Positions 1 to 58,715 of a DNA stretch of 58,715 nucleotides are shown here, piece by piece (the first letter of the stretch is position 1; every line of letters starts with the position of its first letter). The stretch lies in contig JAIOPN010000020.1 of NCBI GenBank assembly GCA_021413865.1, positions 1-58,715 on the forward strand, written 5' to 3'. The stretch comes from Planctomycetota bacterium (GTDB taxonomy: Bacteria > Planctomycetota > Phycisphaerae > Phycisphaerales > Phycisphaeraceae). The translations under genes were made by a program, and so were the position numbers. The notes beneath the pieces were generated by a model. That model had not been told where the DNA came from, did no database searches, and saw only the letters and a program-made list of their open reading frames with translations.

Positions 1-75
1 GGTTCTGGCGGTGCGTGGAGGAAGGAGCGGATGAACCAGTTCCCATTCCTGATCTGTCAGTTCGTGTCGTCGCAT
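1..75 (-). CDS. IS5-type transposase, N-terminal fragment cut by window edge
   Basis: Read on the minus strand, the first 25 codons give a protein starting MRRHELTDQEWELVHPLLPP. This is the usual opening of IS5/IS4-superfamily transposases with the DUF4096 helix-turn-helix N-terminus. The start is the ATG at 75-73, and the rest, including the DDE catalytic domain, lies outside the window. It faces away from the toxin-antitoxin genes to its right. Whether the element is intact cannot be judged. The family call rests on the motif only. Confidence 0.7.
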   Translation of the reverse strand, partial: MRRHELTDQEWELVHPLLPPRTART

Positions 76-138
76 GAGGGCCGGCCTCCTTGCCGGCCTG
101 CTCAACATCGGCGATTCACAGAGTTTTCAGACAGAGCC
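1..138 (-). mobile_element. Left end of an IS5-type insertion sequence
   Basis: The transposase start lies about 45-60 bases from a sequence at 121-138 which, read on the minus strand, begins GGCTCTGTCTGAAAACTC. It has the look and position of an IS5/IS427-group terminal inverted repeat. A CTA/TAA at about 137-141 could belong to the target duplication. The other end is outside the window, so the repeat cannot be paired here. The span between transposase and putative end also holds a small hairpin (ggccggcctccttgccggcc). Confidence 0.45.
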
Positions 139-555
139 TAAGGCCCACCCGGCGAGTGAACTCTACATTGACGAGCAGTTCTACCACTCTCTGCGCTTCC
201 GCCACAGCTTCGACAAACACGCGCAGCCACACGCACCGTACACAGCCCCAATGTCTTCTGCGAAAGGCTCCTATTTCTACTTGGACTGTCATACAGTTCT
301 TTCAAACTTATGCGCACGCCCCGAAGTGGATGATTGACAAACTAAGCGCAAGGCAGGGGCGTCCAGGAGTAGGAGAAGAAATGGGGGAGAAGAAATGGGG
401 ACGGGAATTATTTATCTTCTCTGACGGTCAGCAGGAAACCCTGCCCCGGTGCGCCCACCGCTTCAGCGACGGAGCGGCCCTGAAGCCGATTGGCCGGCGG
501 CTGCCACGGTGAACCGAAGCGGCCAATCGGGCGTGTTCTTTATTTTGTGTTCAGG
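139..555. other. Gene-poor stretch between IS end and toxin-antitoxin operon
   Basis: No reading frame here has a credible family, start or codon pattern. The one recognisable item is the AT-rich motif at 393-418, annotated separately. The stretch is probably old insertion debris. Confidence 0.5.
393..418 (+). repeat. 26-bp motif shared with the RT gene upstream region
   Basis: The 26 bases at 393-418 (core aaatggggacgggaatta) match the reverse complement of 35258-35283, just upstream of the reverse transcriptase gene, at 23 of 26 positions. From memory, similar GGGGACGGGAATTA strings flank REP-associated transposase genes in many bacteria, so this may be a scar of such an element. That link is an inference. 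Confidence 0.5.
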
Positions 556-590
556 TTGACTTCCCCGATAGCCGAATACATAATGTATTC
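556..590 (+). promoter_or_regulatory. higBA promoter with palindromic operator
   Basis: A -35 box TTGACT (556-561) and a -10 box CATAAT (579-584) are separated by 17 bases. A perfect 17-base palindrome, GAATACAT-A-ATGTATTC (574-590), covers the -10 box. This fits autorepression by the HigA-type antitoxin or the HigBA complex, as known for this family. An AGGAAA Shine-Dalgarno-like site follows at 591-596, before the ATG at 602. Confidence 0.75.
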
Positions 591-601
591 AGGAAACCGG
601 C

Positions 602-922
602 ATGAGGGTTATCGCCAAGAAGATGCTGCGGGAATACTGGGCGAGGGTTCCCGCGACCAAGGCCCCGCTGGAGGATTGGCACCAGCGAACCGAAGCCGCC
701 GATTGGAAGGCGCCGCGAGATGTCATAGCGACCTTCGGCCGGGCGGACCCCATGCGGGTCAATGGAAGGAACGTGATCGTCTTCGACATCATCCAGAATC
801 GGTACCGGCTGATCACGACGGTGACTTACAGCGTCGCCGAACGCATGGGAGTGGTTTACACCCGCGAGGTGCTGACCCACAAGGAATACGACACGGACAA
901 ATGGAAGGACAGGATCCAATGA
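602..922 (+). CDS. higB: HigB-type toxin (mRNA interferase family)
   Basis: This 106-residue protein starts MRVIAKKMLREYW and contains the WK.P.D.....A(D)..RVNGRN.IVFDI..N.YRL order of the HigB/RelE-fold toxins that cleave mRNA in a ribosome-linked manner. The length is normal for the family. The stop codon overlaps the start of the next gene (ATGA at 919-922), and the toxin lies first, which is the usual HigBA order. An autoregulatory palindrome sits over its promoter. Base composition is lower in GC than the genes that follow, in keeping with a mobile toxin-antitoxin pair beside an insertion sequence. Function is inferred from family resemblance. Confidence 0.85.
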   Translation: MRVIAKKMLREYWARVPATKAPLEDWHQRTEAADWKAPRDVIATFGRADPMRVNGRNVIVFDIIQNRYRLITTVTYSVAERMGVVYTREVLTHKEYDTDKWKDRIQ

Positions 923-1347
923 GCCGCGCTAATACAAAGCTTGCGCCACAACCCGCGCCATCGACCTACAGGGAACTCATCGCCCGGTTCCCCCTCCGCC
1001 CGCTCCACGACGGCGTGGATTATGACAATGCCATCGAGATCGCCGAGTCATTGGTCGGGCTGGGCAATATGTCACAGGATCAGGCCGACTACCTCGATGT
1101 CCTGACCGACATCATTCAGAAGTATGAGGCCGTGCATCACGCCATCGGCTCGAAGGCAACGCCCCTTGGAACGCTGAAACGACTCTTGGAAGAGCAGGAC
1201 ATGAACGGATCGGACCTTGGCCGCTTGCTCGGCAGCCGGCCCCTCGGCGCGCTCATCCTTCGCGGCGAACGGCAGCTCAGCAAGACGCATATCCGTAAGC
1301 TGGCCGACCACTTCAAGGTCAGCACAGACCTGTTCATCGGCCGCTGA
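919..1347 (+). CDS. higA: HigA-type antitoxin, XRE/HTH domain protein
   Basis: A protein of 142 residues encoded directly after the toxin with a 4-base overlap (ATGA), so the two are translationally coupled. The N-terminal half (about residues 10-75) carries the acidic helical region with PLHDGVDYDNAIEIAESL. The C-terminal half has a helix-turn-helix (about 85-142: LEEQDMNGSDLGRLLGSR, then LSKTHIRKLADHFKVS), as in COG5499 HigA-like antitoxins. It should bind and neutralise HigB and bind the palindrome at 574-590. The match is to the HigA family at domain level. Confidence 0.85.
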   Translation: MSRANTKLAPQPAPSTYRELIARFPLRPLHDGVDYDNAIEIAESLVGLGNMSQDQADYLDVLTDIIQKYEAVHHAIGSKATPLGTLKRLLEEQDMNGSDLGRLLGSRPLGALILRGERQLSKTHIRKLADHFKVSTDLFIGR

Positions 1348-1431
1348 GGAGAGGAACCAGGGGGCGAAGAAAGTGCTTCGGCGAGGCGGTAGAGTGATGG
1401 AGCACCAACGGCCCTCCCGCGGCGGCTCCAC

Positions 1432-2454
1432 ATGCGGATCAGACTCAAAAAGGCGCTCCACCTGGCGCTGCTCGCACGGCTCGAGCAGGTGCTGTCGGCG
1501 GTAAGCAACCTCTGGCTGATGGTCTTCATCGCCCGCAGGCTCGACGCGGGCTCCGTCACCGGCGCGCACGGGGCCGCATGGTCGCTGCCGGTCATGCTGG
1601 GCCTGGGCGGCGTGGTGGCGGGCGGGTTGGCTATATATGGGCTGGCGTTGAACGACGCGCTGGACCGGCGGCACGACCGGCTGTTCCAGCCGCAGAGGCC
1701 GATCGCGGCGGGGACGATCGCGCCGACCACGGCCGTGGGGCTGGCGGTGCTCTGCCTGCTGGCGGCGGTGCTGGCGTCGCTGCTGATGGGGGTGGAGTCC
1801 GCGGTGATCTGCGTGGTGACGGCGATGGTGGTGCTCTTCTACAACACGACGGCCAAGTTCATCCCGGCGGCGGGCCTGATCGCGCTGGGGCTGGCGCGGG
1901 CGGGGAACATGTTCATCCCCGCGCCGGGCGTCTCGTTCGTCTGGCCTGTCTGGCTGACGATGACGCACGTGATGACCTGCGCGGTGATCGCCCACGTCCT
2001 GGAGGGCAAGCGGCCGCGGCTGCACCCGCGCGACTGGTCGTGGATGATCGGCGGCTGGGCGTTCTGGACGCTCGCCCTGGTGGGGCTGATGTCGGGGAAA
2101 CAGGGTGGCTCGCCGGGGCTGCTGCACGACCGGCCGGGGCTCTGGATCGGTCCGGCCTGCGCGGTGGTGGTGTTCGTGGGGCTGGCGTCGTGGCGGCTGC
2201 GGGGGCGGATGCGTCCGCTGCGGACACGCCGCGCGGCGGGGGCGGAGTTCATGCGGGTGGCGATGCTCTGGCTGATCGTTTACGACGCGGTGTGGCTGCT
2301 GAGCGCGGGGGTGTGGGTGCCGGGGATCGCGCTGCTGGCGATGTTCGCGGCGACGTCGGCGGGGCTGTACGTGCTGAGCGAGGCGCGGCGCTGGGCCGAG
2401 CCTTCGCCGGGGTACCACGTGGGCGTGACGAACCCCGTGACGCCGGGGGGCTGA
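1432..2454 (+). CDS. UbiA-family prenyltransferase
   Basis: A protein of 340 residues with about eight or nine hydrophobic segments. The first Asp-rich signature, NDALDRRHDRLFQPQRPIA (about residues 73-91), is the N-x-x-x-D-x-x-x-D prenyl-diphosphate/Mg site of UbiA enzymes. The second loop is less typical and runs through YNTTAKFIPAAG. UbiA enzymes transfer a prenyl group to an aromatic or other acceptor in the membrane (quinone, heme or lipid synthesis). The acceptor cannot be told from the sequence, and the neighbours give no quinone-pathway clue. The start ATG has no strong Shine-Dalgarno site. Confidence 0.8.
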   Translation: MRIRLKKALHLALLARLEQVLSAVSNLWLMVFIARRLDAGSVTGAHGAAWSLPVMLGLGGVVAGGLAIYGLALNDALDRRHDRLFQPQRPIAAGTIAPTTAVGLAVLCLLAAVLASLLMGVESAVICVVTAMVVLFYNTTAKFIPAAGLIALGLARAGNMFIPAPGVSFVWPVWLTMTHVMTCAVIAHVLEGKRPRLHPRDWSWMIGGWAFWTLALVGLMSGKQGGSPGLLHDRPGLWIGPACAVVVFVGLASWRLRGRMRPLRTRRAAGAEFMRVAMLWLIVYDAVWLLSAGVWVPGIALLAMFAATSAGLYVLSEARRWAEPSPGYHVGVTNPVTPGG

Positions 2455-2471
2455 CCGAAATCCAAAGACTA

Positions 2472-2582
2472 ACCACAGAGACACAGAGGAAGATGAGGGC
2501 AGAGGAGAAGCGTTTTTTATTTGAATTGAGAAATCCGTAGCCCTCTTCTCCTCCGATCTCATCTTCCTCTGTGCCTCTGTGT
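2472..2582. repeat. Long imperfect inverted repeat of the 'ACCACAGAGACACAGAG' type
   Basis: Arms of about 39 bases at 2472-2510 and 2544-2582 are nearly complementary: the left arm runs ccacagagacacagaggaag and onward, and the right arm mirrors it with only a few mismatches. The spacer is 33 bases. It lies between two plus-strand genes. From memory, this ACCACAGAGRCACAGAG type of palindrome is scattered in many planctomycete and other environmental genomes. It could act as a transcript-end hairpin or be a non-autonomous mobile repeat. Confidence 0.75.
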
Positions 2583-2692
2583 TCAATTCGTAAAAAGGAA
2601 GGCCCCCCACAATTCGAGATTGCCCAACCCCTTGGCCGATAAACGGGGGAACGGCCGGGGTGTTACTCCGCACTGAGAGGGATGGTGTCGGC

Positions 2693-3637
2693 ATGGGGTG
2701 GTTCCTCAGTTCATCAACGGGCAAGCCCAAGAAGAAGGTCCGCAAGAGCGCCAAGCCGGCGGTCAAGGGGTGGGACCCGCGCAAGACGCTGGCGGTGCTC
2801 GAGGTGTTGGCGACGGTGGCGGTGCTCGCGCTGCTGGGGCTGGGGTGGCGGCACGCCGAGCGGTACCTCATGAATTACGCCCACGAGAAGCGCCCGCTTC
2901 CGACGGGGACGGAGCAGGTGGAGCTTGCGGGGGCGCCGTATTGGATGAGCCCGATGCTGCAGCGCGACCTGCGCGTGGCGGTGGCGCGTGACCTGGGCAA
3001 TGACGCCATGCGGTCGGACGACCTGGGCTCGGCGGTGCGCACGCTGGCGGCCAGCCCGTGGGTCGAGGGCGTGGAGCGCATCCGGCGGATGCCCGGGGGC
3101 AAGATCGTCGTGAACGCGAAATACCGCGAGCCGATCGCGTTCGTCGAGGAGGCCGACGGGATGCGCCTCGTGGATGAAAAGTCGGTGCGTCTGCCGGGGC
3201 TTTACAGCCAGGCGGAGGCGCAGAAGATCGGGCTGCCGATCATCACGGGCGTGAAGTCCTCGCCGCCGGGCGAGGGGGCGGCGTGGAAGGGTGAGGAGCT
3301 TTCGTCGGGCCTGGCGCTGGTGAAGATGCTGCGCGGCCAGCCCTACCTGTCACAGGTGACCGCGTTCGACGTCAGCGAGCGCGACGCGCGCAACCGCGTC
3401 CGTTTGATGCTCAAGACGCGTCAGGGCCTGGTGCGATGGGGCCTGCCCCCGGGCCAGGAGGCGACGATCGAGCCGACCGCGGCGGTGAAGATGGCGTGGC
3501 TGGGCCGCATCTACCGGGACAAGGGTCAGATCGACGCGGGCGGCCAGATCGTCGATGTTTACGGTGCCGCGGCGTTCATCCATCAACCCGACCGTGAAGA
3601 CCCCGGCCTGACCGTGGGCTACAGTGTCGATCAGTGA
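2693..3637 (+). CDS. ftsQ: FtsQ/DivIB-like cell division protein
   Basis: A protein of 314 residues. A short lysine-rich cytoplasmic tail (GKPKKKVRKSAKPAVKG) is followed by one membrane segment (about residues 34-55), then a POTRA-like region with LAASPWVEGVERIRRMPGGKIVV at about residues 110-135, then a beta-rich C-terminal domain. This order is the FtsQ/DivIB layout of the divisome. The ATG at 2693, with GAGAGG upstream, fits better than the GTG at 2660. Planctomycetes generally lack FtsZ but keep some dcw genes, so an FtsQ-like protein here would be one of those. No other division gene is adjacent. Confidence 0.65.
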   Translation: MGWFLSSSTGKPKKKVRKSAKPAVKGWDPRKTLAVLEVLATVAVLALLGLGWRHAERYLMNYAHEKRPLPTGTEQVELAGAPYWMSPMLQRDLRVAVARDLGNDAMRSDDLGSAVRTLAASPWVEGVERIRRMPGGKIVVNAKYREPIAFVEEADGMRLVDEKSVRLPGLYSQAEAQKIGLPIITGVKSSPPGEGAAWKGEELSSGLALVKMLRGQPYLSQVTAFDVSERDARNRVRLMLKTRQGLVRWGLPPGQEATIEPTAAVKMAWLGRIYRDKGQIDAGGQIVDVYGAAAFIHQPDREDPGLTVGYSVDQ

Positions 3638-4452
3638 GCGAACACGAAAACACGCCGGCCCCGCCCCCGCCCGACATGCCGCAGCCCGACGCGCCGCCTG
3701 TCACGCCGCACCCCCCCGCCCCGCCGCCGCTCAACGCCCCACGATCCAGACGGTTGACGCACAGCGACATGGAGTTGCGCGACAACGCCACGCGCGGGCT
3801 CGTGCTGGCGTGGTGCCTCTGGCTGCTGGGCTGCTGGGGCGTGACGCTGGGCATGAGTTCGATGATCCCGCCGTCGCGCTGGATGATCGTGTCGTGCCTG
3901 ATCGGCATGATGGCGCTCTGGCCGGTGTTCCGGTTGAGCCAGGACCTGACGGTGCGCGACCCGCGGCGCGGCGTGACGGGCATGACGCTCTCCATGGTCT
4001 GGACGGATTGGGTCTGCCTCGTGCTGGTGTTCCAGGCGGTGGTCTGGCCCCTGCGGCTCATGTCGGGGTGGACGCTGGCGCAGACGGCGTGGCTGGACGG
4101 CCAGGTGCTGGCGTGGAGCCTGCTGACCGGCGCGGTCGTGGCGATCGGCTGCGGCGGGCGCAACGCCGTCTCGCGCGGGGCGGCGATGCTGGCGTGCGTG
4201 CTCCTGCTGCTGGGCGAGCCTTTGCTGTTGGCGCTGCTGTCGGTGGCGGGTATACAAATCAACGGCCACCACTGGGCGCTGCAACTGACGCCGATCCAAT
4301 CGGTCTGGCAGATGAGCGGCGCGGCGACGGACTGGCGGGCGGTGGATTGGGGGCCGAACGTGGTGGCGGTGGCGCTGGCTGCGGTGGCGGCGTGGATCGG
4401 TGCGTGGCTGTGGCGGCGGGCGGCGCTTGGAATGCCGGGCCGGGGTGAATAA
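3634..4452 (+). CDS. Multi-pass membrane protein, unknown function
   Basis: A protein of 272 residues beginning at a GTG that overlaps the stop of the FtsQ-like gene (GTGA), so the two are likely one operon. The first 40 residues are a proline-rich cytoplasmic or disordered tail. About six hydrophobic segments follow from residue 56 to the end, with charged loops such as RDPRRGV. I do not recognise the family. The coupling to ftsQ suggests an envelope role, but that is only context. Confidence 0.75.
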   Translation: MSEHENTPAPPPPDMPQPDAPPVTPHPPAPPPLNAPRSRRLTHSDMELRDNATRGLVLAWCLWLLGCWGVTLGMSSMIPPSRWMIVSCLIGMMALWPVFRLSQDLTVRDPRRGVTGMTLSMVWTDWVCLVLVFQAVVWPLRLMSGWTLAQTAWLDGQVLAWSLLTGAVVAIGCGGRNAVSRGAAMLACVLLLLGEPLLLALLSVAGIQINGHHWALQLTPIQSVWQMSGAATDWRAVDWGPNVVAVALAAVAAWIGAWLWRRAALGMPGRGE

Positions 4453-4524
4453 GCTAGGGGTTGCCCGGGAGCGGGAACGGCGTGAAGGCCGGGATCAGGG
4501 CCTCTCAGAAGGAGCGAGTCAGCG

Positions 4525-4992
4525 ATGGAGTTCATCACGCCAGCGGAAAAAGTGAAGCTCGAGGAGCGCCTGGAGGAACTCAAGGCCAACCGCCCCGTGC
4601 TGTCCAAACGGATCGCAGAGGCCAGGGCGCTGGGCGACCTGAAGGAGAACGCCGACTACCACGCCGCGCGCGAGGACCAGGGGATGAACGAGGCGGAGAT
4701 CCGCCGCCTGGAGGAGCGCCTGCGGACGGCGAGCGTCGCGGACACCTCCACCGTCCCGGACGACATGGTGTTCCTGGGCGCGATCGTGAAGCTCCGCGAC
4801 ACCGCCAACGACTCGGAGGACCTCTACAAGCTCGTCGGCGAGGCGAGCGGGAAGTTCGACTCCGACGAGATCGAGGTGACGGTCTCCAGCCCGATGGGCG
4901 AGGCGTTGATGAAGGCCCGCGTGGGCGACGTGGTGAAGGTCGATCTGCCGCGCGGCACCAAGCGGTTTGAAGTCATCATGATCGTGTCCTGA
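4525..4992 (+). CDS. greA: Transcription elongation factor GreA
   Basis: A protein of 155 residues, the normal GreA length. The N-terminal coiled coil (about 1-75) has the conserved tip ALGDLKENADYHAAREDQG, whose two acidic residues reach the RNA polymerase active site to stimulate cleavage of backtracked RNA. The C-terminal FKBP-like domain (about 80-155) includes SPMGEALMKARVGDVV. The start ATG follows an aGGAGcgag stretch. Very firm family match. Confidence 0.96.
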   Translation: MEFITPAEKVKLEERLEELKANRPVLSKRIAEARALGDLKENADYHAAREDQGMNEAEIRRLEERLRTASVADTSTVPDDMVFLGAIVKLRDTANDSEDLYKLVGEASGKFDSDEIEVTVSSPMGEALMKARVGDVVKVDLPRGTKRFEVIMIVS

Positions 4993-5104
4993 ACGCGCGA
5001 CGACGGGGCCGTGCGGCATCTCTAATGGGACGGAACAGCGGAGGCGGGCGGGCGAGGCGGGACGTTCCCCTGTGCGCTATAGTGAAACACGGGGGATATC
5101 CGAC

Positions 5105-6826
5105 ATGATGAACGTGCGTCGAACCATCCTGAGGCTGTTGATGACCGCCGCCGCCGTGGCTTGGGCCGGCGACGGCAAGGCCCTGTACGCCCAGAACGCG
5201 ATGGGCGACGGCCGTGTGCTGGACCGCAACCTCCAGGTCGGCTCCGGAGGCGTCAATCCGCAGGCCGCCCCGCGCACACCCAGCATCGGCAACAGCATCG
5301 TCACGGGCAACGTGTCGGGCCTGGGCTACTTCCACGGCAACGCGGGCTACCGCGCCCCGGGCGAGCTCCAAGTTAACCTGCCCAGCCAATCGCTCTTCCG
5401 TTTTCAGGCGCAGAGCATCAACCCGGGGCAGGTTGCGGGCGTGAGCTGGCGCCCCGCCGGGGGCGGCCCCGCGGTTCTATATCGCGGCTACGCCACCCCC
5501 ATGGGGCCGGCTTATCAACAGGGCAGCGGCACACGCATCGTCATCCCCACCTCCGGCGTGCAGGTCAGCGTCCCCCGACCCGAGGCTCCAGGATTCGAGA
5601 CGCCCAACCCCGATCGGACCATCGGCGTCTCCGTCCAGCCGGACGGGCGCATGCTCGAACTCCGCTCGTCACCACTCATGGGGCTGCATGTCGAGAGGCG
5701 AGACACCACCACCGCGGCGGCCCAGGGGCCGTCCACCAACCGTATCGAACCCGTCCGGATCGGCACGGCACGCGGCACGAGCGACCTCTACCGTGTCACG
5801 CCCCCCACAGCCGGCCTGCTCGACTCGGGGCTGGCCCGTCCCGCCGCGGTGGCTCCGCAATCGGCCTCGGGCCCGATGCTCAGCCTCGACGAGCGCGTCA
5901 AGCAGTTGCAGGCCGCGGTATTCAACCCCCAGGGCTCCACCACCGCCACGCCCGGCGACGACGTGTACCTCGACATGCTCAACAAGATGCGCGAGGCGCG
6001 CGACGCGGCCTCGGGCCGGTTCCGCGCCAAGACGCCGCCGACTGTCCCCGGCACGAAGTCGGCCCAGGTCGTGCCGCCGCCGCCAACCGAAGCCGCGGGG
6101 GCGACGCAACTCATGTCCCCCGAGGAGCAGGCCCGCGCCGACACCGAGGCCCGCCGCGCGGCATACGGCCTCAAGCCCGAAGGTGCGGAGGAAACACCCG
6201 AGGAAAAGGCGGCAAGAGAAAAAATGCAAGGCATCATCGAGCGCGGCGACCAGGAACTCCTGGCGATCTCCGACCTGCTCGACGAGTTCAAGAAGCGCAT
6301 GCCGCCCCTGCCTTCGCTCGCCAGCAAGCGCGACGACCGCGTCAGCGTCCTGATGCGCCAGGCGGAGAAGATGATCACCGAGGCGAAATACCTCGACGCC
6401 GAGCAGGCCTACCGCGCGGTGCTGGGCTGGACGCCCAACCACCCACTGGCGCGGGTCGGCCTGGTGCACGCCCAGATCGGCGCGGGCATGCTCCGCTCGG
6501 CAGACCTGAACCTGCGGGCACTGCTCAACGACAACCCGATGCTCATCGCCGTCAGATACGACCGGAAGCTCCTGCCCACCGAGGAGCGGCTCCGCTGGGT
6601 GCGGACCCAGATCGACGACATGATGGCCGGCAGGGACGAGCAACGCCCGGCCATCCTCCTGGCATACCTGGGCTATCAGTCCCGCGAGCCCAACCTGACC
6701 CGCTACGCCCTCGACATCGCACAGGCGGCCAGCCCGCGCGATCCGCTCATCACCCTCCTGCGACGTCTCTGGTTGAACTCCGACGACAGCGGCGCACCGG
6801 ACCCCATCCTCGAGCCACGCAAGTGA
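5105..6826 (+). CDS. Secreted TPR-containing protein, planctomycete type
   Basis: A protein of 573 residues starting MMNVRRTILRLLMTAAAVAW, a signal peptide with likely cleavage near ALYAQ. The central part is low-complexity, rich in Gly, Pro and Ser, with no recognised domain. A charged helical stretch (about 360-430) leads into a C-terminal TPR-like region with YLDAEQAYRAVLGWTPNHPL and following helices. The start at the ATG pair places the signal peptide at the N-terminus; an in-frame GTG upstream at 5072 would bury it. A TATAGT -10-like box lies at 5078-5083. Role unknown; a periplasmic scaffold is plausible. Confidence 0.7.
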   Translation: MMNVRRTILRLLMTAAAVAWAGDGKALYAQNAMGDGRVLDRNLQVGSGGVNPQAAPRTPSIGNSIVTGNVSGLGYFHGNAGYRAPGELQVNLPSQSLFRFQAQSINPGQVAGVSWRPAGGGPAVLYRGYATPMGPAYQQGSGTRIVIPTSGVQVSVPRPEAPGFETPNPDRTIGVSVQPDGRMLELRSSPLMGLHVERRDTTTAAAQGPSTNRIEPVRIGTARGTSDLYRVTPPTAGLLDSGLARPAAVAPQSASGPMLSLDERVKQLQAAVFNPQGSTTATPGDDVYLDMLNKMREARDAASGRFRAKTPPTVPGTKSAQVVPPPPTEAAGATQLMSPEEQARADTEARRAAYGLKPEGAEETPEEKAAREKMQGIIERGDQELLAISDLLDEFKKRMPPLPSLASKRDDRVSVLMRQAEKMITEAKYLDAEQAYRAVLGWTPNHPLARVGLVHAQIGAGMLRSADLNLRALLNDNPMLIAVRYDRKLLPTEERLRWVRTQIDDMMAGRDEQRPAILLAYLGYQSREPNLTRYALDIAQAASPRDPLITLLRRLWLNSDDSGAPDPILEPRK

Positions 6827-8661
6827 CCCCACCGCCGCAGCCCCCAATCACCCCACTCCCCGCTCAGGCGCCCGCCCCGGGGACGGCAGCAGGACCCGCG
6901 CCGACCGCTCCTGCTGCGCCGGCAACACCGCCCGCCCCGATCGCTTCACCGCCCTCGCTCACCGACTTCCTCGACCTGCCCACTCTGCAGGAGTTGCAGG
7001 ACAACTTCGCCGTCCTCGCACACCTCAAGACCGTCATCCGCGACGCCCAGGGCAACCCGCTGACCGCGCCGACGGACACGACCGGCCGATCACGCAGCGA
7101 CGCACTGCTCGAAGAACTCATCGGCCCGGACGACGCCGGCGAACAGCTCCACGCCCCCATCATCGTCGAGGGCCGTGAGCTGGGCTCCGTCAGCATCGAG
7201 TCCGCCGAAAGACCCGAGCACGAGCCCGACCGCGACCGGCTCATCGAGCTGTGCGAACGCCTGGGCGTGCCGCACGACCAGGTCCCCGCGCTGCTCTACG
7301 CCGCCGAGCGCGCCTTCGCCCCGCGCCGCGGCGCGGCCGTGCAGGTGCTCTTCCTGCTCGCCAATCACCTGGCGCGGCTCTGCTACCAGGAGTTCCAGCT
7401 CCGCGAGCGCGTGAACGAGCTGGCGGTGCTCAACCGCATCTCGACGTTGCTGACCGGCCACCGCGACCTGCAGCAACTGCTCGACACCGCGGCCCGCTCC
7501 TGCGCCGAGGCCATGGGCCTCAAGGCCGCCGCCATCCGGCTGCTCGACGATTCCGGGCAGGAGTTGGTCATCAAGGCGGTGCACGGCCTGTCGGCGGCCT
7601 ACCTCAACAAGGGCCCGATCCTGCTCGACAACAGCCAAGTCGCCAAAACCGCGTTCTCCGGCCAGGTGGTGTACGTCGAGGACATGCTGACCGACCCGCG
7701 CGTGATCTACCCCGAGGACGCCGAACGCGAGGGGCTCTCCTCCTTCCTGGTCGCACCGATGATCTACCGGGGCCGGCCGATCGGCATCATCCAGGTTTAC
7801 TCCGCCGAGCGCCGAAAGTTCAGCACCTACGACGTCAACCTGCTGCAATCGATCGCGCAGCTCACCGGCACCGCGATCGAGACCGCCCGGCTGGACGCCC
7901 AGCGCAAGGAGGCCGTCAACGTCCAGCGCCAGCTCCGCCTGGCCGCCGACGTGCAGCAGCGGATGCTCCCGGCGTCGATGCCCGAGGTCCCGCCGTTCGA
8001 CATCGCGGCGCGGTACGTCCCCTCCTTCGACCTGGGCGGCGACTTCTACGACTTCATCCAGCTCGACAGCCACCTGGGCATCGCCGTCGCCGACGTGGTG
8101 GGCAAGGGCGTCGCCGCCAGCCTGCTCATGGCCTCCGTCCGCGCCAGCCTCCGCGCCTATGCCCAGGACGTGTACGACATCGACGAGGTCCTCAGCCGCG
8201 TCAACGCCGCCCTCTGTCGCGACACGCTCTCCAGCGAGTTCGTCACGCTCTTCTACGGCGTGCTCGACCCCAGCACCCTCCGACTCACATACTGCAACGC
8301 CGGCCACGAGCCCCCGCTGCTCCTCCGCAAGGGTGAGGTCATCAAGCTCGACGTCGGCGGCACCGTCGTCGGCATCGACCCGGACCACCACTACGACAAG
8401 GGGCTCATCGATCTGCTGCCCGGCGACACGCTGCTGATCTACACCGACGGCCTGTGCGACGCCCAGGACTTCAACAACCGCCGTTTCGGCCGCGAGCGCG
8501 TCCGCCAATCCCTCGTCGAGGCCGCCAAGCTCTCCGCCGGCGACGCCCTCAACCACATCCTCTGGCAGATGCGCCGCTTCGTCGGGCTCAACAAGCGCAT
8601 GGACGACCTGACCATGGTCGTCATCAAGGTCAAGCCCGCCGGCAAGCCCCGCAAGGCCTGA
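6823..8661 (+). CDS. GAF-domain PP2C/SpoIIE-type serine phosphatase
   Basis: A protein of 612 residues from a GTG that overlaps the previous stop (GTGA). A proline/alanine-rich linker (1-45) is followed by a PocR-like ligand-sensing region (about 47-185), a GAF domain (about 200-360) and a C-terminal RsbU/SpoIIE phosphatase domain (about 390-605). The phosphatase metal-binding motifs are all visible: FDLGGDFYDF, VADVVGKGVAASLLMAS and YTDGLCDAQD. Such proteins dephosphorylate anti-sigma-factor antagonists in partner-switching pathways. No kinase or antagonist gene is adjacent, so the target is unknown. Confidence 0.88.
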   Translation: MTPPPQPPITPLPAQAPAPGTAAGPAPTAPAAPATPPAPIASPPSLTDFLDLPTLQELQDNFAVLAHLKTVIRDAQGNPLTAPTDTTGRSRSDALLEELIGPDDAGEQLHAPIIVEGRELGSVSIESAERPEHEPDRDRLIELCERLGVPHDQVPALLYAAERAFAPRRGAAVQVLFLLANHLARLCYQEFQLRERVNELAVLNRISTLLTGHRDLQQLLDTAARSCAEAMGLKAAAIRLLDDSGQELVIKAVHGLSAAYLNKGPILLDNSQVAKTAFSGQVVYVEDMLTDPRVIYPEDAEREGLSSFLVAPMIYRGRPIGIIQVYSAERRKFSTYDVNLLQSIAQLTGTAIETARLDAQRKEAVNVQRQLRLAADVQQRMLPASMPEVPPFDIAARYVPSFDLGGDFYDFIQLDSHLGIAVADVVGKGVAASLLMASVRASLRAYAQDVYDIDEVLSRVNAALCRDTLSSEFVTLFYGVLDPSTLRLTYCNAGHEPPLLLRKGEVIKLDVGGTVVGIDPDHHYDKGLIDLLPGDTLLIYTDGLCDAQDFNNRRFGRERVRQSLVEAAKLSAGDALNHILWQMRRFVGLNKRMDDLTMVVIKVKPAGKPRKA

Positions 8662-8705
8662 CCCCCCGGATCAATTCGCCCGTGTAAACTGACCTCCCCT
8701 CTTCC

Positions 8706-8723
8706 GCCGCTCGCGGCTTAGCG
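8706..8723 (+). repeat. Short intergenic repeat GCCGCTCGCGGCTTAGCG, copy 1
   Basis: An 18-base sequence that recurs exactly at 9676-9693 and 41904-41921, always in a short gap between plus-strand genes. Its core can fold as a small hairpin (AGCCGC/GCGGCT type). It is a REP-like repeat family. Confidence 0.75.
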
Positions 8724-8755
8724 CTCTTCTCTTGTCTTCTCCCCGGAGAGTCCCA

Positions 8756-9676
8756 ATGCCCGAACCCGTCGTCTTCCTCAACGACCGCCTCCTCCCCGCC
8801 TCGCAGGCGCACATCAATATCTACGACCTGGGCATCGTGCTGGGCGCGACGCTCACGGAGATGACGCGCACGTTCCACCACAAGGCGTTCCGACTCGACG
8901 ACCACCTCGACCGGCTCCACCGATCGCTCAAATACGCCAACATCCACCCCGCCATCGACATCAACGCCATGCGCGCCGCGACGCTCGAACTCATCGAGAA
9001 GAACGCCTCGCTGCTCGCCGCCGATGAAGACCTGGGCGTCGTCCACTTCGTCACCCCCGGCGAGAACCAGGTCTACGCCGGCAGCGCCGCCGCCCCCGCG
9101 CGTCTCACCCCCACCGTATGCATCCACTCCTTCCCTCTCCCCTTGTCCGTCTGGCGTCCGCTTATCACCGACGGCGTGCACGTCGTCACCCCCTCCATCC
9201 GCCACGTCCCGCCGGTCTGCGTGGACCCGCGCATGAAGAACCGCTCCCGCCTGCACTGGTGGCTCGCCGATCAGCAGACCAAAACCGTGGACCCCAAGGC
9301 CATCACGCTCCTGCTCGACCTGGAGGGCAACGTCACCGAGTGCGCCGGGTCGAACTTCGTCGTCGTCAAAGACCGCACGATCTACTCGCCCAACCCCAAG
9401 AACATCCTCCTGGGCGTGAGCCTGATGACCGTGAAGGAACTCGCCCCCGCGCTGGGCCTGTCGTACGCCGAGAAAGACCTGCAGGTCTATGACGTCATGA
9501 GCGCCGACGAGGCGTGGCTCACCACCACCCCCTACTGCATCGCCCCGGCGACAAAGATCAACCACACCCCCATCGGCGACGGCAAGCCCGGCCCGTGGTT
9601 CCACAAGATGATGGACGCCTGGAGCCAATCCGTCGGCCTCGACATCCGCAGGCAGATCATCGACTCCCGCCGCTAG
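8756..9676 (+). CDS. Class IV aminotransferase (IlvE/DAAT-like)
   Basis: A protein of 306 residues. The PLP-binding lysine is probably in RMKNRSRLHWWLA (about residues 160-172), and the class IV signature LEGNVTECAGSNFVVVKD lies at about 190-210. The length matches branched-chain or D-amino-acid aminotransferases and aminodeoxychorismate lyases. Which of these it is cannot be told from the sequence. The chosen ATG follows CGGAGAG; an ATG-like start further upstream would add only eight residues with no support. It stands alone with a short gap to the MFS gene. Confidence 0.85.
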   Translation: MPEPVVFLNDRLLPASQAHINIYDLGIVLGATLTEMTRTFHHKAFRLDDHLDRLHRSLKYANIHPAIDINAMRAATLELIEKNASLLAADEDLGVVHFVTPGENQVYAGSAAAPARLTPTVCIHSFPLPLSVWRPLITDGVHVVTPSIRHVPPVCVDPRMKNRSRLHWWLADQQTKTVDPKAITLLLDLEGNVTECAGSNFVVVKDRTIYSPNPKNILLGVSLMTVKELAPALGLSYAEKDLQVYDVMSADEAWLTTTPYCIAPATKINHTPIGDGKPGPWFHKMMDAWSQSVGLDIRRQIIDSRR

Positions 9677-9693
9677 CCGCTCGCGGCTTAGCG
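9676..9693 (+). repeat. Short intergenic repeat GCCGCTCGCGGCTTAGCG, copy 2
   Basis: Exact second copy of the 18-base repeat at 8706. It begins within the stop codon of the aminotransferase gene and lies just before the MFS gene promoter. With its left flank (cgcta) it makes an 11-base bulged hairpin. Confidence 0.75.
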
Positions 9694-9712
9694 TCCCCTC
9701 CCTCTTCTGCCC

Positions 9713-9718
9713 TACACT
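9713..9718 (+). promoter_or_regulatory. -10 box of a probable leaderless promoter (MFS gene)
   Basis: TACACT ends 7 bases before the TTG start at 9726, so transcription would begin at the start codon itself. Three other genes in the window show the same spacing (19030, 34219, 51975). No clear -35 box. Confidence 0.45.
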
Positions 9719-9725
9719 CTCCCCC

Positions 9726-11057
9726 TTGCCACCCGCCCCGCCGCAATCCGAACCCCACGACCCCTACGCGGTGCTGCGCCTCCGCGACTTCCGCCTCTTC
9801 CTCATCGGCAGCACCACCTCCTGGGTCGCGCTGATGATGCAGTCCACCACCATCGGGTGGGACATCTACGAGCGCACCGGCGAACCGCTGGCGCTGGGGC
9901 TGGTCGGGCTGGTGCAGATCATCCCCGGCGTCCTGCTCGCCCTGCCCGCGGGTCACGCCGCCGACCGTTACGACCGCCGCAAGGTTTTGCTCGTCTCACA
10001 GGCGCTGCTGCTGCTGTGTTCGGCCGGGCTGATCGCGTCGTCGGTCTGGAAACTACCGCTGATCTTCATGTACGCCTGCCTCTTCGCCGTCGGCGTGTCG
10101 CGCGCCCTGATGGGGCCCGCCAAATCCGCGCTGCTCCCCAGGCTCGTGCCGCGCGAGCTCTTCGGCCGCGCCGTCACCTGGAACAGCACCTGCTTCCAGG
10201 CCTGCGCCTTCATCGGCCCCGGGCTGGCGGGTGGGCTTATCTGGCTCACCCACGGCGCGACCACAGCCTACGTCGTCGATGCCGTCTGCACACTCGCGTT
10301 CATCGCCTCGCTGCTCTCCCTCCGCGTAGACACAAAGCCGACGGGCAACACCGAATCCATCAGTCTCGCGAGCCTCGCCGCGGGTTTTCGTTTCGTCTGG
10401 AGCCGGAAAATCCTCCTCGCCGCCATCACGCTCGACATGTTCGCCGTGCTGCTGGGCGGGGCAGTGGCGCTCATCCCGGTGTACGCCAAGGACATCCTCA
10501 GGGTCGGCCCGGCGGGCCTGGGCACGCTCAATGCCGCCCCCGCCATTGGGGCGCTGGTGATGTCCCTCGCGCTCGCCCACCGCAGGCCCATCGAAAAAGC
10601 CGGCCGGGCCCTGCTCTGGACCGTCATCGGCTTCGGCGCGGCCACCGTCGTCTTCGGCCTCTCACGCAGCTACGCCCTCTCGCTCGCCATGCTGTTCCTC
10701 ACCGGCGTCTTCGACATGGTGAGCGTCGTCGTGCGGCACACGCTCGTGCAGCTCCTCGCCCCCGACGACATGCGTGGCCGCATCTCCGCGGTGAATAGCA
10801 TCTTCATCGGCCTCTCCAACGAGTTGGGCGGGTTCGAGTCCGGCTTCGTCGCCACGCTCTTTGGTTCTTCGGCCAACCTGGCGCACGGCCCGACGGTCTC
10901 CGTCGTTAGCGGCGGCATAGGCACAATCCTTGTCGTGCTGCTCGTCTGGCGGCTCTGGCCGCAACTCGTGCGGTTCGGCCGCCTCGACCACACCGGTGCG
11001 CACGAAGCCGACATCCCCGGGGAAAACCCGGACGACAACGCGCCGCGCGTGGCGTGA
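9726..11057 (+). CDS. MFS transporter (EntS-like)
   Basis: A protein of 443 residues with about 10-12 membrane segments from residue 22 to 415. The conserved loop between segments 2 and 3 reads HAADRYDRRKVL, and a similar DDMRGRISAVNSIF stretch is in the second half. This layout is that of the EntS/MFS_3 exporters, which move siderophores or drugs out of the cell. The substrate is unknown. The start is a TTG next to a -10 box, which fits a leaderless message, and no other start lies upstream of the first helix. It ends convergently 6 bases from the next gene. Confidence 0.85.
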   Translation: MPPAPPQSEPHDPYAVLRLRDFRLFLIGSTTSWVALMMQSTTIGWDIYERTGEPLALGLVGLVQIIPGVLLALPAGHAADRYDRRKVLLVSQALLLLCSAGLIASSVWKLPLIFMYACLFAVGVSRALMGPAKSALLPRLVPRELFGRAVTWNSTCFQACAFIGPGLAGGLIWLTHGATTAYVVDAVCTLAFIASLLSLRVDTKPTGNTESISLASLAAGFRFVWSRKILLAAITLDMFAVLLGGAVALIPVYAKDILRVGPAGLGTLNAAPAIGALVMSLALAHRRPIEKAGRALLWTVIGFGAATVVFGLSRSYALSLAMLFLTGVFDMVSVVVRHTLVQLLAPDDMRGRISAVNSIFIGLSNELGGFESGFVATLFGSSANLAHGPTVSVVSGGIGTILVVLLVWRLWPQLVRFGRLDHTGAHEADIPGENPDDNAPRVA

Positions 11058-11063
11058 CGGCCT

Positions 11064-12404
11064 TTACACCAAATCGCTGAGCTTCTTCGCCTTCCCCAAC
11101 TGCGGGCAGAGCTTCGCGATGTCCACCGGCTTGTTCGTCACGAACGACTTGTTCGCCGCGATGCCGATGAGGATCGACGCCGCGCCCTGACCCTGCCCCG
11201 CGTTGCGGCCCCATTTTTCCTTCGGCGGCCTGGGCGAGAAAATCTGCTCGGCGAGCAGCGGGTCCGACCCGCCGTGGCCGCCCTCGGCCTTGGGGATCTC
11301 CACCTCGTACGCCTTGCCGAACATCGGGTGAACCACGCAGCGGCTCTTCCAATTCAACTCGTGCCCCTCGGGCGATGAGGCCTTCTTGCCCTCGACCACG
11401 TGGCTGCCGTGCTCCTCGTTGTACTCCAGCCGCCCCTTCGTGCCGTTGAATGCGATGTGGAACCCCTCGCGCGGGAGAAAGGCGTTGAGCGAGTAGGTCA
11501 GCGCCACGCCCGTGCGGTATTTCACCAGCACGCTCATCGTGTCCTCGGCGGTGATGTTGTCGCCGAAAACGTTGCGGTCGCGGATGTAGCCGTCGTATTT
11601 CTCGGTCTTGTGGTAGAGGTCGAGCATGTAGCCGCCCTGCGAGCCGTCGATCTTCAGTGCGAACGGGTCGCCCTTGGTGTCGTGGCCGGTGTAGCGGTCG
11701 TACTTCACCTTCACGCCGCGTTTGCGGGCGTTTTCACGGCCGTAGAACGCGAGCTTGCCGTAGCCGAACACCTGCTGGGGCACGGCGTCGAGCCACCAGT
11801 TCACCAGGTCGAAGTGGTGCGTGGACTTGTGCACCATCAGCCCGCCGGACTTCTCCTTCTCCCGGTGCCAGCGGCGGAAGTAATCCGCGCCGTGGCTGGT
11901 GTTGAGCATGTACTCCATGTCGGCGCTGACGATCTCGCCGATCGTGCCCTTGACCAGGAGCTGCTTCACGAGCGTCGTGCCCGGCGCCCAGCGGTAATTG
12001 AACGTGACCCGCAGCCTGCGGCCGGTCGCCTTGATGGCGTCGAAGATCGCCCGGCACTTCTTGTCGTCGATCGTCATCGGCTTCTCGGTGATCGCGTCGC
12101 AGCCGAGCTTCATGGCGCGGATGATGTACTCGTGGTGGTACGCGTCCACGGTGGTGACGATGACCACGTCGGGCTTGGTCTCTTTGATCATGCGGTCGAA
12201 GTCGCCGGCGAGGTAGGTCGGCACCGCGTGGTATTTCAGCTCGTTGACCAGCCGCTTGTTGTGCCAGTCGAGCCGGCCCTGGTTGGTGTCGCACATGCCG
12301 ACCAGCTCGTTGTTGGCGCTGAACCGGCTGACGATGGGGTCGATGAAGTTGACGACGCGGCCGCCGGCGCCGACGACGGCGTAGCGGGTGATCTTCTTGC
12401 TCAT
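11064..12404 (-). CDS. Gfo/Idh/MocA-family oxidoreductase
   Basis: A protein of 446 residues. The N-terminal Rossmann fold has VVGAGGRV (about 10-17) for NAD(P), and the catalytic lysine motif TEKP lies at 106-109. The second domain (about 150-440) includes KSTHHFDLVNWWLD, where the HHFDL histidine is typical of the active site. Family members oxidise sugar or inositol hydroxyls, often as a cofactor-recycling half-reaction. The start ATG follows AGGAG. It is the last gene of the minus-strand catabolic cluster 17211-11064, though 185 bases with a palindrome separate it from its neighbour. Confidence 0.9.
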   Translation of the reverse strand: MSKKITRYAVVGAGGRVVNFIDPIVSRFSANNELVGMCDTNQGRLDWHNKRLVNELKYHAVPTYLAGDFDRMIKETKPDVVIVTTVDAYHHEYIIRAMKLGCDAITEKPMTIDDKKCRAIFDAIKATGRRLRVTFNYRWAPGTTLVKQLLVKGTIGEIVSADMEYMLNTSHGADYFRRWHREKEKSGGLMVHKSTHHFDLVNWWLDAVPQQVFGYGKLAFYGRENARKRGVKVKYDRYTGHDTKGDPFALKIDGSQGGYMLDLYHKTEKYDGYIRDRNVFGDNITAEDTMSVLVKYRTGVALTYSLNAFLPREGFHIAFNGTKGRLEYNEEHGSHVVEGKKASSPEGHELNWKSRCVVHPMFGKAYEVEIPKAEGGHGGSDPLLAEQIFSPRPPKEKWGRNAGQGQGAASILIGIAANKSFVTNKPVDIAKLCPQLGKAKKLSDLV

Positions 12405-12484
12405 ACAAGGCTCCTGCGCCCGCCGGGTGTGGCGGGCCGCAAATTAGAACGGCACGGCGCGGACGGGGCAAGCACCGGGCTTTC

Positions 12485-12586
12485 AGCCACGCCCGATCCT
12501 GAGTCCGCGAAGGGTCGGGGTCTTCGTGCATCATCGGCAGAATACAGACCCCGACGCTTCGGAAGGCCTCAGCATCGGGCGTGGCT
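12485..12586. repeat. About 100-bp palindromic element, copy 1
   Basis: Ends agccacgcccgat (12485-12497) and its complement (12574-12586) pair, and the interior holds further imperfect complementarity around GGGTCGGGGTC/GACCCCGACGCTTCGG. A second copy is at 23130-23230 and shares a near-identical stretch of about 35 bases (GACCCCGACGCTTCGGAAG to CATCGGGC). It is a MITE- or REP-doublet-like repeat between two minus-strand genes. Confidence 0.8.
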
Positions 12587-12589
12587 CAA

Positions 12590-14545
12590 TTATTCGAACA
12601 CCACCATGACGTGCCCTCGGTCGTGGGTCACGCTGACCTCCGCGCGGCCGTTGTGGAACTCGAAGTCCAGGTCCACGTTCTCGGGGGCCAGGTAAGCACG
12701 GCGCGGCTTGCGGCCCAGCCGCACCGAGAGTGAGACGTTGATGAGCGGCGTCGCGTCCTCCACGATGTCCAGCGACTGCGTCCGCCGCTGCGGGGCGAAG
12801 GCCACCAGGTGGGTGATCGTCCGCTTGCCCTGCGTGGTGATGCTCGTCTCCAGGAAACTCGGCCCGCCGGCGCGGACCAATGGCTCGGGCAGCAGCCGGT
12901 CGATGCAGCGGCCGATCAGCTCGCGCAGCGGCAGGTTCCCGTGCGACGCGTAGGCCCTGAAAATCGGATAGGCGATCGTGATGCAACGCCCCTTCTGCAC
13001 GGCGGCGGCGTAGCGTGAGACCTTGTCGGGCGGGGTCTGGTTGTGCGAGGAGAAGTGCCGCCAGTTTCGCTCGAAGTAGGGCTCGACGACGCGCGCCAGG
13101 GCCTGCGCCCCGCGTGCCGGCGTAAAACGGAGGCCCGGCTCGTACACGACATGGTCCGTGGCGGGAATGCCCCGACCGATCTCGCGGCCGAAGCGGAGGT
13201 ACGTCGTGGAGAATGGCGACTGGCCGTGCGCGACGATGCCCAGCTCGCGCATCGCCGGCTTGCCGTCGGGGCCGACCGCCGAGGGTCCGCAGACGAGCAG
13301 CGCCCCGCCGCTCTTGAGGTATTTCGTGAGCCGGGCTTTGAGCGGCGCGTCGATCGCGTGCCCCTCGGGGACGATCACCAGTTCAAACGGGGAAAGGTCC
13401 GCGTCCGTGTCCACGAAATCAAACTGGTGGCGGAGCTGCTGGAGGGCGCGGACGACGCCCTCGTTGGGCTGGCCGGGCTTGCCGATGTAGGCCGGGTCGC
13501 GGACGAAGAGCACGCCGATCTGCGTCTTGCTCTTTGCGCCGTCGCACCAGGGCTCGCACGCCTCGACGTGTTTGTAAACCGAGCCGATGAGCTCGTAGGC
13601 GGCGCGGTCGAGCACGCCGCGCGGGTGGAGCTGGTCGCCGACGCTGCACTGCGCGCCCTGGGCGAGCATCTGCGCGCACTCATACATCAGCGCCGCGCGG
13701 GGCTTGAGGCCGCCGAAATCCGCCCAGCCCTTGTGGAACCGCGCGGTCATGCCCATGTAGGGCAGGCCGAACCGGCGGACGTAACGCACGTTCATCGGGA
13801 AATACATGTAGCCCCAGCCGCCGCTGGGCAGGGCTTCGATCTCGACGTGGCGGAGGAATTTTTTCTCCACGTCGAGGTTGGAGAGCGGCCGGCTGTTGAA
13901 GGCGACGGCGATGCGCTTCCCGCCATGCGCCGATTCGATCTGTTTGAGGTAACGGCCCATGTACTGGTGCGACACCCGACGGGAATAGTCCGTGCGGTCC
14001 TCGGCGTTGTCGGGGTCGAGCCCGGCCTTGAGCATGCCGTCCACCGCCCATTTCGACACGCTCGGCTGGTCCCAGCACATGTCGAGGAAGACGCCGTCGA
14101 GCGGCTTGAACTTCTTGATGACCTCGTTGATCTGATCGGCGAGAAAATCCTGGTACGGGCTGGACATGTCCACGATGTGCCAGTGCGCCCCCAGCGAGTT
14201 GCCGCCGCCGCCGGGCGGGATGACGAGCCACTCGGGGTGCGTGTGGCCGGCGTACTCGTCGCACTGCACCGAGAGGTAGATCGGGGCGCGGATATTGTGA
14301 CGCTTGAGCGCCTCGAGTTGCTCGCCGAGCAGGTCGAAGCCCTTCTTCATGCCCGGGTGGCGTGCGGGGTGTTTGGTGTCGTAGTAGAGGTGGCCGTGGT
14401 GGCACTTGCCGAAAACGGTGATGCTGTTGACCCTCGCCTCCACGAGCGTGCGTGCGAACTCGTCGGCGTCGAACTCCACGCCGACGTCGGGGATCGCTGG
14501 GCCGGTGTGGAAGTCGAGGTGGATCTGGCGGAAGGGGAGATGCAT
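12590..14545 (-). CDS. Glycosyl-hydrolase-like protein (GHL6/beta-galactosidase trimerisation type)
   Basis: A protein of 651 residues. The N-terminal half (about 1-340) looks like a TIM barrel of the hypothetical glycosyl hydrolase 6 family, with FRQIHLDFHTGP near the start, VFGKCHHGHLYYDTK, and DGVFLDMCWDQPS carrying candidate acidic residues. Residues about 370-560 resemble the beta-galactosidase trimerisation domain (glutamine-amidotransferase fold). The start ATG has AGGAG 7 bases upstream; the open frame continues further 5' without support. No signal peptide, so a cytoplasmic enzyme on small oligosaccharides is likely. Substrate unknown. Confidence 0.75.
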   Translation of the reverse strand: MHLPFRQIHLDFHTGPAIPDVGVEFDADEFARTLVEARVNSITVFGKCHHGHLYYDTKHPARHPGMKKGFDLLGEQLEALKRHNIRAPIYLSVQCDEYAGHTHPEWLVIPPGGGGNSLGAHWHIVDMSSPYQDFLADQINEVIKKFKPLDGVFLDMCWDQPSVSKWAVDGMLKAGLDPDNAEDRTDYSRRVSHQYMGRYLKQIESAHGGKRIAVAFNSRPLSNLDVEKKFLRHVEIEALPSGGWGYMYFPMNVRYVRRFGLPYMGMTARFHKGWADFGGLKPRAALMYECAQMLAQGAQCSVGDQLHPRGVLDRAAYELIGSVYKHVEACEPWCDGAKSKTQIGVLFVRDPAYIGKPGQPNEGVVRALQQLRHQFDFVDTDADLSPFELVIVPEGHAIDAPLKARLTKYLKSGGALLVCGPSAVGPDGKPAMRELGIVAHGQSPFSTTYLRFGREIGRGIPATDHVVYEPGLRFTPARGAQALARVVEPYFERNWRHFSSHNQTPPDKVSRYAAAVQKGRCITIAYPIFRAYASHGNLPLRELIGRCIDRLLPEPLVRAGGPSFLETSITTQGKRTITHLVAFAPQRRTQSLDIVEDATPLINVSLSVRLGRKPRRAYLAPENVDLDFEFHNGRAEVSVTHDRGHVMVVFE

Positions 14546-14618
14546 GGGGAACTCCTGGCCCGGTGAGGGGCACTCAATATAACGGGGATGATGAAGAGAA
14601 AGAGGAAGCCGTGAGCAG

Positions 14619-15407
14619 CTAAGACGGACGGGCGGGCTGCTGCCAGGCGGACATGCCGCCGTCGATGAGGAGCATCTGGCCGTGCACATGCTGCGCGGCG
14701 TCGCTGACGAGATAGACCGCGCCGGGGCCGCAGACGTCGGCGTCGGGGACCTGGCCGTTGGGCGTGTGGAGGCGGACCCAGTCGGCCTCTTCGGGGCGCT
14801 GGTCGATCCAGGCCGTCTGCGGCGTGCGGACCAAACCGGGGGCCAGGCCGTTGACGCGGATGTTCATCGGCGCCAGCGCGACGGCGAGCGTCTTGACCAT
14901 CATCTCGACGGCCCCCTTGGAGGTGTCGTAGGCGGTGGAAACAGGCTCGGCGAGCCGGCCGTTGATCGAGCCGATCATCAGCACACGGCCCGCCGTTTTG
15001 TGCTCGACCCAGTGGTGGGCGAAGCGCTGGGTGAGGAAATAGGCGGAAGCGACGTTGAGCCGCATCGTCTTCTCGAAGCGCTCGACGGTCATGTCGAGGA
15101 ACGGCACGTCGAAGTATTGCCCCGCGTTGTTGACGAGGATGTCGAGGCGCGGGTCCACGGCCAGCGCGGTGCGGAAAACACGGTCCACTGCGGTGCCCGT
15201 GTCGGCGTCGGACAAATCGCCGTCGATGAAATCCGCCTTCACCCCGGCGCGGCGGCAGCGGTCGAGCACGGATTGGGCGTCGTCGGACATCGCCCGGCCG
15301 TGGATCACCACGTCCGCGCCGGCCTGGGCGAACGCCTGCGCGATGGCGCGGCCGACGCCCTTGGTGGAGCCGGTGACGAGCGCGGCGTGGGACTTGAGGT
15401 GGATCAT
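14619..15407 (-). CDS. Short-chain dehydrogenase/reductase
   Basis: A protein of 262 residues with the classical SDR signatures: TGSTKGVGRA (cofactor loop, about 12-21), NNAG (about 95), the catalytic Ser in MIGSINGR, and YDTSKG with Tyr and Lys. The C-terminus ends LLIDGGMSAW, as usual in the family. It likely oxidises or reduces a sugar or sugar acid hydroxyl with NAD(P). The start ATG at 15407 puts the cofactor loop at the normal distance. It lies in the same direction as the glycosyl-hydrolase-like gene. Confidence 0.9.
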   Translation of the reverse strand: MIHLKSHAALVTGSTKGVGRAIAQAFAQAGADVVIHGRAMSDDAQSVLDRCRRAGVKADFIDGDLSDADTGTAVDRVFRTALAVDPRLDILVNNAGQYFDVPFLDMTVERFEKTMRLNVASAYFLTQRFAHHWVEHKTAGRVLMIGSINGRLAEPVSTAYDTSKGAVEMMVKTLAVALAPMNIRVNGLAPGLVRTPQTAWIDQRPEEADWVRLHTPNGQVPDADVCGPGAVYLVSDAAQHVHGQMLLIDGGMSAWQQPARPS

Positions 15408-15440
15408 GGGGTCGGCTGTTACTGGGTAGTGGTTCACTCT

Positions 15441-15527
15441 GGACGAGCCGCGACCGTGAGGGAGCGGTTCTGCTTGCCGGGCGAAGACGGAAAACAAGAA
15501 CCGCTCCCTCACGGTCGCGGCTCGTCC
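15441..15527. repeat. Perfect 31-bp inverted repeat
   Basis: Arms 15441-15471 and 15497-15527 are exact reverse complements of each other (ggacgagccgcgaccgtgag and so on), with a 25-base loop. It lies between two minus-strand genes. From memory, GAGCCGCGACCGTGAGGGAGCGG is a widespread planctomycete intergenic palindrome. It is a strong hairpin in either transcript but has no T-tract, so it is more likely a REP element than a terminator. Confidence 0.9.
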
Positions 15528-15536
15528 AAAAGCGGC

Positions 15537-16508
15537 TCACTCGGCCGCGGCCGGCTCGCGGGTCTGGGGCGTGTCCTTGTCGAGCAGCCAGGCGCGCGGG
15601 GCGGTGGAGCCCATGCTCAGCTTCACGGCCGGGGGCAGGGCGTGGAAAACGTCCGCCTCTTCCTTGTAGGTGTGGAGCAGCTTGAGCGTGTCGTCGCACC
15701 AGCTCATGAACGGGCTGTCGGAGCCCCACATGTACTTGCCGCCCATCATCTCGTGGATGACCTCGAGGACATGCCCGGGGCTGGTGTAGTCCGCCTCGAC
15801 GCGGTCGGGCTTCTTGGCGACGGCGGAGTGCTTGCCGCGCGCCAGCCGGCAGTGCGCCAGGTGGGCCGAGCAATCGACCCAGACGTTGGGCATCTGCGCG
15901 GCCTGCTTGAGGCCGGGGGCGTAGAAGCGCAGCGAGTGGGCGAGGTTGAAGCGGATGCGTGGGAACTTCTCGGCGATCTTGATGCAGTCCATCACCTGCG
16001 ACCAGGTGTCCTCGGCGTCGATCGAGGTGTGGATCAGCATGGGCAGGCGGTGCTCGGAGGCGAAGTCCATCATCGGCCGGCCCTCGCCCAGGAGCGAGAT
16101 GACCGAGGAGCGGAGGATGGTGCCCTGCAGCTTGAGGCCGACGTATCGGCCCTGGAGTTTTTCGAGGTTGCGGACCTGCTGGAAGACCTGCCGCGAGGGA
16201 TCGATCATCGCCAGGACGCGCAGCCGGCACTGCTTGTCGATGCGTTCGACCTCGCGGATGATCGCCTCGTTCTCGCGGTCGAAGGGGAAGCGGTGCGGGA
16301 GGAGCTCGACCTTGTTGTGGCGGGCGAAGGCGTAGGGGTCGAACGCGGAGGGCAGCGCGAAGGGGAAGACGATGGCGCGGTCGATGCGGTTGGCCTCGAG
16401 GTGTTCGAGCATGTCGCGTGCGGTGGAGGCGTAGGGCCACCAGCCGCGGAGGTAGAACGCGAAGTCGAGGCCGACGTGGTTGTGTACGTCGTAGATGAGG
16501 TCGTTCAT
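15537..16508 (-). CDS. Amidohydrolase-2 family metal-dependent hydrolase
   Basis: A protein of 323 residues. The start has DVHNH (7-11), the H-x-H metal ligand pair. Further ligands are likely LIHTSID (about 178-184) and the aspartate in WGSDSPF (about 260-266). This is the TIM-barrel amidohydrolase 2 family, which includes decarboxylases and lactonases, so a sugar lactonase or decarboxylase role would fit the cluster. The SDR lies downstream beyond a palindrome, and an RraA-like gene lies upstream. Substrate unknown. Confidence 0.85.
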   Translation of the reverse strand: MNDLIYDVHNHVGLDFAFYLRGWWPYASTARDMLEHLEANRIDRAIVFPFALPSAFDPYAFARHNKVELLPHRFPFDRENEAIIREVERIDKQCRLRVLAMIDPSRQVFQQVRNLEKLQGRYVGLKLQGTILRSSVISLLGEGRPMMDFASEHRLPMLIHTSIDAEDTWSQVMDCIKIAEKFPRIRFNLAHSLRFYAPGLKQAAQMPNVWVDCSAHLAHCRLARGKHSAVAKKPDRVEADYTSPGHVLEVIHEMMGGKYMWGSDSPFMSWCDDTLKLLHTYKEEADVFHALPPAVKLSMGSTAPRAWLLDKDTPQTREPAAAE

Positions 16509-16545
16509 GGCCTAGCCGCGGGACCGTCGGGATGGGAAAACCGAT

Positions 16546-17211
16546 TCAGAGGACGCCGTACTTGCGGTACGCGGCGGTGGCCTTCATGCCGGCCTTGATC
16601 GCGTCGCGTGTGACATTCTCGGCGTGAACCTTCTCCCACGCCCGCTGGACCGCTTCCTTCTCCACCTGCTTGGGCACCACCACCACGCCGTCGGTATCCG
16701 CGAACACAAGATCACCCGGGCCGAAACGCACGCCGTCGATCTCCACCGGCACGTCGATGTCGATGACGCGCTGGCGGTTCTGGCTGTCGTAGATGCACGT
16801 GCCGCGGGCGAAGCAGGCGAAGCCCATGGCCGTCATCTTGGAGACGTCGCGCACCGCGCCGTCCACGATCGTGCCGATGCAGCCGCTGTTGCGTGCCGCC
16901 GTCGAGAGCAGTTCGCCCCAGATGCCCGAACGCATCGAGCCCCCCGCCGCCGCGATCATGATGTCGTCGGGCTTGCAGGAGTCCACGGCGATCAGTTCGA
17001 GCTCGTAGGGCTTGGGATCGACGTGGGCCATGTCGGTCCAGAGCGTGGTCTTGCACCGGCCGACGATCTTGTCCACGCCCGTCATCGGCGGGAGCTGGAC
17101 GCGCGGCGACTGGTGCGTGAAACCCATCGCGTCCAGCGCATCGGCGACGACAGCCGAGTAGAGCGACTGCCGCATCATGGCCAGGGTGATCTTGGTCGTC
17201 TTGGTTGCCAT
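16546..17211 (-). CDS. RraA-like protein (HMG/CHA aldolase fold)
   Basis: A protein of 221 residues. GIWGELLSTAARNSG and TIVDGAVRDVSKM (about 98-130) carry the conserved active-site Gly-x-x-x-E and Asp-x-x-x-Arg-Asp pattern of the RraA/4-hydroxy-4-methyl-2-oxoglutarate aldolase family. PGDLVFADTDGVVVVP (about 163-178) is the other family signature. In this setting a divalent-metal aldolase or decarboxylase acting on a 2-oxo acid is more likely than RNase E inhibition. It is one base from the nuoA stop region and could be co-transcribed with it. Confidence 0.88.
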   Translation of the reverse strand: MATKTTKITLAMMRQSLYSAVVADALDAMGFTHQSPRVQLPPMTGVDKIVGRCKTTLWTDMAHVDPKPYELELIAVDSCKPDDIMIAAAGGSMRSGIWGELLSTAARNSGCIGTIVDGAVRDVSKMTAMGFACFARGTCIYDSQNRQRVIDIDVPVEIDGVRFGPGDLVFADTDGVVVVPKQVEKEAVQRAWEKVHAENVTRDAIKAGMKATAAYRKYGVL

Positions 17212-17212
17212 C

Positions 17213-17614
17213 TCAGTCGTAGCGGAAGACGCCCTTGCGCCAGGCGTAGGCGAAGGCGATGATGCTGGTGAGGACGAAGAAGAGCATGCGCGAGAGGAAG
17301 AGCACGCCGTAGGGGCTGCCCTCGGCCAGGCTCGGGAAGACCGACGCCCAGGGGTAGAGGAAAACGATCTCGACGTCGAAGACCAGGAAGGTCATGGCGA
17401 CGATGTAGAAGCGGACATTGAAGCGGCGCTTGGCGGAGCCGATCGGGTTCATGCCCGACTCGTACACCATGCCCTTGACCTTGCCGTGACGCGACGGGCC
17501 CAGGACGGTCGAGAGGGCGACGTTTGCCACGCCGAACCCGATGGCCATGAGCAGGAGGATGCCCACCGGGGCGTACAAACCGAACTCGGAAACGGCGAGT
17601 GTGATGGTGGTCAT
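17213..17614 (-). CDS. nuoA: NADH-quinone oxidoreductase subunit A
   Basis: A protein of 133 residues with three membrane segments (about 12-34, 70-92, 101-125). It has the NuoA signatures YESGMNPIGSAKRRFNVRFY (about 51-70) and FLVFDVEIVFLYPW (about 75-89). It is a membrane subunit of respiratory complex I. No other nuo gene is in the window: the next gene downstream is RraA-like and the one upstream is a peroxiredoxin, so nuoA is detached from the usual nuoA-N operon. A TAAACT -10-like box lies at 17628-17633 on this strand. Confidence 0.92.
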   Translation of the reverse strand: MTTITLAVSEFGLYAPVGILLLMAIGFGVANVALSTVLGPSRHGKVKGMVYESGMNPIGSAKRRFNVRFYIVAMTFLVFDVEIVFLYPWASVFPSLAEGSPYGVLFLSRMLFFVLTSIIAFAYAWRKGVFRYD

Positions 17615-17672
17615 GGTGAAGAGGAATAGTTTAGCGACGGGCGGGGGCGATGCAATTGGCTGGAAAATGGTG

Positions 17673-17709
17673 CGAAAAAAAAGACCCGGCGCTTGCGCGC
17701 CGGGTCTTT
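17673..17709 (-). terminator. Rho-independent terminator of the peroxiredoxin gene
   Basis: A perfect 13-base stem, AAAGACCCGGCGC/GCGCCGGGTCTTT (17680-17692 and 17697-17709), with loop TTGC is followed on the minus strand by a run of T (the aaaaaaaa at 17675-17682). It lies 23 bases past the peroxiredoxin stop. Confidence 0.85.
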
Positions 17710-17731
17710 CGATATCCAGATGGTCATTCGA

Positions 17732-18262
17732 TCAGTTCAGGGTCTTCTCGCCCTTCTTCCAGTCGCAGGGGCAGAGCTTCTCGGTCTGGAGGGCGTCCAG
17801 GACGCGGACGACTTCCTCGACGTTACGGCCGATGGCCGTGTCGTTCACGCTGGCCCAACGGACGTTGCCCTTGGGGTCGATGATGAACGTGCCGCGGAGG
17901 GCGATGCCCTTCTCGGGCAGGAGGACGCCGTAGTCCATGCTGATCCGCTTGGTGATGTCGGCGAGCATGGCGTGCTTGAGGCCCTTGAGGTCCTTGTGCG
18001 ACGCGCACCAGCCCTTGTGGGAGTACTGGCTGTCGATGGAGCAGGCCACGACCTCGGCGCCGCGGTCCTTGAAGTCGCCGACGTGCTTGTCGAAGGTGAC
18101 GATCTCCGTCGGGCAGACGAAGGTGAAGTCGAGGGGGTAGAAGTAGAGGACGAGCCACTTGTCCTTGTAGTCATCCAGCGAGACTTCCTTGAAGGAGTCG
18201 TTGCTGGCGAGGTAAGCCTGGGCCTTGAACTTGGGGGCTGGTGATCCGACCTGGACTGCCAT
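17732..18262 (-). CDS. Typical 2-Cys peroxiredoxin (AhpC/Prx1 type)
   Basis: A protein of 176 residues. The peroxidatic cysteine sits in FTFVCPTE (about 47-54). The resolving cysteine region reads EKLCPCDWKKG near the C-terminus, with an extra cysteine where most homologues have VCPAxW. It reduces hydrogen peroxide and organic peroxides using a thioredoxin- or AhpF-like donor. The start ATG follows AGGAG. The upstream AT-rich segment has TAGAAT at 18373-18368 on the minus strand as a possible -10 box. It is a single-gene unit ending in a clear terminator. Confidence 0.94.
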   Translation of the reverse strand: MAVQVGSPAPKFKAQAYLASNDSFKEVSLDDYKDKWLVLYFYPLDFTFVCPTEIVTFDKHVGDFKDRGAEVVACSIDSQYSHKGWCASHKDLKGLKHAMLADITKRISMDYGVLLPEKGIALRGTFIIDPKGNVRWASVNDTAIGRNVEEVVRVLDALQTEKLCPCDWKKGEKTLN

Positions 18263-18504
18263 GGAAAAGCTCCTGTGAGACCGGGTGGGGTTGGCGGTTG
18301 AATGGGCCGTGGCACACGCCTCGGTCCTGCCTTCTCCACTTGGGGTTGGACATCGTACCTTGGAACTATTCTAATTTCTAGTATTCCGGTAAAATCTCCA
18401 TGCGATACATCAAGAATGCTGTAGCCGGGCGACGGCGGTGTTGATTGCGGGCAACAACCGGTGCGGGCGGCATGGGCCAGCTCTAAAAAAGCCAGCCACC
18501 AATA
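18263..18504. other. Divergent regulatory region between peroxiredoxin and lipoprotein genes
   Basis: There is no gene here. The segment 18363-18400 is unusually AT-rich (ctattctaatttctagtatt) and probably holds the minus-strand peroxiredoxin promoter. A peroxide regulator site could be here, but I see no convincing OxyR or PerR box. Confidence 0.5.
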
Positions 18505-18513
18505 TGATATAAT
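18505..18513 (+). promoter_or_regulatory. Extended -10 promoter for the lipoprotein gene
   Basis: TG-A-TATAAT is a perfect extended -10 element in an AT-rich stretch 76 bases upstream of the lipoprotein ATG. No good -35 box is present, as is common for extended -10 promoters. Confidence 0.6.
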
Positions 18514-18589
18514 TCATTGAAATATATGTACTTGAATCAATTGTCCGGACCCCTGTTCCGGACGGCACACGCTTCGCCACCTCCCGGGT

Positions 18590-18976
18590 ATGGCTACTCA
18601 CCGCTTCCACTACGCCCTGCTTGGAGTCGCCCTCTTGCTCGCAACGGGGCTCACGGGTTGTTCTTCCAGCCAGACGGTCTGGGACGAATACAACCCGCAC
18701 CCGGAGCAACGTGAGTTCCCCAATCCTCGCCCACTGGCGACCGATTCCCAACGCCTCTGCAAGACGATCGAGCAAGCCAGCTACGACCCCGAAACGCTGC
18801 CCTGGTACGCCGCCCGCAACGACCACCGTCTCGCCACCTACGCCGGACACCAGACGCCGACCTACGAGCAATCCGCCACGCTCACCTACGACCGTCAGTC
18901 CAGCAGCAACGGCCGCGTGTACGACCACTTCAACAGCACGACCTACCGCTCCAGCGTCAGGGAGACCGTGCGCTGA
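18590..18976 (+). CDS. Small lipoprotein, unknown function
   Basis: A protein of 128 residues. MATHRFHYALLGVALLLATG is a signal sequence, with lipobox LTGC ending at about residue 24. The mature part is hydrophilic, rich in Tyr, Ser, Thr and Arg, with no domain I recognise. It is probably an outer- or inner-membrane anchored envelope protein. It is 66 bases upstream of glcD, which has its own promoter, so it need not be part of that operon. Confidence 0.75.
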   Translation: MATHRFHYALLGVALLLATGLTGCSSSQTVWDEYNPHPEQREFPNPRPLATDSQRLCKTIEQASYDPETLPWYAARNDHRLATYAGHQTPTYEQSATLTYDRQSSSNGRVYDHFNSTTYRSSVRETVR

Positions 18977-19029
18977 AGGTGCGGCGCGGCTAAGTTTTCC
19001 CGCACGCCAACGCCGCTCCCCGCCGTGTG

Positions 19030-19035
19030 TAGAAT
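19030..19035 (+). promoter_or_regulatory. -10 box of a probable leaderless promoter (glcD)
   Basis: TAGAAT ends 7 bases before the ATG at 19043. This supports that ATG over the in-frame GTG at 19025, which would lie upstream of the transcription start. Confidence 0.5.
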
Positions 19036-19042
19036 CCTGCGC

Positions 19043-20506
19043 ATGGTCGGCGCTTCCGGCACAACCAGCGACACCCACGTCATCGACGAGCTCCGCGCCG
19101 TCGTGGGCCAGACCGGTCTGATCTGCGACCCCAACCAGATGCGCATCTATGAGTGCGACGGCTTCACGGTCGCCAAGGGCATGCCCACGGCCGTGGTCTT
19201 CCCCACCGACACCGATCAGGTCTCGCGCTGCGTGAAAATCCTGGCGCGGCACGGCGTGGCGATCATCCCGCGCGGCAGCGGCACGGGCCTGGCCGGCGGC
19301 TGCGTGGCGTTCGGCTCGGGCGTGCTCGTCTCCACCACGCGCATGAGCCGCATCGAATCCATCGACCTGGCCAACCGCGTCGCCGTCGTGCAGGCGGGCG
19401 TGCGCAACACCGCGCTCTCCGACGCCATCGCAACCTCCGGCCTGCACTTCTCGCCCGATCCCTCCAGCCAACGCGCCTCCACCATCGGCGGCAACGCCGC
19501 CACCAACGCCGGCGGCATCAACACCCTCAAGCACGGCGTCACCACCAACCACATCCTGGGTGTCGAGATGGTCATGCCCGACGGCTCCATCCTCCAGACC
19601 CGCGCCAAGGGCTTGTGCGACGGCATCGGCGCGGACCTCGCCGCCCTCATCTGCGGCTCCGAGGGCACGCTGGGCATCATCACCCGGCTCTGGTGCAGGC
19701 TCACGCCAAAACCCCGCTATTTCCGCACGTTTTACGCCGTCTTCGAGTCCACCCACGACTGCTGCAAGACCGTCAGCGACGTCGTCGCCTCGGGCATCGT
19801 CCCCACCTCCATGGAGGTGATGGACGGCCAGATGATCCGCGTGGTCGAGGACGCGTTCCACTACGGCTTCCCCACCGACGCGCAGTCGCTGCTCCTCTTG
19901 GAGATCGACGGGATCGACCAGGTGCTCGACGAGCAGATGCGGGCGATCATCGCCATCGCCGAGGGCAACCGGGCGCGGAATATCAAGCAGTGCTCCGACC
20001 CCGTCCGCCGCGCGGAGCTCTGGTCGGCACGCAAGCGTGCCTTCGGCGCGATCGGCCGGATCAGCCACAGCTACTGCACGCAGGACGCCTGCGTGCCGCG
20101 CTCCAAGCTGCCTGAGGTGATGGAGACCGTCGCGCGGATCGGGAAGAAGTACGACCTGCGCATCCCCAACGTCTTCCACGCCGGCGATGGCAACATCCAC
20201 CCGATCCTCCTCTTCGACGAGGCCGACCCCGAGCAGGTCCAGCGCATCCTCCTGGCCAGCAAGGAAATCCTCGAATACTGCATCGAGATCGGTGGGGCGC
20301 TCACGGGCGAACACGGCGTGGGTGTCGAGAAGCTCCACCTCATGCCCAAGATGTTCAACGCCGCCACGCTGCGGCTCTTCCTCGACGTCAAAAAAACCTT
20401 TGACCCCCACCAACTCGTCAACGACGCCAAGCTCATCCCCAGCGACAAACTCAACATCGAATTGCTCAAGCCCTCCTCGATGAATATCCCCGGAGGGGCG
20501 CTCTGA
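19043..20506 (+). CDS. glcD: Glycolate oxidase subunit GlcD (FAD-linked)
   Basis: A protein of 487 residues. The N-terminal PCMH-type FAD domain (about 30-215) has IIPRGSGTGLAGGCV and TIGGNAATNAGGINTLKHG, which bind FAD. The C-terminal domain (about 215-470) ends with HAGDGNIHP and GEHGVGVEK, typical of GlcD/D-lactate dehydrogenases. With GlcE and GlcF directly downstream it forms the glycolate oxidase complex, which oxidises glycolate to glyoxylate and passes electrons to the respiratory chain. The ATG at 19043 is preferred because of the -10 box just upstream. Confidence 0.94.
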   Translation: MVGASGTTSDTHVIDELRAVVGQTGLICDPNQMRIYECDGFTVAKGMPTAVVFPTDTDQVSRCVKILARHGVAIIPRGSGTGLAGGCVAFGSGVLVSTTRMSRIESIDLANRVAVVQAGVRNTALSDAIATSGLHFSPDPSSQRASTIGGNAATNAGGINTLKHGVTTNHILGVEMVMPDGSILQTRAKGLCDGIGADLAALICGSEGTLGIITRLWCRLTPKPRYFRTFYAVFESTHDCCKTVSDVVASGIVPTSMEVMDGQMIRVVEDAFHYGFPTDAQSLLLLEIDGIDQVLDEQMRAIIAIAEGNRARNIKQCSDPVRRAELWSARKRAFGAIGRISHSYCTQDACVPRSKLPEVMETVARIGKKYDLRIPNVFHAGDGNIHPILLFDEADPEQVQRILLASKEILEYCIEIGGALTGEHGVGVEKLHLMPKMFNAATLRLFLDVKKTFDPHQLVNDAKLIPSDKLNIELLKPSSMNIPGGAL

Positions 20507-20517
20507 CCCGCACCGAC

Positions 20518-21720
20518 ATGCTCACCGCGACACCCGCCATCCAGACCCGCACGCCCGACGAGCTCGCCGCCGCCGTGCGCCAAAGCCGTGAGACCGCGAC
20601 GCCGCTGGTGGATTACGGCGTGGCGCACCGCGGCGTCGGCAACCCCCCGCCCGAAAGCCACACGCCGCTGAAACAGTGCGCCAGCGCCCGCGGCGGCGTC
20701 ATCGAGCACTACGACCGCGACATGGCGATCCGCGTCGCCTCCGCCATCACCGTCGCCGACCTGCATGCCGCCCTCCGCCCCACCGGCCAGTTCGTCCCCA
20801 TCGACGCCGACCCCGACCTCACCCTCGGCGAGATCATCAACCACAATGTTTACGGCGCGCTCCGCGTCGGCTACGGCTCCATCCGCGACCTGCTCCTGGG
20901 CCTGCGCTTCATCGACGGTAACGGCGACGACATCCACGTCGGCGGACGCACCGTCAAGAACGTCGCCGGTTTTGACATGACGCGACTCCTCGTCGGCGCG
21001 CTGGGCGAATTGGGTGTCGTGTACGAGGCCACGCTCCGAACCTACGCCATCCCCGAGCAGATCATCGTGGTCGATGTGCAGCTCGACGACCCGACGCGCA
21101 TCGACAACCGCCTGACCGACCTGCTGCTGGCCAGCGCCGCCCCCACGGCCATGTCGATCGCCAACCTCACCGGCAAGTGGATGGTCCGCATGGGCTATTT
21201 CGGCAAACCCGCCGGCTGCCTCGCGCAGCTCCGCTCCCTCGAAACCTTCCTCGACACAATCCCAGGGGCTCGCATCGCCGGCCATGGCCCGATGACGCTC
21301 GACGGCGAGCTTGACGAGATACACGCCCGCCGATCGTGGCGGCGCACGGCATCGTCACTCGTGAAATTGGTCGTCCCCCCCGCCGCCACCGGGAAGGTCT
21401 GCTGGGAACTGGCCGAAACCATGACGGGCGTCAGCATCCACGTCGCCGCATACCCGGTGCACGGCTGCATCTTCGCCGGCGGTGATCTCAACGCCCACGA
21501 AACCGAGCGGCTCGGCCGGCTCGCGGACGAGCTCTGCGTGCTGCACCACGGCCTGCGCGTCTGGTACAACCGCCCCGCCGGCGCGGAACACCTCGCGCCC
21601 TTTGCCCCGCCGCAGGATGACTGGTCTCTCATGGCGAAACTCAAACAGACGATCGACCCGCGATGGATTCTGAACCCGGGCAGATTGCTCACGCCACCCA
21701 CGGAGGCATACCCGCGATGA
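20518..21720 (+). CDS. glcE: Glycolate oxidase FAD-binding subunit GlcE
   Basis: A protein of 400 residues and the second FAD-domain subunit. It carries a shortened PCMH fold: TLGEIINHNVYGALRVGYGS and GGRTVKNVAGFDMTRL (about 103-165), where the KNVAGFD motif is typical of GlcE. It starts 11 bases after glcD and its stop overlaps the start of glcF (ATGA). It acts with GlcD and GlcF as a membrane-associated complex. Confidence 0.92.
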   Translation: MLTATPAIQTRTPDELAAAVRQSRETATPLVDYGVAHRGVGNPPPESHTPLKQCASARGGVIEHYDRDMAIRVASAITVADLHAALRPTGQFVPIDADPDLTLGEIINHNVYGALRVGYGSIRDLLLGLRFIDGNGDDIHVGGRTVKNVAGFDMTRLLVGALGELGVVYEATLRTYAIPEQIIVVDVQLDDPTRIDNRLTDLLLASAAPTAMSIANLTGKWMVRMGYFGKPAGCLAQLRSLETFLDTIPGARIAGHGPMTLDGELDEIHARRSWRRTASSLVKLVVPPAATGKVCWELAETMTGVSIHVAAYPVHGCIFAGGDLNAHETERLGRLADELCVLHHGLRVWYNRPAGAEHLAPFAPPQDDWSLMAKLKQTIDPRWILNPGRLLTPPTEAYPR

Positions 21721-23102
21721 CCTCCGCGCTCCATCCCGCCCGCGTGGTCTCCGGTCTCGGTGACGCCGCGACAGATGGCCACGCCCCCGCGGCCCATGCG
21801 CTCCATGTCCTGGACCTTGACCCGCGCACCTACGCCCGCGCCCTGGACTGTGTGCACTGCGGCCTCTGCCTGCCCGCCTGCCCGACCTACACGGAGACGG
21901 GCCTCGAAGCGGACTCGCCGCGCGGACGCATCATGCTCATGAAGGGGATGGCCGACGGCCAGATCGAGGCCAGCGATTCCGTCCTCGAGCACTTGGACCT
22001 CTGCCTCGACTGCCGCGCCTGCGAGACCGCCTGCCCATCGGGCGTGGTCTATCACGAGCTGATCGAGGAGACCCGCGCCAGGCTCAACACCGCACGGCCC
22101 AAGGGCTTCACCGACCGCGTCGTCGAGGCGATGTTCCTCCACGTCTTCACGCACCCGCTGCGGCTCAAGCTCGCGCTGCTGCCGGCGCGGCTGCTCCAGA
22201 AGTTCGGCCTGTGGCGCGGGATCACGGAGTCGCGGCTGTCGCGTAGCCTGCCGCCGCAGCTCGACAAGATGCAGACCATGCTGCCCAACCGCGGGCCGAT
22301 GTGGGAGAAGCCGCTCGATGAGTTCTACCCCGCGCAGGCGCCCGACGGCGTGCGCAAGGCGCGGGTGGCGTTCCTGGCCGGGTGCGTCGGCAGCGTGCTC
22401 TTCCAGCACGTCAACCGCATGACCATCCGCCTGCTCCAGCACGCCGGCTGTGACGTCATCGTGCCGAGATCGCAGGTCTGCTGCGGCGCGATCCACCACC
22501 ACGCCGGCCGGGTCGATGACGCGATGAACTTCGCCCGCCTCAACATCGACGCGCTCACCCCCAAAGACGGGCCGGTCGATTTCGTCGTCAACAACATCTC
22601 CGGCTGCGGCGCGATGCTCAAGGATTACGCCCACCTGCTGCGCGACGACCCCGCGTACGGCCCGCGCGCCGCGGCGTTCACGCAGAAGACCCGCGACATC
22701 AGCCAGATGCTCGTCGAGCTCAAACCCGCCATGCCCCAGCACGCGCTCGACCGCACCGTCACGTATCACGACGCCTGCCACCTGGCGCACGGCCAGAAGG
22801 TGACCGCCGCCCCGCGTGAACTGCTCTCGTGGATCAAGGGGCTCAAGGTCGTCCCGCTGCGCGAGTCCGACATGTGCTGCGGCGCCGCGGGGACGTACAA
22901 CCTCACCCAGCCCGCGATGGCACGCGACCTGGCGGAGCGCAAGGTGCACCACATCGAAGCGACCGGCACGCGGGTCTGCGTCACGGGCAACGTCGGCTGC
23001 GCGATGCAGATCCAGTCCGAGGCCGACCGTTTGGGTGTGGAACTCCACGTCGCCCACCCCGTCGCGCTGCTGCACGAGGCGTATTTCGGCGAGGCGGGGT
23101 GA
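21717..23102 (+). CDS. glcF: Glycolate oxidase iron-sulfur subunit GlcF
   Basis: A protein of 461 residues. Two 4Fe-4S motifs, CVHCGLCLPACP and CLDCRACETACPSG, lie at about 43-54 and 93-106. Two CCG-type domains follow, with CCGAIHHHAG and CCGAAGTYN as their cysteine-rich signatures. It passes electrons from the GlcDE flavins to the quinone pool. The start ATG overlaps the glcE stop, and an upstream in-frame start at 21663 is less likely because it would extend the overlap. Last gene of glcDEF. Confidence 0.93.
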   Translation: MTSALHPARVVSGLGDAATDGHAPAAHALHVLDLDPRTYARALDCVHCGLCLPACPTYTETGLEADSPRGRIMLMKGMADGQIEASDSVLEHLDLCLDCRACETACPSGVVYHELIEETRARLNTARPKGFTDRVVEAMFLHVFTHPLRLKLALLPARLLQKFGLWRGITESRLSRSLPPQLDKMQTMLPNRGPMWEKPLDEFYPAQAPDGVRKARVAFLAGCVGSVLFQHVNRMTIRLLQHAGCDVIVPRSQVCCGAIHHHAGRVDDAMNFARLNIDALTPKDGPVDFVVNNISGCGAMLKDYAHLLRDDPAYGPRAAAFTQKTRDISQMLVELKPAMPQHALDRTVTYHDACHLAHGQKVTAAPRELLSWIKGLKVVPLRESDMCCGAAGTYNLTQPAMARDLAERKVHHIEATGTRVCVTGNVGCAMQIQSEADRLGVELHVAHPVALLHEAYFGEAG

Positions 23103-23129
23103 TCTGCTGGCTCCACTCTCTTTCCCCGC

Positions 23130-23230
23130 ACCAAGCCCGATGACGAGTCCGCGAGTCGTCGGGGTCTTGGGTCCATCTCACGCTAAATACGGACCCCGAC
23201 GCTTCGGAAGACCTCAGCATCGGGCTTGGT
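23130..23230. repeat. About 100-bp palindromic element, copy 2
   Basis: Outer arms accaagcccgat (23130-23141) and atcgggcttggt (23219-23230) are complementary. The right half matches copy 1 at 12485-12586 almost exactly. It sits after the glcDEF operon and could end its transcript. Confidence 0.8.
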
Positions 23231-23294
23231 TGGGATTACATCCCCCATCCGCTGGTATCCTGATCCCACACCACGAACCATCGGGACACCGCCC

Positions 23295-24287
23295 ATGTCA
23301 CGCCCCAATATCCGAGTCGAATTACAACCCTCCGGTCCGCGCCCGCGCGAGGATTTTTTCGCGCCAGCGGCGCTGCTGGGCTGCCGGCCTGTTCCTCGGC
23401 TTGGCCTGGGCACGGCGGGCCTGGCCGGCATCTGGGGCCCGGTGAAGCGGGATGAATCGATCCAGGTGCTGCACGAGTCGTGGCGGCAGGGCCACCTGCT
23501 GACCGACACCTCGCCCAATTACGCCGACGCGGAGGTCGTGCTCGGCGAGGCGCTGGCGTCTTGGAAGGGCGAGGCCCCGGTGCTGCTCACCAAGCTCGAG
23601 GGCTACGACCACTACGCCCCGCCCGCGTTCGCCGCCGACTGGGCCGCTTCGATGATAAAACAGTTCGAGGAGAGCACGAGACGCTTCGGCGGGCGGAAGA
23701 TCGACGGCCTGGCGATGCACGACCCCGACGCGGCCCACCCCCTTTTCCAGCCGGCGTGCGCCGAGTTCCTCCGCCTCTGCCTGAACAACCGCAAGATCGG
23801 CTGCGCCGGAATGGGCGGCGGCGGGCCCCACCTGCAGGCCGCGCACCTCTCGCACCCGCTGCTGAGCTACATCATCACCTTCAAGCGCGTCTCGGCGGTC
23901 ACGCTGCAGGGGATGACCGACGTCGTGCCCGCGGCGCGGCACGCCGGCGCGAAGGTGATCGTCGCCAGCCCGGCGATGATGGGGCTGCTCGGGTCGAAGT
24001 ACGGGGAGTTCATCGTCACGCCCCCGCCGCACCTCGACGCGGTCTTCGTCACGCGCGCGAAAAAAGTGAAGGCGATGGCGGACGCGGCCGGGCTGCCGCT
24101 CTCGCGGCTGGCGCTGCGGTTCGTGCTGTCGATCCCCGTGGTGGATTTCGTGCTCACCGGCGCCTGCACGCCCGCCGAGTGGGCCGACAGCAAGCTCGCC
24201 TACGACGAGGGGCCGCTGCCGGCGGACCTGTACCGCTCCGTCTGGCGGGCGGCGACGGAGGGCGAGGAGCCCTATTCCGGCGGGTGA
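23295..24287 (+). CDS. Aldo/keto reductase family protein
   Basis: A protein of 330 residues with the AKR barrel pattern: RLGLGTAGLAGIWG near the start, TSPNYADAE with the likely catalytic Tyr, TKLEGYD with Lys, and AMHDPDAAH with His. The C-terminal half reads IVASPAMMGLL, then RFVLSIPVVDFVLTGA, as in D-threo-aldose/fucose dehydrogenases. It should act on a sugar or aldehyde with NAD(P). An extended -10 box TGgTATCCT lies at 23253-23261. The ATG at 23295 is chosen because the upstream extension overlaps the promoter. Confidence 0.82.
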   Translation: MSRPNIRVELQPSGPRPREDFFAPAALLGCRPVPRLGLGTAGLAGIWGPVKRDESIQVLHESWRQGHLLTDTSPNYADAEVVLGEALASWKGEAPVLLTKLEGYDHYAPPAFAADWAASMIKQFEESTRRFGGRKIDGLAMHDPDAAHPLFQPACAEFLRLCLNNRKIGCAGMGGGGPHLQAAHLSHPLLSYIITFKRVSAVTLQGMTDVVPAARHAGAKVIVASPAMMGLLGSKYGEFIVTPPPHLDAVFVTRAKKVKAMADAAGLPLSRLALRFVLSIPVVDFVLTGACTPAEWADSKLAYDEGPLPADLYRSVWRAATEGEEPYSGG

Positions 24288-24342
24288 ACCGCTTGAGGCG
24301 TGATAGAATGGTGCCGTTCCCCTCTCACGGGGCATTTCTTCG

Positions 24343-25089
24343 ATGGACCCCATCCGCGCGGTGCTCTTCGATTTCGGCGACACGCTGATCCGGTTCGGCG
24401 ACGTCGATCGGTCCGCGCTGTTCCGACGCGCGGCGGAACGGACCTACCAGATGTGGGCGCAGCGACAGGAGCGCATGCCCGGCTTCGAGCGGTACTACCT
24501 GCACCAGTGGTTCGCCATCCGCTGGGGCTACGTCAAGCTCAAGCTCATGCACCGGGAGGCGGACGCGATGCACTCCATCCGCCGGGCGTGCCGCAAGCTC
24601 TGGCTCAATGCACCGGAGGATTTCTTCGACGAGCTGGCGTGGAACTGGTACCGCCCGCTGGCGGAGGTTGCGGACCTGGAGCCCGGCACGCGCGAGACGC
24701 TCGCCGACCTGCGCCGGCGGGGCTACCGCATGGCCATCGTGAGCAACACCTTCGTCCCCGGCTTCGTCATCGACCGCCACTTGGGTGAGCTGGGGCTGCT
24801 GGAGTTCTTCCCGCAGCGGGTGTACTCGTGCGACGTGGGCTACCGCAAGCCGGACAGGCGGATCTTCCACGAGGCGCTGGGCCGCGTGGGCGTGAGGCCG
24901 GATGAGGCGGTGTTCGTCGGCGACCTGCTCGACGCGGATGTGGAGGGCGCTCGCCGCGCGGGGATGCGGGCGGTGTGGAAACGCAACGGCACGGCCGGCG
25001 GAGAGCACCCCGATTCCAAAACGGCCATCGACAGCATCGCCGAGTTGCCCGCCGCGCTGCACCGCCTCACCCGCGTCGCGGTGGGGTGA
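24343..25089 (+). CDS. HAD-superfamily hydrolase
   Basis: A protein of 248 residues. Motif I is VLFDFGDTLI (7-16), where the nucleophile Asp10 is present but the usual second Asp at +2 is Gly. Motif II is IVSNT, motif III GYRKPDRRIF, and motif IV VGDLLDADVEGARRAGM. The cap domain is helical (about 20-110). It is probably a phosphatase or related hydrolase of unknown substrate. A TGaTAGAAT extended -10 box is at 24301-24309. It ends convergently with the PEP-CTERM gene. Confidence 0.85.
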   Translation: MDPIRAVLFDFGDTLIRFGDVDRSALFRRAAERTYQMWAQRQERMPGFERYYLHQWFAIRWGYVKLKLMHREADAMHSIRRACRKLWLNAPEDFFDELAWNWYRPLAEVADLEPGTRETLADLRRRGYRMAIVSNTFVPGFVIDRHLGELGLLEFFPQRVYSCDVGYRKPDRRIFHEALGRVGVRPDEAVFVGDLLDADVEGARRAGMRAVWKRNGTAGGEHPDSKTAIDSIAELPAALHRLTRVAVG

Positions 25090-25118
25090 GCCGGCCTGTA
25101 AATGCGAAGAACGTCGGC

Positions 25119-25147
25119 AAAAAAACCGCCCTCTGACGAGGGCGGTT
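25119..25147 (-). terminator. Rho-independent terminator of the PEP-CTERM gene
   Basis: Stem AACCGCCCTC/GAGGGCGGTT (25124-25133 and 25138-25147) with loop TGAC. On the minus strand it is followed by a T-run (aaaaaaa at 25119-25125). It lies 30 bases past the stop of the giant gene, and it could also stop the convergent HAD transcript. Confidence 0.85.
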
Positions 25148-25177
25148 GGGTGTGGCTGTGATGTACCTGCGTCGGTC

Positions 25178-28100
25178 TCAGGCCCTGCGGCGGCGGCGTG
25201 TCAGCAGGAGCGAGCCGGCGCCCAGCAGCATGATGGAGGTCGGCTCGGGGGTGGAGGTCACGATCAGCGTGAAATCGCTGTTATGGTCGAGCACGGCCCA
25301 GACGGTGTTGGCGACGGTGTCGATACCCCAGTCGTTCAGGGCGAAGCTGTTGCCCGACTTGGCGCCGTGGCTGCCGACGGTGCCCGAGAAGTAGGTGTTA
25401 TAGCTGGCCAGGACCGGGGTGCCGATGAGGGAGTACGTTGAGTTACCCGTGACGGCGTTCACCCACGAGCCGTTGTCCCAACCCAGATAGATCAGACCGG
25501 CCGCGGCCATGCCCGAGTCGAGCGGGAGCGCGGAGTTCATCTGCATCACGAAGGTCTGGCTGCCCGGCGTGGGGGAGAGGCCTGAGAGTGACACGACATC
25601 GCTGTAGGCGTTGATGCCGGTGGCCCAGTTCGTGGTGATGGTGCGCTGGGTGTTGAGGACGCCCGCGAGGAAGCTGGCGTTGGTGTTGAGTGCGAAATTA
25701 CTGTTGCCCGAGAAGCCCGCCAGCGCGGTGCCCGAGGCCAGGGTCGATGTCTGGCTGCCCTGGTTGGTGCTGACGGTGCCGGTCACGTCGATGCTGAAGG
25801 TGGACAGGTCGCCGGGGCCGGTGCCGACGATGGACTGGTCGGCGTGCTCGAACCCGAGGGAGTAGGTCGCCGAGTAGCTGCCGTTTAGGGCGTTGCCGAA
25901 ACTGGGGGAGGCGTTGACCGCGGAGTTCTGGTTGATGACGGTGCCCGAGACGCCGGCGGAGAGGGTGAAGCTCATCACGTTGGCGCCGCCCGTGAGGGTC
26001 ATGGTCTTGAGTCGAGCCGCGGCGCGCTGAGGACCAACACCACCATCGATGTCGGCGGCCAGGTTGCTGATGTTGATAGAGGTACCGCCGGTGACGCTCA
26101 GCGACGCGGCCTGGTAAACCTGGGTGGCGTAGTTGATCGTCGTGTCCGCGTAGGGCACCGTGTCGCCGACAGCGCCGGCCTCGGCGCTGGTCACCGTGAC
26201 GCCGATGCTGCCGCTCTTGGCACCCGAGGTGTTGAACTTCAGGTTACGCGTGCCGCCGGTGACGATGCCGCCGGGACCGCCGAACACCGTGCCCGTGCCG
26301 CCGGTGATCTGGGCGCCGTCTCCGTTAGCGGCCGCGGTCTGGGAGACATTGACGCGGGTGTTGTTGTTGTCGTTGCCGACGGAGGAGTCGGTGGTCAGAC
26401 CGATCGACGTGGTGGTGTTGACAAGGATCTTGGCGGGCGCGGAGGCGGCGGTGACAGAGCGCTGGGCGATCACCGTGGCGTCCAGGGTGAGCACGGCGTC
26501 GTCGTTGTTCGAGGTCGTGTTGTGGACGGTATACGTGAAGTTCTTGACGCCCGTGGTGGCCGTGCCGTTGGCGTTGTTGACAAGGTTCGTCGTGATGAGG
26601 GCCTGCGAACCCTCGGTGTCGTACAGGGTGCCCGAGCCGGGCGAACCGAAGATACCGTTGTTGTTCGCGGCCGCGGTGTAGCTCGCGGCGATGTTGCCCG
26701 CGTTGATCAGGGTGGGCACCGTGAGCAGCGTCGGCGTGGCGCCCTGCATCACGCGACCGAAACTGGCCGAGTTGATGTCGAGGCTGAGCACCCCTGCGAT
26801 CGGGTTGTTGTAGGTCACGACCAAGTCGCCGCTGTTCGATCCGATGTTGATCGTCTTGACGCCGGGGGCATTGGTAAACGTAAGGGCGTTGCCGCCCAGG
26901 GTGGCCGAGGCGATATTTTTGCCGACGTTGTAGAAAGAGATCGTGGTGTTGGCGGACAGGTCGTCGGTGGAAACGGTGCCCTTGTAGGTATTAGTGACTC
27001 CGCCCACGCCCGTGTCGTAGAGCAGGCTCATCGTCAGGGGCTGGCTGGCGAGGAGGAGTTTCGTGTTGCCGCCGCCGCCGCTGTTGATAAACGTGCCGCG
27101 CGACATCATGACGCTGTCAAGGGCTGACGTGGCGTAATTGCGGCGGAGGTAGGAGTATTGACCGTTACTGCTCAGAGCACCGGAGTCGATGGAGACATTT
27201 AATCCGGCGGTGGTAAGCAGGACGGCGGCGCTGGTCTGGGAGATGTGCCAGTCTACCCAGTTAATGGGATTCGGGACGATGTTGGGTGTGGGGCTCACCT
27301 TGGCGGCGGCGTAGTCGGTGCCGGAGAGCGGGGTGACCTCCCACTTGCTGGCGTCATTGAATGCACCGGTTTCGAAGAGCGTCAGGAAGGCTGTGCGGCT
27401 CTGATTGGTTGTCTGGATTCTGAAGCGTTGAGTCTGGGTAAACCCAGCATAGTTAACGACCTGCCACGACGTGTTCTGAACAATTGCGTCCATCGTAGTG
27501 CTGGCGACGATGTGGGCGATCACTTGGCCGTTCTGAGCCAGATCGTAAACCGAGCCGGCAGGCCGATTATTGATGTAGCCAGTATCCCCAGGGTTAAGTG
27601 GCAAGCCGCCAGCGCTAGATGTTGTGCCGTGGTAGTTGTTCACCGACCAGCGGATCTCCTTGAGAGTCGCTGAGTCGGTGATGATGGCCGTGTTGGACGT
27701 CATCGACTTGCCGATGAGGTTGAGGGCAAAGTCGCTGTTTGTGACGCCCGAGACACGCGTCGACCGAGCCGAGTCGGTCATGACCATATAGCCATTGTTT
27801 GTCGAAGTCTCGTTGACCATACCGATGGACCGGCGTTCCTCGGTGCCTTGCCCCGTGGCACCCGAACCACCATAAGTCGCTTTGAGGGTGGAGAAGTCCA
27901 TCACACCCTTGAACGACCCTCGCTCGTTGGAATCCAAGCGACCGGTGGTGGTGATGGTGTTGCCCGCGTTAGTCTGAGAAGTGGCGGTCGTGCCTTGGCC
28001 GTAGTTTGTGGAAGCCAGTGACACGGATGTTGTAGTATTGCGGGCAAGCAGAACGTTGTGCTCAAGGGCCCCTGTGGTGTTGGGCATGGAGCCGCCCGGG

Positions 28101-29518
28101 GCGTTCGGGTAAACGGGGTCACCAAAAGCCGTAGAACGGTTGTAGCCCGGCTCGACCAGAACCTCGAACCCATTGGCAGCCAAAACAATCGCGCCCGTGT
28201 CATTGTGGGCATAGCCGGCCGTGCTGGCACCGTCGATACCGCCCATCATTGACAGGTAGTTGCTGGTGGTTGACCAGTCGTTCTTGAAAACCGTGGTGTT
28301 AGATGTCCCGTTGGCACCAGAAATGGACTTATTCAGGTACGTCGGCGACCAATTGGGCTGGGCGGCCCCCACAGACCAGTTGGTGTTGATGATGAAGTCT
28401 GCACCCGGGTATTGGTCGCCACTGTTGTTTGTGTTGGCATAGCTCGACCATGGAAAACCGGCACCAATGCGGTTAAGATTCCAGTGCACGGCGGCGATGA
28501 TGTTGGTGTCGGTGATGCTGCGGGTGAGTTGCGCCAGGCCCATGCCCATCTCTTCACTGTTGTGGGCGGTGGACGACACGCCGTTGGGCAGCATGATGTT
28601 AAGGCTGTATTTGGTGAGTTCCGTAATCGCGGCGGTGTACTGGGCTGACCCGGTGGCGTCACCCCCAACGTTGGCGTAGGCGTGCGCGACCTGGGGGAGG
28701 TTGGTGATGGTGTAGTTGAGATAGCGCTGGCCGTCGGCGAAATAGCCATCGTTCGTGGTGACGTTCTGGAAAGAGGTCGCGATGGCCCCCAGCCGGGAGT
28801 TAAGCTCAGTATTGTTCCCGCTGACGGCCATGGCGTAGTAGCCCCACTGGCCGCCGACCTTGACGCCCTGATTGCCGGCCGTGTTTAGCGCGGTGCCCCT
28901 AAGGCCGAAGACGTTGCTGTTGAGCCGAGTGGTGATGGTGGATCGTGAGGCCGCGGAGAGGTATGGGTTGATGAGATCGTAGGCGACGACATACCCGCTC
29001 AGGGCCTCGGCGCGGGAAAGCCCGTCTCCCCCATTTATGTTGGCGTAGGTGCCGAGGATGGAGACAACGTCCAAGAAGTCCTGCTGGGTGGTGCTCGGGG
29101 AGGCCTGCATGAGCCATCGCAAGGCCCGCGCCTGGGCGATACCCGCCTGCTGGCCGGCGTTATTGACGGAGGTTGGCACTGAGAACAGTGGGGGGGGCGC
29201 TGGCATAGCCGTCGTCCCCGCGTACTGGGTGGTGACATTCGCAAAACTCGTAGCGCTGCCTTTGAACGCCGTAAAGGACGCCTGATTGGCCGCGGGGACG
29301 GTGCTTATGTTGTTCCAATAGCCTCTGAGTTGCGTGATTTCATCCGAGTTGAGGAGCACCGTGTTGGTTGGGGCGGTGATGGAAGTGCCCGGGTGCGTTG
29401 AAGGCAATGGGAGATAGACCTGGGCATGAACCATAGCCGGGGTCAAAAGGCAGGCCCCAATAAAAGCCAATGCCACTCGGTTGAGAGCGGGTTTGATGCG
29501 GGATTTGTGGCGAGTCAA
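25178..29518 (-). CDS. Giant PEP-CTERM protein with heparinase/alginate-lyase-like N-terminal half
   Basis: A protein of 1446 residues from the TTG at 29518, which has GGAAGGG upstream; a GTG at 29551 would add 11 residues without a Shine-Dalgarno site. A signal peptide ends near MVHAQ. Residues about 60-390 are helical (RALRWLMQASPS, GYFADGQRYLNY, EEMGMGLAQLT), like the alpha/alpha toroid of polysaccharide lyases. A beta domain follows, with AHNDTGAIVLAANGFEVLVE and ALEHNVLLARN as heparinase II/III-like signatures. Residues about 780-1420 are low-complexity beta-rich repeats, rich in Asn, Thr, Ser and Gly. The end has TPEPTSIMLLGAGSLLL then RRRRR, a PEP-CTERM sorting signal. It is probably an exported, cell-surface polysaccharide lyase. 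The lyase call is by pattern only. Confidence 0.75.
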   Translation of the reverse strand: MTRHKSRIKPALNRVALAFIGACLLTPAMVHAQVYLPLPSTHPGTSITAPTNTVLLNSDEITQLRGYWNNISTVPAANQASFTAFKGSATSFANVTTQYAGTTAMPAPPPLFSVPTSVNNAGQQAGIAQARALRWLMQASPSTTQQDFLDVVSILGTYANINGGDGLSRAEALSGYVVAYDLINPYLSAASRSTITTRLNSNVFGLRGTALNTAGNQGVKVGGQWGYYAMAVSGNNTELNSRLGAIATSFQNVTTNDGYFADGQRYLNYTITNLPQVAHAYANVGGDATGSAQYTAAITELTKYSLNIMLPNGVSSTAHNSEEMGMGLAQLTRSITDTNIIAAVHWNLNRIGAGFPWSSYANTNNSGDQYPGADFIINTNWSVGAAQPNWSPTYLNKSISGANGTSNTTVFKNDWSTTSNYLSMMGGIDGASTAGYAHNDTGAIVLAANGFEVLVEPGYNRSTAFGDPVYPNAPGGSMPNTTGALEHNVLLARNTTTSVSLASTNYGQGTTATSQTNAGNTITTTGRLDSNERGSFKGVMDFSTLKATYGGSGATGQGTEERRSIGMVNETSTNNGYMVMTDSARSTRVSGVTNSDFALNLIGKSMTSNTAIITDSATLKEIRWSVNNYHGTTSSAGGLPLNPGDTGYINNRPAGSVYDLAQNGQVIAHIVASTTMDAIVQNTSWQVVNYAGFTQTQRFRIQTTNQSRTAFLTLFETGAFNDASKWEVTPLSGTDYAAAKVSPTPNIVPNPINWVDWHISQTSAAVLLTTAGLNVSIDSGALSSNGQYSYLRRNYATSALDSVMMSRGTFINSGGGGNTKLLLASQPLTMSLLYDTGVGGVTNTYKGTVSTDDLSANTTISFYNVGKNIASATLGGNALTFTNAPGVKTINIGSNSGDLVVTYNNPIAGVLSLDINSASFGRVMQGATPTLLTVPTLINAGNIAASYTAAANNNGIFGSPGSGTLYDTEGSQALITTNLVNNANGTATTGVKNFTYTVHNTTSNNDDAVLTLDATVIAQRSVTAASAPAKILVNTTTSIGLTTDSSVGNDNNNTRVNVSQTAAANGDGAQITGGTGTVFGGPGGIVTGGTRNLKFNTSGAKSGSIGVTVTSAEAGAVGDTVPYADTTINYATQVYQAASLSVTGGTSINISNLAADIDGGVGPQRAAARLKTMTLTGGANVMSFTLSAGVSGTVINQNSAVNASPSFGNALNGSYSATYSLGFEHADQSIVGTGPGDLSTFSIDVTGTVSTNQGSQTSTLASGTALAGFSGNSNFALNTNASFLAGVLNTQRTITTNWATGINAYSDVVSLSGLSPTPGSQTFVMQMNSALPLDSGMAAAGLIYLGWDNGSWVNAVTGNSTYSLIGTPVLASYNTYFSGTVGSHGAKSGNSFALNDWGIDTVANTVWAVLDHNSDFTLIVTSTPEPTSIMLLGAGSLLLTRRRRRA

Positions 29519-29591
29519 GCTTCTTTTCCCTTCCAAAACCCCACGACGCACAACAATCGGGGAAGGCTAAAACGCGAAAATAAATGGTCGT

Positions 29592-29619
29592 AATTTACCT
29601 CATGCCAACGCCGTGTCAA
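29592..29619 (-). promoter_or_regulatory. Promoter of the PEP-CTERM gene
   Basis: On the minus strand a consensus -35 TTGACA (29619-29614) and a TAAATT -10 (29597-29592) are 16 bases apart, about 70 bases upstream of the TTG start. Confidence 0.65.
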
Positions 29620-30110
29620 TGGAAAATCAAGGTCCTGCTCACAATTCGCTAATCCGTTGTCCGCGAAGGCCCTCCGCGTCGCGACATTTCCAATGCTGCC
29701 GTAGAGAACATGATAAAACGATAGATTTGGCGATTGATCCATCATTGTCACGCAGACCGCTTTGCACACATGAGTTACGAGAGCGCCTCGCGCGAACAAC
29801 CTCCCGGTGGCGGTGGGGCCTCCCCGGCGAACCCGTGATGTCTGGAGCTGCGAACCCAACCAAGCCGACTCGTAGGAATCATTGTGGAAAACTCCCGCCG
29901 GCTTAGGTCAACCACCCCATTCATACGCCCACGGCACCTCAAAAACGGGTGTCGGCGTGAACCCTGTTCCCCTAAACCCGGCCGTAGATGTTCAATTCCC
30001 GGCCTGCCCGCCGCGAAGATCAACGCTATGATGTCCCGCGTTTTCAATCGCCGATACGCCGATACATGGATGGCCCCACCACCCGCTCACCAAGGACGAG
30101 AGCCAAGAGC
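29620..30110. other. Intergenic region upstream of clpP, no gene supported
   Basis: No frame here shows a credible family. A TATGAT -10-like box at 30026-30031 may serve clpP. I see no strong hairpin or repeat. Confidence 0.5.
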
Positions 30111-30797
30111 ATGACCCTCCCCTCCCACCCCCACTCAACGATCAACCCCATGAGCCACCCGTCCCATTTCGAACACCCCCTGGCCCGTTTCCAATCCTCG
30201 CTCAACGCCGCGGCAGCCCCCTACCAGCGTTACCGCGAGATGACCATCGACGAGATGCTGCTGGAAAACCGCATCATCTTCCTGGTGGGGGAGATCAACT
30301 ACGGGTCGGCCACGGGCATCATCATGCGGCTGCTGCACCTGCAGAACCAGAAGCAGGGCATGGACATCAACCTCTACATCAACTCCCCCGGCGGCAGCGT
30401 GGATGACACACTGGCGATCTACGACACCATGAAGTTCCTCAACTGCGACGTCGCCACCTACTGCATCGGCCGGGCGCAGTCTGGCGGGGCGATCGTCCTG
30501 GCGGCGGGCACCAAGGGCAAGCGCTACATCCTGCCCCACGCGCGGGTGATGATCCACCAGCCCTACGGCGGGGTGTATGGCCAGACCACCGACGTGCAGA
30601 TCCAGGCCGAGGAAATCCTCAAGGCCAAGCGGCAGATCAACGAGTTGCTCGGCGAGCACACCGGCAAGACCCCCGAGCAGGTCGAGATCGACTCGGAGCG
30701 CGACCGCTTCTTCTCCGCGGAGGAAGCCAAGGCGTACGGCCTGGTGGACGAGGTGCTGGTCAAGCACGTCACGCCCAAGGTGCAGTTGCCCGCGTGA
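30111..30797 (+). CDS. clpP: ATP-dependent Clp protease proteolytic subunit
   Basis: A protein of 228 residues. The serine motif is GRAQSGGAIVLAAGTKGKR, where the usual ASMGA is QSGGA but the nucleophile Ser is kept. The histidine motif is ARVMIHQPYGG, and the aspartate is in SERDRFFSAEEAKAYGLVDEVL. All three triad residues are present. YINSPGGSVDDTLAIYDTM is the conserved handle-side motif. ATG 30111 (preceded by gagagccaagag) or 30150 could be the start. It forms a barrel with ClpX or ClpA. Planctomycetes often carry several clpP genes, and the altered serine motif suggests a paralogue. No clpX is adjacent. Confidence 0.92.
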   Translation: MTLPSHPHSTINPMSHPSHFEHPLARFQSSLNAAAAPYQRYREMTIDEMLLENRIIFLVGEINYGSATGIIMRLLHLQNQKQGMDINLYINSPGGSVDDTLAIYDTMKFLNCDVATYCIGRAQSGGAIVLAAGTKGKRYILPHARVMIHQPYGGVYGQTTDVQIQAEEILKAKRQINELLGEHTGKTPEQVEIDSERDRFFSAEEAKAYGLVDEVLVKHVTPKVQLPA

Positions 30798-30831
30798 GAC
30801 GCGCGGCGTCCAGCCCAAAATATAGAACACG

Positions 30832-32010
30832 TCACGCGCGGCCGGTGAAGCGCAGGCCGCCCGTGGGCTCCATCGCCGGCACTTCCACCGGGCGGGCGGC
30901 GGCCGTCTGCTCGTACACCGATTGCAACGATTGGCAGTAGCGCTGGCGTGAGAAGAACGAATACGCCTCGTGGCGGGCGGTGTCGCGCAGCTTCCACGCC
31001 AGGTGCGTGTCGTCGATGAGTTGCCGCACCTTGGTGGAGAGCGCCCCGCGGGCGCCGGGCTTGACGAGCAGCGCGGAGTGGCGGTCCTCGAGCACCTCGC
31101 TGACGGCGTAGGTCGCCTCGCCGACGATCGGGATGTTGGACGCCATCGCCCAGAGGAGCGAGAGCCCCCCGCCGGCGTCGCCGACCGCCAGCGCCGCGTC
31201 GCACCCCGGCAGCACACTCCAGGGCTGCGTGAGGCGATGCTCCTGGATGAGGATTCCCGCGCGGCCGACGTCGCGGTGGACCTGCTCGGCCCGCCTCCGC
31301 CGGTGCTGGTCCGGGTGTGCCAGCAGGATCAGCCTCGGGTGGCCCGGCCGCGTCAGGTCGTAGCTCTCCTCCGCCAGGCCCACCGCCATCGTGGCGTACC
31401 AGGCATCCGCGGCGCGGGGCGGATCGCTCAGCAGCGCCACCACCTTCACGTCGTCCGACTCCACGCCCCACGATTCCCGCAGCGCGCGCCGGTCCGCGCG
31501 CAGGGCACGCCCCATGTCCAGGCCCGGCCGCAGCACGTGGACGCGCTCCTCCGGCAGCCCGCCGCTGAGCACCGCGCGGCGGATCGTCGAGCTGATGGCC
31601 AGGATCACGGCGCGGCCGGCGTCGCCCGTGCCCACCAGCACGCGCAGCCAGCGCACATCGTCGGCGGTCGGCGTTGTCGTCAGGGTCAGGATGCGTGGCG
31701 TCCGCCGGCGCGCAAGGCTCGCCAGCGTGAACGCGCCGATCGACCAGCAGTGGATCAGGTCCACATCCCCGATGCGCCGCAGCGCCGCGGTCGCCCCGGG
31801 CCAGCCCAGCACCGCGCGGCCCCAGGGCACGCCGACCCGCTGGGCATCCGTCACGCCCGCGGCCACCGCCTCGCGCCCCAGCGACGACCCACCCAACAGC
31901 AAAACATGTTGCTCGGTCCGCCCCAGCCGGCCCAACGACTCGGCGAGCAGCGCCAGCGTCGTCCCCGACGGCTGCGGACCGGCGTCATCTATCAGGTGGA
32001 GCACACGCAT
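30832..32010 (-). CDS. Glycosyltransferase, GT4/GT1-like (GT-B fold)
   Basis: A protein of 392 residues. The start MRVLHLIDDAGPQPSGTT is the usual GT-B first strand and loop. The C-terminal half has GLSLLWAMASNIPIVGEAT, then SEVLEDRHSALLVKPGARG, which matches the nucleotide-sugar site of GT4 enzymes (EAMA..G.P, E.v.d...gllv.p). The conserved first Glu of the EX7E motif is not clear. It probably transfers a sugar to an envelope glycan or lipid. It is convergent with clpP and upstream of no obvious partner. Confidence 0.75.
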   Translation of the reverse strand: MRVLHLIDDAGPQPSGTTLALLAESLGRLGRTEQHVLLLGGSSLGREAVAAGVTDAQRVGVPWGRAVLGWPGATAALRRIGDVDLIHCWSIGAFTLASLARRRTPRILTLTTTPTADDVRWLRVLVGTGDAGRAVILAISSTIRRAVLSGGLPEERVHVLRPGLDMGRALRADRRALRESWGVESDDVKVVALLSDPPRAADAWYATMAVGLAEESYDLTRPGHPRLILLAHPDQHRRRRAEQVHRDVGRAGILIQEHRLTQPWSVLPGCDAALAVGDAGGGLSLLWAMASNIPIVGEATYAVSEVLEDRHSALLVKPGARGALSTKVRQLIDDTHLAWKLRDTARHEAYSFFSRQRYCQSLQSVYEQTAAARPVEVPAMEPTGGLRFTGRA

Positions 32011-32067
32011 GCGTGATTCAGAAAAAGATCAGGGGAAAAGCCCGCGGCACCGCCGGCGGAACGCCCG

Positions 32068-32775
32068 CTAATCCTCGAACGGCTCGCCCGGCCTGCGCGC
32101 CTGGTAGCTGGTGAACACCCGCGCCACGTCACGCCCCGCCCGCTTGGCCAGGAGACGCATCCCCCGCGCCGTCTCCAGCTCCGCGTCGTCCGCGACCGCC
32201 TTGTAGAACAACTGGCTCTGCACCGGGTACCCCCGTGTCGCCGTCGCCACGTCCGCGGCCTCGCCGGAGTCCAGCGGCGGGAAAACACGCTTGCCCGACA
32301 CCGCGTCGATCAGCTTGACGCGCACCACCATCGACGGGCGGTACGCGCCGGGGTCCTGGTTGAAATCGACGCCCCCGACCTCGACGCCGATCACCTGCTC
32401 CGCGCCCATGTCGCGCGCCAGCCGAACCAACGGCACCTTCGCCCCCGCGGGCCCAAGTTCCGCCATGTGCAGCGCCAGCTTCGCCGGGTCGATCACGGAC
32501 CCCTTCTCGAAGGCCTTGTTGTTTTCCAGCTCCAGCTTCACGTTCGCGGCGATCACGCCCGCCGTCCCCGGGTCGCTCAGCAGACCCGTGGGGTCATCGA
32601 CGACCACGAGCGTCGTGCGGTCGGGCAGCTTGTAGATCGGTTTGACCTTCCCCTCGAACGGCTGCGCCGCCATGGCGAACAACGCGCAGCCCGTGAGCTG
32701 CGTCACCGCCGCGACCGCCAGCGCCGCCGCGGCCACCACTCTGAACACCGGCGACGATCGGGACGCGTCTCTCAC
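32068..32775 (-). CDS. Lipoprotein, unknown function (second gene of envelope operon)
   Basis: A protein of 235 residues from a GTG that overlaps the previous stop (GTGA). The signal sequence ends with lipobox QLTGC at about residue 30. The mature part has alternating hydrophobic strands (TTLVVVDDPTGLL, VIGVEVGGVDFNQDP), reminiscent of the periplasmic nucleotide- or peptidoglycan-binding-like folds seen in other uncharacterised lipoproteins, but no named family. It resembles the preceding gene's product in layout (signal, then a strand with DDPTGLLSDPG against ADEMTLFSHPG), so the two may be ancient duplicates. Confidence 0.75.
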   Translation of the reverse strand: MRDASRSSPVFRVVAAAALAVAAVTQLTGCALFAMAAQPFEGKVKPIYKLPDRTTLVVVDDPTGLLSDPGTAGVIAANVKLELENNKAFEKGSVIDPAKLALHMAELGPAGAKVPLVRLARDMGAEQVIGVEVGGVDFNQDPGAYRPSMVVRVKLIDAVSGKRVFPPLDSGEAADVATATRGYPVQSQLFYKAVADDAELETARGMRLLAKRAGRDVARVFTSYQARRPGEPFED

Positions 32776-33440
32776 TTCACCACCTTCTTGTGGTCGTGGA
32801 ACAGATTGCTCGCACGCGCGGCGAAGAGCTTCATCATTCCCGCCTGGATGGCCTGGTCGTCGGCGTCCAGCACGCCGATCCGCTCGTCCGCGGGGAACGA
32901 CGCCTCCGCCTTGGTCGAGTAAACGAGGTTGTCCGGGTTTTTCGTGTCCGCCTCGGCGACGCTCACGCCGGCGACGATCGTGCCCTTCCAGACGTTGCTG
33001 TTGCCCGGCTCGTGCGTCGAGAACTCGGTCAGGTCGATGTACACCAGCCGATCCACGTTGAGCCGGCGGAGCATGTCGCCATAGGTCAGCGTGTTCCAGT
33101 ATGGATTCTCCAACTGGAACTTGGCGACCTTGCCGGGGTCCGTCAGCGTGATGCCGGGGATGTCCTGCGCCAATTGCGCCGAGACGGCGCGGCCGATGCG
33201 CTCCTGCACGCCCGGGTGGGAGAAGAGCGTCATCTCGTCGGCGGCGACGAGCACGGCCGTCCGCTTGCCGTCCAGGCCGCGGTAGTCCGCGTCCACGGCG
33301 ACGGTCTTGGCTTTATCGCCGCCGGCGACGCCCTGGGCGATGTACTCGCCGTACTTGCAGCCGACCACGGCCACGCACATCAGCGCGAGCACCGCCGCGG
33401 CCGACCACCGACACGCACGACCGGAACGCATGGTTGTCAT
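32772..33440 (-). CDS. Lipoprotein, unknown function (first lipoprotein of envelope operon)
   Basis: A protein of 222 residues starting MTTMRSGRACRW, with lipobox VAVVGC at about residues 23-28. The mature region has AVLVAADEMTLFSHPGVQER and later LVYIDLTEFSTHEPG. It starts at the stop of the DUF2752 gene (TGATG) and its own stop overlaps the start of the next lipoprotein, so the three genes are tightly coupled. No known family. Confidence 0.78.
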   Translation of the reverse strand: MTTMRSGRACRWSAAAVLALMCVAVVGCKYGEYIAQGVAGGDKAKTVAVDADYRGLDGKRTAVLVAADEMTLFSHPGVQERIGRAVSAQLAQDIPGITLTDPGKVAKFQLENPYWNTLTYGDMLRRLNVDRLVYIDLTEFSTHEPGNSNVWKGTIVAGVSVAEADTKNPDNLVYSTKAEASFPADERIGVLDADDQAIQAGMMKLFAARASNLFHDHKKVVK

Positions 33441-33952
33441 CAGGTTGGGGTCCCGCACACGACGATGATTTTGTACACCCACGCCGCCAGCACGAACAGG
33501 CCGAACACCAGCACCGTGCGCGGCCGCCACAGGAGTTGCCCCACCGGCGGGGGCTTCACGCCCGTCACCGCCACGTAAAGCCCGACCAGCACCGCGGCGG
33601 CGGTCAGCACCGCCAGCACCGCGCCCGCCGGCTGCGTCACGAACGATCGCCACAGGTTGCCCCGCACCGCGTGCGCGAACGCGGTCGTCATGCCGCAGGT
33701 CGCGCAGGGAATCCCGGTCACGGCGTGGAACCCGCATTTCATCATGCCCAGTTGTGTGTGGCTGCCCATCCCGCTGGCATCCGGCGTGATGTATCTCGCC
33801 ACGCCCAGCAGCGCCGCGCCCCCACAGGCGACACACGCCCCGACGATCCTCACCCCCAGCGTCGGCACCGCCGCGCGGAACACGGCGCGCCACCCCGACA
33901 GCCGATCGGCCACCGGGGTCACGGGCAATGGATTGTCGAGCGAGGCCTGCAT
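33440..33952 (-). CDS. DUF2752 family membrane protein
   Basis: A protein of 170 residues. The middle holds KCGFHAVTGIPCATCGMTTA (about 66-85), the cysteine-rich signature of DUF2752 proteins, with three to four membrane segments around it. The function of the family is unknown. ATG 33952 is chosen; the open frame runs further 5' through a palindromic repeat and is not credible there. It is the first gene of the operon with two lipoproteins. Confidence 0.85.
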   Translation of the reverse strand: MQASLDNPLPVTPVADRLSGWRAVFRAAVPTLGVRIVGACVACGGAALLGVARYITPDASGMGSHTQLGMMKCGFHAVTGIPCATCGMTTAFAHAVRGNLWRSFVTQPAGAVLAVLTAAAVLVGLYVAVTGVKPPPVGQLLWRPRTVLVFGLFVLAAWVYKIIVVCGTPT

Positions 33953-34030
33953 TGTGAAACAGGTTACGCCGACACGGCGACACAGGCAACGCGGGAGGGC
34001 GCGCCGGCGGCGGTGGGTTCGTTTGAATCT

Positions 34031-34151
34031 GGTGGGGCAGGCGTCCCGCCTGCCTCTTGCTTCTCTAACTGCTTGCGCTTCTGCTTTTTCCTTTTGGTTG
34101 AACCAGACCCGGCCTCGGAAGGCCGGGGGCAGGCGGGACGCCTGCCCCACC
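34031..34151. repeat. Inverted repeat GGTGGGGCAGGCGTCCC type, copy 1
   Basis: Arms of 24 bases (34031-34054 and 34128-34151) are exact complements, with about 73 bases between. The same GGTGGGGCAGGCGTCCCGCC sequence forms a compact palindrome at 52796-52824. It is in the divergent gap between the DUF2752 gene and pssA. Confidence 0.85.
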
Positions 34152-34218
34152 GGACACCGGCGCATTTCAAAATAACCCACTGCCCACCCGCCTTCAGCCC
34201 ACACCCGCCCCGCCCGAC

Positions 34219-34224
34219 TACAAT
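34219..34224 (+). promoter_or_regulatory. -10 box of a probable leaderless promoter (pssA)
   Basis: TACAAT ends 6 bases before the ATG at 34231, so the transcript probably starts at the start codon. Confidence 0.5.
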
Positions 34225-34230
34225 AGAGAT

Positions 34231-35247
34231 ATGGCCTACCGTCTCACCCCCGAACACGTCGCCGAGCACCGCGCCAGCCGGCACGAGGCCCGCACCGCGC
34301 GCCGCCGCCGCGCCGCGCGGCGCACCGCCGCCGCCCTGCCCACGCTCTTCACTCTCGGCAACCTCCTCTGCGGCTTCGCCTCCATCTTCATGGCCAGCCG
34401 CGACCCGGGCGACCCCGCCTCCCACCTCCCCTGGCACTGGACGCCCCTCACCTTTTCCGCCGTCTTCATCTTCCTGGGCATGGCGATGGATGGCCTCGAC
34501 GGCCGCATCGCACGACTCACCCACAGCACCAGCGACCTGGGCGAGCAGCTCGACTCCATGGCGGACATGGTGACGTTCGGCGTCGCCCCCGCGTTCATGG
34601 CCGTGCAGCTCGTCGGCGTCGGCGTGCCGTTCGTCGGCGAGGCGCTCGAGGGCATCGAGGGGATGTTCAACCGCGTGGCGCTGGTCACCGCCTGCATCTA
34701 CGTCGCCTGCGCCGCCCTCCGCCTGGCGCGGTTCAACATCGAGGTCGCCAAGCCCGCCGAGTCCGACCACATGAGCTTCAAGGGCTTGCCTTCTCCCGGC
34801 GCGGCCGGCACCGTCGCCAGTCTCGTCCTCCTGCACCAGCACTTCGTCTATAAAAACATCCAGAGCCCCCTGGGCGGCGGCGAGTGGTCTAAAACCCTCT
34901 CCGCCTACGGCATGGTGGCGATCATGCTGCTCGCCGCCTTCGCCATGGTCAGCCGGCTGCGCTACGTCCACGTGGTCAACCGCTACCTGCGTGGCCGCGT
35001 CCCCTTCCGCCGCGTGGCCATGGTGGTCGTGATCGGCCTGCTGATGATCGTGAACCTGCAAGGCTCCCTCGCGGCGGTCTTCGCGCTCTACGCCCTCTCG
35101 GCCCCGACGGTGTGGTTGTGGGCACGCGTCACGGGGAAGCCGCTCGCAACCTCACATGTCGTGGCAACTGCGCCGCCCGCGGCCGCCTCTACTCCGCCCG
35201 CCGACAAGCCGACGGACGCCGCGCCGCGCGACCGCGCGATCGGGTGA
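34231..35247 (+). CDS. pssA: CDP-diacylglycerol-serine O-phosphatidyltransferase
   Basis: A protein of 338 residues. The CDP-alcohol phosphatidyltransferase signature is DGRIARLTHSTSDLGEQLD followed by SMAD (about 90-112), the D-G-x2-A-R-x8-G-x3-D-x3-D pattern. About eight membrane segments follow. It makes phosphatidylserine, the precursor of phosphatidylethanolamine, from CDP-diacylglycerol and serine. The Arg-rich N-terminus (RTARRRRAARR) is cytoplasmic. The C-terminal 50 residues are a Pro/Ala-rich tail. No psd gene is adjacent. Confidence 0.88.
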   Translation: MAYRLTPEHVAEHRASRHEARTARRRRAARRTAAALPTLFTLGNLLCGFASIFMASRDPGDPASHLPWHWTPLTFSAVFIFLGMAMDGLDGRIARLTHSTSDLGEQLDSMADMVTFGVAPAFMAVQLVGVGVPFVGEALEGIEGMFNRVALVTACIYVACAALRLARFNIEVAKPAESDHMSFKGLPSPGAAGTVASLVLLHQHFVYKNIQSPLGGGEWSKTLSAYGMVAIMLLAAFAMVSRLRYVHVVNRYLRGRVPFRRVAMVVVIGLLMIVNLQGSLAAVFALYALSAPTVWLWARVTGKPLATSHVVATAPPAAASTPPADKPTDAAPRDRAIG

Positions 35248-35257
35248 GGCAGGCCAG

Positions 35258-35283
35258 AAGATAACTAACTCCCGTCCCTATTT
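35258..35283 (-). repeat. 26-bp motif shared with 393-418, upstream of RT
   Basis: On the minus strand this reads aaatagggacgggagttagt and onward, matching 393-418 at 23 of 26 positions. It marks the left side of the AT-rich reverse transcriptase insert and may be a junction scar. Confidence 0.5.
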
Positions 35284-35316
35284 CTTATCCGCCATATCCT
35301 GCACGAGTGATCTGAC

Positions 35317-36924
35317 ATGCCCATAAATTTAGCAACGACAACTTTGGACTGGGCATTAAAACATATTGAGTTGCTCGGAGATACAGACATCTTCTCCATG
35401 CCTTTTGAATTTCAGGCAATTCGATATTTTTGGACTAGGCGTCCTCCGGGTGGCATTAAGCAAAGAGTGGTGTTTCAAGATTGGCTTTCGTCGCAGGACT
35501 TGCTGTCCTGGACACCTCGCACACCCCGGCGATGCCTGTCTCCCAAGCACCAGTTTGGATTTCGAGCATCTACTCAACTTGACCCTTTGGATTCCCTTCT
35601 TTATACGGGTTTGATTTACGAACTTGGCTACGACCTCGAAGCGGTTCGGGTTTCTGCTGCCAAGAATATCGTTCACAGTTATCGCTTCGCGCCGGACGCC
35701 CACGGACGGATGTTCGATGCTAGTTTTGGCTTCGATTCCTTTCGAAGGCGTTCAATCGAACTCGCTGAAGCAAACAAAGAAGGGTGGATCGTTACCGCAG
35801 ACATCGCCGACTTCTACCCCCGAATTTACTCACATCCACTAGAGAATGCCCTCCATGATGCCACGACAAAAACTGATCATGTCAACGTACTCAAGACCAT
35901 GCTCTCCAAGTTAAACCACTCGGTGTCGTACGGCATCCCTGTTGGACCAGCGGCATCGCGGCTTTTGGCAGAGGTGGCGATTGCGGACGTGGACGCGGCG
36001 CTGATGAGCGAAGGATTTGCGCACACTCGTTTTGTTGATGACTTTCGTATTTTTTGCAATACAGAACGGGATGCTTACTCAGCACTTGCGTTTCTTGCCA
36101 ACGCACTCTTTGAGCACCATGGCTTGACGTTGCAGCAGCACAAGACGTTTATCGAAACCGCGAAATCTTTTCTGGCGACCAATGCTGAATCTGAGGCCGA
36201 CAAAGAGCGGCTTTCGCTGACTGAAAAATTCCAAAATATCTTAGACAAGATGGGTATTAGCAGTTGGTATGAAGATATCGACTATGATGATCTCGATCCG
36301 GAATTACAAAAGGCAATTGACGCTCTCAATTTAAAAGAAATTCTTGAAGAACAAATTGCGGCTGTCGGGACAATCGATGTGGCGGTAGTCCGGTTTGCTC
36401 TTCGCCGTCTAGCACAGCTTGACGATGACTCCGCGACCGAGTTAGTACTCAGCAACATGATGCGTTTGTATCCTGTGTTCACGGATGCACTGATCTATCT
36501 TACAGCTATTCGCTCGCTCGACGCAGAAGACAAGCATGCGATTGGCAGGAAACTCTTGGACTTGATCGAAGGCGATGTGGTCGGGCACTTGGAGTACCAC
36601 CGTGCGTGGATTCTCTCGACGTTCACCAATGACGCAGACTGGAACAATGCCGATCGTTTTGTCCCCATCTATAATAAGTATGCTGATCCGTTCACCAGAC
36701 GAGAAACAATCCTGTCACTAGGCCGTGCTAAGAAGGCGGAGTGGTTTAAGACACGAAAACGAGATTTTGGCATTTTTGAGGTCTGGCAGAGGCGCGCGTT
36801 CCTCGCAGCGGCAAGCGCTCTACCAGGCGATGAACCCAAGCACTGGTATCGTTCGTTAGCCCCACAGCTAGACGAACTAGAAAAAGCCATTGTCGACTGG
36901 GCGTTACAGAATCCATTTGCTTGA
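35317..36924 (+). CDS. Reverse transcriptase of the Abi/UG (defence-associated) type
   Basis: A protein of 535 residues. Polymerase motif A is TADIADFYPRIYSH (160-173; Asp162 catalytic), motif B GIPVGPAASRLLAE (206-219), motif C FVDDF (239-243; Asp241 and Asp242), and motif D near HGLTLQQHKT (268-277). Residues about 310-535 are purely helical with no RNase H, maturase or endonuclease signature, like the helical-repeat C-terminal region of AbiA/AbiK and UG/DRT reverse transcriptases, which protect cells from phage. Motif B lacks the group II (PQG) and DGR (SQ) forms. The gene is far more AT-rich than its neighbours, a sign of acquisition. Only 69 bases separate it from pssA, so a long upstream template RNA is unlikely. 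The exact group cannot be assigned by eye. Confidence 0.9.
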   Translation: MPINLATTTLDWALKHIELLGDTDIFSMPFEFQAIRYFWTRRPPGGIKQRVVFQDWLSSQDLLSWTPRTPRRCLSPKHQFGFRASTQLDPLDSLLYTGLIYELGYDLEAVRVSAAKNIVHSYRFAPDAHGRMFDASFGFDSFRRRSIELAEANKEGWIVTADIADFYPRIYSHPLENALHDATTKTDHVNVLKTMLSKLNHSVSYGIPVGPAASRLLAEVAIADVDAALMSEGFAHTRFVDDFRIFCNTERDAYSALAFLANALFEHHGLTLQQHKTFIETAKSFLATNAESEADKERLSLTEKFQNILDKMGISSWYEDIDYDDLDPELQKAIDALNLKEILEEQIAAVGTIDVAVVRFALRRLAQLDDDSATELVLSNMMRLYPVFTDALIYLTAIRSLDAEDKHAIGRKLLDLIEGDVVGHLEYHRAWILSTFTNDADWNNADRFVPIYNKYADPFTRRETILSLGRAKKAEWFKTRKRDFGIFEVWQRRAFLAAASALPGDEPKHWYRSLAPQLDELEKAIVDWALQNPFA

Positions 36925-37033
36925 CCGCAGCAAACAGGCTTGGATGGGACCGTGGTTAGACCACTCAGCGCTCGCACACAAGACCCGTTTTATCTTTTGG
37001 CCTTGACGGGCTGAGAAGCGATTGAGCCCGCGC

Positions 37034-37111
37034 AGCCCCGTCATGCCAACGCGGGGCTTCCGCTCTTGGCGATCCGCGATCACGCAAACCCCGCATTGGC
37101 ATGACGGGGCT
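37034..37111. repeat. Inverted repeat AGCCCCGTCATGCCAACGCGG
   Basis: Arms 37034-37058 and 37087-37111 are nearly complementary (agccccgtcatgccaacgcg against its mirror), about 25 bases each. It is part of the palindrome-rich gap downstream of the RT gene. Confidence 0.8.
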
Positions 37112-37130
37112 CCCATGTTTCCATACCGAC

Positions 37131-37222
37131 GGGTGCCACTGGTCGATGTCCTCATCGACCGGTGCTCTTGAACGTATCCCTGAAGGCACTGGTCCGGCGG
37201 GTACGCCGGACCAGTGGCACCC
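37131..37222. repeat. REPIN-like doublet of two inverted REP hairpins
   Basis: The left unit (37131-37165) has hairpin GGTCGATG/CATCGACC. The right unit (37187-37222) has a perfect 13-base hairpin, CACTGGTCCGGCG/CGCCGGACCAGTG. The outer ends gggtgccactggtc and gaccagtggcaccc are inverted copies of each other, so the two units face each other as in REPINs mobilised by RAYT transposases. It also lies at the 3' end of the beta-helix gene on the minus strand and may terminate it. Confidence 0.75.
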
Positions 37223-37231
37223 CCTGACGCG

Positions 37232-39130
37232 TTACTTCACGCTGATCAACCCATACGCGTTGTCGTGGATTTCGGTGTTGCCCCCGGTCTGCACGGGCAG
37301 GTCGAAGTCGTAGCCGAAGTTGTCCTGGGGCAGGAGCGGCGGGCGGTGGCGGGGGAACCAGTTGAGGTGGATGTCCGCCTTGCCGGTGGGTTTGCCGCGG
37401 ATCCTGATGGGTCTCATCGTGCCGTAGAAGGCGTTGTGGTGGATGAGCAGGTATTCGCCTGCGATGTCGGTGCCGTCTTGGCGGTCGCGGCCGCCGTGCA
37501 TGTCGAAGTGGTGGGAGACGGCCTGGTGGAAGAGGACGATGTTGTGGCACGCCTCGTATCCCGAGCCGGGTCGGCCCGAGCCGGCGATGTCGTGGCGGTT
37601 GTGCTCGAAGACGTTGCGTTCGATCAGCGCCTGCGCGGTGTCGAGCGAGACGCCGTAGCCCAGGCCGTCGCGGCGGTTGTGGTGGATGTGGCAGTGGTGG
37701 ACGTGGTGGCCCGTGCCCTTGGTGAGGTAAACCCCGCCGTGGCTCCAGCCGGAGATGTCGCAGTTGGCGACGGTGAGCCGGTCGTGCGTGGTCACGATGC
37801 CGTCGGAGGTGGGGAAGCTGTAGTAGTACCCGCTCTTCTCGGGTTTGTTCTTCGGGAAGGAGCGGTCGTGGTGCTCGCGGCGGACGCTGGTGTCCGGCCC
37901 GCGGAGCTGCAGGCCGGTGACGGTGACGTCCGGACCGGCGGCGCGGAGCATGGGGCTGGTCTGGAAGGCGTCGCTGCAGAGCGTCGCGCCGGGCGAGCCG
38001 TTGACGCCGCGGTCGCTGGCGAGCGTGACGCCTGCGGGGATTTCGAGGACGAGCTTGTCGGTGTAAACCATCTCGGTCACGTCGATGACCGCCCTGCCGG
38101 GGATGAAGACGACCTGCCCGGGCTTGGCGGCCTTGAGCGCGGCGATGAGCTGGGCGATGGTGGAGGCCTCGATGTCGCCGCGCGTGAAGGTCTTGGTGTA
38201 GCCGTCGCCGCCGCCGATGGGGCCTAGCTCGTCGGGTTCCGCGCCGTACACCACGCCGTTGATGCGCACCATCGGCGTGTTGGGATCGACCGCGGCGGCG
38301 CGGTACCTGTCGCGCTCGGCGGCCTCCTCTTTCCCCTTCGCCAAGACGCGGGCGTGGTCGGCGGCGACGGCGTCGGCGGCGATGGGCTCAACCTTGGCCG
38401 CGGACAGCGCGGGATCGACCAGCACGATGTGGCCCCAGCGATCCGGCGCGAGAAACGGGCCGCGCGTGGGGTAGAGGCATTGGTATTCGTCGGGGTGATC
38501 GGTGCGGTTGAGGTTGAAGCCGACCACGACACCGGCCTTGGGCTCGACGCCGACGGAGGCCCAGGGGATGACCATCCGCCCGGTCCAGCCGCCCTTGATT
38601 TCCTTGACCTCGGTGACGAGGCCCTTGACGTTGAACGCCGGGTCGCCCCCCTCGGGCTGGCCGGACGTGAAGAACCCGGTCACCGGCCCGCTCTCGTCCA
38701 TCACCTGGCCCGAGGCGGTGAGCAGGATGTGGACCCACTTGCTGTGAAAACTGTGCTCGTGGCCGATGTCGAGAAAAATCTCGACGCCGTCGTCCGTCCA
38801 GAGGTCCGGGTGGTCGCGCGGGAGGTCGGATTTCTTGATCGCCTCATCCACGCAGGTGAAGACCACGGTGAGGGCGGAGGCGTCCGCCTGGAGGGTGGCG
38901 GTGGTGCCGGCCTTGGCGGGCTTGCCCTGCGTGGTCACGAACGCGCCGGTGCGCGCGGCCGTGCCGTTGAGCAAGAGGGCGACGTGGTCTTTGATCAGGT
39001 TATCCAGGTCCATCTTGAGCGGCTCCGCGGCGAGTGTGGCGGTTTGAGGTGTCGGCGTGATGAGCAGGAAAACGAACACGGCGATCGCCAGAAGGCGAGA
39101 GGCGTGGTGCGTGGTCGCTGTGCGTGGCAT
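37232..39130 (-). CDS. Secreted CBM9-like plus right-handed beta-helix protein
   Basis: A protein of 632 residues. The signal peptide is about 1-35 (cleavage near TLAAEP). Residues about 45-250 form a CBM9-like sugar-binding domain (DLWTDDGVEIFLDIG, GWTGRMVIPWASVG, GFNLNRTDHP). Residues about 310-610 have PGQVVFIPGRAVIDVTEMV and then repeating strands with GTGHHVHHCHIHHNRRDGLG, a parallel beta-helix as in pectate-lyase-like and PF13229 proteins. It probably binds and cleaves or modifies an extracellular polysaccharide. It is divergent from the NagA-like gene and may be co-regulated with that cluster. Confidence 0.82.
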   Translation of the reverse strand: MPRTATTHHASRLLAIAVFVFLLITPTPQTATLAAEPLKMDLDNLIKDHVALLLNGTAARTGAFVTTQGKPAKAGTTATLQADASALTVVFTCVDEAIKKSDLPRDHPDLWTDDGVEIFLDIGHEHSFHSKWVHILLTASGQVMDESGPVTGFFTSGQPEGGDPAFNVKGLVTEVKEIKGGWTGRMVIPWASVGVEPKAGVVVGFNLNRTDHPDEYQCLYPTRGPFLAPDRWGHIVLVDPALSAAKVEPIAADAVAADHARVLAKGKEEAAERDRYRAAAVDPNTPMVRINGVVYGAEPDELGPIGGGDGYTKTFTRGDIEASTIAQLIAALKAAKPGQVVFIPGRAVIDVTEMVYTDKLVLEIPAGVTLASDRGVNGSPGATLCSDAFQTSPMLRAAGPDVTVTGLQLRGPDTSVRREHHDRSFPKNKPEKSGYYYSFPTSDGIVTTHDRLTVANCDISGWSHGGVYLTKGTGHHVHHCHIHHNRRDGLGYGVSLDTAQALIERNVFEHNRHDIAGSGRPGSGYEACHNIVLFHQAVSHHFDMHGGRDRQDGTDIAGEYLLIHHNAFYGTMRPIRIRGKPTGKADIHLNWFPRHRPPLLPQDNFGYDFDLPVQTGGNTEIHDNAYGLISVK

Positions 39131-39205
39131 GTGGGGCTCCCGGTGAGCGGGGTGAGGTGAGGGGGCATTCTAAAGCGCATGAATTGGGCGTGCGCAGTGT
39201 GCCGC

Positions 39206-39233
39206 CCGCCAATTGGCGGCCCCCCCGTAAAAT
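39206..39233 (+). promoter_or_regulatory. Palindrome CCGCCAATTGGCGG with -10 box, upstream of the NagA-like gene
   Basis: A 14-base perfect palindrome (39206-39219) lies where a -35 region would be, 9 bases before TAAAAT (39228-39233). It is a candidate operator for the catabolic cluster that starts at 39287 and perhaps also for the divergent beta-helix gene. Confidence 0.4.
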
Positions 39234-39286
39234 CGCTAACCTCCCCGGCTCGGGATTGATTGCCCCGCTCCCTCACGGGCCGAGCC

Positions 39287-40486
39287 ATGACACGCCACGT
39301 CCTCGACCACGCGCAGCTCTGGATCGGTGACGGCACGGCCCTCGACGGCCACGTCGTCGTCAGCGGCGATACCATCGAATCCGTCGCGCCCGGCCGGTAC
39401 CGCGGCGACCTCCCCGTGACCGACATGAAAGGCCTCGCCCTCTCGCCGGGGATGATCGACCTGATGGTGCTGGGCGGGTTCGACCGCAGCATCCTCCGCG
39501 ACGACCCGCTGGACATCGCGCGGGAGTACCTGCGATTAGGTGTGACGAGCTGCCAGTTCTGCTCGGGCACGCTGCCGTGGGCGTCGATGGTGAAGGTGGC
39601 CGGCAACGTGACGCGCGGGATGCAGTACACCGGCGACGACGCGGCGGCGATGCTGGGGTATTACCTCGAAGGCCCGTTCCAGCACCCGGACCTGACCGGC
39701 GCGAGCCTGCGCGAGAACGCGCTGCCGCCGACGGCGGAGAACGTGAACCGCGTGCTGGCTGAGCTGGGCGGGCCGCTGACGATGATCAACGTCTCGCCCG
39801 GGACCGATGGCGACGCCGAGGCGGTCGCGATGCTCAGGCGCGCCGGGAAGGTCGTCTCCATGGCGCACTCCAACGCCCCGGCGGAGCGCGTGCTGCGCTG
39901 CCTCGACGCGGGCACGAGCGTGCTGGGCCACGTCTTCGACAACAACTCGGGGCTGCTGGGCGACTCGGGTGTGCAGCAGCCGACCATCGAACACGTCGCG
40001 TTCACCGACGACCGCGTGAAGGCGATCCACCTGATCTGCGACGGCTCGCACGTGCACCCCGTGCTGGTGCGGATGGTGCTGAGATGCCGGGGCGTGGAGA
40101 CGGTCTGCCTGGTCACCGATTGCGTGCCCCGCGCCGGCCGGCCGGACGGGCCCTACACGTGGGACGACGGCAGGCCCTTCTATAAGAAGGGCGGCGTCGG
40201 CCGGACCGACAAGCACCACCTGACCGGCTCGGCGCTGCTCCTGCCCGACCACCTGCGGAACTTCGTGAAGTTCACCGGCCTGGCCCCGCACAAGGCGATC
40301 CGCACCGTGACGCTCAACCCGGCGGCGTCGATCGGCCTCGACCATAAGATCGGCCTGCTCGCGCCCGGGCGGGCGGCGGACCTCGCCGCGTGGGACCCGG
40401 GCCTGCGCGTCCGCCGTGTCTGGCGGCGCGGGAAGGAAGTCCGCGACATCTCCGACTACGCAGAGATCAGCCTCGACGCCGCCTGA
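39287..40486 (+). CDS. NagA-like amidohydrolase (N-acetylglucosamine-6-phosphate deacetylase family)
   Basis: A protein of 399 residues. Metal and substrate residues of the family are visible: YYLEGPF (metal Glu), SMAHSN and VLGHVFDNN (metal His residues), and LVTDCVP (catalytic Asp). The usual N-terminal HxH is replaced by LMVLGG, as in one-metal NagA enzymes that also lack it. It would remove an acetyl group from an amino-sugar phosphate or related compound. ATG 39287 is chosen because the extension upstream has no support. First gene of a plus-strand cluster. Confidence 0.8.
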   Translation: MTRHVLDHAQLWIGDGTALDGHVVVSGDTIESVAPGRYRGDLPVTDMKGLALSPGMIDLMVLGGFDRSILRDDPLDIAREYLRLGVTSCQFCSGTLPWASMVKVAGNVTRGMQYTGDDAAAMLGYYLEGPFQHPDLTGASLRENALPPTAENVNRVLAELGGPLTMINVSPGTDGDAEAVAMLRRAGKVVSMAHSNAPAERVLRCLDAGTSVLGHVFDNNSGLLGDSGVQQPTIEHVAFTDDRVKAIHLICDGSHVHPVLVRMVLRCRGVETVCLVTDCVPRAGRPDGPYTWDDGRPFYKKGGVGRTDKHHLTGSALLLPDHLRNFVKFTGLAPHKAIRTVTLNPAASIGLDHKIGLLAPGRAADLAAWDPGLRVRRVWRRGKEVRDISDYAEISLDAA

Positions 40487-40524
40487 GCGTCGCATCATTC
40501 ATCATCACACACGAGGAACGCAGC

Positions 40525-41430
40525 ATGGCGGCGAAAGAACGGTTCGACCTGACGGGCAAGACGGCGCTGGTGACCGGCGGCAGCCGCGGCATCGGCCGGG
40601 CGATCGCGCTGGCGCTGGCGGAGCACGGGGCGAACGTCGCCATCGTGTATCACTCAGCCACCGAGGCCGCGGAAGAGGTCGTCGCCAAGATCAAGAAGCT
40701 GGGCCGCAAGGCGTGGGCGTTCAAGCAGGACCTGGGCCAGATCGAGGCGCTGCACGGCCTGGCGGACACCGCGTGGAAGACCTGCGGCAAGATCGACGTG
40801 CTGGTGAACAACGCGGGCATGGCCTACCTGCAACGGTTCAACGAGATCGGCCTCGAGCATTTCCGCCGCGTCCTTGCTGTCAATCTGGAAGCGCCGTTCT
40901 TCCTCACACAGCGCATCGCCGAGCACATGATCGCGCACGGGATCAAAGGGCGAGTGATCAACCTCTCCTCGAAGAACGGCCTGGTCGCCGAGGCGGGCCT
41001 GGCGCACTACAACGCCTCCAAGGGGGGCATCGAGCTGCTCACGCAATCGCTCGCCATCGAGCTGGGCGAGCACGGCATCACCGTCAACACCATCGCGCCG
41101 GGCATCATCATCACCGAGATCGGCGGCGACTTCGAGATCGATATCGAGGGCTTCTGCAAGTACTACTACGAGCACATCCCGCTGGAGCACCGCTTCGGCG
41201 AGGTCGAGGAGTGCGTCGGGGCGGCGGTCTATTTCGCATCCACCGCCGGGTCGTACACGACGGGGACGCGCATCCTGATGGACGGCGGCGTGCTCAGCGA
41301 GCAGGTGCCGCGCATGCAGTACATGAAGCGATATACGAACACCATCACCGGCAAGCCCGGACCGATGAAGACCAGCTACAAACCCAAGAAGAAACAGAAA
41401 CTCGCCGACGTGGCGAAGGGGAAGAAGTGA
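40525..41430 (+). CDS. Short-chain dehydrogenase/reductase with Lys-rich tail
   Basis: A protein of 301 residues. The cofactor loop is TGGSRGIGRA (about 15-24); NNAG is at about 95, and the catalytic Ser and YNASKGG at about 155-170. The family-typical end MDGGVLSEQ is followed by an extra tail of about 45 residues ending YKPKKKQKLADVAKGKK, unusual for SDRs. The start ATG follows GAGGAAC. The stop overlaps the next start (TGATG), so it is translationally coupled with the RidA gene. Probably oxidises a sugar acid or polyol. Confidence 0.88.
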   Translation: MAAKERFDLTGKTALVTGGSRGIGRAIALALAEHGANVAIVYHSATEAAEEVVAKIKKLGRKAWAFKQDLGQIEALHGLADTAWKTCGKIDVLVNNAGMAYLQRFNEIGLEHFRRVLAVNLEAPFFLTQRIAEHMIAHGIKGRVINLSSKNGLVAEAGLAHYNASKGGIELLTQSLAIELGEHGITVNTIAPGIIITEIGGDFEIDIEGFCKYYYEHIPLEHRFGEVEECVGAAVYFASTAGSYTTGTRILMDGGVLSEQVPRMQYMKRYTNTITGKPGPMKTSYKPKKKQKLADVAKGKK

Positions 41431-41897
41431 TGAGCGAGCGTGACAAGGCGTTGGAGGCGGCGGGCTATCCACTCGACAAGGTGAAGTACACCCCCGGCGG
41501 GCTGATCGAGCCGCTCTCGGTGGACTGCACCACGATGTACCTCTCCGGGCAGGTGCCGTTCGACGGCGATGAGCTGAAATATGTCGGCAAGGTTCCCTCG
41601 AAGGTGAGCGTCGCCGACGCCACCAAGGCGGCGGAGCTCTGCGCGGCCAACCTGCTGCGCGTGGCGAGGAAATACCTGGGCACGCTCGACCGTGTCGATC
41701 GCGTGCTGCGGATCACGGGGTACGTCAACGCCGACCCGGCCTTCACCGATTGCCACCTGGTGATCAACGGCGCGACGAACCTGATCCGCGCCGTGCTGAA
41801 AGAGCCCGGCCGTCACGCCCGCAGCGCCCTGGGCATGGGCCAGTTGCCCCTGGGCGTAAGCGTCGAAGTCGAGATGATCCTGAAAATCAAACCGTGA
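41430..41897 (+). CDS. RidA/YjgF family protein
   Basis: A protein of 155 residues. The C-terminal part has the RidA signature AVLKEPGRHARSALGMGQLPLGVSVEVE (split here as AVLKEPGRHARSALG plus QLPLGVSVEVE), including the Arg that binds the carboxylate of the substrate and the invariant Glu. The family hydrolyses reactive enamines or imines or acts on related small molecules. Its place between a dehydrogenase and an aldolase suggests detoxifying or processing a pathway intermediate. The start overlaps the SDR stop. Confidence 0.88.
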   Translation: MSERDKALEAAGYPLDKVKYTPGGLIEPLSVDCTTMYLSGQVPFDGDELKYVGKVPSKVSVADATKAAELCAANLLRVARKYLGTLDRVDRVLRITGYVNADPAFTDCHLVINGATNLIRAVLKEPGRHARSALGMGQLPLGVSVEVEMILKIKP

Positions 41898-41903
41898 CCA
41901 CCC

Positions 41904-41921
41904 GCCGCTCGCGGCTTAGCG
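41904..41921 (+). repeat. Short intergenic repeat GCCGCTCGCGGCTTAGCG, copy 3
   Basis: Exact third copy of the repeat at 8706 and 9676, in the 55-base gap between the RidA and aldolase genes. Confidence 0.75.
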
Positions 41922-41952
41922 TCCCTCTGACCGAATCCCCGAAAGGAACACC

Positions 41953-42774
41953 ATGCGTCCGAGCATCGTCAAAGCGAAGTTCAAGAAGAATGAGCCGGTG
42001 TTGATCACCTGCCTGCACCTCATCGACCCGTCGCTGCACGAATTGATCGCGCTGATGGGTTTCGACGGCGTCTGGATGGACATGGAGCACCACGCGTACT
42101 CCGTGGAGACCGCCAACCAGCTCATGCGGGCGCTGCGGGTGGGCAGGAGCGACGCGATGGTCCGCCCCGCCAAGGGGGAGTACATGCGGATCGGCCGCAT
42201 GCTCGAGGCCGGCGCGCATGGCATCATGTACCCGCGCTGCTCCGACGCCAAGGAGGCGGCCGAGGTCGTGAAATGGATCAAGTTCGCCCCGCAGGGTCAG
42301 CGCGGCTTCGACGGCGGCAACCCGGACATGCCCTATTGCACGATGGACATGGCGGAGTACCTCCAGTTCGCCAACGACAACACCTGGGTGGTGATCCAGC
42401 TCGAAGAACAGTCCGCGGTCGATCAGGCCGAAGCGATCGCCGCCGTGCCGGGCGTGGACGCGCTGCTGCTGGGCCCCGCCGACTTCAGCGTGCTCAGCGG
42501 CATCCCCGGCCAGTTCAACCACCCCAAGGTGCAGAAGGCCCTGGAAAAGGTCGCGCAGGCCGCCAAGAACACCGGCAAGAACTGGGGCATGCCCGTGGGC
42601 ACCCCCGAGCGCGCCACCGAGCTGATGAACATGGGCGCCCGCCTCATCTGCGCCGGGTGTGACCTGATCTTCGTCAAGACCGGCATGGAGGCGGTGCAGA
42701 AAAACTTCGGCAAGCTCGGCTTCACCTTCAACAACCAGCTCACGAGCGGCCAGAGCTACATGCAGAAGGCGTAA
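41953..42774 (+). CDS. HpcH/HpaI-family aldolase
   Basis: A protein of 273 residues. Family residues: FDGVWMDMEHHAYS (base His and metal region), MLEAGAHGIMYPRCSDAKEA, WVVIQLEEQSAV (metal Glu), and DALLLGPADFSVLSGIPG (metal Asp). It is a class II aldolase that splits 2-keto-3-deoxy acids into pyruvate and an aldehyde. Together with the dehydrogenases it suggests a catabolic route through a 2-keto-3-deoxy intermediate. AAAGGAAC precedes the ATG. Confidence 0.9.
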   Translation: MRPSIVKAKFKKNEPVLITCLHLIDPSLHELIALMGFDGVWMDMEHHAYSVETANQLMRALRVGRSDAMVRPAKGEYMRIGRMLEAGAHGIMYPRCSDAKEAAEVVKWIKFAPQGQRGFDGGNPDMPYCTMDMAEYLQFANDNTWVVIQLEEQSAVDQAEAIAAVPGVDALLLGPADFSVLSGIPGQFNHPKVQKALEKVAQAAKNTGKNWGMPVGTPERATELMNMGARLICAGCDLIFVKTGMEAVQKNFGKLGFTFNNQLTSGQSYMQKA

Positions 42775-42786
42775 ACCGCTGATCCC

Positions 42787-43788
42787 ATGAAACACCGCGT
42801 ATTAGTCATCGGCGTCGGATCGATCGGCGAGCGCCACCTGCGCTGCTTCCAGGCGACGGGCCGGGCGGAGGTGAGCCTCGTCGAGGTCAACGAGTCGCTG
42901 CGTGGCACGATCGCCGAGCGGTACAAGGTCGCCAACGCCTACGCGGGCCTCGACACCGCGCCGCCGGATGCGGGCGGCGTGGCCGTGGTCTGCACGCCGG
43001 CGCACCTGCACATCCCGATGGCGCAGAAGCTCGCCGAGCGCGGGACGCACGTGCTCATCGAGAAACCGTTGAGCATCACCAGTAACGGCGTGGATCATCT
43101 GATCCGGACCGTGGCCGAGAAGCGCGTCACCGCCGGTATCGCCTACGTCTATCGCGCCAACCCGGTGCTCGCCGACATGCGCCGCGCCACCCTCGACGGC
43201 CGGTTCGGCAGACCCGTCGAGTTCATCTTCGTCGGCGGGCAGCACTTCCCCACCTTCCGCCCCGCCTACCGGCAGATCTACTACACGAGGCACGAGACCG
43301 GCGGCGGCGCGATCCAGGACGCGCTGACGCACATCTTCAACGCCGCCGAGTGGCTCATCGGCCCGACGGACCGCATCGTCTGCGACGCGGCGCACCAGGT
43401 GCTCGAGGGCGTCACCGTCGAGGACACGGTCCACGCCGTCACACGGCACGGGAGCGTCATGGGCAGCTTCGCGCTCAACCAGCACCAGGCGCCCAACGAC
43501 ATCTCGATCACCGTCGTCTGCGAGCGCGGCACGGCCCGCTATGTGCTGGCCGAGAGCCGGTGGAAATGGATGACCGACCCCAAGCCCGGCACGCCGTGGA
43601 CCGAAGAGCCCGTCGTGCCTATGGAGCGGGACACCTGGTTCATCAACCAGGCCAACGCCTTCCTCGACGCCGTGGAGGGCAAGGCCCCGGTGCTCTGCCC
43701 ACTGGCGGAGGGGTTGCAGACGCTGCGCGTGAACCTGGCGGCGTTGGAGTCGGCGCGGACGTCGGCGTGGGTCAGGATTGCGCGTTGA
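42787..43788 (+). CDS. Gfo/Idh/MocA-family oxidoreductase
   Basis: A protein of 333 residues. Rossmann motif VIGVGSIGERHLR (about 6-18); catalytic lysine in LIEKPLS (about 91-97). GGGAIQDALTHIFNAAEWL is the second-domain active-site helix, where the family often has a GG...D..H pattern. It oxidises or reduces a sugar, inositol or sugar-acid hydroxyl with NAD(P). It is 12 bases after the aldolase stop and 16 bases before the PhyH gene start, so it is probably in the same operon. Confidence 0.9.
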   Translation: MKHRVLVIGVGSIGERHLRCFQATGRAEVSLVEVNESLRGTIAERYKVANAYAGLDTAPPDAGGVAVVCTPAHLHIPMAQKLAERGTHVLIEKPLSITSNGVDHLIRTVAEKRVTAGIAYVYRANPVLADMRRATLDGRFGRPVEFIFVGGQHFPTFRPAYRQIYYTRHETGGGAIQDALTHIFNAAEWLIGPTDRIVCDAAHQVLEGVTVEDTVHAVTRHGSVMGSFALNQHQAPNDISITVVCERGTARYVLAESRWKWMTDPKPGTPWTEEPVVPMERDTWFINQANAFLDAVEGKAPVLCPLAEGLQTLRVNLAALESARTSAWVRIAR

Positions 43789-43804
43789 TCATTGGAGGAT
43801 CGCC

Positions 43805-44554
43805 ATGGACATCACCAAGATCGCGGAGGATTTCGAGCGTGACGGCGTCGTGCGGGTGCCGCGACTGATCTCCGTCGAAAAAGCGCAGGAGATCCGCGAC
43901 GAGATCGACCGCTACGTCCGCGAGAAACTCGCCACGCTGCCCGGGCCCGATTACGTCCTGGAAAAGGACGGCAAATCCGTCCGCAACCTCTGGCGTCTCG
44001 AAACCCACGACGCCTACTTCCGCGCGCTGCAGGACAACCCCGATATCCTCAAGATCGTCGCCACGCTCGTGCATGGCGAGCCGGTCTGCCAGGGCGTCGA
44101 GACCTTCAACAAGCCCGCCCGCGTCGGATCGGCGGTCCCCTACCACCAGGACAACGCCTACTTCTGCCAGAACCCGCCCCACATGCTCACGGTCTGGATC
44201 GCGCTCGACCCCGTCACCGTCGCCAACGGCGCGGTCTATTACGTCAAGGGCTCGCACCGCACGCTCCTGCCGCACGCCCCCTCGCTGGTGCAGGGCAACT
44301 CGATCGGCCTGGCGGCGCCGCTGGACGTGCCCAAGTCCGAGCAGTTCTGCGGCACGCTCAACGTCGGCGACGCCCTCTTCCACCACTGCCAGGTCGTCCA
44401 CCACTCCGACCCCAACACCACCGACCAGCCCCGCCGCGGCCTTCTCATCGTCTATCACGGCAGCCACACGAAAACCGACCCGAAGCTGCAGGAGGCGTAC
44501 CACAAGGCGCTGGCCCTGGTCACGCCGGATTCGCACGTGCTCAAGCAGAAGTGA
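43805..44554 (+). CDS. Phytanoyl-CoA dioxygenase family protein
   Basis: A protein of 249 residues with the double-stranded beta-helix of Fe(II)/2-oxoglutarate oxygenases. The His-x-Asp pair is in VPYHQDNAYF (about 110-119), and the distal His is likely in FHHCQVVHHSDPN (about 196-208). An Arg for 2-oxoglutarate follows in QPRRGLLIVY. It would hydroxylate a small molecule, with loss of CO2 from 2-oxoglutarate. GGAGGATC before the ATG at 43805 fixes the start. Its substrate is probably a pathway compound of the cluster. Confidence 0.88.
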   Translation: MDITKIAEDFERDGVVRVPRLISVEKAQEIRDEIDRYVREKLATLPGPDYVLEKDGKSVRNLWRLETHDAYFRALQDNPDILKIVATLVHGEPVCQGVETFNKPARVGSAVPYHQDNAYFCQNPPHMLTVWIALDPVTVANGAVYYVKGSHRTLLPHAPSLVQGNSIGLAAPLDVPKSEQFCGTLNVGDALFHHCQVVHHSDPNTTDQPRRGLLIVYHGSHTKTDPKLQEAYHKALALVTPDSHVLKQK

Positions 44555-44574
44555 CGCCGCAGGAGGAAATCGAC

Positions 44575-45408
44575 ATGGCCAAACGCAAACCCGCCGAACC
44601 CACGGTTCAACAGCTCTTCGACCTGACCGGCCGCGTGGTGCTGATCACCGGAGCGGCGGGCCACCTGGGCTCGGCGATGTCACGCGCCTTCGCCGAGGCC
44701 GGCGCGACCCTCGTCATCGCCAGCCGTGAGGCGGACAAGGCAGCCAAGTTCGCCGCGTCGCTCCCCCGCCGCGGCCGTGCCCGACACCACGGCATCGCGC
44801 TGGACCACATGAGCACCGACTCCTGCGAGGCCGGATTCATGGAGGCCGTGAAACGCGCGGGCCGGGTCGACGTGCTGGTCAACAACGCCCTGCACCGCGA
44901 CTCGGTCGCGCACGACCTGACGACCGTCTCCGCCGAGGAGTTCTCCAAGCACCAGGAGAACAACACCGGCTACTTCATCCTCTCGCGCATCTTCCGCAAC
45001 CACATCGTGGCGCGGAACCAGAAGGCCAGGACGCCCGTGAGCGGCAGCGTCATCATGATCGGCTCGATGTACGGCGTGGTCGGCTCGTACCCGGAGGCGT
45101 ACAAAGGCGTGAGCGTCGCCAGCCCCGTGCAGTACCACGCCCTCAAGGGGGGCACGGTCCACATGACGCGCCACCTGGCGGTGTACTGGGCCAAGGACAA
45201 CGTGCGCGTGAACTGCCTCTCGCCCGGCCCGTTCCCCACCGACGCCATCCACCCCGAGATGAAGCGCAGGCTCTGCACCAAGAGCCCGATGGGACGCATG
45301 GGCCACAACTGGGAACTCAAGGGCGCCGCCCTCTTCTTCGCCAGCGACGCCAGCGGCTACGTGACGGGGCAAAACCTGCTCGTGGACGGCGGCTGGACGG
45401 CGTGGTGA
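44575..45408 (+). CDS. Short-chain dehydrogenase/reductase
   Basis: A protein of 277 residues. TGAAGHLGSAMSRAFAEAG is the cofactor loop; NNALH replaces the usual NNAG. The active-site Ser is in MIGSMYG, and the Tyr/Lys pair in YHALKGG. It ends LLVDGGWTAW. The strong GGAGGAAA before ATG 44575 is preferred to the GTG at 44551, which overlaps the PhyH stop. Probably a sugar or sugar-acid dehydrogenase of the cluster. Confidence 0.88.
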   Translation: MAKRKPAEPTVQQLFDLTGRVVLITGAAGHLGSAMSRAFAEAGATLVIASREADKAAKFAASLPRRGRARHHGIALDHMSTDSCEAGFMEAVKRAGRVDVLVNNALHRDSVAHDLTTVSAEEFSKHQENNTGYFILSRIFRNHIVARNQKARTPVSGSVIMIGSMYGVVGSYPEAYKGVSVASPVQYHALKGGTVHMTRHLAVYWAKDNVRVNCLSPGPFPTDAIHPEMKRRLCTKSPMGRMGHNWELKGAALFFASDASGYVTGQNLLVDGGWTAW

Positions 45409-45409
45409 C

Positions 45410-45509
45410 GTTAGCCGTCGGCCTCGGCCGACGCGGCCGCTCGGATAGATAAAGGAAACGTATCGCCCCTGTTGCCCGGAAACAGCGTCGGCCGAGGCCG
45501 ACGGCTAAC
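45410..45509. repeat. Perfect 25-bp inverted repeat GTTAGCCGTCGGCCTCGGCC
   Basis: Arms 45410-45434 and 45485-45509 are exact reverse complements with a 50-base AT-richer loop. It lies between the SDR and the BNR gene. From memory, TTAGCCGTCGGCCTCGGCCGACG palindromes occur in many planctomycete genomes. Confidence 0.88.
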
Positions 45510-45534
45510 CAAGAACCCGAACACGAGAAAACAA

Positions 45535-46545
45535 ATGGAACGCTACATCGCCATCGACAACGTCTGCGCCTGGCCGAACCTCACGCTCATGCCCGACGGC
45601 TCGGTCACGGCCGCGATCTTCAACCAGCCGTGCCACGGTGCGTGGGAGGGCGACGTCGAGGTCTGGGGCAGCGAGGACCAGGGGCGCATGTGGACCCTGC
45701 GCGGCATCGCCGCGCCGCACGCGCCGGCCACCAACCGCATGAACGTCGCCGCCGGTCTCGCGCGCAACGGCGACCTGATCGTGCTCTCCTCCGGCTGGGA
45801 CCAGCGCCCCAAGCGCGGCGGCACTCCGCCCAAAGAAGGCCTCTGCCTCTCGCCCTGGGTCTGCCGCTCCGCCGACGGTGGCCGAACGTGGACGCACACC
45901 GATGCGTTCCCCCCCGTGCCCGAGGCCGGGATGGGTGTGCCGATCCCGTTCGGCGACGTCCTCCAAACCGCCGACGGCTCGCTGGGTGTCTCCTGCTACA
46001 CCGGCAGGATGGACGACAAGAGCTACAGCTACGAATACAACTCCTCCTATTTCTACCGCAGCCGCGACGACGGCAAAACGTGGGGCGAAGCGGTCTTCAT
46101 CGGCAAGGGGAACCACAACGAGACCGCCCCGTTCCACCTGGGCAACGGCAAATGGATCGCCGCGGTGCGCACGCTCAAGCCGGCCAACATCGAGTTGTTC
46201 CGCTCCAACGACGACGGGAAGACCTGGGCGCACGACAACGACCCCACGCGCGAGGCCGAGCACCCCGGCGACATCATCCGCCTGGCGGACGGCCGGCTGC
46301 TGCTGACCTACGGCAACCGCCGCAAGGACGAGTGGAGCGTCTGCGCCAAAGTCAGCGGTGACGAGGGCAAGACATGGTCCCCCGCCGCGACGCTCGTAAA
46401 GCTCATCGAGTCCGATCTGGGCTACCCCAGCACCGTGCAGTTCGCAGACGGCAAGCTCTGCACCGCGTATTACAACCAGCGCAACGAGCGCCACAACCGC
46501 TACCACATGGCGACGCTGGTGTGGGACCTCAAGGAGTTTTTCTGA
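45535..46545 (+). CDS. BNR-repeat sialidase-like protein
   Basis: A protein of 336 residues with at least four Asp-box motifs (S-x-D-x-G-x-T-W): SADGGRTWT, SRDDGKTWG, SNDDGKTWA and SGDEGKTWS. This gives a six-bladed beta-propeller as in exo-alpha-sialidases. No signal peptide is visible, so it may be cytoplasmic. Whether it is a true sialidase cannot be decided without the catalytic Arg triad and Tyr/Glu pair being aligned. Last gene of the cluster, after the 25-bp inverted repeat; it also ends tail-to-tail with the TMTC-like gene. Confidence 0.82.
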   Translation: MERYIAIDNVCAWPNLTLMPDGSVTAAIFNQPCHGAWEGDVEVWGSEDQGRMWTLRGIAAPHAPATNRMNVAAGLARNGDLIVLSSGWDQRPKRGGTPPKEGLCLSPWVCRSADGGRTWTHTDAFPPVPEAGMGVPIPFGDVLQTADGSLGVSCYTGRMDDKSYSYEYNSSYFYRSRDDGKTWGEAVFIGKGNHNETAPFHLGNGKWIAAVRTLKPANIELFRSNDDGKTWAHDNDPTREAEHPGDIIRLADGRLLLTYGNRRKDEWSVCAKVSGDEGKTWSPAATLVKLIESDLGYPSTVQFADGKLCTAYYNQRNERHNRYHMATLVWDLKEFF

Positions 46546-46563
46546 AAACATCCGGGTGAACGG

Positions 46564-48117
46564 TCATGGTGTGATGACGCGCGATTTCATCCGTGCTATC
46601 TCGACATTGTTAAGGTTTTGGGCCGCGCCCGGGTGGTTGGGGTTGATCCGCAGTGCTTCACGGAACTCGTTTATCGCCTCCTCAATCCGGCCGAGCCTGA
46701 CGAGCACGCCGCCGAGGTTGTTGTGGGCGTAGGGATTGTCCGGCTGGATTGAGAGCGAGATCCTGTATTCCCTCTCGGCCTCTTGAAACCGGCTTGCGCC
46801 CGCCAAGGTGGCCCCATATTTATAATGGGCCTGCGACGACCTCGGGGCGGCCCGGACGGCCCGCTCCAGATACACCAGCCCCTCGGCGGATCGGCCCATC
46901 TCCGCCAAGGTCGTACCGACGTTGCACAACGACTCGACGTCCATCGGGGCCACGCGCGTCGCGCGGGTGTACCAATCGAGCGCTGCTTCAAGGTCCCCTT
47001 TCCCGTAGTACGCGGTGCCCATGTTGTTGTAGGGGTCCGTAAGGGAGGGGTCGATGTCGATCGCCGTTCGAAGGTAGCCCATTGACTCGTCGTAGCGTCG
47101 CTGCAGAAGCAGGTAGCCCCCGAGATTGTTGTGCGGCAGCCATGAGCGCGGGCTCTGCTTGAGCGTCGCGCGCCAGAGCGTCACCAGATCGTGATACGTC
47201 GCCGCCTGTCGCCACGTCATCGCGCCGCACAGCACAAGCGCGGCGGCCACCACGGCGGCCAGGGTCCGCCGCACGGCCACGCCCCGCTCCGCCAACCCCG
47301 TCACACCCGCCGCGACCAGTGCAAGCAGGGCGGGCATAGCGAAATACTGCCAGTGGTCCGCCACCAGCGCGTAGCGCATGAAATAAATGTTCACGAAACC
47401 CAGGACCGGCACCAGCATCAACACATAAACCATCAGCGCTGTGAGCACGGCCCTGGCCCACGGCCGATGCTTCCACCGCCAGAGCCCCGCGCCCGCCGCG
47501 ACCAGCAGCGCCGGCGGCAGCCACGCCGTCCACCAATCCCCGGCCGCCACCGCGGGCCAGCGCGGATATGCGAAACTCAGCCCGACCGGCCACAGCGCCT
47601 TGCCAAGATAGAACCACACCGCTCGCCCCGCGATCGCCGTACGTGAGAGGAAACCATCCGCACGCACCACCTCGGCGTTGATCGCATAGGCGAGTTGATA
47701 CCACGCCGTCATGGCCCCGAGCGCCGCCGACGCCACGAAAAACGGCGCCGTGCCCAATATCTCGCGGCGCTCGATCCGGCTGCGCCGCCACCAGGCCAGC
47801 ACCAGCAATACCACTGGCAGCATTACCCCGGCCGTCTTGGCCAGCAGCGAGAAGACGAACAGCAGCAGCGAAACCATCCGCCACCGCCGTCCTTTTCTCC
47901 CATCGTCATTCGCATCACCGTGCAGCCAGCACCACAGTGCACCCAGGAGCAGCGGCAATGGCAGTGTGTTCTTGCGTTCCGTGATCCACGCCACCGACTC
48001 CACGTTCACCGGGTGCAGCGCGAAGAGCATCGCCCCCAGCCATGAGGCCGACGCGGACAACCCCAGTTTCCGCAGCACCGCCCAGAGTAGGAGCGCACTG
48101 ATCGTGTGCAGCGCCAC
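46564..48117 (-). CDS. TMTC-like membrane protein with TPRs, copy 1, 5' end damaged
   Basis: An open frame of 517 codons whose first possible start is an internal GTG (48117). The intact relatives (49994-51883 and 55360-57291) have about 105-125 more N-terminal residues, with one membrane helix and a conserved WDD motif. Here these are gone. The true start is probably the ATG at 48226, which overlaps the stop of copy 2 (ATGA). After about 22 codons the sequence jumps into the body at 48171 in another frame. The body keeps ALHPVNVESVAWITERKNTL, LLAKTAGV and ADHWQYFA, then four to five TPRs (about 350-505). It resembles the DUF1736/TMTC family of O-glycosyltransferases. Probably a pseudogene or an assembly fault. 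Confidence 0.7.
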   Translation of the reverse strand: MALHTISALLLWAVLRKLGLSASASWLGAMLFALHPVNVESVAWITERKNTLPLPLLLGALWCWLHGDANDDGRKGRRWRMVSLLLFVFSLLAKTAGVMLPVVLLVLAWWRRSRIERREILGTAPFFVASAALGAMTAWYQLAYAINAEVVRADGFLSRTAIAGRAVWFYLGKALWPVGLSFAYPRWPAVAAGDWWTAWLPPALLVAAGAGLWRWKHRPWARAVLTALMVYVLMLVPVLGFVNIYFMRYALVADHWQYFAMPALLALVAAGVTGLAERGVAVRRTLAAVVAAALVLCGAMTWRQAATYHDLVTLWRATLKQSPRSWLPHNNLGGYLLLQRRYDESMGYLRTAIDIDPSLTDPYNNMGTAYYGKGDLEAALDWYTRATRVAPMDVESLCNVGTTLAEMGRSAEGLVYLERAVRAAPRSSQAHYKYGATLAGASRFQEAEREYRISLSIQPDNPYAHNNLGGVLVRLGRIEEAINEFREALRINPNHPGAAQNLNNVEIARMKSRVITP

Positions 48118-48222
48118 GTTTACCGCGTGATACCCCGTGGGCGAATCGCCCCACAGCCAGTGTGGTCGTGCTGGTTGTGGGATTGGGCATGCGGGTATGG
48201 GTTCCTGCTGGATCAGCGAGCG

Positions 48223-49956
48223 TCATCGCTGCCCGGGGTCGGGTGTCTGCGTTGGGTTTTTCCCATCCCGCAACTGCAACACTGCGTCCAGGTTTTTCTT
48301 CGCCTTGGCGTATTCCGGGTTGATGCGAAGCGCCTCTTCAAATTGGACAACCGCGTCATCAAACCGTTGGAGGTGAATAAATACCGCGCCGAGGTTGTTG
48401 TGCGTGACCGCATTATCGGGGGCCATGGCGATAGATTTCCGGTACCGATCGATCGCGGCGTCATAATGCCCCATTCTCGTCATCGTCTGACCAAAGAAGC
48501 TGTTCACCTGAGCCGAATCGGGCGCGATTTTTTCGGCCCGATCCAGGTATTGCAGCGCCTCGTCGGACCGCCCCAGTTCCGTCAACGTGGAGCCGATGTT
48601 GCACAAGACGCCGGGGCTCTCCGGGGTCAACAGCAACGCCTTTTGATACCACGCCAGCGCGGAGCCCAGGTCCCCCGTTGCCGCGGCGGTTGCGCCGAGA
48701 TTGTTGTAGGCGTCCACGGCGCGCGGATTGGCGGCGATCGCGCGCACGAAGCTGTCGGTCGCTTCGCCGTATCTCCGCTGGAGCAGTTGCTGCTGTCCTA
48801 GGTTGTTGTACGCAAACCAGGAGTGTGGGTCCCGCTCGATCGTTGCGCGCCAGAGCGTCTCCTGGTCGCGATAGGTCCCGGCCTGACGCCGCGTCAGGTG
48901 GCCATACTGGACGATTACCGCGGCCATCAGAAACCCCACACAGATCTTCCTCCAGGCGCCGCCACCGTGCCACAACCAACCGACCGGTGCTGCGATCAAT
49001 CCCAGCGGCGCGGCCAGGGCGAAGTACTGCCAGTGGTCCGCCACGAGCGCGTAACGCATGAAGTAAATATTCACAAACCCCAGGATCGGCAGGAGCATCG
49101 CCAGGTAAACTATCCACGCCATCAGGGCCGTTCCTGCCGCCCGGTACCGGCGAAACCGCCATAGTAACGCGGTCACCCCCACCAACGCCGCCAGTGGCAA
49201 CCACGTCTCCAACCGTCTTGCATCGGCCGTACCCCAGCGTGTGTAAGCGAAGCTTAGCTCGGTCGGCCAGAGCACCTTGCCGAGATAAAACCACACCGCG
49301 CGCCCTGCGATCAGCAGGCGCGAGAGGAACCCATCCGTGCGCACCACCTCGGAGTCAATCGCGTAGTGGTGCTGGTGCCACGCGGTCGCGGCGCCCAGGA
49401 ATGCGGCCACGGCAAAGAAGGGCGCGGCCCGCAAAACATCCCGCCGCCCCACCCGCCCCCACCGCCACCACGCCAGCGACAACATCACCACCGGCAGCAT
49501 CACCCCCGCCGTCTTTGCCAAGAGCGACAGCGTGAACAGCGCCAGCGACAAGACATACCACCCTCGCCAGGGCGTCGCCTCTTGACGCATCTCATCATCG
49601 CGCAACCAGCACAACAAAGAGCCCAGCAACAGCGGCAAAGGCAGTGTGTTCTTGCGTTCCGTGATCCACGCGACCGACTCCACGTTCACCGGGTGCAGCA
49701 CGAAGAGCATCGCCCCCAGCCATGAGGCCGACGCGGACAACCCCAGTTTCCGCAGCACCGCCCAGAGTAGGAGCGCACTGATCGTGTGCAGCGCCACGTT
49801 TACCGCGTGATACCCCGTGGGCGAATCGCCCCACAGCCAGTTAACCCGCGCGCAGCGCCGGGGTGTACGACACCCACGTCGAGGCGAGAAGCACCACGAT
49901 CCCGGGCAACACGGACCGCCACGGACGCGTTCCCCTCGCCTGTTTTGAGCCTTCAT
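48223..49956 (-). CDS. TMTC-like membrane protein with TPRs, copy 2, 5' end damaged
   Basis: An open frame of 577 codons. From about residue 41 it matches the intact relatives, reading WLWGDSPTGYHAVNVALHTI. Its first 40 residues are the true N-terminal coding region read in the wrong frame. That region, in the right frame, is at 49841-49972 and ends in a stop right at the junction. About 50 residues including the WDD motif are missing. The rest has the conserved ALHPVNVE-like and LLAKTAGV motifs and five to six TPRs (about 390-560). Its stop overlaps the copy 1 start. Likely a pseudogene, or an assembly fault at a repeat. Confidence 0.7.
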   Translation of the reverse strand: MKAQNRRGERVRGGPCCPGSWCFSPRRGCRTPRRCARVNWLWGDSPTGYHAVNVALHTISALLLWAVLRKLGLSASASWLGAMLFVLHPVNVESVAWITERKNTLPLPLLLGSLLCWLRDDEMRQEATPWRGWYVLSLALFTLSLLAKTAGVMLPVVMLSLAWWRWGRVGRRDVLRAAPFFAVAAFLGAATAWHQHHYAIDSEVVRTDGFLSRLLIAGRAVWFYLGKVLWPTELSFAYTRWGTADARRLETWLPLAALVGVTALLWRFRRYRAAGTALMAWIVYLAMLLPILGFVNIYFMRYALVADHWQYFALAAPLGLIAAPVGWLWHGGGAWRKICVGFLMAAVIVQYGHLTRRQAGTYRDQETLWRATIERDPHSWFAYNNLGQQQLLQRRYGEATDSFVRAIAANPRAVDAYNNLGATAAATGDLGSALAWYQKALLLTPESPGVLCNIGSTLTELGRSDEALQYLDRAEKIAPDSAQVNSFFGQTMTRMGHYDAAIDRYRKSIAMAPDNAVTHNNLGAVFIHLQRFDDAVVQFEEALRINPEYAKAKKNLDAVLQLRDGKNPTQTPDPGQR

Positions 49957-49972
49957 TTTCGTCCGCGCTCAT
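49841..49972 (-). pseudogene. True N-terminal fragment of TMTC-like copy 2
   Basis: Starting at the ATG 49972 this frame reads MSADENEGSK, a basic stretch, a membrane helix (PGIVVLLASTWVSY) and TPALRAG, then TAA. It aligns with AYIPALRAGYVWDD of copy 3 and AYSPALRAGFIWDD of copy 4 up to the Gly. After that the sequence jumps to the part of the gene coding for WLWGDSP in another frame. The missing piece is about 50 codons. Confidence 0.75.
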
Positions 49973-49993
49973 GTTTCGCCCAGAGGTGACGGT

Positions 49994-51883
49994 TCAGGGA
50001 GACGCATCTTTCCCCTTCTGCCGTGCCGACTCAGCCTCCGCCTCCGACAGGTTCTTAGCCACCTCGGGATCACGCGGCGCGAGCCGTTTGGCTTCTCGAA
50101 ATTGTACGATCGCCTCATCAAGCCGGTGGAGTTCGCGAAGGGCAAGACCCAGGCTGTTGTGTGCCATCGCGTCATCAGGCACCAGCGCAATCGTTTCGCG
50201 GTACTGCTCGGCCGCGCGGTCGGGATGGCCCAGTTTCGCCAGCACATATCCGAGATTGAAACGCACGTCTGCAACCGTTGGCCCCAGCCGCACGGCCGAT
50301 TCGAGATACGGCAGCGCCTCACCGTATCGGCCCAGGTCCGCCAAGGTCGAGCCGATGTTGCTCCACACCTTGGGGTCCTCCGGCGCGAGTTGCAACGCCC
50401 GCTGATACCACGCCAGTGCCGCGTCCCGTTGATTCATCGCCATGAATGCCAGGCCCATGTCGTTGTATGCCTCGTGGTTGTTTCGGTTGGCCCGGATCGA
50501 GCGCACGAAACAATCCACCGCCTGTTCGGCGTGGCCTTGCTTCAGCAGCAACTCTCCCAGGTTGTTGTAGGCCACCCACGCGCCGTCATTGCGCAGAATC
50601 GTGGCGTGCCAGTGCGTCTCCATGTCGTGGTACGTCCCCCCCTGATCCCACGTCAGCATGCCGCAGATCGCCAGCGTAAAACCCGCGATGCATGCGACGA
50701 TGATCTTTCCGACCACGCCGCGCCAAAAACGACCGGCCAACCACGCCACCAGCGCCAGTGGCGCCGGGATCGCGAAGTACTGCCAGTGGTCCGCTACCAG
50801 CGAAAACACCATAAAATAAACATCTACGAAACCCAGGGTCGGCAGCAGCATCGCCACATAAATCACGGACGCTGCCAAAACCGCCCGCGCCCAGGCACGC
50901 CGCCGCAGCCGCCAGAGCGCGGTGGCCATAGTGACCAAGCTGGCCAACGGGACCCACGCTGCAATATCGCCAGTTTGAGCGGCGGACCAGCGCGGGTAGA
51001 TGCTGCTGAGCCCCACCGGCCAGAACACTTTCCCGAGATAAAACCATACGGCGCGGCCGGCAAGAGCCGCCCGGGACCACATCGAATCGTCGCGCACCAC
51101 CGCCGTCTTGATCGAGTAGGTGCGCTGATACCAGACCGTGATCAGCCCGAGCACAATCGCGGCGCGAAAAAACGGCACGATACGCCATACGTCACGCCAC
51201 CCGATGCGCCCACGCTTCAACCACGCGAGCACCAGCAGGACCACCGGCAGCAACACCCCCGCGGTCTTGGCGAGCAATGACAACACAAACAGCGTCACCG
51301 ACAGGGCGTACCACCGCCACGCCCTTGCGTCCCGATCGACGGCGTCCTCATACCCTAACCAGCATGCGACCGCGCCCAGGAACAACGGCAGCGATAGCGT
51401 GTTCTTCCGTTCGGTGATCCACGCCACCGATTCCACGTTGACCGGGTGGAGCGCGAAAAACATCGCGCCCAGCCACGCGCCGATTCCCGACACGCCCAGC
51501 CGCCGCAGCACCCCCCAGATCATGAGAGCACTTACCGTGTGCAGTGCCACATTCACGGCGTGGTACCCTGTCGGCGAGTCGCCCCAGAGGTAGTGCCACT
51601 CGGCCCAGAGCATCGATGACGTGAGCGGAAAATAATCCGGCGGACGCTTCTCACCCCAGAGTTTCCAGAAATCCCACGGCCCGTCGCCCGAACGGATACG
51701 CGGATTTTTCCACAGAAATCCCGCATCGTCCCACACATAACCGGCGCGGAGCGCGGGGATGTATGCCAACCAGGTCACCGTTAGCAGCACGATCACGCCC
51801 AGCCACTGTGGTCCTCGTGTGCGGCGCTGCCGGGTGGAGCGTGACGCATCAATCGGGGTCGCGATCGGCGGTGTGCTCGACAT
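49994..51883 (-). CDS. TMTC-like membrane glycosyltransferase with TPRs, copy 3 (intact)
   Basis: A protein of 629 residues. The first membrane helix (about 27-45) is followed by ALRAGYVWDDAGFLWKNPRI with the acidic pair at 52-53, as expected for the catalytic loop of GT-C enzymes. HPVNVESVAWITERKNTLSL (about 130) aligns with the TMTC/DUF1736 loop. About ten membrane segments reach residue 420, then about six TPRs (430-610) ending in a charged tail. TMTC proteins transfer mannose to protein hydroxyls from a lipid carrier. ATG 51883 is the first start with a sensible N-terminus. Copies 3, 2 and 1 lie head-to-tail and were once an operon. Confidence 0.8.
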   Translation of the reverse strand: MSSTPPIATPIDASRSTRQRRTRGPQWLGVIVLLTVTWLAYIPALRAGYVWDDAGFLWKNPRIRSGDGPWDFWKLWGEKRPPDYFPLTSSMLWAEWHYLWGDSPTGYHAVNVALHTVSALMIWGVLRRLGVSGIGAWLGAMFFALHPVNVESVAWITERKNTLSLPLFLGAVACWLGYEDAVDRDARAWRWYALSVTLFVLSLLAKTAGVLLPVVLLVLAWLKRGRIGWRDVWRIVPFFRAAIVLGLITVWYQRTYSIKTAVVRDDSMWSRAALAGRAVWFYLGKVFWPVGLSSIYPRWSAAQTGDIAAWVPLASLVTMATALWRLRRRAWARAVLAASVIYVAMLLPTLGFVDVYFMVFSLVADHWQYFAIPAPLALVAWLAGRFWRGVVGKIIVACIAGFTLAICGMLTWDQGGTYHDMETHWHATILRNDGAWVAYNNLGELLLKQGHAEQAVDCFVRSIRANRNNHEAYNDMGLAFMAMNQRDAALAWYQRALQLAPEDPKVWSNIGSTLADLGRYGEALPYLESAVRLGPTVADVRFNLGYVLAKLGHPDRAAEQYRETIALVPDDAMAHNSLGLALRELHRLDEAIVQFREAKRLAPRDPEVAKNLSEAEAESARQKGKDASP

Positions 51884-51974
51884 GCGGAGCCGATTCCTTC
51901 GACGGCGGGGCTCGGCGCCGATACGGGCCTCCAACGCACACAACCATAATACCACGTCGCGGTCCCGCCGATGG

Positions 51975-51980
51975 TATAAG
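51975..51980 (+). promoter_or_regulatory. Extended -10 box of a probable leaderless promoter (GT39-like gene)
   Basis: TG-G-TATAAG ends 6 bases before the ATG at 51987. It lies in the short divergent gap next to the TMTC-like copy 3 gene. Confidence 0.5.
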
Positions 51981-51986
51981 GCATTG

Positions 51987-52780
51987 ATGGATGGTTCCGC
52001 CCGTTCCACACCACCGGCGGCGCCCGCCGACCGGCGCGTCTGGCTACCGCTCACGGTAGCCGTACTCGCTGTCTCCTGCGCCCTGCTCTTCTTTCGATTG
52101 GGCCACTACCCGCTCTGGGACGATGAAGCGGACACCGCGCTCTTCGCCCGCTCCATTGCCCGGACGGGCAGCGCCAATGCACTCATCGATCAGAACCTCA
52201 TTGCGTGCCGTAATGGCGCGGAACTCAAGGACCTGCGGCTGCACTACCTACCCCCCGCGATGTATTACCTCGCCGCGCCGTTTGTCGGTCGGTACGGGCT
52301 TGGCGCATTCTGGCCCCGCTTCCCATTTGCGGCCTGCGGGCTGCTGACGGTCGCGTTGATCCTGTTCTGGCTGCGGCGCGACGGAGCGGGCGCGGGGATA
52401 TGGATTTTGGTTTCCGTCGGCATCGTGAGCAACGTCTCGCTGATGTTGTATTCCCGCGAATGCCGCTACTACGCCCTGTATCAACGCCGCTCCCGCCGGC
52501 TCGGCTGGCGCGGCTGGCTGATCGTGGCCGCGCCCCAGTTGGCGGCGGGTCTTTTGCTCGTCGTGGTGTGGAACCCGCTCGGATCGTCGCTCTATCCCAC
52601 GGAACCGGGCCGCAGCCTCCTGTTGGACAAGCTCACGCCCCCGCCACCGAACAATTCCGGGGCCTGCCGCTGATCCACTTCCACGGGAAAGCGCTGCCCG
52701 ATTATGTCGTCGTCTTCGAAGAGACGCCGATTTTTCGAGATGCGATGGAGGCGTTGCGGCGGGGTAGTGGTCCCATTTGA
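51987..52780 (+). pseudogene. GT39/ArnT-like glycosyltransferase remnant
   Basis: The frame 51987-52673 (228 codons) begins with a membrane helix and HYPLWDDEADTALFARSIAR, the GT39/ArnT-type first loop with the acidic pair, then LHYLPPAMYYLAAPFVGRYG. After about residue 165 (SRECRYYALYQRRSRRLGWRG) the alignment to such enzymes skips several helices. At about codon 220 a frame change leads to a second frame reading LIHFHGKALPDYVVVFEE (52671-52724), typical of the C-terminal part, with a stop at 52778-52780. The gene is thus shortened by at least one deletion and one frameshift; normal length is about 500 residues. Confidence 0.65.
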
Positions 52781-52848
52781 AATATCAGAGCATCCGGTGG
52801 GGCAGGCGTCCCGCCTGCCCCACCAAATTCAAACGGGACCACCACCCC
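52761..52848. repeat. Nested palindrome with GGTGGGGCAGGCGTCCC, copy 2
   Basis: The inner palindrome 52796-52824 reads GGTGGGGCAGGCG and mirrors itself. The outer arms 52761-52781 and 52828-52848 (ggggtagtggtcccatttga and its mirror) pair at 19 of 21 positions. The core is the same as in the repeat at 34031-34151. It begins inside the end of the GT39-like remnant. Confidence 0.82.
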
Positions 52849-52946
52849 GCTTCTGAATAAAACACAGCCCTATTGGTATCTTTGACGAGACTGGGCAACC
52901 GCACCGCCAAATAAGCGGCACACGCCCCCCCACGAGCAGCCGAAGG

Positions 52947-55346
52947 ATGACCCAAACTGCCACGCCCGCCAGCCAGCCGCCCGCGCCACGCCGCGCCGAC
53001 CCGACCCGGTGCGCAGCGCCGCTGTTCTTCGCAGTGCTCACGCTGGCGATGTTTTACGACGTGCTGTTCCAGAACGGGAACACGATCCTCTCCTCCAGGG
53101 CGGCCGACATTACGATGCAGTTCCTCCCCGATCGCGATTTTGGTTTTTCGCAGATGCGCCAAGGCCGCCTGCCGCTGTGGAATCCCTACGTCTATGGCGG
53201 TACGCCGTATTTCGCCGGCTTCCAGTCGGCGCTGCTCTATCCCCCGAACTGGCTGCACCTGGTGCTCCAGCCGGTCGCGGCGATCAACTGGGGCATCGCG
53301 CTGCATGTGTTCACGGCCGGTTATTTCACGTACCTCTGGTGCCGTGGGCGCGGCGCATCGGCGTGCGGAGCAGCGATGGGCGGAGTCATGTTCATGTTCG
53401 GTGGTTCCTACTTCCTCCACATCTACGCGGGCCATCTGACCAACCTCTGCGTCATGGTGTGGGCGCCGCTGCTCTTGCTCTCGATCGAGAAGCTGGCGCA
53501 GACCGGCGCGATGAAGTGGTGCCTGTCGGGCGTGGCCGCGCTGGCGATGGCGATCCTCGCCGGACACCCACAGTATGTGTATTACACGGGGATCGTCACG
53601 CTGCTCTACGCATCGCTATTGATGACCCGATCGAAGCACCGGTTGGCACTGGGCGGCGGGTATGTGGCGATCTTCGTCGGCGCTTCCCTGATCACCGCCG
53701 TGCAGCTCCTGACCGGGGCGGAGGCGACGGGCGAGTCCGTGCGCAGCGGGCGGGTCTCCTACGAGTTCGCCTCGATGTTCGCCTTCCCGCCGGAGAACCT
53801 CCTGACGTTTTTTGTACCGAATATTTTCGGCGCGCTGACCACGTACGACAATCCGGGGGGTGAGATGGAGTATTTCGGGCGCTGCCACCTGTGGGAGATG
53901 TCGGTCTTCGTAGGCGTTTCGGGTTTGGCGATCGCGGTGTACGGCCTGATCGCCGGCTGGCGGCGCAACATCCTCCTGATCATCCTGGCGACGATCCTGG
54001 TGATCCTGGCGATGGGACGCCACCTGCCGCTCTATCGACCGCTCTACGACTACCTGCCGTTGTACGGCTCCTTCCGTGGCGTATCCAAGTTCATCTTCTT
54101 CCTGCCCCTGATCCTCGCCGCGCTGGCATCCACGGGGTTTGACGCGCTGGTGGCCGGCGAGCAGAAGTGGTGGCGGCTGTGGACGATCATCGTGGTGTTG
54201 GGCGTCGCCGCCCTGCTGCTCGCGGTGCTCAGCGGGGTGATTTCCCGCTCGGGCCCGATCGGGGCAACCGGCCTCTGGGGCCGCACACTGGCCTGGGTGG
54301 CCAACACCGGGGAGGCGCACCTGTTTGCTCACTACTACAGCGATCTTGATTTTGTGCGCCGGACCGCGATCTCTTCGGCGCATTCCGCCGGCCGGGGCGC
54401 GCTGATGACCGCGGTGGTGTGCCTCGTGTTCCTCGTCGTGAGATTCCGTCGGCACGCGGCGTACGGCCTGCTCGCGCTGGCCGTGCTGGAGCTATTCCTC
54501 TTCGCCAGGGGGACACGCGAGACAATGCCGGGGGACCTGCCCTACCCCGACGTGTGGCTGAGCCATGCGCAGGCCGCGCCCGGCGATTTCCGTGTGGTCA
54601 ACTTCGCCCTCCCCCACGAAGCACATCTCGTGTTCATCAGCCAGGGCATGTCGCGCGGCATCCAGAACCTATGCGGGTACGACCCCACCATGCTCAAGCG
54701 ATACGCCGAGACGATCGCCGTCTCGCAGGGCTATCCCGCGGACACCGCCAGCCAGCAGCCGTCTTTCACGAAGGGCCCCAAGGGGATGTATCAGATGCTC
54801 CGGTGCCGCTTCGTCTTCGACATGGACAACGGCGTGCCCGTGGTGTTCGAGGTCCCTTCACCACTGCCCGTCGCCCAACTCGTACCCGGCTGGGTCCTGC
54901 GCCCCACCCGAGACGCGGCGCTGGCGACCGTGCTGGACGAAGCGTTCGACCCGCGGGAAACCGTGGCCCTCGAATCGACGCCCTCCATCACGCCCGACCC
55001 CACGGCCACCGGCGGGCCGGCGGAAGTGGTCGCCTCTTCCACCGATTGGGTCGAACTCCGCGTGCGGACGGACGCAAACAATCTGCTCCTGGTCACCAAC
55101 AACTACACCCGCGACTGGCACGTCAAGGCCCTGGAGCCGGGCCCGCAACCCAGCTACCAGATTATCCCCGCGAACTATACTCTGATGGCCATCCCGCTCG
55201 CCGCCGGATCGCACCACATCCGGATCGAGTACGCCCCCGTCGCCTTCGAAATCGGCAAGTGGGTGTCAATCGTGTCGCTCGCCGCTTATGTGGCGTGTCT
55301 GGGCGCGTGGACCGTGCGACGCCGACCGTCGAAACCACCGCCGTGA
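52947..55346 (+). CDS. YfhO-family multi-pass membrane protein
   Basis: A protein of 799 residues. About 12 membrane segments lie in residues 25-540, with LPDRDFGFSQMRQGRLPLWNPYVYGG as the first outer loop (about 62-88; given here as one known YfhO-like pattern around RLPLWNPYVYGG). A large extracytoplasmic part (about 545-760) and a last helix at about 770-790 follow. This is the layout of YfhO/GT-C proteins, which in Firmicutes glycosylate lipoteichoic acid; here the acceptor is unknown. ATG 52947 has GAAGG upstream. It is followed by TMTC-like copy 4 after 13 bases, so the two are probably co-transcribed. Confidence 0.85.
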   Translation: MTQTATPASQPPAPRRADPTRCAAPLFFAVLTLAMFYDVLFQNGNTILSSRAADITMQFLPDRDFGFSQMRQGRLPLWNPYVYGGTPYFAGFQSALLYPPNWLHLVLQPVAAINWGIALHVFTAGYFTYLWCRGRGASACGAAMGGVMFMFGGSYFLHIYAGHLTNLCVMVWAPLLLLSIEKLAQTGAMKWCLSGVAALAMAILAGHPQYVYYTGIVTLLYASLLMTRSKHRLALGGGYVAIFVGASLITAVQLLTGAEATGESVRSGRVSYEFASMFAFPPENLLTFFVPNIFGALTTYDNPGGEMEYFGRCHLWEMSVFVGVSGLAIAVYGLIAGWRRNILLIILATILVILAMGRHLPLYRPLYDYLPLYGSFRGVSKFIFFLPLILAALASTGFDALVAGEQKWWRLWTIIVVLGVAALLLAVLSGVISRSGPIGATGLWGRTLAWVANTGEAHLFAHYYSDLDFVRRTAISSAHSAGRGALMTAVVCLVFLVVRFRRHAAYGLLALAVLELFLFARGTRETMPGDLPYPDVWLSHAQAAPGDFRVVNFALPHEAHLVFISQGMSRGIQNLCGYDPTMLKRYAETIAVSQGYPADTASQQPSFTKGPKGMYQMLRCRFVFDMDNGVPVVFEVPSPLPVAQLVPGWVLRPTRDAALATVLDEAFDPRETVALESTPSITPDPTATGGPAEVVASSTDWVELRVRTDANNLLLVTNNYTRDWHVKALEPGPQPSYQIIPANYTLMAIPLAAGSHHIRIEYAPVAFEIGKWVSIVSLAAYVACLGAWTVRRRPSKPPP

Positions 55347-55359
55347 GGGATCGGTCCGC

Positions 55360-57291
55360 ATGTCGGACAGAGCAAACACCGCAAAGCCACCACCGCCCGC
55401 CGCACCGAGCCGGCGCCAGCGCGTGACCACGCTCCTGGCCGCGGCCCTCCTGCTGACGGCGACCTGGGCCGCGTACAGCCCCGCTCTCCGCGCCGGCTTC
55501 ATCTGGGACGATGGCGTGTTCCTCACAACCAACCCGCACATCCAGTCCAACACGGGCCCGTGGCACTTCTGGAAACTGTGGGGACCCGATCGCCCGTCAG
55601 ACTATTTCCCGCTGACCTCTTCAATGCTCTGGATGGAGTGGCACTGGCTGTGGGGCGATTCGCCCACGGGGTATCACTCGGTAAATGTGGCGCTGCACAC
55701 GATCAGCGCCCTGTTGCTCTGGGCCGTGCTCCGGAAACTAGGTCTCCCGGGAGTTTGGGCCTGGCTGGGGGCAATGCTCTTCGCGCTACACCCGGTGAAC
55801 GTGGAATCGGTGGCGTGGATCACGGAGCGGAAGAATACCCTGTCGATGCCGCTGCTGCTGGCGTCGCTCTGGTGCTGGCTGCGTAGCGAAGAGGCGGACG
55901 GACAAGGTGCGGCCGCCCGTCGGTGGTACACCGGAGCGCTGGGGTTGTTCGTGCTCTCGCTGTTGGCCAAGACGGCGGGCGTGACACTGCCGCTGACGCT
56001 GCTGACGATCACGGCGTGGCGTCGGGGCCGGATGACCCGGCGCGACATACGGCGGGCCGCGCCGTTCTTCCTGGCGTCGGCCGTCCTGGGTGTAATCACC
56101 GTGTGGTATCAGTTTCATATCGCGAGCGGCGGCTTACAAGTGCGATCGGATGGCGCGTTGTCACGGCTGGCAATCGCCGGACGCGCCGTGCTGTTTTATC
56201 TCGGAAATATCCTCTGGCCAATGAACCTTTGCGCCGCGTACCCGCAATGGCCTGCGGCGGCAGTGGACACCGCGGCGGCGTGGGCGCCGCTGGCGGTGCT
56301 GGCCGCCGCCTGCATTACGCTGGCAGTCCTGCGCCGGAGGAAGTGGGCACGCGTCACGCTCACGGGCATCGCGGTGTTTGTCGTGATGCTGCTGCCCGTG
56401 CTGGGCTTCATCAACATCTCCTACATGTATTACACTCTCGTCGCGGATCGCTGGCAATATGTCGCCATCCCCGTACCGCTGGCTCTGCTTGCTGCCGGAG
56501 CGGAAATGCTCGCACGCCACGGGCGCACCGCGCGGACGGTCATTTGGTGCGCGGCGGCCGCGGCCGTGCTGTGGCTGGGCGGTCTGACGTGGAGATACGC
56601 CCATGCTTATCACGACTCGGAGACCTTCTGGCGCACCGTACTGGCCACCAACCCGGACTCCTGGCAGGCAAACAACAACCTCGGCACTGAATTGGTCCGG
56701 CATCAAAACTTCAGTGAAGCAATCCCGTACCTGCAGCGCGCCGTCCACATCGATCTGCTCAAGTCAGAACCCCATCACATCCACATCGATCTGCTCAAGT
56801 CGGAACCCTATTACAATCTGGGGGTGGCATACGCCGCGATCGGAGACCGTGCGTCGGCGCTCCACTGGTATACCCGGACGTTGCGGGTATCACCCCAGAA
56901 CAGTTTAGCGCTGGCCGCGGCAGGCACCCTCCTGATGGACATGGATCGCAATATCGAGGCGCTGCCTTACCTGGAGAAAGCGGTGGCTGTGGCCCCCGAC
57001 TCGGCACGGACGCAATTCAACCTTGGAAGCGTGCTCTCGCTCATGGGGCAACTCAACCGCGCCGTGGAATGCTTCCACAAAGCGCTGACCCTCGACCCGG
57101 ACTACCTCCTAGCCCACAACAACCTCGGCGTCGCCCTCGCGCAACTGGGCCGGATCGACGAGGCCGCCGCCCAGTTCCGCGAGGCCCTGCGCATCGACCC
57201 GCACAACCGCGACGCAATCGAGAATCTGACCAACGCCGAACTGGCGAAGATCAGGCATGCCGTGCCGACCACGAAGCCCACGACGCCGTGA
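55360..57291 (+). CDS. TMTC-like membrane glycosyltransferase with TPRs, copy 4 (intact)
   Basis: A protein of 643 residues. First helix about 22-40, then PALRAGFIWDDGVFLTTNP with acidic residues at 50-51. HPVNVESVAWITERKNTLSM and LLAKTAGVTL are the conserved inner loops. Membrane segments run to about residue 415, and TPRs from about 440 to 630. A tandem duplication puts HIDLLKSEPHHI directly before HIDLLKSEPYYN (about residues 465-488), which breaks the 34-residue TPR spacing. It is opposite in direction to the other three copies and follows the YfhO gene closely. Function is inferred from similarity to TMTC/DUF1736 proteins. Confidence 0.8.
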   Translation: MSDRANTAKPPPPAAPSRRQRVTTLLAAALLLTATWAAYSPALRAGFIWDDGVFLTTNPHIQSNTGPWHFWKLWGPDRPSDYFPLTSSMLWMEWHWLWGDSPTGYHSVNVALHTISALLLWAVLRKLGLPGVWAWLGAMLFALHPVNVESVAWITERKNTLSMPLLLASLWCWLRSEEADGQGAAARRWYTGALGLFVLSLLAKTAGVTLPLTLLTITAWRRGRMTRRDIRRAAPFFLASAVLGVITVWYQFHIASGGLQVRSDGALSRLAIAGRAVLFYLGNILWPMNLCAAYPQWPAAAVDTAAAWAPLAVLAAACITLAVLRRRKWARVTLTGIAVFVVMLLPVLGFINISYMYYTLVADRWQYVAIPVPLALLAAGAEMLARHGRTARTVIWCAAAAAVLWLGGLTWRYAHAYHDSETFWRTVLATNPDSWQANNNLGTELVRHQNFSEAIPYLQRAVHIDLLKSEPHHIHIDLLKSEPYYNLGVAYAAIGDRASALHWYTRTLRVSPQNSLALAAAGTLLMDMDRNIEALPYLEKAVAVAPDSARTQFNLGSVLSLMGQLNRAVECFHKALTLDPDYLLAHNNLGVALAQLGRIDEAAAQFREALRIDPHNRDAIENLTNAELAKIRHAVPTTKPTTP

Positions 57292-57632
57292 TACCGCGCG
57301 TCACACGCCCCGCCAAGCCGCCGGCGTCTCCGATACCTCCGTGACCCACAACCTGACCAACGCCGAACCAGCGGAGAAAAATAACGGGGGCCAATGGCTC
57401 CCCACCTGCTCTGTCGCAAACCTCACTTTGGGGCTGTATTGGATGAACGAGTCTTCCGGTCTCATCGCGATTTTCGGGGAAATGCCATGGCTTTAGCCGG
57501 ACACCTTTCGTGAACCTGCGCCGCCCCCCGGAGGTTTGCGCCAGAGCACTCCCGACCCCTTAACTTTGCCCCCGTTACAGACCCGCGGCGGGCGGAACGC
57601 CTACCTCACGAGAAAAACCCCGCCCCCCCCGC
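57292..57632. other. Intergenic region with a short TPR-gene remnant
   Basis: No gene is supported. At about 57349-57377 the sequence ctgaccaacgccgaacc repeats the ctgaccaacgccgaact of the C-terminal coding end of TMTC-like copy 4 (57227-57243), so a duplicated tail of such a gene may survive here. Confidence 0.5.
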
Positions 57633-58379
57633 TCAGATCGCCCAATACTTCCACAAGCTCTCGGGCACCTCGTACTTGATGCGCTCCTGCTGCTCGTGCC
57701 GCCAGCGCGTGAACAGGCCCACGCGCGGGTGGCGGGAGATGTTCGTCGAGCCGTTGTGGAGCATGAAGGCGTGCCAGAAGACCACGTCACCGGCCCGGGC
57801 GGTGAACTCGTGCGGCGGGCGCGGGTGAAAAATCTTCCAGTTGAAGTCGGGGTCGTGGATGTACCCGCCGTCGAGCTGGTCGGGCCGGGCGCGGAAATAG
57901 TTCCACGCGGCGGTGTGGCTGCCGGGCCAGAGCGTCAGACCGCCGCCCATGGGCTCGACGTCGTAGAGATACGTCGTGGCCGAGACCATGAAGGGCCACC
58001 AGCCGAGGCTGCTGTTGTAGCCGTCGAGGTGCCCGCGGTCGGTCGGCGCCCAGGCGCGCGACTCCTGCGGCCAGGTGATGACGCACGAATCATGCCCGCA
58101 GACGAACCGCCCGCCGCCGAGCTGCTCGATGACGGCGCGCACGGCCGGGTGGTTGTGCGGGCGGATTTCCTTAGGCTCGAAATTCGCGGTGGGCTCCTTC
58201 GAGCGATCGCCCCACGACACGGGCGTCTCCGCGCTGCCGCCGAGCGAACGCAAAACCTGCCGCCGCCACTCCTGGATGTAGGCCGGCTCGATCGCGCCCT
58301 CGAGGACGACGTAGCCCTCGTGCTTGAAGAACGCGATCTGCTGCGGCGTGAGCGCGGCGGCGGTGGCTGCGGGGGACAT
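57633..58379 (-). CDS. Phytanoyl-CoA dioxygenase family protein
   Basis: A protein of 248 residues. The Fe(II) ligands are His and Asp in RGHLDGYNSSLGWWP (about 117-131) and a distal His in AFMLHNGSTN (about 202-211); the 2-oxoglutarate Arg is in HPRVGLFTRW. FFKHEGYVVLEGAIEP (about 17-32) is the usual N-terminal PhyH motif. ATG 58379, with GGAG upstream, is preferred to the frame extension that runs into the repeats at 58388-58430. It probably hydroxylates a small metabolite. No partner gene is adjacent. Confidence 0.86.
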   Translation of the reverse strand: MSPAATAAALTPQQIAFFKHEGYVVLEGAIEPAYIQEWRRQVLRSLGGSAETPVSWGDRSKEPTANFEPKEIRPHNHPAVRAVIEQLGGGRFVCGHDSCVITWPQESRAWAPTDRGHLDGYNSSLGWWPFMVSATTYLYDVEPMGGGLTLWPGSHTAAWNYFRARPDQLDGGYIHDPDFNWKIFHPRPPHEFTARAGDVVFWHAFMLHNGSTNISRHPRVGLFTRWRHEQQERIKYEVPESLWKYWAI

Positions 58380-58387
58380 GGCGGGAC

Positions 58388-58442
58388 ACTCCGGTGAAAA
58401 AAGGCGGTGAAAAAAGGGGTGAAAAAAGGGGTCAGGAGCCAT
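58388..58442. repeat. Triplicated ggtgaaaaaagg repeat at the transposase gene end
   Basis: Three short direct repeats of GTGAAAAAAGG (from about 58393 to 58429) run into ggggtcaggagccatttat, which abuts the stop of the transposase gene. From memory, AAAAAGGGGTCAGGAGCC strings are common at the edge of REP-associated transposase genes, so this may be one end of the mobile unit. Confidence 0.55.
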
Positions 58443-58715
58443 TTATCGCGCGGGGTCTTTCTCCGGCGTCTTTCTCGGCCGGCCGCGTGGCCGGGTGGTG
58501 GACTCCAAACCCATCGCCGCCGCCGTACGCAGCGACCAAGCCGCGCCACCGTACGGCCTGCCGCGCCGCACGCTCAGGCGCAGCGCCTCCAGCTCCGCCG
58601 CCGTCTCGGGCCGGTTCACCCTTGATGACCAGTTCCTGGGCCGGTCCACCGGCCAGGCGTCGCAGAGCATCCCCGCCCGCTCGCCGTCCGCCCGCGCCGA
58701 GAGGCTCCCCCAGCG
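58443..58715 (-). CDS. REP-associated tyrosine (Y1) transposase, C-terminal fragment
   Basis: The window holds the last 90 codons. The conserved C-terminal block reads WPVDRPRNWSSRVNRP, then ETAAELEALRLSVRRGRPYG, typical of RAYT/TnpA-REP proteins of the IS200/IS605-like Y1 family. The HUH and catalytic Tyr parts lie beyond the window edge. A tail of about 30 residues rich in Arg, Lys and Pro ends it (RPRGRPRKTPEKDPAR). RAYTs move REP/REPIN palindromes, of which this window has several families. The stop is the TAA at 58445-58443. Confidence 0.85.
   Translation of the reverse strand, partial: RWGSLSARADGERAGMLCDAWPVDRPRNWSSRVNRPETAAELEALRLSVRRGRPYGGAAWSLRTAAAMGLESTTRPRGRPRKTPEKDPAR

Follow-up and report, generated by a model that had tools for sequence, protein, structure and literature searches.

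According to the available parts of two papers, DRT8 as a family confers phage resistance (PMC13213688, PMC13314766); the former counts it among the named DRTs without an established mechanism, the latter calls its mechanism unresolved, and we found none in the literature searched. A PD-(D/E)XK domain is part of DRT8 as one paper describes it (PMC12596737), and a review lists the PNP/SLOG protein Cap17 with it (PMC10952713). DRT4/UG15 and DRT6 are given as single-gene systems (PMC13213688). AbiK and Abi-P2 are made of two lobes, one RT-like and the other a helical solenoid; for AbiK, the residue reported to prime DNA synthesis is Tyr44, which lies in a mobile loop at the N terminus, and for Abi-P2 it is Tyr61, at the equivalent place (PMC9508834). 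AbiA, which has a HEPN domain, is reported to prime on Tyr298/Tyr303, in the flexible linker between its RT and helical parts (PMC11077055). Other priming residues are given for DRT9 (probably C-terminal tyrosines, PMC12483538), DRT10 (a serine or a tyrosine, PMC12632851) and DRT1 (Ser402, PMC13275509). As for the template, an alphaRep domain is described as usual in UG RTs of Class 1, the studied members of which are template-independent, and Class 2 systems (DRT2, DRT9, DRT10) as copying a co-encoded structured RNA (PMC13174585). DRT1 and DRT5, of Class 3, are likewise described as template-free (PMC13275509).

The reverse transcriptase (RT) gene analyzed here lies in a 58.7 kb stretch of planctomycete DNA (the window, by which we mean this whole stretch). 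Its open reading frame starts with ATG, with an in-frame stop just 5' at 35308 (Table 1). Among the PADLOC profiles, the best match was Drt8, near full length (E 4.3e-157, residues 6-532 aligned to positions 3-492 of a 493-position model); the runner-up was UG21 (E 2.2e-43), and Drt4 and Drt6, which represent different groups, reached 8e-31 and 3e-26. We take Drt8 to be group UG7, our sole ground here being a gap in PADLOC's UG names. A previous examination of the letters alone, called below the sequence-only reading, had pointed out RT motifs A (DIADFY, residue 162), B (GIPVGPAASRLLAE, residue 206) and C (FVDDF, residue 239); all are present in the 535-residue frame, and all 22 rows of alignment A1, the window RT counted, have D162, D241 and D242. 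On profile evidence, the protein is an intact RT of the known antiphage group UG7/DRT8. The possibly undescribed subgroup proposed by the sequence-only reading is thereby ruled out, because the Drt8 profile matches over nearly the full length and at an E value of 4.3e-157, against 2.2e-43 for UG21. Pfam, searched up to an E value of 1, recognized RVT_1 alone (residues 133-280, E 4e-13) and no RNase H, maturase or nuclease domain, in agreement with the same reading; no HEPN domain was found either, a difference from AbiA.

Table 1. Features of the RT locus, in window coordinates
Feature	Position	Strand	Basis
UG7/DRT8-type RT gene, stand-alone, 535 aa	35317..36924	+	Open reading frame, Drt8 profile, G+C
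RT-like domain, fingers and palm, about residues 1-290	35317..36186	+	Predicted model; Pfam RVT_1; fold matches
Catalytic Asp162, motif A DIADFY	35800..35802	+	Invariant in alignment A1
Catalytic Asp241-Asp242, motif C FVDDF	36037..36042	+	Invariant in alignment A1
RT-helical linker, about residues 291-327, low confidence at 292-299 and 313-320	36187..36297	+	Predicted model
Tyr318, candidate priming residue	36268..36270	+	Alignments; parallel with AbiA (PMC11077055, available part)
Tyr323, second candidate priming residue	36283..36285	+	Tyr-Tyr spacing; parallel with AbiA (available part)
Helical solenoid, predicted HEAT/alphaRep-like, about residues 328-535	36298..36921	+	Predicted model; weak fold matches
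Palindromic dispersed host repeat, outside the system	37030..37114	.	Repeat search of the genome
Second dispersed palindromic host repeat, outside the system	37127..37222	.	Repeat search of the genome

An AlphaFold2 model of the window RT, built from 15 sequences, has a mean pLDDT of 85.6 and a pTM of 0.86. Past residue 281 it contains helices only, as the sequence-only reading had noted for the C-terminal region. The best 11 PDB matches found with Foldseek are all DRT4, UG15, DRT6, AbiK or Abi-P2, at modest TM-scores (0.42-0.59 by query length). With VIA-align, the fold of DRT6 (9wy8: Z 20.2, rmsd 4.3, 450 residues aligned, model 8-525) and that of DRT4 (9vdo: Z 18.3, rmsd 4.7, 442 aligned) match over nearly the whole length, the alignments starting at residue 7-8 and ending at 525-530, and AbiK follows (7r07: Z 16.0, rmsd 5.5, 421 aligned). 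The highest Z values (up to 22.4) belong to group II and DGR RTs; where these rank above DRT4, 233-271 residues are aligned, and the alignments mostly stop by residue 357, three DGR rows going on to 430-459. In BFVD, almost all of the 50 matches listed for the model are either RTs or RNA polymerases of viruses.

The C-terminal domain (residues 321-535) is modeled at a pLDDT of 91.8. Searched alone with Foldseek, it retrieves artificial alphaRep/HEAT-like proteins first, weakly (best E 0.018), and VIA-align gives Z up to 12.8, values that helical repeats commonly reach. Its sequence profile found no solved relative in the PDB (four unrelated matches, E 0.19 or worse), and no Abi or DRT chain is among the listed fold matches, which does not show that such chains fail to match. 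The likeness to AbiK that the sequence-only reading wished to see checked therefore holds for the whole model, but did not emerge among the matches listed for the C-terminal domain alone. The predicted model shows two lobes, as in AbiK and Abi-P2: an RT domain and a HEAT/alphaRep-like solenoid, an arrangement characteristic of Class 1 UG/Abi RTs. This class is read from the predicted architecture, with its weak C-terminal-only match, and not from the published scheme's placing of UG7.

The partner gene was then considered. In six loci of our collection (L021, L022, L044, L056, L061 and L062), which are those scanned from the nuclease clade described below, the PADLOC RTasPDDEXK model matches the gene downstream of the RT. 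A tree was built from 38 UG7 RTs, all of them Drt8-profile matches at E <= 1e-60; L020 (located at the same place as L049), L004 (a UG21 RT), L064 and L071 (near-copies) and L072 (partial) were left out of both the tree and the partner count. A profile made from ten nuclease genes was run in six frames over the whole window and the available stretch of the other loci, including L004 and L072, neither of which gave a match. It matches 11 of the 38 loci, and the other 27 UG7 loci are without the partner, less surely so for L040, because only 676 bp are available downstream of its RT. The 11 nuclease loci make up exactly one clade (support 100/99) and stay on one side of a branch in 200/200 bootstrap trees. 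On this tree, nuclease presence and absence require one change, against an average of 9.6-9.7 for shuffled labels, and none of 500 shuffles was as good.

The window RT falls outside this clade, where it pairs with the Pandoraea RT (99/97). The six-frame profile scan found no PD-(D/E)XK gene in the 58.7 kb window, and RTasPDDEXK has 0 matches in the window's own genome (95% complete) at E values up to 10, a looseness at which 5/14 control genomes match; no hidden nuclease partner was thus found in either. The locus resembles DRT8 in its RT, which matches the Drt8 profile near full length, and differs from it in having no nuclease, either beside the RT or found in the genome. Since the RT is outside the nuclease clade and its genome is without the nuclease, the window gene is to be classed as a UG7 RT standing alone rather than as a complete RT-nuclease DRT8, which supports the single-gene system envisaged by the sequence-only reading.

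The gene stands out by its composition, being, as that reading had remarked, far more AT-rich than its neighbors: its G+C content is 49.4%, against 66% for the whole window, with 51.5% at third positions against 92.6% in both neighbors, and it forms the lowest-G+C 1.6 kb of the 58.7 kb. When the window RT was searched in 61 genomes (its own and 60 relatives, none from the same genus), matches were found in 7 at E <= 1e-3, its own counted; the sole strong match besides its own genome was in one relative (G009, 28% identity, E 4e-50). Because of its G+C content (49% against 66%) and the single strong match in 60 relatives, the gene was probably acquired by horizontal transfer. RTs matching the Drt8 profile were found in all the sets searched, the centre genome being counted wherever positive: 4/392 genomes in the window's own phylum (own counted, E <= 1e-40) and, at E <= 1e-60, 4/398 in the phylum and 8/299 in the family of the Pandoraea genome, 5/296 in the phylum of the Lewinella genome and 5/148 in that of the Ignavibacteriae genome, four of these five being common to the Lewinella-phylum set. 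None of 14 control genomes was positive.

Among 72,556 plasmid records, the window protein has 20 matches, 6 of them covering at least 80% of its length; 50,697 phage records gave no match (E 1e-5). In viral contigs, the window RT alone as query found nothing, and alignment A1 as query found 37 loci, 15 of which (L058-L072) are UG7-like by match length. The closest relative found is an RT in Pandoraea capi (44-45% identity). In locus L002 (2146-6019), this closest relative is preceded, at a distance of 220 bp, by a Lamassu LmuB gene of the same strand.

Around the window RT, the upstream gene encodes a CDP-alcohol phosphatidyltransferase, consistent with the pssA named by the sequence-only reading, and the downstream neighbor, on the opposite strand, encodes a beta-helix protein with a CBM9-like domain. 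By their Pfam names the nearest genes are metabolic or housekeeping, except for three with no name or a sorting motif only. PADLOC was run on 43 of the 44 called genes, the RT included (the short frame 41376-41816 was left out); among the best 25 of 62 families, the only one besides RT families is PD-Lambda-2_A (gene 602-922), a match 34 kb from the RT among those listed. No defense family was found in the genes adjoining the RT, among the listed PADLOC matches or with Pfam. With nearby genes that are metabolic or housekeeping, and PD-Lambda-2_A as the only other listed match, the surroundings of the RT do not make an obvious defense island. The small gene concerned (PADLOC E 3e-21) looks HigB-like by eye and is followed by a sequence that looks HigA-like (602-1347); the pair lies in the less G+C-rich first kilobase of the window.

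Neighbors are diverse at other UG7 loci. A gene with NERD and topoisomerase zinc-ribbon domains overlaps a UG7 RT outside the nuclease clade (L039, 7566-8345). A 317-aa gene, restriction-nuclease-like by eye and without a PADLOC match (E 0.001), begins 34 bp downstream of another (L067, 3964-4917). On an Aminobacter plasmid, a UG7 RT is followed 209-251 bp further on by a second gene annotated "reverse transcriptase family protein" (L019, 4992-8677). In L012 and L038, the RT has an N-terminal extension that resembles, by eye, the start of two downstream neighbors, and which we would presume to be, possibly, an effector-associated adaptor domain. UG7 partners thus vary, given the second RT, the NERD gene and the other genes beside some RTs, and the PNP/SLOG protein listed with DRT8.

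How, then, should the window RT be understood? That it might be a group II intron, retron or DGR enzyme is suggested by the RT domain fold that all of these have in common, but we practically discard it. Seven NCBIfam models match the protein (Drt4, group II maturase RT, Drt3a, Drt5, Drt3b, retron St85 and Drt2; no Drt8 model is among these seven), all far under their own cutoffs: the group II RT/maturase model scores 56.6 bits for a cutoff of 300, and St85, the sole retron model matching, 31.7 bits for 235. By contrast, the Drt8 match is near full length, and the C-terminal part is a predicted solenoid with no maturase domain. The profile-HMM placement that the sequence-only reading had recommended thus led to Drt8, and to neither group II introns nor retrons, and the Abi/UG/DRT character it had assigned to the gene was borne out. 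The protein could also be a DRT8 RT deprived of its PD-(D/E)XK nuclease, and either decaying or in need of a nuclease in trans. The description of DRT8 with such a domain (PMC12596737, available part) and the absence of the partner from a 95%-complete genome would agree with such a loss. However, 27 of the 38 UG7 loci do without the partner and the tree needs a single change between having and lacking it, while the window RT, itself among the 27, has an intact reading frame and conserved catalytic residues; we therefore find this loss unlikely.

Another question is whether, like the Class 2 DRTs as described (PMC13174585, available part), the RT has as its template a structured RNA encoded along with it, a reading to which the 307 nt downstream of the gene, with their palindromes, lend some appeal. 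The palindrome cluster noticed by the sequence-only reading is real (37030-37222), but it consists of two dispersed host repeat families side by side, for which the genome has 70 matches once self, partial copies and both strands are included, and it is neither specific to the RT nor part of the system. Rfam has no match on the window at gathering thresholds, the predicted folds of the flanks (35248-35316 and 36925-37033) are no stronger than those of shuffled sequence, and a promoter/terminator scan showed nothing exceeding shuffles. Comparison of related loci points the same way: similarity between the stand-alone loci L049 and L050 (79.5% nucleotide identity) runs from position -6 to one base beyond the stop codon, L048 shows the same coding-confined similarity to both, and in L021/L022 (73%) the stretch between the RT start and the end of the nuclease gene is all that matches. 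L062 and L066 match over both coding sequences (17 to 2364) and have further matches elsewhere; the nearest of these, 66 nt long and some 110 nt past the nuclease gene, would favor an RNA. The pairs L042/L019 and L062/L063 are uninformative in this respect because similarity continues into neighboring genes, and the window and L002 match inside the RT only, being too distant for their flanks to be judged. Altogether, Rfam, folding and similarity revealed no linked RNA in the window or related loci, in a survey run without a Class 2 positive control, and with that qualification the RNA-assisted system of the sequence-only reading gained no support; we regard a copied RNA as quite improbable. 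Still less probable, in our opinion, is that the RT works only with a neighboring or host effector recruited by its DNA product. Other UG7 RTs do adjoin NERD (L039), Lamassu LmuB (L002) or OLD/AAA-like (L058) genes, and Cap17 is listed with DRT8 (PMC10952713, available part), but the genes next to the window RT are without a defense family and the other listed PADLOC match is 34 kb away.

If DNA synthesis by the window RT is primed by the protein itself, two tyrosines deserve attention. Tyr318 and Tyr323 sit in the interdomain loop, where model confidence is low at 292-299 and 313-320. Tyr318 is conserved in at least 90% of the rows in an alignment of 22, but in 22/36 in another, from which L003 and L055 were also left out. 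A tyrosine is present in the 300-328 stretch of 29/30 UG7 representatives (<60% identity) against 18.8 expected (P about 1e-5), for a range picked after the alignment was seen and a test that treats rows as independent; in the wider 288-335 stretch the figures are 30/30 against 24.5 (P 0.002). The Tyr-Tyr spacing of 5, as in Y318/Y323, occurs in only 3/36 linkers. By analogy with AbiA, whose priming tyrosines are placed in the same way, Tyr318, and also Tyr323, are candidate priming residues; the location differs from that in AbiK and Abi-P2, where the reported residues lie in or correspond to the N-terminal loop.

We consider it fairly probable that the window RT is a horizontally acquired, single-gene UG7 RT of Class 1 architecture, which would act in triggered phage defense by untemplated DNA synthesis. 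Its most likely mechanism is borrowed from Class 1 relatives. The protein would assemble into an oligomer via its RT and alphaRep lobes; a hydroxyl in the flexible linker between its two domains, that of Tyr318 or perhaps Tyr323, would prime synthesis, and the DNA would be extended without a nucleic acid template. What triggers it may be a protein of the phage or a change in the nucleotide pool, and the DNA attached to the RT would then block either the replication of the phage or the cell. Antiphage activity of this particular gene is suggested by its relatives.

The window RT thus belongs to a known group, of which it is an ordinary member that can now be placed well, and has its stand-alone form. 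More tentatively, and with somewhat less than even confidence, we propose that stand-alone UG7 RTs may be complete single-gene immune polymerases, primed on a linker tyrosine like AbiA, and that the DRT8 nuclease may be a separate effector that joined one lineage; descriptions of DRT8 as RT plus nuclease would for that reason fit one clade only (11/38 loci in this sample). Y318/Y323 offer a concrete mutational test of priming, and the split of UG7 into a nuclease-bearing clade and nuclease-less lineages is a natural experiment, in which what the polymerase does alone may be compared with what the nuclease adds.
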